A stretch of 35,703 nucleotides of DNA from Lysobacteraceae bacterium (GTDB lineage: Bacteria; Pseudomonadota; Gammaproteobacteria; Cardiobacteriales; Wohlfahrtiimonadaceae), in contig JAAZCI010000031.1 in the NCBI GenBank assembly GCA_012513365.1, positions 1 through 35,703 of the forward strand. The letters run 5' to 3'. The notes below the pieces were generated by a model. The model made no database searches. It saw only the letters and a list, made by a program, of their open reading frames with translations, and was not told the DNA's origin. Each line of letters starts with the position of its first letter. The stretch's first letter is position 1. The position numbers and the translations under genes were made by a program. Shown in pieces: positions 1-35,703 of the stretch.

Positions 1-1146
1 GAGGTATTAGAAGCCTCTGAAGATCGCGTGGCGCCGATTTGTGATGTATACGGCATGTGTGGCGGTTGTAGACTGCAACATTTAGATCCGAATCGTCAAA
101 TTGAATTTAAGGCGATGCAACTTGAGAGCAATCTTGAAAGACAAGCGGGATTAACCGAATATGAGCGTTTAGCGCCCCTTCGAAGTGCGTCAGAAGGCTA
201 TCGTTATAAAGCCCGTCTTGGCGTTAAAAATGTTCCGGCGAAAGGGCGGGTGTTAGTCGGTTTTCGTGAGCGTTTAACGCCCTTTATCGTGGATATGAAA
301 CGTTGCCCCATCTTGGAAGATAAGATCGATTCACTTATTGAACCGCTCTCTGAAATGATTGGTAAACTCACCATTGCCGGCACGCTTCCGCAAATTGAAG
401 TGGCGGTCGGTGAATCGGTTCATGCGTTAAGTCTGCGGGTTTTAGAAACGCCCACCGAAGAGGATCTTGCAATTTTAAAAGCCTTTGAAGCGGAGCACGA
501 TCTCATTTTATATCTGCAGCCTGGCAATGAATCGACTACCGTTGCGCTCTCTGAGCGGGGCGAGTCGGATCAGGCGATCTCCTATTCGCTTCTCGATTCA
601 TTAACGCTCTATTTTAAACCGTATCACTTCACGCAGGTCAATCCTGTGATGAATGATAAGATGGTGCGTCAAGCGCTCGATCTTCTTGATCTAAAAGGCG
701 ATGAACATGTGCTCGACCTTTTCTGCGGCCTTGGGAATTTTACCTTAGCGTTAGCGACACAGGCAAAATCTGTGATCGGCGTTGAGGGCGATAAGAGTCT
801 TACCGATTGGGCAGGGCGGAATGCGGGCTTTAATGATATTGATAACGTTGAGTTCCATTGTGCGGATTTAACGAAAGATCAATCATCAGAGCCGTGGATG
901 AATCAGACGTACGATGTCTTATTGATCGATCCGCCTCGTTCTGGCGCGCTTGAGATGATGGCCTATATTGGTCAGCTTGCGCCGAAGAAAATTTTATATG
1001 TATCGTGCCATCCGGCAACGCTTGCGCGAGATTTGGGAGTGCTCACCAAAGAGCATCCTTATAAGCTCGTTTCTGCCGGCGTGATGGATATGTTTCCGCA
1101 TACTGCACATGTGGAATCAATGGCACTTTTAGTGAAAGATGAATAA
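1..1146 (+). CDS. rlmD: 23S rRNA (uracil-C5)-methyltransferase RlmD, 5' truncated by window edge
   Basis: SAM-dependent methyltransferase expected to make m5U1939 in 23S rRNA. The frame is open from base 1 without a start that fits, and the family carries an N-terminal TRAM domain, so the real start lies upstream of the window; GTG at 28 is only the first in-window candidate. Counting from that GTG, Cys5, Cys11 and Cys14 (C-x5-C-x2-C) plus Cys93 are the expected iron-sulfur ligands. The SAM-binding motif LDLFCGLGNFTLALA follows in the middle, then IDPPRSG and the catalytic cysteine in YVSCHPATLARDL. The stop is 2 bases before the rdgC start, so the two are probably co-transcribed. RlmD rather than TrmA or RlmC is favoured by the Fe-S cysteines and the CGGC-x2-QH pattern, but the paralogues are similar. 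Confidence 0.9.
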   Translation, partial: EVLEASEDRVAPICDVYGMCGGCRLQHLDPNRQIEFKAMQLESNLERQAGLTEYERLAPLRSASEGYRYKARLGVKNVPAKGRVLVGFRERLTPFIVDMKRCPILEDKIDSLIEPLSEMIGKLTIAGTLPQIEVAVGESVHALSLRVLETPTEEDLAILKAFEAEHDLILYLQPGNESTTVALSERGESDQAISYSLLDSLTLYFKPYHFTQVNPVMNDKMVRQALDLLDLKGDEHVLDLFCGLGNFTLALATQAKSVIGVEGDKSLTDWAGRNAGFNDIDNVEFHCADLTKDQSSEPWMNQTYDVLLIDPPRSGALEMMAYIGQLAPKKILYVSCHPATLARDLGVLTKEHPYKLVSAGVMDMFPHTAHVESMALLVKDE

Positions 1147-1148
1147 TT

Positions 1149-2033
1149 ATGCGTCTATTTAAAAACTTTTTAGTCTACCAATTTGAAGAACCGCTTGAGC
1201 TCACGCTGTCTGAGCTTGAAGAAGCCCTTGCCGAGCGTCCTCTTGTGGGATGTTTTGAGCAGGAGATGGAATCCTTTGGTTGGCTAACGGCCTTCAATAG
1301 CGGAAAAACCTTTGTTGAGGCCGTGGATGGCGCGTATTTTATTCGCATGGGCGTTGAGCGTAAAAAACTGCCCCGTTTAGCGATTAAAACCGCCGTTGAA
1401 AAGCGCGCGGAAGAGCGAGAGCTAAAAATCGAAACGCGCAGCCAATATAAGGAGGTGGAAGAGGTCATTATTAATGAATTGATGGCTAATGCACTTCCGG
1501 AGCGTAGCTCGCTATCGGCCTATATCGATATCGACAAAAATTGGCTCGTGATCGATGCAACGAGCGTGAAAAAGGCATCGGAATTAACCGGGCTTTTGCG
1601 TAAAACGCTCGGCACACTGCCCGTTGTTGCGCTTGCACCGAAAGTTGCGCTTGCGAGTGTGATGACCGAATGGGTGCAAAAAGGCATTACCAGTGAGCGT
1701 TTTACTCTTCTCGATGAAATTGAGATGAAAGAGCTCACTAAAGAAGAGGGCGGTACGGCGCGTTATAAAGGCATTCCGGCGATGTCAAAAGAGATTTTAC
1801 AAAATCTTGAAGATGGTTGGGATGTGACGCGTTTATCACTGCTTTTTAATGAGGCGGTGAGTTTTTCACTCGGGGAAGATTTCATTTTAAAACGCGTTAA
1901 ATATTTAGAGACCTTTCATGAAGAGCTCGATGAGAGCGATGATCTCTACACCATCGCTGCCGGCAGTGCACAATTACAAGTTTTAATGTTTCGTGAATTA
2001 ATGAGTGAGCTATATCAGCTTTGCCATCCATAA
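1149..2033 (+). CDS. rdgC: Recombination-associated protein RdgC
   Basis: RdgC is a ring-shaped double-strand DNA-binding protein that modulates RecA activity and is associated with the nucleoid. The protein is 294 aa, close to the usual ~300. It begins with the family-typical M-x-x-FKN-x-x-VY pattern (MRLFKNFLVYQF), has the central stretch with ASxKKAxxLxxLLRKxLGxLPVVxLxP and a downstream TEWV motif, all matching the Escherichia coli protein in order. It starts 2 bases after rlmD stops, suggesting translational coupling or at least one transcript, and is followed by a good intrinsic terminator at 2065-2089. No oddities seen. Confidence 0.93.
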   Translation: MRLFKNFLVYQFEEPLELTLSELEEALAERPLVGCFEQEMESFGWLTAFNSGKTFVEAVDGAYFIRMGVERKKLPRLAIKTAVEKRAEERELKIETRSQYKEVEEVIINELMANALPERSSLSAYIDIDKNWLVIDATSVKKASELTGLLRKTLGTLPVVALAPKVALASVMTEWVQKGITSERFTLLDEIEMKELTKEEGGTARYKGIPAMSKEILQNLEDGWDVTRLSLLFNEAVSFSLGEDFILKRVKYLETFHEELDESDDLYTIAAGSAQLQVLMFRELMSELYQLCHP

Positions 2034-2064
2034 ATCACGTAAAATAGTGAGATTATCCCATCTG

Positions 2065-2089
2065 AAAGCGATCTTGCATCGCTTTTTTT
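2065..2089 (+). terminator. Intrinsic terminator after rdgC
   Basis: Perfect 8-bp stem AAAGCGAT / ATCGCTTT with a 5-base loop CTTGC; the 3' arm runs into a total of seven T. It separates rlmD-rdgC from parE. Confidence 0.85.
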
Positions 2090-2133
2090 ATCCGAATAAT
2101 GAACGACTTTAAGAGTAAGAGTTACAAACAACT

Positions 2134-4032
2134 ATGAGCAATAAAGAGTATACCGCCACGTCGATAGAAGTGTTATCCGGTCTCGATCCTGTGCGTAAAC
2201 GCCCGGGAATGTATACCGACACGTCGCGTCCGAACCATATTTTGCAGGAGGTAATCGACAACTCCGTCGATGAGGCGCTCGCAGGATATGCCGATGAGGT
2301 GGTGGTAACGCTCTATGAAAATGGATTTTTAGGGGTGAAAGATAATGGGCGCGGGATGCCGGTCGATATTCACCCAGAGCACGGTGTCAGCGGGGTTGAG
2401 CTGATTTTAGCAACGCTCCATGCCGGCGGGAAATTCAATAGCGATAACTACCAGTTTTCGGGCGGACTTCACGGGGTTGGGGTATCGGTGGTGAATGCGC
2501 TTTCCGAGGTGTTTGAGGTCTATGTTAAACGCGATGGAAAAGAGCATAAGATCGTCTTTAACGATGGGAATAAAGCCAGTGAATTGGAAGTGGTTGGCAC
2601 CGTCGGGAAAAATAATCGCGGGACTGATATCCGTTTTCTCCCCGATCCCAAATATTTTGATTCCCCAAAAATTGCTAAAAAGTCGCTCTGCGATCTCCTT
2701 AAAGCTAAAGCGATTTTATGCGCAGGGCTCACCATTAAACTCATCGATGAAACCGCAAAAGAAGCGGATCAAAAAGAGATTGTTTGGCATTACGAATCGG
2801 GCGTTGAAGAGTATCTTTATGATTCACTCAAAAATGTCGATCATGTGCCAAGTGAAATTATTTTCGGCGAATTTAAAGCCGACAATGAAGAGATTATTTG
2901 GGGATTGGCGTGGAATGAAGAGGGCGCGCCTGTGATGGCAGAGAGCTACGTAAACCTCATTCCTACAACGCTTGGCGGAACGCACGTTAACGGTCTTAAA
3001 GCCGGATTAACCGATGCGCTGCGTGAATTTTGCGACCAAAGAAGTCTACTGCCGCGCGGAGTAAAAATTGCGCCGGACGATCTCTTTGCGCAGCTCAATT
3101 ATCTATTGTCAGTCAAGATGCAAGAGCCTCAATTTGCAGGGCAAACGAAAGAGCGTCTAAGTTCGCGCGATATTGCGGGCGTGATTACCAATGCGGTGCG
3201 CGACTTTTTTGCACTTTGGCTCAATAATCATGTGGAAGAGGCAGAAGCGATCGCTGATGTGGTAATCCGAAGTGCGCAAGCCCGTCTTAAAAGTTCCAAA
3301 ACCGTTTCCCGTAAACGGGTTTCACAAGGGCCAAAACTTCCGGGAAAATTGGCAGATTGCGTTAGTACCGATGTGAATCTCACCGAGCTCTTTTTAGTGG
3401 AAGGGGATTCGGCAGGCGGATCGGCAAAGCAGGCGCGAGATCGTGACACGCAAGCAGTAATGGCGCTTCGCGGGAAAATCTTAAATACCTGGGAAGTGGC
3501 GAGCTCGGAGATTTTAGCGTCAAAAGAGATTCATGATATTTCCGTTGCCATTGGGGTTGATCCTGATACCGACGATATTTCTGGGCTTCGGTACGGTAAA
3601 ATCTGTATATTGGCGGATGCGGATTCCGATGGGCTTCACATTGCGACCTTAATTTGTGCACTTTTTGTGAAACATTTCGAAAAATTAGTTGAGTCAGGTC
3701 ATATTTTTGTTGCTTTACCACCACTCTATCGCGTTGACGTGGGAAAAGAGGTCTTTTATGCGCTCGATGAGGAAGAAAAGAATCAGATAATGCATAAGAA
3801 TGCAGGGTCTCGCAGTAAAGTCACGGTTACCCGATTTAAAGGGCTTGGGGAGATGAATCCCATTCAATTGCGTGAAACAACGATGAATTATAAGACTAGA
3901 CGGTTAGTTCAATTGACTGTCGAAGATTTCAAAGATGTGTCCTCTGTATTTGATAAGTTGCTCGCTCGCGGAGAACGTGAAGCGCGGAAACGTTGGATCG
4001 AAGATACTCAATTTTCTCAAGTAGTTAACTAA
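2134..4032 (+). CDS. parE: DNA topoisomerase IV subunit B (ParE)
   Basis: ATPase subunit of topoisomerase IV, which decatenates replicated chromosomes together with ParC (not in this window). The 632 aa match the ~630 aa of the short gammaproteobacterial ParE and lack the GyrB insertion. GHKL ATPase elements: Glu39 and Asn43 in the QEVIDNSVDEA stretch, DNGRGMP at 70-76 and the glycine-rich lid GGLHGVGVSVVNALS near 110-124. The TOPRIM part shows EGDSAGGSAKQARDRDTQA and LADADSDGLHIA (ParE-type; GyrB usually has DADVDG). The C-terminal FKGLGEMNPIQLRETTM is ParE-like. The quinolone-resistance region looks like the E. coli wild type by eye. The ribosome-binding site is weak. A 174-base gap follows before pilM. 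Confidence 0.97.
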   Translation: MSNKEYTATSIEVLSGLDPVRKRPGMYTDTSRPNHILQEVIDNSVDEALAGYADEVVVTLYENGFLGVKDNGRGMPVDIHPEHGVSGVELILATLHAGGKFNSDNYQFSGGLHGVGVSVVNALSEVFEVYVKRDGKEHKIVFNDGNKASELEVVGTVGKNNRGTDIRFLPDPKYFDSPKIAKKSLCDLLKAKAILCAGLTIKLIDETAKEADQKEIVWHYESGVEEYLYDSLKNVDHVPSEIIFGEFKADNEEIIWGLAWNEEGAPVMAESYVNLIPTTLGGTHVNGLKAGLTDALREFCDQRSLLPRGVKIAPDDLFAQLNYLLSVKMQEPQFAGQTKERLSSRDIAGVITNAVRDFFALWLNNHVEEAEAIADVVIRSAQARLKSSKTVSRKRVSQGPKLPGKLADCVSTDVNLTELFLVEGDSAGGSAKQARDRDTQAVMALRGKILNTWEVASSEILASKEIHDISVAIGVDPDTDDISGLRYGKICILADADSDGLHIATLICALFVKHFEKLVESGHIFVALPPLYRVDVGKEVFYALDEEEKNQIMHKNAGSRSKVTVTRFKGLGEMNPIQLRETTMNYKTRRLVQLTVEDFKDVSSVFDKLLARGEREARKRWIEDTQFSQVVN

Positions 4033-4206
4033 AACTAAAGAAATGTAAATACCTTTTGAAAACTGATGATTATATTGACTTGAGTGTTTGATTTTTACCT
4101 GACTTCGATAGTATCATCACAATGCAAGAAATAAGATAATTAGAATTAGCTATTTTAAAATTTTAAATAAAGAATTTTATCAATTTATTTTGTAAGGAAA
4201 TTCACT

Positions 4207-5238
4207 GTGGCAAGACGACCTAATAAAGCTGTAGGAATCGATATCGGCACGACTTCGATCCGAATAGTCGAAGGAAACCGACGAGGAACAGACTTCTCGA
4301 TCGATCGTGCGTATGAATATATGTTTAATGAAGAAGTCATGCGAGACGGTCTTCCGGAAGAAGTGGATGTTTTAGGGATCCATCTACAACGGGCGATGAA
4401 ACAGCTTGGCGGAAGTAAAGAGGTGACAATGTCTGTGCCCTCCACTGCAATTATGACCTATAACGCGGTGATCGATGAAAACCTTAAGGGCGATGAGCTA
4501 TTTACAACGCTCGAAGCGAACTTAGGGCAATATATCCCATTTTCGGCCGATGAGGTAATGATGGATTGCCAGATTATTGGCTCATCAATTGAAGAAGAGT
4601 ATAAAAATGAAGTGCTCATTGTTGCAGCGGAAAAAGAGTTTGTAAACTCACGCTCGCTCTCATCAGAAATTGCAGGGCTTGAGGTGAAAATTGTGGATGC
4701 GGATATCTATGCGCTCACAACGCTCCTCGGGCTTAAATATGATTTCTCAAATTTTATTAAACAAGATGCGATTGTCTACATCGAGTCGGGCGTTTTTCGT
4801 ACTGGATTTTTCATTTTAAAAGGTGACGGAACAATCTACGCGCGTGAGATGCCGATTGGCGGTGACCGTTTAACAGAGATGATCTCAGATGAGCTTGATA
4901 TCTCTATGGATGATGCGGAAATTCAAAAACTGAATGCCGATTGGGAAAGCAATCCGATCTTAGCGAAATGCAAAGAGGCCTTTATCGAAGAGATGGTTAT
5001 CCAGGTTCAATCTGCAATGCATGCCTATGTGCCCAATAACCCACAAGTGAGTTTAAAACAGATTTTTGTTACCGGTGGTGGCGCGCTGGTACCGGGCTTT
5101 GTTGAAGCGCTTTCAGGATCACTTGATCGCGCGGTTGAGCGAATCAATCCGAGCGATATGGTTCAATTTAATGTACCTGGCGTTCAAGCTGAGAAATTTG
5201 CCATTGCGTGCGGTTTAGCGGTAAGGAGTATGCTCTAA
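4207..5238 (+). CDS. pilM: Type IV pilus assembly protein PilM (actin-like ATPase)
   Basis: Cytoplasmic actin-fold protein of the type IV pilus alignment complex; binds the N-terminal tail of PilN. It is 343 aa, near the usual ~350. The phosphate-1 motif VGIDIGTTSIRIVEG lies near the N-terminus and the adenosine-binding glycines VTGGGALVPGF near residue 295. The start is GTG, preceded by AAGGA with 8 bases spacing; no better ATG exists before the actin motif. First gene of pilMNOPQ. The 174 bases upstream (4033-4206) are AT-rich and presumably hold the operon promoter; I could not find a convincing -35/-10 pair there. The stop overlaps the pilN start (TAATG). Confidence 0.96.
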   Translation: MARRPNKAVGIDIGTTSIRIVEGNRRGTDFSIDRAYEYMFNEEVMRDGLPEEVDVLGIHLQRAMKQLGGSKEVTMSVPSTAIMTYNAVIDENLKGDELFTTLEANLGQYIPFSADEVMMDCQIIGSSIEEEYKNEVLIVAAEKEFVNSRSLSSEIAGLEVKIVDADIYALTTLLGLKYDFSNFIKQDAIVYIESGVFRTGFFILKGDGTIYAREMPIGGDRLTEMISDELDISMDDAEIQKLNADWESNPILAKCKEAFIEEMVIQVQSAMHAYVPNNPQVSLKQIFVTGGGALVPGFVEALSGSLDRAVERINPSDMVQFNVPGVQAEKFAIACGLAVRSML

Positions 5239-5810
5239 TGAATAATATTCGGATTAACTTATTGCCTTGGCGTGAAGCGCTTCAGTTTGAACGCGAAGAC
5301 CGTTTAAAGAAAACGCTCGCAGTAGCGGTACTGTTTGGGATTTTAATTGGGATTGCGGCGTGGTATGCGGTTGGCATGTATTATGACAGCCAAACCTATC
5401 GCGTTACCACTATTGAAACTGAGATGAATAAGCCTAAATATGCGCAAGCGGCTGCCAACTTAAGACAGCGTGAGGCACTGATTAAAGATCTATCGAATAA
5501 GCTTGAGGTGTTGAATGGCCTTAATACACAACGGGCTGAGATGGTGACTATATTAGAGCAACTCGCGTCGTCAAAAGAGAGCGGTGTATCGATTCACATT
5601 CTTGACTTTAAACCTACAGAGATCTCTTTTGTAGGGGCGGCGTTGTCTCAAGAGCGTCTAATTTCATTTACAGAGCGTCTTGAAACAGAGGTTGGACTTG
5701 CGCCAATTCCTTACTCTCAAGAGCATCGTGTGGGAAATGCAAAATTGACCCTGTTTGGGATCAAAATTCACCCCGAAGTTAAACGTAAAAAAGCAGAGTC
5801 AAAGGAGTAA
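5238..5810 (+). CDS. pilN: Type IV pilus assembly protein PilN
   Basis: Bitopic inner-membrane protein that joins PilM in the cytoplasm to PilO in the periplasm. It is 190 aa. The N-terminus holds the PilM-binding signature INLLPWR at residues 5-11, followed by one transmembrane helix at roughly 30-51, then a coiled-coil region and a small periplasmic domain. The ATG at 5238 is chosen because it shares one base with the pilM stop (TAATG), has AGGAG about 10 bases upstream, and puts the INLLPWR motif at the N-terminus. An in-frame start at 5208 would add ten residues from within pilM and is not credible. Confidence 0.95.
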   Translation: MNNIRINLLPWREALQFEREDRLKKTLAVAVLFGILIGIAAWYAVGMYYDSQTYRVTTIETEMNKPKYAQAAANLRQREALIKDLSNKLEVLNGLNTQRAEMVTILEQLASSKESGVSIHILDFKPTEISFVGAALSQERLISFTERLETEVGLAPIPYSQEHRVGNAKLTLFGIKIHPEVKRKKAESKE

Positions 5811-5813
5811 GCC

Positions 5814-6473
5814 GTGAATAAAGATATATTAAGCTTAAGTGGCCTTGCAAAACTGAAAGCGCCGATTCGTTATGGTGTGGTGGTTGTGGTATTTATTATC
5901 AGTGCGGTAGTTGCGGCGCTCGGATTGATCTATTCATACAGTGCTTATCCTGAAAAGTTTGAGCAATTAGCCCGTGACGAGGAGAGTAAGCTTGATGAGT
6001 TAGAACGCCGTCAACGCGCATCTCTTTTAGTTGAGCACTACGAGAGTTCGATCAAAGAGGCGGAAAAAACGCTTGGTGAGATTAAATTGATGTTGCCAGA
6101 GACTGTTGAAGCATCGAACTTCATGGCGGAACTTCATCGTAACGCAACTGAAAATGATATCTATCTTACGCGCCGTACCCCGCTTGCGATGAAAAAGCAT
6201 AAAAGTGGCTTTGTTGAAGAGATTCCCGTTTTGATTGAAGGGTGTGCATCGTATCACCGCATTGGTGACTTTGTTGCGAATCTATCTAACTTACAACGGA
6301 TTATTACGCTCGATGAATTTACGATGAGCGATCCTGATCTATTAAATAATCGTCAGGTGAGTTTTGGGAATTTAGGTGTCAATATTCGTGTGTCTAATCG
6401 CGTCAACTGTGAGCAAGTAGGGGGAGGCTACCCTTTTTCAGCGACCATCTCTACTTATAAATACGTAGAGTAG
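5814..6473 (+). CDS. pilO: Type IV pilus inner membrane protein PilO
   Basis: Partner of PilN in the inner-membrane alignment subcomplex; the heterodimer also contacts PilP. It is 219 aa (family ~205-215). A single transmembrane helix at about 21-43 is followed by a charged coiled-coil segment (about 44-95) and the ferredoxin-like periplasmic domain. The GTG start sits 3 bases after the pilN stop and has AAGGAG upstream (inside the pilN 3' end). Six bases separate its stop from the first possible pilP start. Confidence 0.94.
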   Translation: MNKDILSLSGLAKLKAPIRYGVVVVVFIISAVVAALGLIYSYSAYPEKFEQLARDEESKLDELERRQRASLLVEHYESSIKEAEKTLGEIKLMLPETVEASNFMAELHRNATENDIYLTRRTPLAMKKHKSGFVEEIPVLIEGCASYHRIGDFVANLSNLQRIITLDEFTMSDPDLLNNRQVSFGNLGVNIRVSNRVNCEQVGGGYPFSATISTYKYVE

Positions 6474-6491
6474 TCGAGGGTGAAAAAAGAT

Positions 6492-7082
6492 ATGAAAAAA
6501 GTATTGATAGCAGTGGCTCTACCTGCCTTATTAACGGGATGTTTTTTTGATACAGACAAGCCCGATGTAGAGGAATTAATTAATGAGCGCTTTCAAAAAG
6601 CGTCACAACAAGTGAATCTTACGGTCAAACGTGAGCCAATCATTCCGATGAAGATTGAAAATTTCTCAAGACCCTATGAAGGAAAGGAATATCCAGATCC
6701 TTTTGAGATTGAGGCTGAGTTAAGCGATATCTTAAATCCGAAAGGGGGGCCTGATAGCTATGGAACGCATACACTGAATGTGGATCCAGAGCGCCCAGAG
6801 GGTTATATTCCTGGCTTATTAGAACAGTACTCCTTACAAGAGCTTACTCTAATAGGAACTATTGGAACGACCGAGAATCCAAAAGTGTTGGTGAAGGTGA
6901 TGGGTGAAAATCCACTGGCGACACAAACCGTTGGACTTGGTGATTATATGGGAACAAATTTTGGACGCGTAGTGCAGATTGTTCCTGATCAATATGTGCG
7001 AATTGTAGAGAAATTTGCTTCAGATAAGACCGAAGAGGGTTGGGAAGCAAAAGAACGAATTATTAATTTAGAGATTAAGTAA
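6492..7082 (+). CDS. pilP: Type IV pilus lipoprotein PilP
   Basis: Inner-membrane-attached lipoprotein linking PilN/PilO to the secretin PilQ. From the ATG at 6492 the protein is 196 aa, with a lipoprotein signal peptide ending in the lipobox L-L-T-G-C (Cys17). The remainder is the disordered linker and a C-terminal beta domain, with GTIG and GDYMGTNFGRV-x-QI-x-PD typical of PilP. I prefer the ATG at 6492 over the in-frame GTG at 6480 because that GTG overlaps the only Shine-Dalgarno-like sequence (GAGGG, 6476-6480); using GTG would add four residues. Fourth gene of pilMNOPQ. Confidence 0.92.
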   Translation: MKKVLIAVALPALLTGCFFDTDKPDVEELINERFQKASQQVNLTVKREPIIPMKIENFSRPYEGKEYPDPFEIEAELSDILNPKGGPDSYGTHTLNVDPERPEGYIPGLLEQYSLQELTLIGTIGTTENPKVLVKVMGENPLATQTVGLGDYMGTNFGRVVQIVPDQYVRIVEKFASDKTEEGWEAKERIINLEIK

Positions 7083-7110
7083 AGGCTATTGTATTTAGGA
7101 GCTGTTGGTT

Positions 7111-9153
7111 ATGTTATTGAAAAGATATGCATCTAATATCACAAAAACCGGTGCGGTTTTACTGCTGTTAAGCGGGTTTTTAAGTGCGTCTGCTCAGACG
7201 CTTCAAAACGTTGAAGCCGTTGATTTGCAAGACGGAACGCAAACATTAAAATATTACTTTGATCAGTCAGTAGCGGCGCCAAGCCATTACTATATTAAAG
7301 AGCGCGATGTACTTGTATTTGATTTTAACGCAAAAGGCGTTTATCAAAATGCAAAAAACCGAGTGCTTGATACGCGTTTAATCGATAACGTTCAAAACGT
7401 TTATATGAATAATCGTCTTCGTTCAACGGTGAATCTAAGTGGCAAAACCGATTATACAGTCGCAGTAAAAAACAATGTAGTCACGGTTCACTTAACTAAC
7501 ACTGCAAAATTAACAAAAGCGAATTGGGACAACCTTGTTGACCAAAACCAAAAAGTTGATAACGTTGCGCCATTAAACGATATTAACTTTATGCGCAATT
7601 CAGCAGGCGCGGGCGTGATTGATGTGTTTTTACCTAGCAGTCAAACACCGGTTAATGTTGTAGAAGAGCGTAACAAGATTCGCTTAATGGTAGGTGGACA
7701 TACTTGGGATCCATCACAAAATCGTCGTATTGATGTGACGGATTTTGCAACGCCGGTATCTGCGGTTGAAGTGGTGAATATTGCAGGACGTGCTTACGTT
7801 GATATCATGACGCATTCATCCTATGACTACACAGCGCAACAAATTAACGGAAATAAATATCGTTTAACGGTATCACCGAAGATTGAAGCGAAAGTGGCAA
7901 GTCTTGATGAGGGCAGTGCGCTTAAACGTGACCAATGGTCTGGTGAGCCTATCTCTATTAACTTCCAAGACATTGATGTGCGTGCGGTACTACAAATTAT
8001 TGCGGACTACACTGGCTTAAACATTGTAGTGAGCGATACCGTTAACAGCCGCATTACCATTAAACTTACCAATGTGCCTTGGGACCAAGCGCTTGATACG
8101 GTTCTTCTCTATTCAGGTTTAGGTCAAGCACGTGATGGAAATGTAATTTTTATCGCTCCGCAAGATCAATTAACCCGTTTTGAAGGCGTTAACTTAAGAA
8201 CTGAGCTGGTTCAAATTAACTACGCTGATGCATCTGATTTAGCACAAGTGATTGCAACCCGTGTTGGCGCGCAACAAAACGTAGATGCAGTGGGTGCTGG
8301 ATTATCAAAACATGGATCGGTGAGCGTTGACCGTCGCACAAACATGCTCATTATCCAAGATACCAATCGTCAAATTAAAATCATTAAAGATTTAATTGCA
8401 GAGCTTGACCGTCCTGTACGTCAAGTGCAAATTTCAGCACAAATCGTAGCGGCATTTGATAACTTTGCTCGCGACTTAGGTGTTGTTTGGGGGGGCGGTT
8501 ACCAAAAAGGTAAAGCACAAGGGGGCGGAAGCCTACAAAGTGACGGAGCTGAAGGTGGCGTTTTAGGTGGACTTGATACAGGGATTAATCTGGGCGCGAG
8601 TAATAAGACCTTTGGACTTCAATATATGGTTTTAGGAAAAGAACTTCAGTTGGGCCTAGAACTTTCTGCGATGCAGACTGAAAATAAAGGTGAGACCTTA
8701 GCATCGCCAGTTGTATTAACAACGGATCGTCAAACAGCGTATATTAAGCAAGGTTCTGAGATTTCATATAGTGTGACATCGAATGATGGGGTAGCAAATG
8801 TTGAGTTTAAAGAAGTGGTTATGGAGCTTAACGTAACGCCACAGATCACCCCTGATAATAAAATTATTATGGATCTTTTGATCACTAAAGATGAGCTTGC
8901 AGGGTATGCACAAAACCAAGAGCCAATTATTGCGAAGAAAGAGTTAAAAACTCAGGCACTGGTTTCTGATGGAGAAACGATTGTTCTAGGCGGTATCTAT
9001 GAACAAGAGAGCTCTAAGATTGATAGTAAAGTACCTTTCTTTGGTGATTTGCCGATCTTAGGAAATCTCTTCAAACGTCAAGAGAACAGCAATCGTAAGG
9101 CTGAGTTACTTATCTTTGTAACCCCTAATATTATTGATCTTCAAGAGTATTAA
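7111..9153 (+). CDS. pilQ: Type IV pilus secretin PilQ
   Basis: Outer-membrane multimeric secretin through which the pilus fibre passes. It is 680 aa from the ATG at 7111, which has AGGAG nine bases upstream; an in-frame TTG at 7105 is unlikely. Order of parts: signal peptide ending near SASA (about 28 residues), two AMIN-type peptidoglycan-binding domains (roughly 35-130 and 155-255), an STN/N0 domain starting at about 280 (SINFQDIDVRAVLQIIADY), an N1 domain, then the secretin core. The core carries the glycine-rich segment near 475 and the signature VPFFGDLPILGNLFK near the C-terminus. The stop is 5 bases before the aroK reading frame, and a strong intrinsic terminator follows at 9178-9211. 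Confidence 0.96.
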   Translation: MLLKRYASNITKTGAVLLLLSGFLSASAQTLQNVEAVDLQDGTQTLKYYFDQSVAAPSHYYIKERDVLVFDFNAKGVYQNAKNRVLDTRLIDNVQNVYMNNRLRSTVNLSGKTDYTVAVKNNVVTVHLTNTAKLTKANWDNLVDQNQKVDNVAPLNDINFMRNSAGAGVIDVFLPSSQTPVNVVEERNKIRLMVGGHTWDPSQNRRIDVTDFATPVSAVEVVNIAGRAYVDIMTHSSYDYTAQQINGNKYRLTVSPKIEAKVASLDEGSALKRDQWSGEPISINFQDIDVRAVLQIIADYTGLNIVVSDTVNSRITIKLTNVPWDQALDTVLLYSGLGQARDGNVIFIAPQDQLTRFEGVNLRTELVQINYADASDLAQVIATRVGAQQNVDAVGAGLSKHGSVSVDRRTNMLIIQDTNRQIKIIKDLIAELDRPVRQVQISAQIVAAFDNFARDLGVVWGGGYQKGKAQGGGSLQSDGAEGGVLGGLDTGINLGASNKTFGLQYMVLGKELQLGLELSAMQTENKGETLASPVVLTTDRQTAYIKQGSEISYSVTSNDGVANVEFKEVVMELNVTPQITPDNKIIMDLLITKDELAGYAQNQEPIIAKKELKTQALVSDGETIVLGGIYEQESSKIDSKVPFFGDLPILGNLFKRQENSNRKAELLIFVTPNIIDLQEY

Positions 9154-9158
9154 TCGAA

Positions 9159-9743
9159 ATGATGTATACAAATGATCAAACTGTCTTCCTTTTGGAAGAC
9201 AGTTTTTTTTTGATAGGGCCAATGGGGTCGGGCAAAAGTACTATTGGGAAGCTACTAGCACGCCGGTTAAAGTGCACATTTAAAGATAGTGATGAAGCGA
9301 TTGTCGAGCGGTCAGGCGTCACCATTCCCCATATTTTTGATGTGGAAGGGGAGGTCGGATTTCGAAAACGAGAAACGGCGATGATCGATGAGCTTACGCA
9401 AATATCTCCGATGATTTTATCAACCGGGGGTGGCGCGGTCGTCACTAAAGAAAATCGTGAGCTGTTAAAGGCACGCGGGCAGGTGATCTATCTGAATGTG
9501 TCGCCACAAGAGCAATTTAATCGAGTGCGATATGATACCAATCGCCCGCTTTTGCAAAATGAGGATCCGCTGAAGGTTTTAGAAACGCTCTATAGCATCC
9601 GTGATCCGCTTTATCGTGAGTGCGCAAATTATATGATCTTTTCAGATAAACTGCCTCCGAAAGTTGTGGTTGATGGTATTATAGAGCATATTATAAACAA
9701 TGATAGACCTTACCCTGACTGGTTAGTTGAGATAAATAGATGA
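9159..9743 (+). CDS. aroK: Shikimate kinase (AroK)
   Basis: Phosphorylates shikimate to shikimate-3-phosphate in the chorismate pathway. It is 194 aa, about 15-20 more than most AroK, the excess at both ends. P-loop GPMGSGKST at 20-28, shikimate-binding FKDSDEA near 40, GGGAV near 92, and the lid region around NRPLLQ. The start is uncertain: ATG 9159 or ATG 9162, both with a poor ribosome-binding site; TTG 9192 is a weaker alternative. Whichever is used, a perfect 12-bp terminator hairpin (9178-9211) overlaps the first codons, and no usable start exists beyond it because the P-loop strand follows at once. The stop overlaps aroB (ATGA). Confidence 0.93.
   Translation: MMYTNDQTVFLLEDSFFLIGPMGSGKSTIGKLLARRLKCTFKDSDEAIVERSGVTIPHIFDVEGEVGFRKRETAMIDELTQISPMILSTGGGAVVTKENRELLKARGQVIYLNVSPQEQFNRVRYDTNRPLLQNEDPLKVLETLYSIRDPLYRECANYMIFSDKLPPKVVVDGIIEHIINNDRPYPDWLVEINR
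9178..9211 (+). terminator. Intrinsic terminator after pilQ, located inside the 5' coding region of aroK
   Basis: Perfect 12-bp stem AAACTGTCTTCC / GGAAGACAGTTT with a TTTT loop; the 3' arm continues into a total of nine T. It lies 25 bases past the pilQ stop but within the aroK reading frame (about codons 7-18). It could end the pil transcript or act as a translation-sensitive attenuator for aroK-aroB; the sequence alone cannot decide. Confidence 0.8.
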
Positions 9744-10816
9744 AAAAATTAACGATCGATTTAGGCACGCGCTCTTATCCCATTTTGATGGCTGAAAATT
9801 TATTGGAGCGTGAAGAGATCACCTCTTTTTTAAACCCATCACAGCGTCTAGTGGTTACCAATGATACGATTTATGACTATCATAAAGAGACTATTTTAAA
9901 ACTGGTGGATCAAGATGCTTCGCGCGTATTGATTTTGCCTGATGGTGAGCGTTATAAAAGCGCCGAATCGCTCAATACAATTTTAACCGAACTTCTTACG
10001 CTTGAATTTAATCGAAATAGTCAGCTGATTGCTTTTGGCGGTGGCGTGATTGGTGACCTTGTGGGCTTTGCTGCAAGTATCTATCAACGCGGCATTGATT
10101 TTATTCAAGTGCCGACAACGCTTCTAGCGCAAGTCGATAGCTCTGTAGGTGGGAAAACGGCGATCAATCACCCTTTAGGGAAAAATATGATCGGCAGTTT
10201 TTATCAGCCAAGCGCGGTTTTAATGGATCTCTCACTCCTTAAAACACTTCCCAAACGGGAATATTTAAGTGGTTTAGCCGAAGTGTTAAAGTACGGTTTT
10301 ATCTTAAGCGATGAGTTTTTAATCTGGCTCGAAGCCAATCGTGAGAAAATTTTAGCGCTTGATTTTGAGGTGGTCTCTGAGATGATCTACCGTGCGTGTA
10401 GTTTTAAGCGAGATGTAGTCAATCAAGATGAAACAGAGCAGGGCGTTCGTGCGCTCCTCAATCTTGGGCATACGTTTGGGCATGCAATTGAGCGAAATAT
10501 GAAGTATCAAGGCGTTTTGCATGGCGAAGCGGTGTCGATTGGTACGGTAATGGCTGGGAAACTCTCTGAGCTTGCAGGCTTTATTTCTCATGCGGATTTT
10601 GCTCGATTGGAGTCACTCCTTGATGAATTTGGTTTACCTATTCGTCAAGAAACGGTGATTGAGATGGATGCGATGATGAGCGCGATGCGTCTTGATAAGA
10701 AAAATCGTGATAAAAAAATTCGCTTTGTTCTCCTAAAATCAATGGGATCGGCTGAGGTAGTTGATGCGATAGAGGAAGGTCTAATTTTAGCAGCAATCAA
10801 ATACGGAATGGTTTAA
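9740..10816 (+). CDS. aroB: 3-dehydroquinate synthase (AroB)
   Basis: NAD- and divalent-metal-dependent cyclisation of DAHP to 3-dehydroquinate, second step of the shikimate pathway. It is 358 aa, the normal length. NAD-binding GGGVIGDLVGFAASIYQRG near 95-113, then PTTLLAQVDSSVGGKTAIN, and metal-ligand motifs GLAEVLKYG, NLGHTFGHAIE and LHGEAVSIG in order. Start overlaps the aroK stop by four bases (ATGA) and the stop shares a base with the next start (TAATG), so aroK, aroB and the DamX-like gene should be translationally coupled. Confidence 0.97.
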   Translation: MKKLTIDLGTRSYPILMAENLLEREEITSFLNPSQRLVVTNDTIYDYHKETILKLVDQDASRVLILPDGERYKSAESLNTILTELLTLEFNRNSQLIAFGGGVIGDLVGFAASIYQRGIDFIQVPTTLLAQVDSSVGGKTAINHPLGKNMIGSFYQPSAVLMDLSLLKTLPKREYLSGLAEVLKYGFILSDEFLIWLEANREKILALDFEVVSEMIYRACSFKRDVVNQDETEQGVRALLNLGHTFGHAIERNMKYQGVLHGEAVSIGTVMAGKLSELAGFISHADFARLESLLDEFGLPIRQETVIEMDAMMSAMRLDKKNRDKKIRFVLLKSMGSAEVVDAIEEGLILAAIKYGMV

Positions 10817-12264
10817 TGAGTAGAGTAACGTTACTGCGCGATTTGCCGTGGCTCGATTTAATGCCGACGCAACGCGTATTGGATCGTCTTTATGAAAATA
10901 TCATGTCGGGTCGGCATGATTTTTGCAGTGTGCATGGGGCATCGGGATCGGGAAAAACCCGCATGATGCTCGAGCTGGGTAAGCGTCTACGTCAAAATGA
11001 CGAGATTGTGCTGACCATGATTAATGGTGAAGAGACCGATGTCTTAACGCTTTTTCGTCGCTCCCTTGGCGATGAGATGACTCAATCGAATTTCCTGCGT
11101 GATGATGTGTTGTCGATTTTGCAAGCGCTCATTGCAGAGGGTAAAAAGATCGTCCTGTTGATTGATGCTTCCGAGAATTTAAATGCTACCGAGCTTAAAC
11201 TTCTCGACCAACTTCGCGTTGCTTGTAATGATCATTCCCGCCACTTTTTCCTCTTTCTGTTTATGGATATCCATCAGAAAGATCTCTTTATTAAGCGCAT
11301 TTTAAATCGCTCAACGAACTATACGCTATCGCCGGTTAATGCGATGCAGTTAAAACGCCTCATTGATCATGCCAATGCCTTTTTCGGTAAAACGGATGAT
11401 GAGCTTAGCCATGCCGAAGTGAACCGGCTTCATTCGCTCTCTTATGGTTATCCGGGGCGTGTGCTTAAATTAATTACGCCTCAACGGAAACGATTTTTAA
11501 CACTGCGCAATGTGATGGCATCGGTGATTGTGCTTGGGCTGTTAATTGCGGGAACGGCGTGGTTTTATCTAATTAAAGAACCAGAAATTACCAATGCGAT
11601 GGCGCAGCAGAAAAAAAATGCCAACATTACCGTGAGCTCGGTGGTGGATGGCGATGAGCCCAATGTAAAAGCGCGCGTAGAACAGTTAGCGGGAAATAAT
11701 GAAAAAAACGGAAATGCTGATCAGGTTGCTACAGTAGAAACAATTGAGGCTGAAGCGAATAATCCTCCTGCGATGTTGCCGGTTAAAATTGAGACCATTA
11801 AAGTGGATCGCGCGCCTAAATCCGATGAAGAAAAGTTCGTTAAAAAAGCTCCCATTGTAGTGGCGATAAAAGGCGATTCTCAAACGGCGAAGCCTCAAGA
11901 AACAGTTGCGGTAAAACAGGAGGAAAAGCCGGACGAGTCAGTGGTAAATCGAGGAAAAACTGAGACGAAGCCTCTTAAAGAGACAGTAGCAAAATCGGTG
12001 ACAAAACCGGTGACAAAACCAGCGACTGATTCCAAATACTACATTCAACTTGCGGAAGGAAACAGTAAGCAAGTCGTTGAAAATCATCTGAAAGGGCGAA
12101 CCATTCCCGGTGCGCCAATTATTAAACAGGTGGGCAATCGATGGGTTGCGGTGATCGGGCCATACGGCAGTGAAGCTCTGGCTAAAACGGGTATTCAGCA
12201 TCTTCCGAGCAGTGTGAAGGCCCTTAATTTATCGGTTGTTTCAGGCAATCGAATTGGTGAATAA
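10816..12264 (+). CDS. DamX-like protein: AAA-type ATPase domain, one membrane helix, C-terminal SPOR domain
   Basis: Likely cell-division protein of the inner membrane: cytoplasmic ATPase domain at residues 1-225 with Walker A GASGSGKT at 41-48 and a Walker-B-like KIVLLIDASE at 111-120; one transmembrane helix at about 232-253; a long low-complexity Lys/Glu/Thr/Pro periplasmic linker containing a short VTKP repeat; and a SPOR domain at about 405-480 (YYIQL...), which in this family binds denuded glycan at the septum. The position after aroB is where damX sits in E. coli. Enterobacterial DamX has no obvious Walker ATPase core, whereas AAA-SPOR fusions occupy this place in many other gammaproteobacteria, so I do not assign the symbol firmly. 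Length 482 aa. Confidence 0.85.
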   Translation: MSRVTLLRDLPWLDLMPTQRVLDRLYENIMSGRHDFCSVHGASGSGKTRMMLELGKRLRQNDEIVLTMINGEETDVLTLFRRSLGDEMTQSNFLRDDVLSILQALIAEGKKIVLLIDASENLNATELKLLDQLRVACNDHSRHFFLFLFMDIHQKDLFIKRILNRSTNYTLSPVNAMQLKRLIDHANAFFGKTDDELSHAEVNRLHSLSYGYPGRVLKLITPQRKRFLTLRNVMASVIVLGLLIAGTAWFYLIKEPEITNAMAQQKKNANITVSSVVDGDEPNVKARVEQLAGNNEKNGNADQVATVETIEAEANNPPAMLPVKIETIKVDRAPKSDEEKFVKKAPIVVAIKGDSQTAKPQETVAVKQEEKPDESVVNRGKTETKPLKETVAKSVTKPVTKPATDSKYYIQLAEGNSKQVVENHLKGRTIPGAPIIKQVGNRWVAVIGPYGSEALAKTGIQHLPSSVKALNLSVVSGNRIGE

Positions 12265-12279
12265 TTTTAAAGAGACACG

Positions 12280-14229
12280 ATGTCAATAATCCAATTACAT
12301 AACATTCATTTAGCTTATGGTTCTACGCCCCTTTTAAACGGCGCTTCACTCTCGATTGAGCGGGGCGATCGGATTGCGATTATTGGGCGAAATGGCGAAG
12401 GGAAATCCTCCCTTTTAAAAGTGGTGGGCGGGCGCATTACGCCGGACGATGGTCGTCTTATTTTTGATAAAAATTTAAAAATCGCCACACTTGAGCAAGA
12501 GATTCCCACTGATTTAACGGGTACGGTGTATGAGCTTGTGTCGGAGGGGCTAGGCGTTATCGGTGAAAAGCTAAAAGCCTATTACGCACTATTAGAGGAT
12601 GCGACGACAGATGCCGCGCTCAATCAGCTGGGCATTTTGCAACAAGAGCTCGATCAATTAAATGGTTGGAATAGCGATCAGGCCATTGATGAGATTTTAA
12701 CCCGTCTTGAACTTGATGGAAAAACTCGTCTCAATACGTTATCTGGGGGGTGGATTCGCCGGACGCTCCTTGCGAAAGCCTTGGTATCAAAGCCCGATCT
12801 ACTTCTGCTTGATGAGCCGACAAACCATCTGGATATTGAGATGATTCGCTGGCTTGAAGAGCGTCTACTTGAGGTGCATCAAGGCGCGATTTTATTTGTG
12901 TCCCATGACCGTGCGTTTCTAGGGCGTATCGCGACCAAAATAGTGGAGCTCGACCGCGGTAATTTAAGCGAATATCCGGGTAATTATGATGAATATCTCA
13001 AGCGTAAAGCAATTGAACTGTATAACGAAGAGCAAGAAAATCGAGCCTTTGATAAAAAGCTTGCAAGTGAAGAGGTATGGATTAAAAAAGGGGTAAAAGC
13101 CCGAAGAACTCGTAGTGAAGCTCGCGTGCAGGCACTTCTTAAAATGCGCGAAGAGCGGGCGGAGCGCGTCAATCGTCAGGGAACGGCAACGCTTCATTTT
13201 GAAGAGGCAGGCGTGACTGGTGCGAAAGTGATTGAAGCGACCGATATGAGTTACGCAATTGGCGGGAAAACCATTGTCGATCAGCTCAATTTAACGGTAA
13301 TGCGCGGTGATCGTATCGGAATTATTGGCCCCAATGGTGTGGGGAAATCGACACTCATTAAACTGCTTCTTGGTCAATTATCGCCGGATAAGGGTGAGGT
13401 AAAATTAGGTACGCAACTTGAAGTAGCCTATTTTGATCAGCTTCGTTCGGATTTAGAGCTTGATAAAACGGTGCTGGAAAATGTGGGTGAAGGCAGTGAT
13501 TTTATCGAGATTAATGGTAAAAAACGCCATGTGATGGGCTGGCTTCAAGATTTTATGTTCTCCCCAGATCGTGCTCGATCACCCGTGAATGCGCTTTCAG
13601 GCGGTGAGCGAAATCGCCTCCTTCTTGCCAAGCTTTTCACAAAACCATGCAACTTTTTAGTGATGGACGAGCCGACCAATGATCTTGATATTGAGACGCT
13701 TGAGCTACTTGAGGATCTGCTATTACAATTTAATGGCACGCTCCTGTTAATCTCCCATGACCGTGCGTTTATCGATCAAGTGGTGACATCGCTCCTTATT
13801 TTAGAGGGCGAGGGTAAAATTACCGAATCGATCGGCGGATATAGCGATTGGGAGGCCTATCGTGATGCGCGCGATAAAAAAGCGTTGCAAGCAGCCCCGG
13901 AGAAACCAAAAAAAGCAGAGTCGAGCACTGAAAATAGAGTAAAATCAGAGACACAAACGGGGAATGAGCCTAAGTCTTTGAAAAGTGGCACCAAACCGCA
14001 AGAGAAAAAGCTCTCGTATCATGAGGTGCGCGAGCTTGAGAGTTTGCCGGAGCTTATCGCTAATTTAGAGAGCGAGATTGAAGCAGTCACTGACGAGGTT
14101 CAGACCGCCGAATTTTATGAAACATCGCATGCGTATCAGCAAGAACGTCTGCATCATTTAACAGAATTAAACGAAACGCTCGAACAAAAATATGAGCGCT
14201 GGTTAGATTTAGAGAGTCGTGTTGGATAG
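12280..14229 (+). CDS. uup: ABC-F family ATPase Uup
   Basis: Soluble tandem ABC ATPase of the ABC-F type, linked to ribosome function and to suppression of transposon excision in E. coli; no membrane part, so not a transporter. It is 649 aa (E. coli Uup 635). First cassette: Walker A GRNGEGKSS at 36-44, signature LSGGWIRR, Walker B LLLLDEPTNHLD. Second cassette: GPNGVGKST, LSGGERNRLLLAKL, MDEPTNDLD. A charged linker with Lys/Glu/Thr precedes the C-terminal coiled-coil domain at about 580-649, which marks Uup among ABC-F proteins. The stop lies 19 bases before the bamE start. Confidence 0.94.
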   Translation: MSIIQLHNIHLAYGSTPLLNGASLSIERGDRIAIIGRNGEGKSSLLKVVGGRITPDDGRLIFDKNLKIATLEQEIPTDLTGTVYELVSEGLGVIGEKLKAYYALLEDATTDAALNQLGILQQELDQLNGWNSDQAIDEILTRLELDGKTRLNTLSGGWIRRTLLAKALVSKPDLLLLDEPTNHLDIEMIRWLEERLLEVHQGAILFVSHDRAFLGRIATKIVELDRGNLSEYPGNYDEYLKRKAIELYNEEQENRAFDKKLASEEVWIKKGVKARRTRSEARVQALLKMREERAERVNRQGTATLHFEEAGVTGAKVIEATDMSYAIGGKTIVDQLNLTVMRGDRIGIIGPNGVGKSTLIKLLLGQLSPDKGEVKLGTQLEVAYFDQLRSDLELDKTVLENVGEGSDFIEINGKKRHVMGWLQDFMFSPDRARSPVNALSGGERNRLLLAKLFTKPCNFLVMDEPTNDLDIETLELLEDLLLQFNGTLLLISHDRAFIDQVVTSLLILEGEGKITESIGGYSDWEAYRDARDKKALQAAPEKPKKAESSTENRVKSETQTGNEPKSLKSGTKPQEKKLSYHEVRELESLPELIANLESEIEAVTDEVQTAEFYETSHAYQQERLHHLTELNETLEQKYERWLDLESRVG

Positions 14230-14248
14230 CGATATCACAGGAGATAAT

Positions 14249-14575
14249 ATGAAAAAAATCGGAATGATTGGAATCCTCGCCGTACTTTTAGTGGGATGCG
14301 CTAAAATGCCTGGGATGCATCAGTTTGATATTTTACAGGGCAACCATGTTGACGCATCGCGCCTTGAAAATGTAAAGCCGGGAATGAGTGAGCGTGAAGT
14401 GCTTCATATTCTTGGTACCCCTATGATTAAAGATAGTTTTGATGATACAGTATGGCATTATGTCTTTGCACATTATCGTTCAGACGGAGAAAAATTAGAA
14501 CATTATCGCATCGCGGTTCAGTTCGATAAAAATCGTCGAGTAGTGAGTGTGAATCAAGAAGATCTCGATTCATAA
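14249..14575 (+). CDS. bamE: Outer membrane assembly lipoprotein BamE (SmpA/OmlA)
   Basis: Small lipoprotein of the BAM complex that inserts beta-barrel proteins in the outer membrane. It is 108 aa from the ATG at 14249, which has AGGAG close upstream; an in-frame start at 14219 would lie inside uup and put ten odd residues before the signal peptide. Lipoprotein signal with Cys17 after L-L-V-G. The BamE fold motifs are present: NVKPGMSEREVLHILGTP followed by D-x-W-HYVF and a C-terminal strand Y-R-I-A-V-QF. Confidence 0.93.
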   Translation: MKKIGMIGILAVLLVGCAKMPGMHQFDILQGNHVDASRLENVKPGMSEREVLHILGTPMIKDSFDDTVWHYVFAHYRSDGEKLEHYRIAVQFDKNRRVVSVNQEDLDS

Positions 14576-14590
14576 TAAGAGAGAATAGGT

Positions 14591-14890
14591 ATGACAGATA
14601 AACGTTATCAGGTAATTTTTGAGGGGAAATTGATTCCTCCCATCAATCAAATGACGGCTCTTCGTAGACTAGCGGCGCTCTATAATGTTAAAAAAGAGCA
14701 ACTTCGCTATCTGTTCGATGGAGCGAGTTATTGCATAAAATCCGGTGAGAAGCGTGGCGATGTGATGCCTTATTTTGTTGCATGTCGGAAAATTGGATTG
14801 GACGTGCAATTGCTGATCGATGGAAAAGCAGTGCGTGATGAAAAAGAGATCACCGCTGCAGTGAGTGAGATGGATCAGGTATTAAATTAA
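14591..14890 (+). CDS. Hypothetical 99-aa protein, stand-alone form of a domain usually seen at the N-terminus of larger proteins
   Basis: No named family recognised with certainty. No signal peptide or membrane helix; probably cytoplasmic. The layout (YQVIFEGKLIP, a helix with L-x-x-LYNVKKEQLRYLF, then a strand with YCIKSG and a second helix with YFVACRKIGLDVQL) resembles, from memory, a roughly 70-residue module found at the N-terminus of some proteobacterial DUF805 and other membrane proteins (pattern F-x-G-x-L, L-A-x-L-F-x-V, L-F-x-G, I-K-x-G, Y-x-x-A-L-x-x-A-G). Here it stands alone with a short acidic tail. It lies 15 bases after bamE, so it probably shares that transcript, and 42 bases before kdsA. 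Confidence 0.75.
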   Translation: MTDKRYQVIFEGKLIPPINQMTALRRLAALYNVKKEQLRYLFDGASYCIKSGEKRGDVMPYFVACRKIGLDVQLLIDGKAVRDEKEITAAVSEMDQVLN

Positions 14891-14932
14891 CGGCTCGATG
14901 TGCATTCGAGACGAGGCTAGGAGAGCAAAGAG

Positions 14933-15745
14933 ATGAGTAAATTTTATGAGATGATTGGTAACGATGCCCCCTTTTTCCTCATTGCGGGAACGTGTGTAGT
15001 GGAATCGGAAGCGATGACCTTTGATGTTGCGGCGGCGCTTAAAGAGCTCACCGATGAGTTGGGCATTCCGTTTATCTATAAATCCTCTTTTGATAAAGCG
15101 AATCGCTCCTCTGAAAAGAGCTATCGTGGCCCAGGTCTTGAAAAGGGGCTTGCGATTTTAGAGAAAGTGAAAAAAGAGCTCGGGGTGATGATTTTGACCG
15201 ATGTGCATGAAGATACCCCGCTCGATGAAGTGGCGTCTGTTGTGGATGTTCTGCAAACGCCCGCGTTTTTATGCCGTCAAACTAATTTTATCCAAAATGT
15301 GGCGCGCGCAATGAAACCGGTGAATATCAAAAAGGGGCAATTTTTAGCGCCTTGGGATATGAAACATGTGGTGCAAAAAGCGCGTAGCGTCGGTAATGAT
15401 GAGATTATGGTGTGTGAGCGAGGTGTTAGCTTTGGTTATAACAATTTAGTTTCTGATATGCGTTCGCTTGAAATTATGAAAGAGACGGGCTGTCCCGTTG
15501 TTTATGATGCAACCCATTCGGTTCAGCTTCCAGGCGGGCAAGGCACTTCCTCAGGTGGGCAACGTGAATTTGTTCCTCCACTTGCGCGCGCTGCGGCAGC
15601 GGTCGGAGTTGCGGGCTTTTTTATGGAGACGCACCCAAATCCTGATGAAGCGCTTTCAGATGGGCCAAACTCCATGCCTCTATCTGAGATGAAAGCACTG
15701 TTAACTCAGATTAAAGCCATTGATGCCATTGTAAAAGGGTTATAA
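14933..15745 (+). CDS. kdsA: 3-deoxy-8-phosphooctulonate (KDO-8-P) synthase, metal-dependent type
   Basis: Condenses phosphoenolpyruvate with arabinose-5-phosphate to KDO-8-P for the lipid A inner core. It is 270 aa. Substrate-binding SFDKANRSS near 52-60 and SYRGPGLE are typical. Cys21, His195, Glu232 and Asp243 line up with the metal ligands of the metal-dependent class (Cys11, His185, Glu222, Asp233 in Aquifex aeolicus, as I recall; constant offset of ten). The E. coli enzyme has Asn at the Cys position and needs no metal, so this is the other class. The usual A-G-P-C motif reads A-G-T-C here. A good AGGAG precedes the ATG. Confidence 0.95.
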
Positions 15746-16387
15746 TTGGGTACGGTTCCTCACATTATTTTAGCCTCGCAATCCCCACGACGCCGGGAGC
15801 TTCTTGCGTTGATGGGATTGCCCTTCGAGGTATTAAAGGCGCAGATCGACGAAGATACTGCGCCTTTTACTGATCCTAAAACCTATGTCTTAGCGATGGC
15901 GCGCGGCAAAGCAGAGCTTGCGTTAGATACGCTTAAAAAAGAGGGAAGAGGATTAGAGAGTCATGAATTATTACTTTCGTCAGATACCGCGATTGCGATT
16001 GATGATGAAATTTTAGGCAAGCCGGTCGATTTTGCTGATTTTAAAGCGATGATGGCGCGTCTTTCAGGGCGCACCCACATTGTCTATTCAGCGATTGCAC
16101 TCTATGGCATTGAGGATGATCAGGATGGCACAATTCGTTCTTCTATTAAGTTAAGCGAAAATCATGTGACCTTTATGACGCTTCCAGATGGGTTTGCCGA
16201 ATATTATTGGGAAACCGGTGAGCCGCAGGATAAAGCCGGTGGTTATGCGATCCAAGGACTGATGGCGCCGATGATTGAAAAGATTGAAGGCTCATTTCAT
16301 GCCATTATGGGATTGCCGCTCTATGAATTAAGGGAAGCACTCGCCGAGTTAGGGTATAATTATCCCATTCAAATTGCTAAAAACTGA
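15746..16387 (+). CDS. Maf-family nucleoside triphosphate pyrophosphatase
   Basis: Hydrolyses non-canonical or pyrimidine nucleoside triphosphates to monophosphates (house-cleaning); in the cytoplasm. It is 213 aa. N-terminal ILASQSPRRRELL signature, SDTAIAIDDEILGKP with the catalytic acidic residue, GRTHIVYSAI, and QDKAGGYAIQG. The DKAGGYAIQG form is that of the dTTP/UTP-type (YhdE) branch rather than the YceF branch. The start is TTG directly after the kdsA stop, with AAAGGG upstream inside kdsA; no other start precedes the signature motif. Confidence 0.92.
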   Translation: MGTVPHIILASQSPRRRELLALMGLPFEVLKAQIDEDTAPFTDPKTYVLAMARGKAELALDTLKKEGRGLESHELLLSSDTAIAIDDEILGKPVDFADFKAMMARLSGRTHIVYSAIALYGIEDDQDGTIRSSIKLSENHVTFMTLPDGFAEYYWETGEPQDKAGGYAIQGLMAPMIEKIEGSFHAIMGLPLYELREALAELGYNYPIQIAKN

Positions 16388-16404
16388 TGAGATGTTAAGT
16401 TGAT

Positions 16405-17301
16405 ATGTTAAAAGTTACACCGCCCAAGCAATCCCCTAAAGTGAAAACCGATGGCGTGACCACTGCCAGTCAAAAGCAGAGTCCTGAAGCTCAAAAAAAA
16501 GCGAGTAAGGCAAAGAAGAAGCGTAAAGCATCGGGCTCATCGCTCGGATGGGGTTTTTTCCAAGGATTTAATCTATTTTTTACCTTTGTGATCCTGCTCG
16601 GGCTCGGCATTGTGACCTATATTATGGTGGGCGGTGAAAATCGTCATCAAGGGTTGCCAAAATATGTGCTCGATCAAGCGACGGATAACGGTCAGGTGAT
16701 TTTTAATCCGCAAATTCCTGAAGAGGTGCGCCAAAGTTATATCTATGTGCCACCGGTGAAAGAGGAGATCAATGCAGAAGAGCTCGAGCAGATCGAGCAG
16801 ATTGCCAAAGCCCCTGATTTTGATCTAAAACTCTCAAGTGTAGGGGAAACAGTGGGGCAAGGTGAAGGGTCATCAACTGCAACTGATGATCAAGATTCGC
16901 TCCCTAAGTTATCACTTACCTCTGTTGGTAGTGATGCACTGAATGATGCAAATGCTGAAGATTTTGAGTTGGAACGGGCGCAAGTTCAAATCGAAAGTTT
17001 TATCGATCAAGCGCAACATGCGATGTCTGAGGGGCGTTATGTTGGCGTGAATCATGATGATGCGTACTATTTTTATACGCAAGTACTCTTTTTAGATGTC
17101 GAGAATCCAGTCGCGAAAGCAGGGCTTCATGACATTGCCAATCTCTACTTCCAAAATGCGCAAAAAGCGCTTTATGAAGGGGATCTCACCAATGCAGAGA
17201 CCTTTATTAAGGTGGGGCTAGTAGTGATGCCAAATCATCGTGAACTCTTGCAGCTTGAAGATGAATTTAAACGCTATTTAGAAACCATGCGCCTCAATTA
17301 G
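16405..17301 (+). CDS. Hypothetical membrane-anchored protein with C-terminal TPR-like repeats
   Basis: Not a family I recognise. It is 298 aa: a strongly basic, Lys/Ser-rich cytoplasmic tail at 1-48, one transmembrane helix at about 51-75, an acidic low-complexity stretch at about 115-200, and a helical C-terminus at about 205-298. The end looks like two TPR-type helix pairs (A-YYFYTQVLFLDVENPVAKAGL, then YFQNAQKALYEGDLTNAE and V-M-P-N-H). Predicted N-in, with the TPR part in the periplasm. It is 17 bases after maf and before a strong terminator. A role in envelope assembly is possible but is only a guess. Confidence 0.8.
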   Translation: MLKVTPPKQSPKVKTDGVTTASQKQSPEAQKKASKAKKKRKASGSSLGWGFFQGFNLFFTFVILLGLGIVTYIMVGGENRHQGLPKYVLDQATDNGQVIFNPQIPEEVRQSYIYVPPVKEEINAEELEQIEQIAKAPDFDLKLSSVGETVGQGEGSSTATDDQDSLPKLSLTSVGSDALNDANAEDFELERAQVQIESFIDQAQHAMSEGRYVGVNHDDAYYFYTQVLFLDVENPVAKAGLHDIANLYFQNAQKALYEGDLTNAETFIKVGLVVMPNHRELLQLEDEFKRYLETMRLN

Positions 17302-17323
17302 TTTGCGTTTTAAGATTTAAATA

Positions 17324-17367
17324 AAAACACCCAAAGGATCGATGATTGGCTCTTTGGGTGTTTTTTT
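17324..17367. terminator. Bidirectional intrinsic terminator between convergent genes
   Basis: Stem AAAACACCCAAAG (17324-17336) / CTTTGGGTGTTTT (17352-17364), 15-base loop; T-run on the plus strand to 17367 and a matching A-run on the other side. It can serve the plus-strand kdsA-maf region and the minus-strand NadE-like gene. Confidence 0.88.
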
Positions 17368-17417
17368 ATGTCGTGTGATTAAATTTTAATATTCACTATC
17401 TAGTCTAGCTGAACTAT

Positions 17418-19025
17418 CTATTCAATCGGATCGGCAAGTGCGCCGGTATATTTTCGGTGTAGATCATGCCACGATTTTGAAAGCGCTTTTGTGGTGAAAT
17501 AGGGCCCTGGTAATCGATAGCGGTTATAAAGATTATTAAGATCGATCTGTTTAGCGATGCGAGTGACAAGCTCAAGATCATGATCAAACTGGGCGATATA
17601 CTCTTCCGTTTCACGGCGATCAAGATAACGAAACAGGATCTGATCGACCTCTTTAAAGGAGAGTTCAGCCCCGTCACACACATTCGGGTGGCGGAAAATC
17701 TCACTTTTTGCACCAGCCATCACCTCTTTGTTTAAAAGTTTGCCTTCAAGATCACGATAATCGGCAAGGCGTAAAATATCCGTGCGGTACAGGTCAATAA
17801 AAGGCATATAGTGGCCGGCTGCGGTCATTCCGTGACCTTTAAGTTTCAGCTTAATTTGGGTTTTATTAATCGGCCCGAGCACAATGGCGTTATGCAGATC
17901 ACTAAAGGCAAGGAGTAATCCTTTTTTGTAGCGGTCAACGCTCTCTTCTGCCCAATTAATTGGGGGATCGATTGAGGCATCTTTCCGTTTTGACATTAAT
18001 GCATTGCGTAGGTGATCTTTATTGATGTCATATTCATAAAGACGTACGTTGAGGCGTTTACAGAGCGTACGAATATTTTTAAGATCGCTTGGAAGATCAT
18101 CGGCGGTGGTAAAGTGAACGGGATAAACCTTATCAGCTCCGAGCGCATCGACGGCAAGCGTTAACAGAAGATGGGATTCTAAGCATTTACCGATATAGAG
18201 TGTTACTTTATCTTCTGGTACATAATTGAGCATCTCTTGGAGACCAAACATCAGTGCGCGGTAGAGCGTTGCATCTAAATGTTCTTGCACCTCTAACGGT
18301 GGCAATTTGTTAATGGTACCAATATCAAAGAGCACGTGCCCTTCGTTAAACCGTTTGCCCCCACCGACCTGTTCGCCTCGGTCATTAATCACCATGGCAT
18401 AGCCTGAAAAAATAAATTGATCGCAGGAGGTGAGCGCATTGGAGATAATGATGGGAGTTTGAATGGTTTTTGCGGTAGTTTGAAAGGCATTTCGATTGGT
18501 AAGATGGCGACGATTACTCCAGTGAAACGCACTCATCAATAAAAGCGCATCGCATTTTGGGAGACGATTAGGGTCGAGGAAGTCTTCGCTGATTGCAATC
18601 CCGATTGTCTTGCCTTTAATGGTGAAAGTGGTTGGCTTGTCGCCCGGCGAAATATAGTAATTTTCCATCACAAGCTCAGTGGAGGAGAGTGTGCCTTTTC
18701 GGTGAATTCCAAGGATTTGCCCATTTTTGACAATCGCAGCGCTACTATAGAGAGAATGATGATCGCGCTCAGGAAAGCCAACGATGGCCACAATATCGGT
18801 GGAATGATGGGCGATCTCATAGAGTGCCTCGCGAGCGTCATCGATAAACTTAGGTTTTAAGAGATAATCGCTGGCCCCGTAGCCTGAAATCGTCAGTTCA
18901 GGGAAGAGGATAATATCGGCATTTGATTGTTTTGCCTGTGTGATCGCAGCTAAAATGCGCTTTTTATTATACTCGATATGTCCCGGCACGGTTTTCAATT
19001 GGGTCACTGCAATGGTTAATGTCAT
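17418..19025 (-). CDS. NadE-like protein (glutamine-dependent NAD+ synthetase fold) lacking key catalytic motifs
   Basis: Overall layout is that of the two-domain NAD+ synthetase: a nitrilase-like glutaminase domain (about 1-255) and a synthetase domain (about 265-535), 535 aa in all, the normal length with no internal stop. The glutaminase triad is incomplete: Glu43 (FPELTISGYG) and Lys110 (HRKG) are in place, but the nucleophile position, normally I-C-E-D, reads I-S-E-D (Ser146). In the synthetase domain the PP-loop S-G-G-x-D-S is replaced by G-K-C-L-E-S at about 279-284, although the following LAVDALGADKV is well conserved. The TGNKSE motif reads G-P-I-N-K-T-Q. Homology is clear but NAD synthesis looks unlikely. 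Start ATG has AAGGTAAGAAG upstream; an inverted repeat lies at 19038-19054. Confidence 0.85.
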   Translation of the reverse strand: MTLTIAVTQLKTVPGHIEYNKKRILAAITQAKQSNADIILFPELTISGYGASDYLLKPKFIDDAREALYEIAHHSTDIVAIVGFPERDHHSLYSSAAIVKNGQILGIHRKGTLSSTELVMENYYISPGDKPTTFTIKGKTIGIAISEDFLDPNRLPKCDALLLMSAFHWSNRRHLTNRNAFQTTAKTIQTPIIISNALTSCDQFIFSGYAMVINDRGEQVGGGKRFNEGHVLFDIGTINKLPPLEVQEHLDATLYRALMFGLQEMLNYVPEDKVTLYIGKCLESHLLLTLAVDALGADKVYPVHFTTADDLPSDLKNIRTLCKRLNVRLYEYDINKDHLRNALMSKRKDASIDPPINWAEESVDRYKKGLLLAFSDLHNAIVLGPINKTQIKLKLKGHGMTAAGHYMPFIDLYRTDILRLADYRDLEGKLLNKEVMAGAKSEIFRHPNVCDGAELSFKEVDQILFRYLDRRETEEYIAQFDHDLELVTRIAKQIDLNNLYNRYRLPGPYFTTKALSKSWHDLHRKYTGALADPIE

Positions 19026-19037
19026 CTTCTTACCTTT

Positions 19038-19054
19038 ATTGACAAGTCGTCAAT
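19038..19054. promoter_or_regulatory. Inverted repeat upstream of the NadE-like gene, candidate operator
   Basis: ATTGAC-N5-GTCAAT, perfect 6-bp arms, 12 bases before the start codon and just upstream of the ribosome-binding site. Position suits a repressor site or an RNA hairpin near the start. No regulator can be named. The rest of 19055-19208 is AT-rich with no gene. Confidence 0.3.
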
Positions 19055-19208
19055 GCATATCAACACGAAAGTATATATATAATTATAGGTTATTACCATT
19101 ATTATCATTATATTACATTGTCGACGATATAGCTTTAAATAGTGTGGTATTGATTAGAATCGTATGCAGTTTTTTGAGAAGGGTTAAGTATTGATGATAA
19201 CCATGCAT

Positions 19209-19257
19209 AAAAAAGCCTCGATTTTGATGGGATATCATCATAAATCGAGGCTTTTTT
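19209..19257 (-). terminator. Intrinsic terminator after ftsY
   Basis: Sixteen-bp stem AAAAAAGCCTCGATTT / AAATCGAGGCTTTTTT with a 17-base loop, 15 bases beyond the ftsY stop on the minus strand. It is symmetric enough to work both ways, but no plus-strand gene precedes it. Confidence 0.88.
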
Positions 19258-19272
19258 TACAGAAATATTAAC

Positions 19273-20802
19273 TTATGCTTTGTATTGAATAAGCGCTTCC
19301 ACAAACTCTTTTGCATTAAAGGGACGAAGATCATCGATCCCTTCACCCACGCCGATAAAGCGTACTGGAATCTTAAGCTCATCCGCAATGGCAAAGATAA
19401 TTCCGCCTTTTGCCGTTCCGTCCATTTTGGTAAATGAGATGCCCGATAGGGGGACAAACTCATTAAATTGACGGGCCTGATTGAGCGCATTTTGCCCCGT
19501 TCCCGCATCGACGACTAACATCACCTCATGAGGTGCAGTTTCATCTAAGCGTTTTGTCACGCGGTGAATTTTTTCAAGTTCTTTCATAAGGCCTGAATCG
19601 GTATGGAGACGGCCAGCAGTATCGGCAATTAAGATATCGACCTTTTTCGCTTTCGCCGATTCGATCGCATCAAAGATCACCGAGGCAGGGTCGGCGCCAT
19701 CTTTTTGTGATACGACGGGAATATGATTGCGCTCGCCCCATACTTTAAGCTGTTCAACGGCAGCGGCGCGGAAGGTATCGCCAGCGGCAAGCATGACGGA
19801 TTTGCCTTCAGCTTGGAATTTTTTCGCCAATTTTCCGATGGTGGTGGTTTTACCCACGCCATTGACGCCGACCATTAAGATAATATAGGGTGCTTTAGCA
19901 TCGTCGATCACAAGCGGTTCTTCCACCGGCGTTAAAATCTCTTCCATCTTGTGGCTGAGCGCTTTAAAGAGTTCATCTTGATTTGATAAGGCTTTACGCG
20001 AAACCTCTTCGCGGATCGATTCAAGCATGCGTTCGGTGGCGTTAATGCCAACATCTGCAAGGAGAAGGCGGGTTTCGAGCTCTTCTAAAATCTCATCATC
20101 AATCTCTTTTTTCCCTAAGAAGAGATCGGCAAAGCCTTCAGTAAGGCCAGCGCTTGTTTTCGCGAGTTGTTTTTTAAGGCGTGCAAAAAAGCCCTGTTTT
20201 TTCGGTTTTTCTTGGGTTTCCTGTGTGGGCGCAGGCGTTTCGGGTTCGGGATCAACCTCGGTCTCTACTTCAGTTTTAGTGACGGATTCAGTTACTGTAG
20301 ACTCGATAGCTGCAGGCTCATCTGGATCTTCGGCAATAGGCTCAGGCGTTGACGGCTCGTCCTGAATCTTTTCAATCTCTACAATCTCCTCATCTGAATC
20401 ATCTTCGAGCGCTTCTAGATCGTCCTCTGATTCTTCATCTGTATCATCATCAGCGGAATCATCAAACATAAATGCATCGGTGAGTTCATTGGCAAATGCA
20501 TTAAGAGCGCGAGGGGATTCCGTTTCGCTCATCTCTTCGAGAGTTTTGTCTAAAACTTGTTCAGCTTCATCGACTGTTTCGGGCGATGATTCGAATGAAT
20601 CTGGTTCAGGCGTGATCGCTTCAGGCGCGGTTTCCGCTTTAGTACCTTGGGAAGAAGGGGCGTCTGAAACCGCTTTTTCTTCTGAAACGGGCGCAGAATC
20701 AGCATCATTTTTGACTGAATCTTCTACAACTTCAGGGGCTTCATCTTTTGAAGAACCGCCAAATAATCGGCTAAACCAGCCTCTTTTCGTTTTTTTTGTC
20801 AT
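19273..20802 (-). CDS. ftsY: Signal recognition particle receptor FtsY
   Basis: GTPase receptor that docks SRP-ribosome complexes at the inner membrane and passes them to SecYEG or YidC. It is 509 aa from the ATG at 20802, which follows TTAGGA; a longer frame from 20847 adds 15 hydrophobic residues without a ribosome-binding site. The start MTKKTKRGWFSRLFGG is the typical membrane-targeting amphipathic piece. Residues about 18-195 form an acidic A domain very rich in Glu/Asp/Ser/Pro. The NG domain follows from about 205: GVNGVGKTTTIGKL at 312-325, DTFRAAAVEQL, DTAGRLHTD at 394-402, TKMDGTAKGG near 458. It is not next to ftsEX or rsmD as in E. coli. Confidence 0.96.
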   Translation of the reverse strand: MTKKTKRGWFSRLFGGSSKDEAPEVVEDSVKNDADSAPVSEEKAVSDAPSSQGTKAETAPEAITPEPDSFESSPETVDEAEQVLDKTLEEMSETESPRALNAFANELTDAFMFDDSADDDTDEESEDDLEALEDDSDEEIVEIEKIQDEPSTPEPIAEDPDEPAAIESTVTESVTKTEVETEVDPEPETPAPTQETQEKPKKQGFFARLKKQLAKTSAGLTEGFADLFLGKKEIDDEILEELETRLLLADVGINATERMLESIREEVSRKALSNQDELFKALSHKMEEILTPVEEPLVIDDAKAPYIILMVGVNGVGKTTTIGKLAKKFQAEGKSVMLAAGDTFRAAAVEQLKVWGERNHIPVVSQKDGADPASVIFDAIESAKAKKVDILIADTAGRLHTDSGLMKELEKIHRVTKRLDETAPHEVMLVVDAGTGQNALNQARQFNEFVPLSGISFTKMDGTAKGGIIFAIADELKIPVRFIGVGEGIDDLRPFNAKEFVEALIQYKA

Positions 20803-20970
20803 CGACAATCCTAATAACAGTTGAAAATATAAAAAAATGTGTAACAATATAGACCTACTGTATTTTAACAGGTTGCACTTTGAATTGTTACTCCGAATTC
20901 AGCACGAATCGGATGACAAATTAGAAATTTGAACACATTGTTCGATTTTTGATAAAAGGGCATAAAAGTC

Positions 20971-20999
20971 TTGATTACAGAGCTCGGACGTTATATACT
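20971..20999 (+). promoter_or_regulatory. Promoter for tRNA-Val / tRNA-Ile2
   Basis: -35 TTGATT (20971-20976), 17-base spacer, -10 TATACT (20994-20999). The predicted start at about 21006 lies 10 bases before the first tRNA. The remaining sequence 20803-20970 holds no gene. Confidence 0.7.
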
Positions 21000-21015
21000 T
21001 TAACGCCTTTACAGT

Positions 21016-21092
21016 AGGCATATAGCTCAGCTGGTTAGAGCACCACCTTGACATGGTGGGGGTCGTTGGTTCGAATCCAATTATGCCTACCA
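21016..21092 (+). tRNA. tRNA-Val (anticodon GAC)
   Basis: Complete 77-base cloverleaf: acceptor AGGCATA / TATGCCT, D stem GCTC / GAGC, anticodon stem CCACC / GGTGG with loop TTGACAT (anticodon GAC at 21050-21052), T arm with TTCGAAT loop, encoded CCA end. Confidence 0.96.
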
Positions 21093-21096
21093 ATTT

Positions 21097-21173
21097 GGGC
21101 CTTTAGCTCAGTTGGTTAGAGCTCTCGACTCATAATCGAGCGGTCGCTGGTTCGATTCCAGCAAGGCCCACCA
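21097..21173 (+). tRNA. tRNA-Ile2 (anticodon CAT, lysidine-modified)
   Basis: Complete 77-base cloverleaf with encoded CCA, four bases after tRNA-Val. Anticodon loop CTCATAA gives CAT. The acceptor stem GGGCCTT / AAGGCCC has C4-G69 and C5-G68, which are TilS recognition pairs of tRNA-Ile2, and the TCGCTGG T-arm region resembles E. coli ileX rather than elongator tRNA-Met. Simple anticodon-based annotation would call it tRNA-Met. Confidence 0.85.
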
Positions 21174-21212
21174 TCCTACCTAATCTGTTAATCTTCCCCC
21201 CTCAGGTCTCAC

Positions 21213-21782
21213 ATGAAAGTTTTAAAAGATAGAGTGATCAAAGATGGTGTTGCATTCGATGATGGCACGCTCAAAGTCGATAGTTTCATCAATCACCAAA
21301 TGGATCCTATTTTAATGAAATCGATTGCGGTCGAGTTCGTTAGACGTTTCGCAAATCTCCCCATTAACAAAATCATCACGATTGAAGCAAGCGGTATTGC
21401 ACCGGCGATTATGCTCGGTTATTTGCTTGAGCTTCCGGTGGTATTTGTGAAAAAGAAAACCCCAAAAACTATGGAAAAAATGTACACTTCATCGGTCTAT
21501 TCGTTCACGAAAGATCGACGTTATGATGTGTGCATTAGCCAAGAATACCTTTCAAGTGAAGATAATGTGGTCTTTATTGACGACTTCCTTGCCAACGGTA
21601 ATGCAGCGCTTGGGGTTAAAGATCTGATCGACCAAGCAGGCGCAAACCTCTTTGGAATGGGCTTTGTGCTCGAAAAAAGTTTCCAAGTGGGCCGTTCACG
21701 CTTAGAAGAGCACAACATCAATGTTGAATCGCTCGTGCGCGTTAAATCGTTAAAAGATGACGAAATCGAATTTATCGATTAA
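21213..21782 (+). CDS. xpt: Xanthine phosphoribosyltransferase, Bacillus-type (Xpt)
   Basis: Transfers the ribose-5-phosphate group from PRPP to xanthine in purine salvage; cytoplasmic. It is 189 aa, as in the Bacillus Xpt family and unlike the shorter (~150 aa) enterobacterial Gpt. The PRPP-binding motif [13 protein letters not shown] is at 119-131, and EASGIAPA near 58-65 is the PPi-loop region. It starts 40 bases after tRNA-Ile2 with no terminator between, so it is probably read from the tRNA promoter; the ribosome-binding site is weak (CAGG). No purine riboswitch fits in the 40 bases upstream. The radical SAM gene follows after 15 bases. Confidence 0.92.
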
Positions 21783-21797
21783 TCCTTGATTTGACGT

Positions 21798-23330
21798 ATG
21801 GCGGACATTCTCTTAATTACGCTTAATGCGCGATATACTCACGCTTCGCTCGGGCTCCGTTATTTAAAAGCGAACCTTGGCGAGCTTGAATCGCGTGCGG
21901 AAATTTTAGAATTCACCATTTCGCAAAATAAAGAAGAGATGCTTGAGGCGATCTATCGGCACTCACCGAAAATGGTCACCTTTGGTATCTATATCTGGAA
22001 CTTCCTCGAAACCACTTCGCTCATTAAAGATCTGCGCGAATTGATGCCTGAGCTGATTATTTCCATTGGCGGGCCGGAAGTCTCCTATGAATATCGAGAG
22101 ACGGAGGTGTTTAACGCCGCCGATTATCTCATTACCGGTTGGGGCGATTTGAGTTTTTATGAGCTCTGCCGTTCGATTTTTATCGATAAAACCCCACATC
22201 CTGAAAAAGTGATCATTGGCAAACAGCCACCGCTCGATCAAATTAAACTTCCCTATCATCTCTATACCGATGAGGACATTGCCCATCGCACCGTCTATGT
22301 TGAGGCGTCGCGCGGCTGTCCCTATAAATGTGAGTTTTGTTTGTCGAGCCTAGATAAAACGGCGTGGCGTTTTCCGCTTGAACCGTTTTTAGACGCAATG
22401 GATTCGCTCTATCAGCGTGGGTTGCGTCAATTTAAATTTATCGATCGCACCTTTAATCTTAAAAAAGATTTTACCCTTGCAATTTTAGATTTTTTCTTAG
22501 ATAAAATTGAAGAAAATCCCGATGATCCGCTCTTTTTACACTTTGAATTAGTGCCCGATGTGATCTCTGATGAGCTTAAAGCGAAAATTTTAGAATTCCC
22601 GGATGGTTCGATGCAATTTGAGGTAGGAATTCAGACGCTCAATCCGGTCACGCAAAAACTCATTTCGCGCCGCACCGATCTTGTTAAAGCGAAAGAAAAT
22701 ATCAGTTGGCTTTCCAATCATACCGATGTCCATCTTCACGTGGATCTCATTGTCGGGCTTCCCGATGAGACGATTGACGAATTTGGCAAGGGCTTTAATG
22801 AGCTCTGGTCGTGGGATCCACAAGAGATTCAAGTGGGGATTTTAAAGCGTCTAAAAGGGACGCCGATTATTCGCCATACGACGGAATATCAATTTAAATA
22901 TAGCCAAGAGCCGCCATATTCGGTGCTCGAAAATCGCAATATGCCCTTTTTAGTGGTGCAGGAGTTGGAACGATTTGCGAAGTTTTGGGATCTTATTTCA
23001 AACTCGGGGCGCTTTCAAACAACGCTTCCCCTTATTTTAAAAGAGGATGCGTTTGCTGAATTTCGGGCGCTCTCTAATGCGCTCTATGCGGAATTAAAAC
23101 GCACGCATAGTATCTCGCTTGACCGGTTATTTCGCTCGGTGTTTCGTTATTTAGTTGAGCGGGAAAAAGAGAGTAAAGAGAGTATTATCCGCGCGATGGC
23201 TGATGACTTTTCTCGTACTGGAATTAAGGGTTGGCCGAAGTATTTAGGCGAGCGTCCTGAGCCAAGGGTTGAGGAGCTGTCGCCGGAACTTGCCGCGCTT
23301 CCAAAACGTCAGCAACAGCATCGCCGCTAA
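21798..23330 (+). CDS. B12-binding-domain radical SAM protein (DUF4080 type)
   Basis: It is 510 aa. An N-terminal cobalamin-binding-like Rossmann domain (about 1-130; starts ILLITLNARYTHASLGLRYL) is followed by a radical SAM barrel with Cys174, Cys178 and Cys181 (SRGCPYKCEFC) for the [4Fe-4S] cluster. Further barrel motifs are IGGPE near 90 and the strand QFEVGIQTLNPVTQ. The C-terminal region (about 370-480) is the helical domain I know as DUF4080. The substrate is unknown; relatives include methylthiotransferase-like and methyltransferase enzymes, but this subfamily has no firm function. It sits 15 bases after xpt, likely the same transcript, and ends with a basic tail. Confidence 0.85.
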   Translation: MADILLITLNARYTHASLGLRYLKANLGELESRAEILEFTISQNKEEMLEAIYRHSPKMVTFGIYIWNFLETTSLIKDLRELMPELIISIGGPEVSYEYRETEVFNAADYLITGWGDLSFYELCRSIFIDKTPHPEKVIIGKQPPLDQIKLPYHLYTDEDIAHRTVYVEASRGCPYKCEFCLSSLDKTAWRFPLEPFLDAMDSLYQRGLRQFKFIDRTFNLKKDFTLAILDFFLDKIEENPDDPLFLHFELVPDVISDELKAKILEFPDGSMQFEVGIQTLNPVTQKLISRRTDLVKAKENISWLSNHTDVHLHVDLIVGLPDETIDEFGKGFNELWSWDPQEIQVGILKRLKGTPIIRHTTEYQFKYSQEPPYSVLENRNMPFLVVQELERFAKFWDLISNSGRFQTTLPLILKEDAFAEFRALSNALYAELKRTHSISLDRLFRSVFRYLVEREKESKESIIRAMADDFSRTGIKGWPKYLGERPEPRVEELSPELAALPKRQQQHRR

Positions 23331-23400
23331 CCGATCATTGATAACGGACAGACAATGGTCAGGCATCCATCTATTCACTAACGCCCTCAAGGATTGAGAC

Positions 23401-24765
23401 ATGAGTGAACCTTCATTTCAGCAAGGCTTGAAAAAACGCCATATCTACTTAATTGCGCTCGGTTCTGCGATCGGAACGGGGCTTTTTTACGGCTCAAGTA
23501 ATGCAATTCAACTGGCAGGACCTTCGGTGTTGCTCGCCTATGTGATTGCGGGGCTTGCGGTATTTTTTGTGATGCGCTCACTTGGTGAGATGGCGCTCCG
23601 TAAGCCGCTTTCGGGCTCCTTTGGCAGTTATGCAACCCTCTATATTTCGCCGCTCGCAGGATTTATTACCGGCTGGTCCTATGTCTTTGAGATGGCGTTG
23701 GTTTGCCTTGCCGATATCACTGCATTTGCCACCTATATGAAGTTTTGGTACCCAAGTGTCGATCCGTGGATTTGGACGCTCGGCGTGACCTTTTTAATCG
23801 GCGGATTTAATCTTATGCCGGTTAAAGTCTATGGGGAATTTGAATTTTGGCTCTCGATGATTAAAGTGCTCGCGATTGTCGGCATGATTGTGGCGGGTGT
23901 CTCCATTTTACTCTTTGGATTTGGGCATCATGGGGAGGGTAGCGAATATGCGCCAACGCTCACCAATCTCTGGAAAGAGGGCGGCTTTTTCCCCAATGGG
24001 CTGACGGGATTTTTAATGGCGCTCTCGGTCGTCGTCTTTGCGTTTGGGGGGATTGAGGTGATCGGCCTCACCATTATTGAAGCGAAAGATTCCCACGAGA
24101 GCATTCCCAAAGCGATCAACACCATTCCGTTTCGGATTCTCCTTTTTTATGTGATGGCGATCGGCATTATTATGGTGCTCATTCCATGGCATCAAATCGG
24201 CATTGATGGCAGCCCATGTGTGCTGATTTTTGAGCGTTTAGGGATTCATTGGGCGGCCGATCTGCTTAATTTTGTGGTGGTCACCGCCGCCGTTTCCGCG
24301 ATTAATAGTGACCTCTATGGCGCAGGGCGGATGATTCACGGGCTTTCGGAGCAAAATCAAGCGCCGAGCTGGCTCGGGAAATTATCGCAAAAAGGAGTGC
24401 CGAGCAATGCGGTATTTGTGATGAGTGGAACATTAATTGTCGGTGTGGTGCTCAATTATTTCTATCACGATGGTCTCTTCTTTATTATTGCTGCGCTGGC
24501 GACCTTTGCAACGGTGTTGGTTTGGTTAATGATTCTGTTATCGCAGATGGCGATGCGGTTAAAAATGTTACAAAATGAGGTTGATCGACTTGCATTTCCG
24601 GTGCTTTTTTGGCCGATTGGGCCGATCATCGCGCTTCTTTTTATCCTCTTTACCATTGTAATGCTGGGAGTATACGACAATACTCGCAGTGCGCTTTGGG
24701 TGGGATTACTGTGGATTGCATTATTGATCGGCGTTTACGGGATTTTCTATCGTAAGCGCGCATAA
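23401..24765 (+). CDS. Amino acid permease of the APC superfamily, ProY-like
   Basis: Inner-membrane amino acid/proton symporter of the AAT family, 454 aa with about 12 membrane helices. The opening GLKKRHIYLIALGSAIGTGL carries the conserved unwound TM1 signature, followed by SNAIQLAGPSVLLAYVIAG. FAFGGIEVIGLTIIEAKD (TM6) and VVTAAVSAINSDLYGAGRMI (TM8) closely follow E. coli ProY, the cryptic proline transporter; the substrate here is not proven. AAGGA precedes the ATG. The gene is 70 bases downstream of the radical SAM gene; no plus-strand terminator was found after it. Confidence 0.9.
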   Translation: MSEPSFQQGLKKRHIYLIALGSAIGTGLFYGSSNAIQLAGPSVLLAYVIAGLAVFFVMRSLGEMALRKPLSGSFGSYATLYISPLAGFITGWSYVFEMALVCLADITAFATYMKFWYPSVDPWIWTLGVTFLIGGFNLMPVKVYGEFEFWLSMIKVLAIVGMIVAGVSILLFGFGHHGEGSEYAPTLTNLWKEGGFFPNGLTGFLMALSVVVFAFGGIEVIGLTIIEAKDSHESIPKAINTIPFRILLFYVMAIGIIMVLIPWHQIGIDGSPCVLIFERLGIHWAADLLNFVVVTAAVSAINSDLYGAGRMIHGLSEQNQAPSWLGKLSQKGVPSNAVFVMSGTLIVGVVLNYFYHDGLFFIIAALATFATVLVWLMILLSQMAMRLKMLQNEVDRLAFPVLFWPIGPIIALLFILFTIVMLGVYDNTRSALWVGLLWIALLIGVYGIFYRKRA

Positions 24766-24794
24766 AAAAAGGCCAAAGAGTGATTCCTTTGGGC
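24764..24794 (-). terminator. Probable intrinsic terminator on the minus strand, after the broken lipoprotein gene
   Basis: Read on the minus strand: CCAAAG / CTTTGG stem with a 1-base mismatch before an outer G-C pair, then seven T. It sits between the convergent permease gene and the lipoprotein remnant. Confidence 0.5.
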
Positions 24795-24822
24795 GATTTG
24801 CATCAATTAAAATAATTGGTTT

Positions 24823-25026
24823 TTATTTCTCGTCGAGCTTTTTCTCTTTCCAATAATGGGGCGAGTAGGGGGCGTGGAGAATGTTGTCGCGATAACCGGC
24901 TGAGAGTAGGGTGCGACTCGTTTTTTGCCCAACTTCATAGCTGTAATCAGAAACGGTGGCACTAATTTGGCTCACAACCGGTTAAAATGAGTGCGCCCAT
25001 CATGATCGAGAGGAGTTGCTTTTCAT
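24823..25026 (-). pseudogene. Broken small lipoprotein gene (two single-base frameshifts)
   Basis: The minus strand from ATG 25026, with AAGGA correctly spaced upstream, reads M-K then goes out of frame and stops after 8 codons. Adding one A in the A-run after the ATG gives MKKQLLSIMMGALILTGC, a textbook lipoprotein signal with lipobox I-L-T-G-C. Dropping one G right after that Cys codon gives a further 49 codons (SQISATVSDYSYEVGQ... to ...WKEKKLDEK) and a stop at 24823-24825. The restored product is 67 aa. The two changes cancel in length. Either a decayed gene or sequence errors; the protein family is not known to me. The rest of the gap, 25027-25177, shows no gene. Confidence 0.6.
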
Positions 25027-25177
25027 AGAGTTCCTTGTTTAAAGAGGTAGAGGGTAAAAATTAGGAGAAGTGATTTGAGCGTTAAAAGGAATGTGTTTGT
25101 CTATAAATGTAAAGAATTATAGAGAAGCGTCAGTAATTACGGCCTTTGATTCACTTATTCCGCTTATTTTAGGCAAT

Positions 25178-25207
25178 AAAAACCCCGAAGTAGGGTGACT
25201 GTCGGGG
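25178..25207 (-). terminator. Intrinsic terminator after ispE
   Basis: Minus strand: CCCCGA ... TCGGGG stem with an inner 3-bp AGT/ACT pairing, followed by TTTTTATT. It is 14 bases past the ispE stop. Confidence 0.75.
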
Positions 25208-25221
25208 TGGTATAAAATAGT

Positions 25222-26058
25222 TTAATTGAGCTCGTCAAGGAGCGGCGATTGATTTATCGCGTTAAAAGGGTGGAGTGTCCAGTCATTCTCGCTCGCCAGA
25301 GCCTTAATTTTCGTTAAGGTATCGGCATCTGGTTTCGCTATATATATAGAGGCGCCGGTTCCGGTAATAAATGGATCGGTATTCATCGCCGTTAATTGCT
25401 CCATATAACGCTTCATTTTGGGGTAATGATGGAAAATCGCCGATTCACAATCATTAATTTTGCGCGACTGATCAAAATAGATCCCCTCAAGGCGCTGATT
25501 GTGGCGCGAGAGATGTTCACTCTCAAAAACTTTGCGCGTACTAATGGGGATATTCGGCACAATGAGCAGCATCTCTTCTTCCGGAAGTGAAATCGGTTGG
25601 AGTTTCTCACCGATTCCCTCTGCCCAAGCGGATTTCCCATAGATAAAGATAGGGACATCGGCCCCAAGTTTAGCGCCAAGCTCGATCAATTTTTCGGTAG
25701 AGAGCTCAAGATCATAAAGATGATTGAGAACGAGTAGGGTTGTGCCTGCATTGGAACTCCCACCACCGACGCCACCGCCCATAGGGAGGTTTTTAATGAG
25801 GTCGATCTCAAGGTGGAAGGTTTGTCCGCTCTCTTTTTCCAATAGCACAATGGCGCGATAGATTAAATCTTCATCGAGTGAGAAATTATCATGAGGATAA
25901 TGGAAAATCAGGCCGCCGTGGGCGCGTTTTTTAAAGCCGATCTGATCATTTAATGTGGTGAATTGGAAAATGGTCTGCAGATAGTGATAGCCATTAGCCT
26001 CGCGGCGTACCACTTTCAACATCCGATTAATTTTTGCAGGTGAGGAGTAGTATTTCAT
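25222..26058 (-). CDS. ispE: 4-diphosphocytidyl-2-C-methyl-D-erythritol kinase (IspE)
   Basis: GHMP-family kinase of the MEP isoprenoid pathway; phosphorylates CDP-methylerythritol with ATP. It is 278 aa from the ATG at 26058, which shares one base with the lolB stop (TAATG) and yields the usual N-terminus MKYYSSPAKIN. An in-frame TTG at 26073 would lie inside lolB. Lys9 in SPAKIN and Asp134 in LGADVPIF are the catalytic residues; the phosphate-binding loop PMGGGVGGGSSNAG is at 92-105 and GTGAS is near the C-terminus. It follows lolB as in many gammaproteobacteria, but the pair points away from tRNA-Gln and prs. Confidence 0.95.
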   Translation of the reverse strand: MKYYSSPAKINRMLKVVRREANGYHYLQTIFQFTTLNDQIGFKKRAHGGLIFHYPHDNFSLDEDLIYRAIVLLEKESGQTFHLEIDLIKNLPMGGGVGGGSSNAGTTLLVLNHLYDLELSTEKLIELGAKLGADVPIFIYGKSAWAEGIGEKLQPISLPEEEMLLIVPNIPISTRKVFESEHLSRHNQRLEGIYFDQSRKINDCESAIFHHYPKMKRYMEQLTAMNTDPFITGTGASIYIAKPDADTLTKIKALASENDWTLHPFNAINQSPLLDELN

Positions 26059-26633
26059 TATTGAATGATCCAACGTTCGATGAGAAGGCGGAGGCGAATG
26101 TCATCGCCACGGGAGAGGGTCATGCGCTCGGGAAGGGTTAAGCCTGCCTTGCGAACCCATGATTGATATTCTACGTGCCAGCCCGCTTCGTTAAAAGAGC
26201 TAAGTCGCTTTTGTTTGTCATAGATTAATTCGGTGGCGCTATTTATATCGGCGGGTTTCCCTGAGAGCCACGCTTTTGTGCCCGAGATTGGCCACTTAAA
26301 ATCCGTTAATGTGTAAAAGAGCTCGTCGGGGGATTCGCCTTTATAGGTTTGTCCGTCCGTTGTGATCGATGTGACGACGGGGGTAATTTTAATATCGGTT
26401 TTTCCTTGGCCAAATGCGCCTTGAACGGTGATGTTCGTTTCATTTTGATCTTTTTGATCCCAAATAATGCTCACTTGACCATTAAATTCGGGGGATTTTA
26501 CTGCCGATCGAGCGATCGCTTTATAGTGATTGGCCTCATTTAACGAGGTGTAATTAGTGGTTGCGCAAGAGGCAAGAATAAAACCAGAAAAAATTAAGGG
26601 GACTAAACGACTGAATTTGATTGGGTTTGTCAT
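26058..26633 (-). CDS. lolB: Outer membrane lipoprotein insertion factor LolB
   Basis: Receives lipoproteins from periplasmic LolA and inserts them into the outer membrane. It is 191 aa with a lipoprotein signal peptide and lipobox L-A-S-C (Cys23). The body is divergent but follows LolB: FNGQVSIIWDQKDQ near 50 (the family F-x-x-x-G-R-x-A position), a conserved W-P-I-SG segment, then W-H-V-E-YQSW, LPERMTL and the C-terminal IRLRLLIERW. The Lol family is weakly conserved, so the call rests on the signal peptide, the C-terminal pattern and the coupling to ispE. Confidence 0.88.
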   Translation of the reverse strand: MTNPIKFSRLVPLIFSGFILASCATTNYTSLNEANHYKAIARSAVKSPEFNGQVSIIWDQKDQNETNITVQGAFGQGKTDIKITPVVTSITTDGQTYKGESPDELFYTLTDFKWPISGTKAWLSGKPADINSATELIYDKQKRLSSFNEAGWHVEYQSWVRKAGLTLPERMTLSRGDDIRLRLLIERWIIQ

Positions 26634-26761
26634 AGTTTATAGTAGTTGTATAAAAATTAATCTTGAAGAAAACAGAATTGATGGTATTATTTCACACGTC
26701 GGTTAGGAACGGCAAACGAAAAAGCCCTCCCCACTGGTTAATAATTAAACAGTAAATCGAC

Positions 26762-26789
26762 TAGACAAGCTGAAAATTATCTATATAAT
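26762..26789 (+). promoter_or_regulatory. Promoter for tRNA-Gln
   Basis: -35 TAGACA (26762-26767), 16-base spacer, -10 TATAAT (26784-26789, consensus). Predicted start about 26796, eight bases before the tRNA. Confidence 0.7.
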
Positions 26790-26803
26790 AGATGTTCCTC
26801 AGA

Positions 26804-26878
26804 TGGGCTATAGCCAAGCGGTAAGGCAGCGGGTTTTGATCCCGCCATTCCCAGGTTCGAATCCTGGTAGCCCAGCCA
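26804..26878 (+). tRNA. tRNA-Gln (anticodon TTG)
   Basis: Complete 75-base cloverleaf: acceptor TGGGCTA / TAGCCCA, anticodon stem GCGGG / CCCGC with loop TTTTGAT (anticodon TTG at 26836-26838), T arm CCAGG-TTCGAAT-CCTGG, encoded CCA. The U1-A72 pair is typical of bacterial tRNA-Gln. A six-T run follows and may end the transcript. Confidence 0.96.
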
Positions 26879-26940
26879 ACTTTTTTAGGTATTGCGCCTG
26901 TAATTATTTTCTAACATATGATCTAAAATGAAAATGCCCC

Positions 26941-26969
26941 TTTACATGCCTCAGCAATGCCTATATTCT
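26941..26969 (+). promoter_or_regulatory. Probable promoter for prs
   Basis: -35 TTTACA (26941-26946), 17-base spacer, -10 TATTCT (26964-26969), about 50 bases before the prs start. Confidence 0.5.
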
Positions 26970-27019
26970 AATATACAATTCCCAACAATCTACAACAGAA
27001 ACAAAAAGGAATCTTTGTC

Positions 27020-27976
27020 ATGAGCAAAGAGCAGATGATGGTGTTTGCCGGAAACGCCAATCCTGAACTCGCTAAGAAAGTGGTTAAACATTTAGGGCTT
27101 GAGTTAGGGGATGCTACTGTCGGTCGTTTTTCTGATGGGGAAGTAATGATCTCCATAAATGAGAATGTTCGCGGTAAGGATGTCTTTTTTATTCAGCCTA
27201 CCTGTTATCCAACCAATGACAATATTATGGAATTAATGGTAGCGTTAGATGCTATGCGTCGCGCGTCCGCTCGCAGAATTACTGCGGTTATCCCATATTT
27301 TGGCTACTCTCGTCAAGATCGTCGTCCACGTTCAGCGCGTGTTCCGATCTCTGCAAAAGTTGTGGCAAACATGCTCACCAGCGTTGGCTGTGACCGTGTG
27401 CTTACCATCGACCTTCACGCAGACCAAATCCAAGGATTCTTTGAAATCCCCGTAGATAACATCTACGCATCTCCTGTAATCCATGAAGATATCATGGCAG
27501 GCGCAGGTGAAAATGTGGCCGTTGTGTCACCGGATGTTGGCGGCGTGCTTCGTGCGCGTGCGGTAGCAAAACAGATTCCAGGTGCTGATTTAGTGATTAT
27601 CGATAAACGTCGTCCTGCGCCAAACGTAGCGGAAGTGATGAATATTATCGGTGATGTGAAAGGGAAAAACTGCATTATTGTTGATGACATTGTAGATACA
27701 GCGGGAACGCTTTCATCAGCCTCGAAAATCCTTAAAGAGAAGGGTGCAGCATCGGTTAAAGCATACTGTACTCATCCAATCTTCTCAGGAAAAGCAATTG
27801 AGAATATTGCTAATTCAGGATTAGATGAGATGGTGGTAACGGATACAATTCCATTACGAGATGCGGCAAGAGAGTGCCCGAAAATCCGTGTGATTTCAAT
27901 CTCAAACATCATCGCTGAAACGATTGAACGTATTCATAACGAAGAATCGGTCAGTACACTGTTCGCAAACGCGTAA
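27020..27976 (+). CDS. prs: Ribose-phosphate pyrophosphokinase (PRPP synthetase)
   Basis: Makes PRPP from ribose-5-phosphate and ATP for purine, pyrimidine, NAD, His and Trp synthesis. It is 318 aa (E. coli 315). Conserved segments: [20 protein letters not shown] near 35-54, the flexible-loop [10 protein letters not shown], the [13 protein letters not shown] stretch with the metal-binding His, and the PRPP-binding motif [18 protein letters not shown] is eight bases before the ATG. It follows tRNA-Gln as in many gammaproteobacteria, but rplY and pth are not downstream. Confidence 0.98.
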
Positions 27977-28020
27977 TAAAGATGGGCTCAAACCCAACGA
28001 AATGTTTGTGATTAAGAGAG

Positions 28021-28046
28021 GAAGACGCTATATTGCGTCTTCTTTT
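28021..28046 (+). terminator. Intrinsic terminator after prs
   Basis: Perfect 8-bp stem GAAGACGC / GCGTCTTC, loop TATATT, then four T. It lies 44 bases past the prs stop and before yggX. Confidence 0.75.
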
Positions 28047-28070
28047 GTTTATAACGATAGGAGATAAGAT

Positions 28071-28340
28071 ATGAGTCGCGAAGTTGAGTGCGTAAAGTTA
28101 AAAAAACGAGCAGCAGGCTTAGCTCGCTTACCTTATCCAGGTGAGCTTGGTAAACGTATTTTTGAGCAAGTTTCACAAGAAGCGTGGAACGATTGGCTCC
28201 GTCATCAAACCATTTTAATTAATGAGTATCGTATCGATCCTATGGATCCTCAAGCACGTGCATTTGTTGAGAAACAGATGGAAGAATTTTTCTTCGGAAC
28301 GGGTGGCGATCTTCCGGATGAATTTGTCCCTGAAAAATAA
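28071..28340 (+). CDS. yggX: YggX family Fe(II)-trafficking / oxidative damage protection protein
   Basis: Small cytoplasmic protein proposed to help protect iron-sulfur clusters from oxidation. It is 89 aa (family ~90), with the near-invariant YPGELGKRIFEQVSQEAW, W-x-x-H-QTILINEYR and QMEEFFFG patterns. The N-terminal Cys (V-E-C-V-K-L) is the conserved one. Good ribosome-binding site (AGGAG) before the ATG. It sits behind the prs terminator, probably with its own promoter or read-through. It is usually next to mutY, which is not here. Confidence 0.95.
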   Translation: MSREVECVKLKKRAAGLARLPYPGELGKRIFEQVSQEAWNDWLRHQTILINEYRIDPMDPQARAFVEKQMEEFFFGTGGDLPDEFVPEK

Positions 28341-28364
28341 TTTCGTAAAAAGCCCTTAAAAGGC

Positions 28365-28393
28365 TTGACGATTGTCTGAAATAGCTTTAATGT
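28365..28393 (+). promoter_or_regulatory. Candidate promoter of the leu leader
   Basis: TTGACG at 28365-28370 followed at 15-17 bases by TTTAAT/TAATGT (28386-28393). The predicted start falls at about 28398-28400, immediately at the leader-peptide ATG (28401), so the leader could be nearly leaderless. No clear Shine-Dalgarno sequence precedes that ATG. Confidence 0.45.
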
Positions 28394-28400
28394 AAAAGTT

Positions 28401-28451
28401 ATGAAGACAAAAATAGAAATCAACCAATTACTACGACTTATCCTGCTGTAA
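28401..28451 (+). CDS. leu operon leader peptide (LeuL-type, attenuation)
   Basis: Sixteen-residue ORF MKTKIEINQLLRLILL, ending in TAA at 28449-28451. Five of the last seven codons are Leu (TTA, CTA, CTT, CTG, CTG), with Arg and Ile between, as expected for a leucine-sensing leader. It lies 308 bases before leuA and its stop codon sits inside the 5' arm of the terminator at 28446-28480. Too short for routine ORF finding. Confidence 0.8.
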   Translation: MKTKIEINQLLRLILL

Positions 28452-28480
28452 TTAGCACACTTTGCTAGTTACAGCTTTTT
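28446..28480 (+). terminator. Leucine attenuator terminator
   Basis: Twelve-bp stem CTGTAATTAGCA (28446-28457) / TGCTAGTTACAG (28463-28474) with one G-U pair and loop CACTT, followed by CTTTTT. The 5' arm begins at the last Leu codon of the leader peptide, so a ribosome stalled on the later Leu codons would cover it and prevent the hairpin. Confidence 0.85.
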
Positions 28481-28759
28481 ATTGGATTTAATTTAGTTGT
28501 TTTAATGGTTGGTTTTTTATTGTGAAAAAAATACATATAAGTAGAGTCTCTTTAACTCCCCCCCGATTTGATTACATTTTTCTAAAAGTCATTCGCTGGT
28601 TTGCCATCACGATGTGGCAGCGACTTAGGAGCGTTTTGTCTTAATTTTGCCGTAATAATAATTATGCAGAATTAAGGGTTAGGCGCTAACAAATATTTAT
28701 ACTAAGAATCCCCCTAAGTAACGATACAGACGAATTTAAACCATACTGGAGAAAGAAAA
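28481..28759 (+). promoter_or_regulatory. Long structured leader between attenuator and leuA
   Basis: No established gene. Contains three hairpins in a row: a bulged stem at 28586-28626 (AAGT, CGCT and GCCA pairing with one continuous 3' strand TGGCAGCGACTT), a 10-bp stem TTAATTTTGC / GCAGAATTAA at 28641-28675, and GTTAG-GCG-CTAAC at 28678-28690. None is followed by a T-run, so they are not terminators. A 40-codon GTG frame at 28522-28644 is present but has no good ribosome-binding site. Confidence 0.4.
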
Positions 28760-30451
28760 ATGATTAAGAATCCTCAAACCAAATACGAACGTTTCCAAGT
28801 CCCGAATTACAAAAACCGTACCTGGCCCGATAATGAGATTGAAAAGGCACCACGCTGGTTAAGTTCTGACTTACGTGATGGAAATCAGTCGCTTGTTGAG
28901 CCGATGAGCGTTGAGCAAAAAATCCGGATGTTTGATCTTTTACTTGAGTGCGGATTTAAAGAGATTGAAGTCGGCTTCCCGTCAGCCTCAGATACTGAAT
29001 TTAACTTTGTGCGTAAATTAATCGATGAAAATCGCATTCCTGAGGATGTGACAATTCAAGTCTTGACTCAATCGCGCCAAGATCTAATTGAGCGCACCTT
29101 TGAAGCATTAAAAGGGTGCAAAACTGCGATTATTCATAGCTATAACGCCACTTCGCCCACATTCCGCCGCGTCGTATTTAATATGGAGATGGATGAGGTG
29201 AAAGCGCTTGCGGTAAAAGGCGCGACATTAATTAAAGCGGAAGCGGAAAAATATCCTGAAACCGATTGGTTCTTTGAGTATTCGCCCGAGGTTTTCTGCG
29301 ATACCGAGCTTCCCTTTGCGTTAGAGGTGTGCGAAGCGGTGATTGATGTCTATCAGCCAACGCCCGAAAAACCGCTTATCTTAAACTTACCGGCGACAAT
29401 TGAAGTGGCAACACCGAACGTTTATGCTGACCAAATTGAGTGGTTCTGCGATCATATCTCATGCCGTGATTCGGTGGTGATTAGTGCGCACGTACATAAT
29501 GACCGAGGCTGCGCGGTGGCGGCAACAGAGCTTGCTTTAATGGCGGGTGCTGACCGTGTTGAAGGTTGCTTATTTGGTCATGGTGAGCGTACGGGGAATG
29601 TGGATTTAGTCACCGTTGCGATGAATATGTATTCTCAAGGGATCGATCCTCAGCTTGATTTTAGCAAGATGAACACAATTGTTCGCGAGGGTGAGCACTG
29701 TACTGATATTAAAGTTCATCCGCGTCATCCCTATGCGGGAGAGCTTGTCTTTACCGCGTTCTCAGGCTCGCACCAAGATGCGATTCGTAAAGGTTTAGCG
29801 ATTATGAAAGCCAATCCTGAGCAAAAATGGCGCGTTCCTTACTTGCCGATCGATCCATTTGATGTTGGACGTTCGTATGAGGCAGTGATTCGCGTTAATA
29901 GTCAGTCCGGAAAAGGCGGTGTTGCCTATCTTTTAGAAGAAGATCACGGCATTGAAATGCCCCGTCGTTTACAGATTGAATTTAGCCGAATTGCGCAATA
30001 TCATGCCGATAGTGAAGGGGTGGAATTAACCTCACAGCGCATTTTCGATATCTTCGAGCGTGAATACTTTAAAGACTTAAATGATGTGGTCATTAAACAG
30101 CCATTAGAGCTTAAAGAAGATGCCGATGGCAATGCCTGCGCCGATGTGACCTTCATTGTGCGTGGCGATAAAGAGGTGACAGCCCATGGCCGAGGAAATG
30201 GTCCGATTGCGGCATTAGTAAGCGCATTAAACAGCGGCTTTAACAAAGGTGTGGACGTGATTGATTATAACGAACACGCACGCAGTACCGGGTCTGAAGC
30301 GGAAGCGGTGGCTTATGTTGAGATGCAGGTGGGTGCAAAAACGATTTTTGGTGCCGGCGCACACTCAAATACGTCGCGCTCATCGATTCAAGCAGTGATG
30401 TCAGCATTTAACCGTGCGATCAAAAAAGGCTTAATCGAGCTTGATGCGTAA
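28760..30451 (+). CDS. leuA: 2-isopropylmalate synthase (LeuA, long form)
   Basis: First committed step of leucine synthesis: acetyl-CoA plus 2-oxoisovalerate to 2-isopropylmalate. It is 563 aa, the long form as in Pseudomonas and actinobacteria rather than the E. coli type (~520). Barrel motifs: APRWLSSDLRDGNQSLVEPM near 30-49 (metal and substrate binding), HVHNDRGCA with the metal-binding His, and GCLFGHGERTGNVDLV. The C-terminal regulatory domain (about 430-563), which binds leucine for feedback inhibition, is complete and ends with GAGAHSNTSRSSIQAVMSA. It stands alone, without leuBCD, behind a leucine attenuator, and is closed by a strong terminator. Confidence 0.97.
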   Translation: MIKNPQTKYERFQVPNYKNRTWPDNEIEKAPRWLSSDLRDGNQSLVEPMSVEQKIRMFDLLLECGFKEIEVGFPSASDTEFNFVRKLIDENRIPEDVTIQVLTQSRQDLIERTFEALKGCKTAIIHSYNATSPTFRRVVFNMEMDEVKALAVKGATLIKAEAEKYPETDWFFEYSPEVFCDTELPFALEVCEAVIDVYQPTPEKPLILNLPATIEVATPNVYADQIEWFCDHISCRDSVVISAHVHNDRGCAVAATELALMAGADRVEGCLFGHGERTGNVDLVTVAMNMYSQGIDPQLDFSKMNTIVREGEHCTDIKVHPRHPYAGELVFTAFSGSHQDAIRKGLAIMKANPEQKWRVPYLPIDPFDVGRSYEAVIRVNSQSGKGGVAYLLEEDHGIEMPRRLQIEFSRIAQYHADSEGVELTSQRIFDIFEREYFKDLNDVVIKQPLELKEDADGNACADVTFIVRGDKEVTAHGRGNGPIAALVSALNSGFNKGVDVIDYNEHARSTGSEAEAVAYVEMQVGAKTIFGAGAHSNTSRSSIQAVMSAFNRAIKKGLIELDA

Positions 30452-30474
30452 CCCTATCTATCATTAGTATGATC

Positions 30475-30502
30475 AAAAAAGGCGTCTTCGGGCGCTTTTT
30501 TT
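30475..30502 (+). terminator. Intrinsic terminator after leuA
   Basis: Twelve-bp stem (including two G-U pairs) closed by the stable tetraloop C(TTCG)G; the 3' arm contains seven T followed by ATT. Confidence 0.88.
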
Positions 30503-30528
30503 ATTGCCTTTAGGAATCGAAATAGAGC

Positions 30529-30556
30529 ATGACAAGCGGGATGGATTCGCTATAAT
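30529..30556 (+). promoter_or_regulatory. Promoter for the small exported cysteine protein gene
   Basis: -35 ATGACA (30529-30534), 16-base spacer, consensus -10 TATAAT (30551-30556), forty bases before the ATG at 30596. Confidence 0.75.
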
Positions 30557-30595
30557 GACGTTACTTCGTTCATCAAACTATTAGGAGAGCGTATT

Positions 30596-30871
30596 ATGAA
30601 AAAACTATTAACCTTATCAGGCGTCGCGGCGGTAATGTTGTTTAGCGCAGCGCAGGCGGGATACAGTGATGAGTTCAAAGAGTCATTTAAAAAAGAGTGC
30701 GAAAAAGGTGAATCCAAAGCCTATTGTGAGTGCGCATTAACCGAGTTTGAACAGCGCGTTGATGAAAAACGTCTCACAGAGTTTTATAAAGCGGAAGATC
30801 GTGCGAGCCAAGATAAACTCAACGATCTGCTCAATACGGTGCAAACCCGTTGTACTGCAAAAGTTAAATAA
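30596..30871 (+). CDS. Small exported protein with C-x8-C-x-C-x39-C pattern (paralogue 1)
   Basis: Family not recognised. It is 91 aa with a clear signal peptide (MKKLLTLSGVAAVMLFSAAQA, cleavage after residue 21), so periplasmic. The mature part is charged and helical, with Cys35, Cys44, Cys46 and Cys86. Four cysteines in an exported protein suggest two disulfides or, less likely, a metal site. AGGAG precedes the ATG, and it has its own promoter and a following terminator (30902-30948). The next gene encodes a relative with the same cysteine spacing. No link to leuA or metK is implied. Confidence 0.82.
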   Translation: MKKLLTLSGVAAVMLFSAAQAGYSDEFKESFKKECEKGESKAYCECALTEFEQRVDEKRLTEFYKAEDRASQDKLNDLLNTVQTRCTAKVK

Positions 30872-30901
30872 CGATATCAATTAGACCTATCAGACGATCG
30901 G

Positions 30902-30948
30902 CGTCATCTTGGTGGTTTTAAAGAGTTAAATCACCGGATGACGTTTTT
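30902..30948 (+). terminator. Intrinsic terminator between the two small exported protein genes
   Basis: CGTCATC / GATGACG outer stem and GGTG / CACC inner stem with a small internal bulge, followed by TTTTTATTT. The downstream paralogue starts only 46 bases later, leaving little room for its own promoter, so it may depend on read-through. Confidence 0.75.
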
Positions 30949-30993
30949 ATTTGTCACAGCAAATCAAAAAGGTGAATTAAGGAAGGGGACTCA

Positions 30994-31314
30994 ATGAGAC
31001 AGTTATTTAAATGGATTAGTGCGGTGATGGTAGGCGTATTATTGAGCAGCACATCGTTTGCACAAACGAAACATCCTGACTATTCTCCACAGATTAAAGA
31101 GAGCTTTTTGTCGGGATGTATTTTAGATCCAGAGCTCACCAATTATTGCCATTGTATCATTAATGATCTTCCCAATCACTTAAGTGAAAAGGCGTTTGGC
31201 CGGGCAAGTGAAGCGTTGATGCGCGGCGAGATGACAGCTGAAACTGAAGGGGTGGCGAAATCGATCAGTCGCTGCTTGCCAGAGGTGCCCGAAACGTTAA
31301 TGCAGCCTCAATAA
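30994..31314 (+). CDS. Small exported protein with C-x9-C-x-C-x39-C pattern (paralogue 2)
   Basis: Family not recognised. It is 106 aa with a signal peptide of about 23 residues (cleavage near S-F-A), so periplasmic. Cys42, Cys52, Cys54 and Cys94 repeat the pattern of the preceding protein, including exactly 39 residues between the third and fourth cysteine. Both share an (I/F)KESF-x(2,3)-C opening. Good GGAAGGGG-type ribosome-binding site. It lies downstream of a terminator with no obvious promoter of its own. Confidence 0.82.
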   Translation: MRQLFKWISAVMVGVLLSSTSFAQTKHPDYSPQIKESFLSGCILDPELTNYCHCIINDLPNHLSEKAFGRASEALMRGEMTAETEGVAKSISRCLPEVPETLMQPQ

Positions 31315-31443
31315 TGAACGGGTAAGTGGTTGAAGTGATCTAAAAGCGCGGGATCAGCCCGAATTAAATTGGGCAATGCGTGGCAAAAACTGCTAAAATT
31401 ACCAATCATTTATTTCTAAGTATTGTCAAATAAGAGAGTTAGA

Positions 31444-32646
31444 ATGAAATATCTTTTTACCTCGGAATCTGTCTCCGAAGGGCATCCTGATAAAGTTGCC
31501 GATCAGATTTCAGACGCGATATTAGATGCCATCCTTACCGAAGATAAAGACGCGCGCGTTGCGTGTGAAACCTTAATCAAAACGGGGGTTGCCATCATAG
31601 CAGGTGAAGTGACCACCTCTGCATGGGTGGATCTTGAAGATCTCGTGCGCGGTGTGATTACCGATATCGGCTACAACTCATCGGCGGTAGGATTCGATGG
31701 GGATACCTGCGGGGTCTTAAATCTAATCGGCAAACAGAGTGTTGATATTGCTCAAGGGGTCGATCGTACGATTCCAGAAGAGCAGGGCGCGGGCGACCAA
31801 GGATTGATGTTTGGATTTGCCTCCAACGAAACCGATGTCTTAATGCCAGCACCGATTACTTATGCGCACCGTTTAATGGAGCGTCAAGCTGAGGTAAGAA
31901 AATCGAAACAACTCGCTTGGTTACGCCCCGATGCGAAAAGTCAGGTCACCTTTGCATATAACGAAGATGGCACGATTTCGCACATCGATGCGGTGGTATT
32001 ATCAACGCAACATAGCCCTGAAGTGACGCAAAAAGATGTCAAAGAAGCGGTGATGGAACTCATCATTAAGAAAGTGCTTCCGGCGGAATGGCTCACTAAA
32101 GAGACCAAATATCACATCAACCCCACTGGGATTTTTGTGATCGGCGGACCTGTGGGCGACTGCGGTTTAACTGGCCGTAAAATTATTGTTGATACCTATG
32201 GTGGTATGGCTCGTCACGGCGGCGGTGCATTTTCTGGAAAAGATCCCTCGAAAGTGGACCGTTCTGCGGCGTATGCTGGCCGTTATGTGGCTAAAAATAT
32301 TGTGGCAGCAGGGCTTGCTGACAAGTGTGAAATTCAAGTATCGTATGCGATTGGTGTGGCAGAGCCGACATCAATTTCCATTACGACTTTTGGAACGAAT
32401 CATGTTCCAGAAGAGACGATCGAAGCGCTCGTGCGCAAACATTTTGACCTCCGTCCATACGGAATCACCAAAATGCTCGATCTTCTACACCCCATCTATC
32501 GCCCAACAGCGAGCTATGGCCATTTCGGACGGGATCCTTACGAGGTGAACTACACCGGAAATGATGGCGTATTGCAACGTTGTATGGCATTTAGCTGGGA
32601 ACAAACCGATAAGGCGGATCTATTACGTGCCGAGGCGGGACTCTAA
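31444..32646 (+). CDS. metK: S-adenosylmethionine synthetase (MetK)
   Basis: Makes S-adenosylmethionine from methionine and ATP. It is 400 aa from the ATG at 31444, which gives the standard start ([17 protein letters not shown]) and has AGAG upstream; an in-frame TTG at 31423 is unlikely. ATP and metal motifs: [17 protein letters not shown], the phosphate loop [19 protein letters not shown]. Compared with E. coli (384 aa) there is an extra segment of about 17 residues near 366-385, between GHFGR and SWEQTDKA. The upstream 129 bases show no SAM riboswitch. The 208-base gap after it holds the rpmH promoter and only a weak possible terminator (32702-32734). Confidence 0.98.
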
Positions 32647-32735
32647 GCGAGGTTTTTAGGATAGAATCCTCAATCTTTAGAGATAAATGAAAGGTATGGA
32701 GAAGGCTTTTTCTAAAGCACGCTCCGCCTTTTAAC

Positions 32736-32763
32736 TTGACTTTTTGACATAAAAAGCTAAAAT
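32736..32763 (+). promoter_or_regulatory. Promoter of rpmH
   Basis: -35 TTGACT (32736-32741), 16-base spacer, -10 TAAAAT (32758-32763). It leaves an untranslated leader of about 85 bases before rpmH. Confidence 0.65.
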
Positions 32764-32854
32764 TAGCTGTTGTCTTATTGTGAATTATAGACTTTTGAGA
32801 AAAAGTAACCTGAAAAAAGTCTAGAGAAACGTTTAAATAGAAAGGAATTTAGGG

Positions 32855-32989
32855 ATGAAACGTACATTTCAACCAAGCATTATCAAAAGAAAACGTAACC
32901 ACGGTTTCCGCGCACGTATGGCTACTAAAGGTGGTCGTCAAGTGATTAATCGTCGTCGCGCTCGCGGTCGTGCTCGTTTATCTGCTTAA
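32855..32989 (+). CDS. rpmH: 50S ribosomal protein L34
   Basis: Very basic 44-aa ribosomal protein, the usual length. Starts MKRTFQPS (family [44 protein letters not shown]) and matches the pattern throughout, ending R-A-R-L-S-A. AGGG/AAGGA upstream of the ATG. First gene of the conserved rpmH-rnpA-yidD-yidC-mnmE group. dnaA, often directly upstream of rpmH, is replaced here by metK. Confidence 0.97.
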
Positions 32990-33030
32990 TTATCGATAGA
33001 TTATTCGATATTTAACTCTATTATTTAACT

Positions 33031-33067
33031 AAAGAGCGCTTGTTATGAAAATAATAGGCGCTTTTTT
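33031..33067 (+). terminator. Intrinsic terminator after rpmH
   Basis: Eleven-bp stem AGCGCTTGTTA (from 33035) pairing with the segment ending GGCGCT, including G-U pairs, a TGAAAA loop and a T-run to 33067. It probably lowers rnpA expression relative to rpmH, as in other bacteria where L34 is made in excess of RnpA. Confidence 0.8.
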
Positions 33068-33111
33068 GTTTTTTTGTCTATCTCATTTTTGATAAATTCA
33101 TTAGGTGCTCC

Positions 33112-33486
33112 TTGACTGATCAAAGCTTTACGCGTGACAAACGTCTCTTAACGCCCGCCGATTATGCTGCTGTATTTGAGAAAAATCGCCGCTCGCGAGA
33201 TGCCTCATTTATGGTCTTAGCGCATCGGCGAAAAGGTACGAAAGAGGCTCGTCAAGGCGCGCGTCTTGGGCTTGCGATCGCGAAGAAAAACCTAAAACGT
33301 GCGGTGGATCGAAATTTAGTGAAGCGCATTGTGCGTGAATCATTTCGGCATTCACAAACGCAGTTAGAGGGATTAGACATTGTGGTGTTGGTTCAACGAA
33401 ATGTGAATCTCACCGATAGAGCAGCACTTCATCAATCGTTACAGATGCATTGGAACAAAGTCGAGGAACTATGCGGACGCTCATGA
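33112..33486 (+). CDS. rnpA: Ribonuclease P protein component
   Basis: Basic protein cofactor of RNase P, which matures tRNA 5' ends. It is 124 aa. Signature region RAVDRNLVKRIVRESFR (the RNR motif) near 63-79, and the N-terminal FTRDKRLLTPADYAAVF typical of gammaproteobacteria. Start is TTG at 33112 with AGGTG upstream; there is no ATG before the conserved start. Overlaps yidD by 16 bases. Confidence 0.95.
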   Translation: MTDQSFTRDKRLLTPADYAAVFEKNRRSRDASFMVLAHRRKGTKEARQGARLGLAIAKKNLKRAVDRNLVKRIVRESFRHSQTQLEGLDIVVLVQRNVNLTDRAALHQSLQMHWNKVEELCGRS

Positions 33487-33680
33487 TTTGGCTCATTAAA
33501 GGGTATAAATACTTTTTAAGTCCATTTTTTGGCAGTCAGTGCCGTTTTGAGCCGACCTGTTCAACCTATGCCATTCAAGCGATTGAAAAATATGGCGCAA
33601 TTAAAGGGGGCTGGCTGATGATTAAACGTCTGGTGCGGTGCCAACCTTGTTGTGAAGGGGGAAAAGATCCGGTGCCGTAG
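33471..33680 (+). CDS. yidD: Membrane protein insertion efficiency factor YidD
   Basis: Small membrane-associated protein that assists YidC-dependent insertion. It is 69 aa from the ATG at 33471 (GAGGA five bases upstream), which overlaps the rnpA end. Conserved stretch S-PFFGSQCRFEPTCSTYA with the two family cysteines, then KGGWLMIKRLVRCQP and the terminal GG-K-DPVP. Amphipathic N-terminus MRTLMIWLIKGYKYF. Confidence 0.95.
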   Translation: MRTLMIWLIKGYKYFLSPFFGSQCRFEPTCSTYAIQAIEKYGAIKGGWLMIKRLVRCQPCCEGGKDPVP

Positions 33681-33748
33681 AATAAAGGTATCGGTTTTTT
33701 CATTTGATTGTTAAAATAAGGCTTTTTATAAAGTAAAGAATTCTATCT

Positions 33749-35452
33749 ATGCAGAGCAGTAATCAATACCGGCTTATTTTATGGGCATCGCTTGTCGTTG
33801 TTGCCTATCTTCTATATTCCAATTGGGTGACGGCGAATAATCCGGCGCCTGAGAAGCCTGTCGTAGCGGAGATGACGACTGGAAATGCGGTGAATGCGGT
33901 GAATGGCGATATTCCAACGTTAAGTACGGAAGATGCGACCAATTCCATTATTCACGTGCGCACCAATGTGTATGATATTAAAATTCAAACACAGGGCGGT
34001 GATATCGTTGAAATGGGACTTACCTCATATCCAGAATCGCTTGAAAACGAAGATAAACCCTATAAATTAATGGGCCATGATTCGGAGCGTTTCCGCCTTA
34101 ATAAAACCGGCCTTCTCAATACCGATGGTAGTGCCGCAAATCACAATACCCTCTATGTTGCAGAAGCAAGTGAGTTTGTGATGAAAGAGGGCGAAAATTC
34201 GCTTGTTGTGCCACTTTATTATGAAGATAAAGCGAACAATATCACCTATGTGAAGCGTTATATTTTTGAGCGTGATTCGTTCAACATCCACTTTGAGCAA
34301 GAGGTGATTAACCACTCGGATGCAGTGTGGAGCGGTAAAGAGTATCGCCAACTTGTTGAAAAAGAGATGACGCAAGAATCCTCTGGCTTTATCGGCGCGC
34401 AGAGCTATCGCGGGCCTGTAATTTCATTCCCGAATGATGATTACAAATATGAGAAAATCAAATATAAAAACATGGTGAAAAAAGAGGGTAAAACCTTTGT
34501 TCCCCGTGAATTTAGTGGTCAAGATGGTTGGATGGCACTCATTGAGCAATACTTTGTGGTTGCCTGGGTGCCTGGTAAATCAAAAGAAGATACCGGCCAT
34601 TTAAGTACGATCGAAACCCGTCATGATCAAAATGGTAATAACGCCGCTGATACTGAATATGTGCTGCGCATGTATGATCAGTACAATACCGAGATCGCAC
34701 CGGGTAAAAATCATATCTTTGAGAGCCGTTTTTATGCCGGTCCTAAAGATAAAGATCAGTTAGCGGCAACCGCTGAAAAGCTCGATCTTACCCTTGACTA
34801 CGGCTGGTTAAGCCCGATTTCAAACATCATGCTTAAAATCCTTAAGTTCTACCATAGCTTTACCGGGAACTGGGGTTGGTCGATCATTTTATTAACGATC
34901 ACCGCGAAAGTGGCTCTGCTCTATTTTGCAAATAAAGGGTATGTATCGATGGCGAGAATGCGTCATGTTACCCCTAAATTGCAATTGATTCGTGAGCAAT
35001 ATGCTGATGATAAAATGAAGCTTCAAGAAGAGATGATGAAGCTCTATCGCCAAGAAAAGATTAATCCGTTAGGGGGATGCTGGCCGATCATCATTCAGAT
35101 CCCGATCTTCATTGCACTCTTCTGGATGTTAAAAGAGAGCGTTGAACTTCGCCAAGCGCCTTGGATCTTCTGGATTAAAGACTTATCACAAATGGACCCA
35201 TATTTTGTATTGCCGATCCTGATGGGGGTGACGATGTTCTTCCAACAACGCCTCAACCCAGCGCCAACGGATCCTACGCAAGCGAAAATTATTAAGTGGA
35301 TGCCATTTGTCTTTACCTTTATGTTTATGTGGTTCGCATCAGGCATCGTGCTCTACTGGGTAGTGAATAACTTACTCACTATTTTACAGCAGAGCATCAT
35401 TATGAAGCGCGTCGAAGCGGGTGATAAAAAGCCAGCCGCGGCGGATAAATAA
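33749..35452 (+). CDS. yidC: Membrane protein insertase YidC
   Basis: Inserts and folds inner-membrane proteins, alone or with SecYEG. It is 567 aa (E. coli 548). TM1 is at about 8-24, the large periplasmic beta-sandwich domain at about 50-340, then five helices forming the Oxa1 core from about 350. Core motifs: NPLGGCWPIIIQIPIFIALF, ELRQAPWIFWIKDLS, PYFVLPILMGVTMFFQQ and SGIVLYWVVNN. The positively charged residue of the TM2 hydrophilic groove is Lys (I-T-A-K-V) where E. coli has Arg. The linker after TM1 is longer and rich in Asn/Ala/Thr. Short basic C-terminal tail. Confidence 0.97.
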   Translation: MQSSNQYRLILWASLVVVAYLLYSNWVTANNPAPEKPVVAEMTTGNAVNAVNGDIPTLSTEDATNSIIHVRTNVYDIKIQTQGGDIVEMGLTSYPESLENEDKPYKLMGHDSERFRLNKTGLLNTDGSAANHNTLYVAEASEFVMKEGENSLVVPLYYEDKANNITYVKRYIFERDSFNIHFEQEVINHSDAVWSGKEYRQLVEKEMTQESSGFIGAQSYRGPVISFPNDDYKYEKIKYKNMVKKEGKTFVPREFSGQDGWMALIEQYFVVAWVPGKSKEDTGHLSTIETRHDQNGNNAADTEYVLRMYDQYNTEIAPGKNHIFESRFYAGPKDKDQLAATAEKLDLTLDYGWLSPISNIMLKILKFYHSFTGNWGWSIILLTITAKVALLYFANKGYVSMARMRHVTPKLQLIREQYADDKMKLQEEMMKLYRQEKINPLGGCWPIIIQIPIFIALFWMLKESVELRQAPWIFWIKDLSQMDPYFVLPILMGVTMFFQQRLNPAPTDPTQAKIIKWMPFVFTFMFMWFASGIVLYWVVNNLLTILQQSIIMKRVEAGDKKPAAADK

Positions 35453-35482
35453 CCGATAAATCAAGGTTAATTAAAATACGTT

Positions 35483-35511
35483 AAATCCCCAACATTGTTT
35501 GGGGATTTTTT
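35483..35511 (+). terminator. Intrinsic terminator after yidC
   Basis: Perfect 10-bp stem AAATCCCCAA / TTGGGGATTT, loop CATTGT, T-run to 35511. It separates yidC from mnmE. Confidence 0.88.
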
Positions 35512-35530
35512 CACTGTAGATGAGGTGAAT

Positions 35531-35703
35531 ATGTTAAAAGATAGAACTATTGCAGCGATCGCAACGAGCACTGGCATTGGTGGGATTGGAATTGTCCGTC
35601 TTTCGGGGCGTGAGAGTTTAGCCATTGCCCAAAAGATGACGCGCTTAACGGAATTTACGCCGCGGATGGCGCAGTTTTCCCCCTTTTTAGATGAGAGTGG
35701 GAC
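35531..35703 (+). CDS. mnmE: tRNA modification GTPase MnmE (TrmE), 3' truncated by window edge
   Basis: Only the first 57 codons are present. With MnmG it makes cmnm5U34 in tRNA. The start M-L-K-DRTIAAIATSTGIGGIGIVRLSG matches the conserved tetrahydrofolate-binding N-terminus (T-I-x-A-x-AT-x-x-G-x-GG-x-GIVR-x-SG); the frequent P-P-G-R reads S-T-G-I here. GAGGTGA precedes the ATG. Position after yidC is the conserved one. Confidence 0.93.
   Translation, partial: MLKDRTIAAIATSTGIGGIGIVRLSGRESLAIAQKMTRLTEFTPRMAQFSPFLDESG

Follow-up and report, generated by a model that had tools for sequence, protein, structure and literature searches.

A NAD synthetase homologue that appears to have lost both active sites, very probably a retained pseudoenzyme, in Wohlfahrtiimonas and a related genus

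We have found a homologue of the two-domain glutamine-dependent NAD synthetases (hereafter pseudo-NadE) that, judging by the alignments, no longer has the glutaminase nucleophile or the ATP-pyrophosphatase loop and retains little of the signature of the synthetase pocket. Its gene lies in a window of 35,703 nucleotides, which is the whole stretch of DNA analyzed here. Relatives dead at the same sites were found in two genera. They form a single clade, they are under purifying selection in Wohlfahrtiimonas and their fold is predicted to be intact, all of which speaks for the view, put forward earlier from the letters of the window (the sequence-only reading), that the protein is a retained pseudoenzyme. 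We consider this very probable. The fold of the pseudo-NadE group is known, but as a family of pseudoenzymes the group is new.

The open reading frame runs from an ATG to a TAG over 535 codons with no internal stop. Pfam places a CN_hydrolase domain at residues 4-232 and a NAD_synthase domain at 257-497, i.e., the layout of NAD synthetases, a nitrilase-like domain fused to a NAD_synthase domain within about 540 amino acids. The top NCBIfam model was that of the NAD+ synthase PRK13981, with 222 bits over residues 2-519 against an equivalog cut-off of 479 bits. Three of the eight sequences of the pseudo type were scanned with this model, and all three missed the cut-off (222, 298 and 273 bits). 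The frame, the Pfam domains and the PRK13981 match bear out what had been said of the normal length of 535 amino acids and the homology along both domains. The features of the gene and its surroundings are collected in Table 1.

Table 1. Features of the pseudo-NadE gene and its immediate neighbourhood (positions in the window).
Feature	Position	Strand	Basis or remark
pseudo-NadE gene	17418..19025	minus	535 aa; homologous to the two-domain glutamine-dependent NAD synthetases, without either active site
Nitrilase-like (former glutaminase) domain, about residues 1-246	18288..19025	minus	Pfam; Glu43, Tyr49, Lys110, Glu121 and Glu147 kept in 8/8 pseudo-type sequences
Ser146 codon, position of the glutaminase nucleophile Cys	18588..18590	minus	alignment
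Residues 277-284, YIGKCLES replacing GLSGGIDS (PP-loop)	18174..18197	minus	alignment
Residues 384-390, GPINKTQ replacing (T)TGNKSE	17856..17876	minus	alignment
ftsY (by eye), upstream neighbour, 247-bp gap	19273..20847	minus	ORF reading
Convergent neighbour, repeat-type protein (TPR-like by eye)	16405..17301	plus	ORF reading
14-bp hairpin, T runs on both strands, likely terminator shared with the convergent ORF	17323..17365		fold

As controls we used 128 two-domain NadEs, which were the best profile matches and not a random sample. The eight sequences of the pseudo type came from the window's genome (G000), from a second genome of the same species (G076) and from six genomes of Wohlfahrtiimonas. 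In what follows g1 is the genus of the window (G000 and G076), g2 is Wohlfahrtiimonas and g4 is a further genus of the same family, presumably Ignatzschineria. The motif SGGxDS was intact in all 128 controls, and so were, by alignment, the catalytic Glu and Lys. The glutaminase Cys was kept in 126 of them, the exceptions being L176 (Ser) and L201 (Gly). In the pseudo-type sequences the position of this Cys is occupied by Ser in 8/8. The SGGxDS loop is likewise without its first S, its second G and its D in 8/8, and reads GKCLES in two and DG[ST]xx[SC] in six. The loop of Wohlfahrtiimonas is milder than that of the window, with DGS in five of the six genomes and the exact DGSxNS in four. The GD of YGDM is absent throughout the group, and Lys388, Arg365 and Asp411 are retained in every member. 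The three replacements that had been named from the sequence, i.e., Ser146 within ISED at the position of the Cys, GKCLES (residues 279-284) for SGGxDS and GPINKTQ (residues 384-390) for TGNKSE, were all confirmed by the alignments. No usable Cys or SGGxDS that could replace them was apparent in the alignments elsewhere in the pseudo-NadE chain. The missing PP-loop argues against binding of ATP in the usual mode.

In an excerpt of PMC6946656 the catalytic residues of the glutaminase are given as Cys, Glu, Lys and a second Glu. By alignment and spacing they map to S146, E43, K110 and E121 of pseudo-NadE; the Glu, the Lys and the second Glu are kept in 8/8 pseudo-type sequences, and the Cys is Ser in all of them. 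Over the whole chain, 95 columns are conserved in at least 95% of the controls, and the pseudo-type sequences keep 22 of them, keep 30 partly and have lost 43. Full conservation is seen at 14 of the 33 columns that belong to the first domain and at 8 of the 62 that belong to the second. A further 16 columns are invariant in the pseudo group with residues present in 5% or less of the controls. Among them are G50, S94, S146, F167 and W169, located in the first domain and, by sequence, near the old glutamine pocket, which is altered in the eight sequences (Ser to Phe167, Trp169 and Pro to Gly50). The substitutions in pseudo-NadE are more than chance or ordinary drift would produce.

The two-domain fold is predicted to be intact. 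The nearest solved chain was 5kha, a glutamine-dependent NAD synthetase, with 144 bits. The AlphaFold model of pseudo-NadE, for which an alignment of 30 rows was used, reached a pLDDT of 85 and a pTM of 0.85, and could be superposed on the NAD synthetase 3n05 with a Z of 36.9 (491 residues aligned, rmsd 2.4). The model of the W. chitiniclastica relative had a pLDDT of 89. Pseudo-NadE is therefore like the two-domain NadEs (PRK13981; 5kha, 3n05, 4f4h) in domain order, length, predicted fold and homology along both domains, but it differs from them in lacking the Cys nucleophile, SGGxDS and TGNKSE and in falling short of their cut-off (222 bits vs. 479). The two exceptional controls, L176 from Kiritimatiellia and L201 from Bacteroidales, resemble pseudo-NadE in the replacement of the catalytic Cys, but since their PP-loop is intact they are probably still ammonia-dependent synthetases, perhaps natural two-domain enzymes that use ammonia only.

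The window's genome is 97% complete, with 6.9% contamination. Contamination as the source of pseudo-NadE was ruled out, since the clean genome of the same species (G076, three contigs, 1% contamination) carries both this gene and a single-domain NadE. A wrong frame or an assembly error was discarded too: the same frame, uninterrupted and 99.6% identical, is found in G076, in line with the earlier statement that the gene has neither stop nor frameshift. Among the 32 genomes of the order, full-length relatives (more than 800 bits) were detected in eight, i.e., G000, G076 and the six of g2. The other 24, including all nine of g4, had no full-length relative, with short matches of the nitrilase family in some of them. 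Since g4 lacks the gene, some relatives can do without it. Of the six g2 genomes, five correspond to named Wohlfahrtiimonas contigs (e.g. W. chitiniclastica DSM 18708 and W. larvae), and the sixth, G006, was assigned by its genus label; the NCBI taxonomy places Wohlfahrtiimonas in Ignatzschineriaceae, Cardiobacteriales. When 369 genomes of the class were searched (none of them Wohlfahrtiimonas), some match appeared in 331, with the window's genome at 811 bits and the next at 289, a value that falls in the range of ordinary two-domain NadEs.

We have estimated dN/dS for the 28 pairs of pseudo-type sequences by the method of Nei-Gojobori, with our own script. The two most similar pairs of Wohlfahrtiimonas gave 0.047 (G001-G004, dS 0.69) and 0.043 (G010-G012, dS 1.9), and the single-domain nadE of the same pairs gave 0.10 and 0.06, respectively. 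The other pairs with finite dS within this genus had values of 0.096 (G006-G012) and of 0.17 and 0.20, both of the latter with W. larvae (G008). Overall, five of the 15 Wohlfahrtiimonas pairs had a finite dS, with dN/dS between 0.04 and 0.20, and ten were saturated at synonymous sites. Between g1 and g2, 10 of the 12 pairs were saturated and the remaining two gave 0.36-0.37 at a dS of about 2.3. The species of the window provides one pair only, with three synonymous and two nonsynonymous changes, which says little on selection. Every one of the six Wohlfahrtiimonas genomes has an open frame, which in G008 reaches the contig end. These data show that pseudo-NadE is under purifying selection across the species of Wohlfahrtiimonas, and the low values argue against recent decay, which the sequence-only reading had also thought improbable.

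The eight sequences form one clade, with an SH-aLRT of 100 in a tree of 136 rows and a support of 100/99 in another of 53 rows (the eight pseudo rows plus 45 controls picked at random among the 128, seven long or odd rows having been left out beforehand). Identity between the pseudo-NadEs of g1 and g2 is 27-30%. Two independent losses joined by long branches are spoken against by the derived residues that both genera share, which exceeded the expectation of two shuffles. The same derived residue was found at 20 of the 74 columns in which neither genus retains the conserved residue, against a mean of 4.6 for a plain shuffle and of 11.1 for a shuffle within the ancestral residue (p 0.0004). In this comparison G000 stood for g1, and g2 was represented by the majority residue of five rows, without W. 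larvae, whose start is cut. Together with the single clade, the shared residues make a common ancestor of g1 and g2 that already had the dead form the simplest explanation, the gene having been lost from g4 or never present there.

In g1 the gene is located between the convergent repeat-type ORF and ftsY (Table 1). In four g4 genomes the repeat-type gene directly adjoins ftsY, 184-387 bp apart and with no gene between, and tblastn found in these gaps no match to a remnant better than E 0.65. In two Wohlfahrtiimonas stretches the gene is flanked on one side by what looks by eye like recN and on the other by the gene of a membrane protein (by eye of the BI-1 type), and neither in g1 nor in g2 is it adjacent to nadE. 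Given the gap that separates it from ftsY, the gene may have its own promoter; a scan of 17250-19350 gave no promoter-like site on the minus strand. The hairpin located 3' of the gene has a folding energy of -24.1 kcal/mol over a 111-nt stretch (z -3.7). It was not listed by a consensus scan of 17250-19350 because its 15-base loop exceeds what the scan allows. Elsewhere in the window, positions 28-10816 hold a run of ORFs resembling, by eye, a type IV pilus assembly cluster, and then aroK and aroB.

The search for another nadE, which had been proposed as a check, had a mixed outcome: a second gene of the NadE family is indeed present, but it looks like an NMN synthetase and NadD is missing. 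With this second gene in the genome, the main objection foreseen by the sequence-only reading, that pseudo-NadE might be the only nadE, fails. A strong single-domain NadE (at least 203 bits) was found in 29 of the 32 genomes of the order, the exceptions being G002, G017 and G019, and SGGxDS is intact in all 29 aligned. In the window's genome (G000:C22) it follows a gene for a nicotinate phosphoribosyltransferase (PRK07188, 564 bits, cut-off 378). Its best solved match was 3fiu, with 209 bits vs. 140 for the next. We take 3fiu to be the structure of the Francisella NMN synthetase; the name given in the PDB entry itself is NH(3)-dependent NAD(+) synthetase. The same structure was the best for the other three single-domain queries, from Wohlfahrtiimonas (192 vs. 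126), from g4 (216 vs. 155) and from another family (265 vs. 146), so that over the four queries it obtained 192-265 bits vs. 126-155 for the next structure. An EW motif after TDNxx is common to 3fiu and 23 of the 29 single-domain NadEs. The nearest solved relative of the single-domain NadE is then the Francisella type (NadE'), which, unlike the pseudo-NadE of the same genome, has a single domain and an intact SGGxDS. An excerpt of PMC3376133 describes the NadE homologue of Francisella as an NMN synthetase whose NAD synthetase activity is marginal, and states that NadM takes the place of NadD there; the NMN synthetase of Francisella is also given in excerpts of PMC7384224 and PMC11197623.

NadD (TIGR00482) was over its cut-off in none of the 18 genomes of the family vs. 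9 of 14 named control genomes. Weak matches to the NadD model were seen in 17 of the 18, and those that we followed were CoaD and NadR. All four CTP_transf_like proteins of G076 are CoaD, HldE, RibF or a 287-aa NMN adenylyltransferase of the NadR type, and the five of W. chitiniclastica G004 were identified likewise, with the addition of a complete NadR beside PnuC; none is NadD. The NadR-type adenylyltransferase of this Wohlfahrtiimonas genome is a stand-alone protein of 172 aa, separate from the complete NadR (L291, L292). A NadC-like protein of at least 193 bits is present in 15 of the 18 family genomes, G002, G005 and G013 being without it. NadD makes NaAD, the substrate of NAD synthetase, and enzymes of the NadR type prefer NMN over NaMN. 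Since NadD is absent, we infer that the single-domain NadE prefers NaMN over NaAD and would be an NMN synthetase. The combination of a Francisella-type NadE, a NadR-type adenylyltransferase and no NadD suggests that NAD is probably made in these bacteria from NaMN through NMN, with no NaAD, and that a true NAD synthetase may be dispensable to them. Two results count against the rerouting. The single-domain NadE scores 222 bits with the NCBI model for NAD(+) synthase (TIGR00552), whose cut-off of 64 it thus passes. The stand-alone NadR-type adenylyltransferases, for their part, obtain 156-178 bits against the NadR cut-off of 201, a shortfall explained by their being without the other NadR domains.

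Some observations made along the pathway deserve mention. The NadR-type NMN adenylyltransferases L290:521-1381 (G076, g1) and L293:405-1274 (G003, g4) have about 110 extra residues. By eye this part resembles a NadR kinase domain that lacks the P-loop, and it may be another degenerate domain, the second in this pathway. In G017, of the same order (family f2) and rated 100% complete, neither type of NadE had a strong match. G002 (genus g3, genome 80% complete) has no NadE and no QRPTase_C match, and codes for a 512-aa protein of the NAPRTase family (L255); perhaps it uses a NadV-type nicotinamide route. Two strong NadC-like matches were found in G000 (G000:C19 and G000:C88) vs. one in G076, which fits the contamination estimated for the former.

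The scenario that we favor starts from an ancestor of pseudo-NadE that was a two-domain glutamine-dependent NAD synthetase. A Francisella-type NadE, acting as NMN synthetase, would convert NaMN to NMN, and an NMN adenylyltransferase of the NadR type would then make NAD. NaAD would no longer be made, leaving the old enzyme free to lose its catalysis. A retained pseudoenzyme and a rerouting of NAD synthesis, taken jointly, seem to us the better bet, held with less assurance than either of them singly. Pseudo-NadE might have been kept as a protein whose nitrilase-like domain binds a small ligand without turnover (an amide or amine, e.g. glutamine or nicotinamide) and which could act as a sensor or regulatory partner. 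Such a non-catalytic, ligand-binding or regulatory role is the one we prefer, as a tentative proposal that is possible rather than probable. It is favored by a shift of constraint to the nitrilase-like domain, together with a Glu-Lys-Glu frame that is intact except for the nucleophile. Identity between G000 and four g2 rows is 34-35% in the nitrilase-like domain and 21-24% in the synthetase domain, whereas the means over 300 control pairs drawn at random are 42% and 55%, respectively. Also, nucleophile mutants (Cys to Ser or Ala) of amidases with the nitrilase fold have been crystallized, according to the entry titles, with putrescine (5h8l), nicotinamide (5ny7) and an endogenous ligand (4hgd), although these are, unlike pseudo-NadE, engineered and of a single domain. 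Against the ligand role counts the changed glutamine pocket (Phe167, Trp169, Gly50), which could be a closed one. Against the scenario as a whole count the absence of the gene from g4 and the looser selection in places, i.e., in the pairs with W. larvae and in those between g1 and g2. One could go further and imagine that after the switch to the NMN route the NAD synthetase became a dedicated non-catalytic sensor, with the amidase pocket reading glutamine or nicotinamide and the former synthetase domain relaying the signal to NAD or nitrogen metabolism, but this is speculative and we consider it rather unlikely.

Other explanations have to be weighed. Pseudo-NadE could use its old interdomain surfaces to bind directly to the single-domain NadE, or else to the NadR-type adenylyltransferase, and so be a scaffold or regulatory subunit instead of a ligand sensor. 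The fold predicted with confidence in both domains would suit this idea, and NAD synthetases made of two subunits, one of them the glutaminase, do exist (excerpt of PMC3376133). However, the gene does not lie beside nadE in either genus and g4 has the single-domain nadE without pseudo-NadE, so we regard a scaffold as unlikely. A glutaminase subunit serving the other NadE was rejected, since the Cys is lost. That the chemistry has changed, with Ser146 as nucleophile within the Glu-Lys-Glu frame of an esterase, an amidase or an acyl-transfer enzyme, would agree with the presence of the same Ser in both genera and with the conservation of Glu43, Lys110, Glu121, Glu147 and Tyr49 in 8/8, but the residues at the substrate side are altered and the ligand-bound crystals of the Cys-to-Ser/Ala mutants of this fold suggest, from their titles, that there is no turnover. 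We find this chemistry decidedly improbable.

Even less can be said for a protein that would still make NAD (or NMN) weakly through its altered sites. Lys388, Arg365 and Asp411 are kept throughout and the milder loop of Wohlfahrtiimonas (DGS, DGSxNS) points in that direction, yet the S, G and D of SGGxDS and the GD of YGDM are lost in 8/8, only eight of the 62 conserved columns of the synthetase domain are fully kept and another NadE is present, which makes such activity very doubtful. A pseudogene on its way out, free of stops by chance, would account for the low identity of the g1 and g2 sequences, for W. larvae changing faster and for the absence from g4. It is hardly credible in view of a dN/dS of about 0.05 in the two closest pairs, the frames that remain open across Wohlfahrtiimonas (in G008 up to the contig end) and the 106 invariant columns of the group.

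Pseudoenzymes are common. In the open-licence literature that we searched, and among the papers listed as judged by title or abstract, we found no doubly dead NAD synthetase under selection, nor NAD synthetase and pseudoenzyme treated together, nor Wohlfahrtiimonas in connection with NAD synthetase or NAD biosynthesis. Word searches gave no mention of NAD synthetase in the pseudoenzyme review PMC10211241, and no NAD or omics words in the W. chitiniclastica paper PMC13391898.

We can propose why the retained pseudoenzyme described here lost its activity: the pathway around it would have been rerouted, and its substrate would be gone. If this is true, neither pseudo-NadE nor the single-domain gene would rightly be called the NAD synthetase of Wohlfahrtiimonas, and these bacteria would provide a further, testable case of the amidation-first NAD route, with an adenylyltransferase of the NadR type instead of the NadM type.
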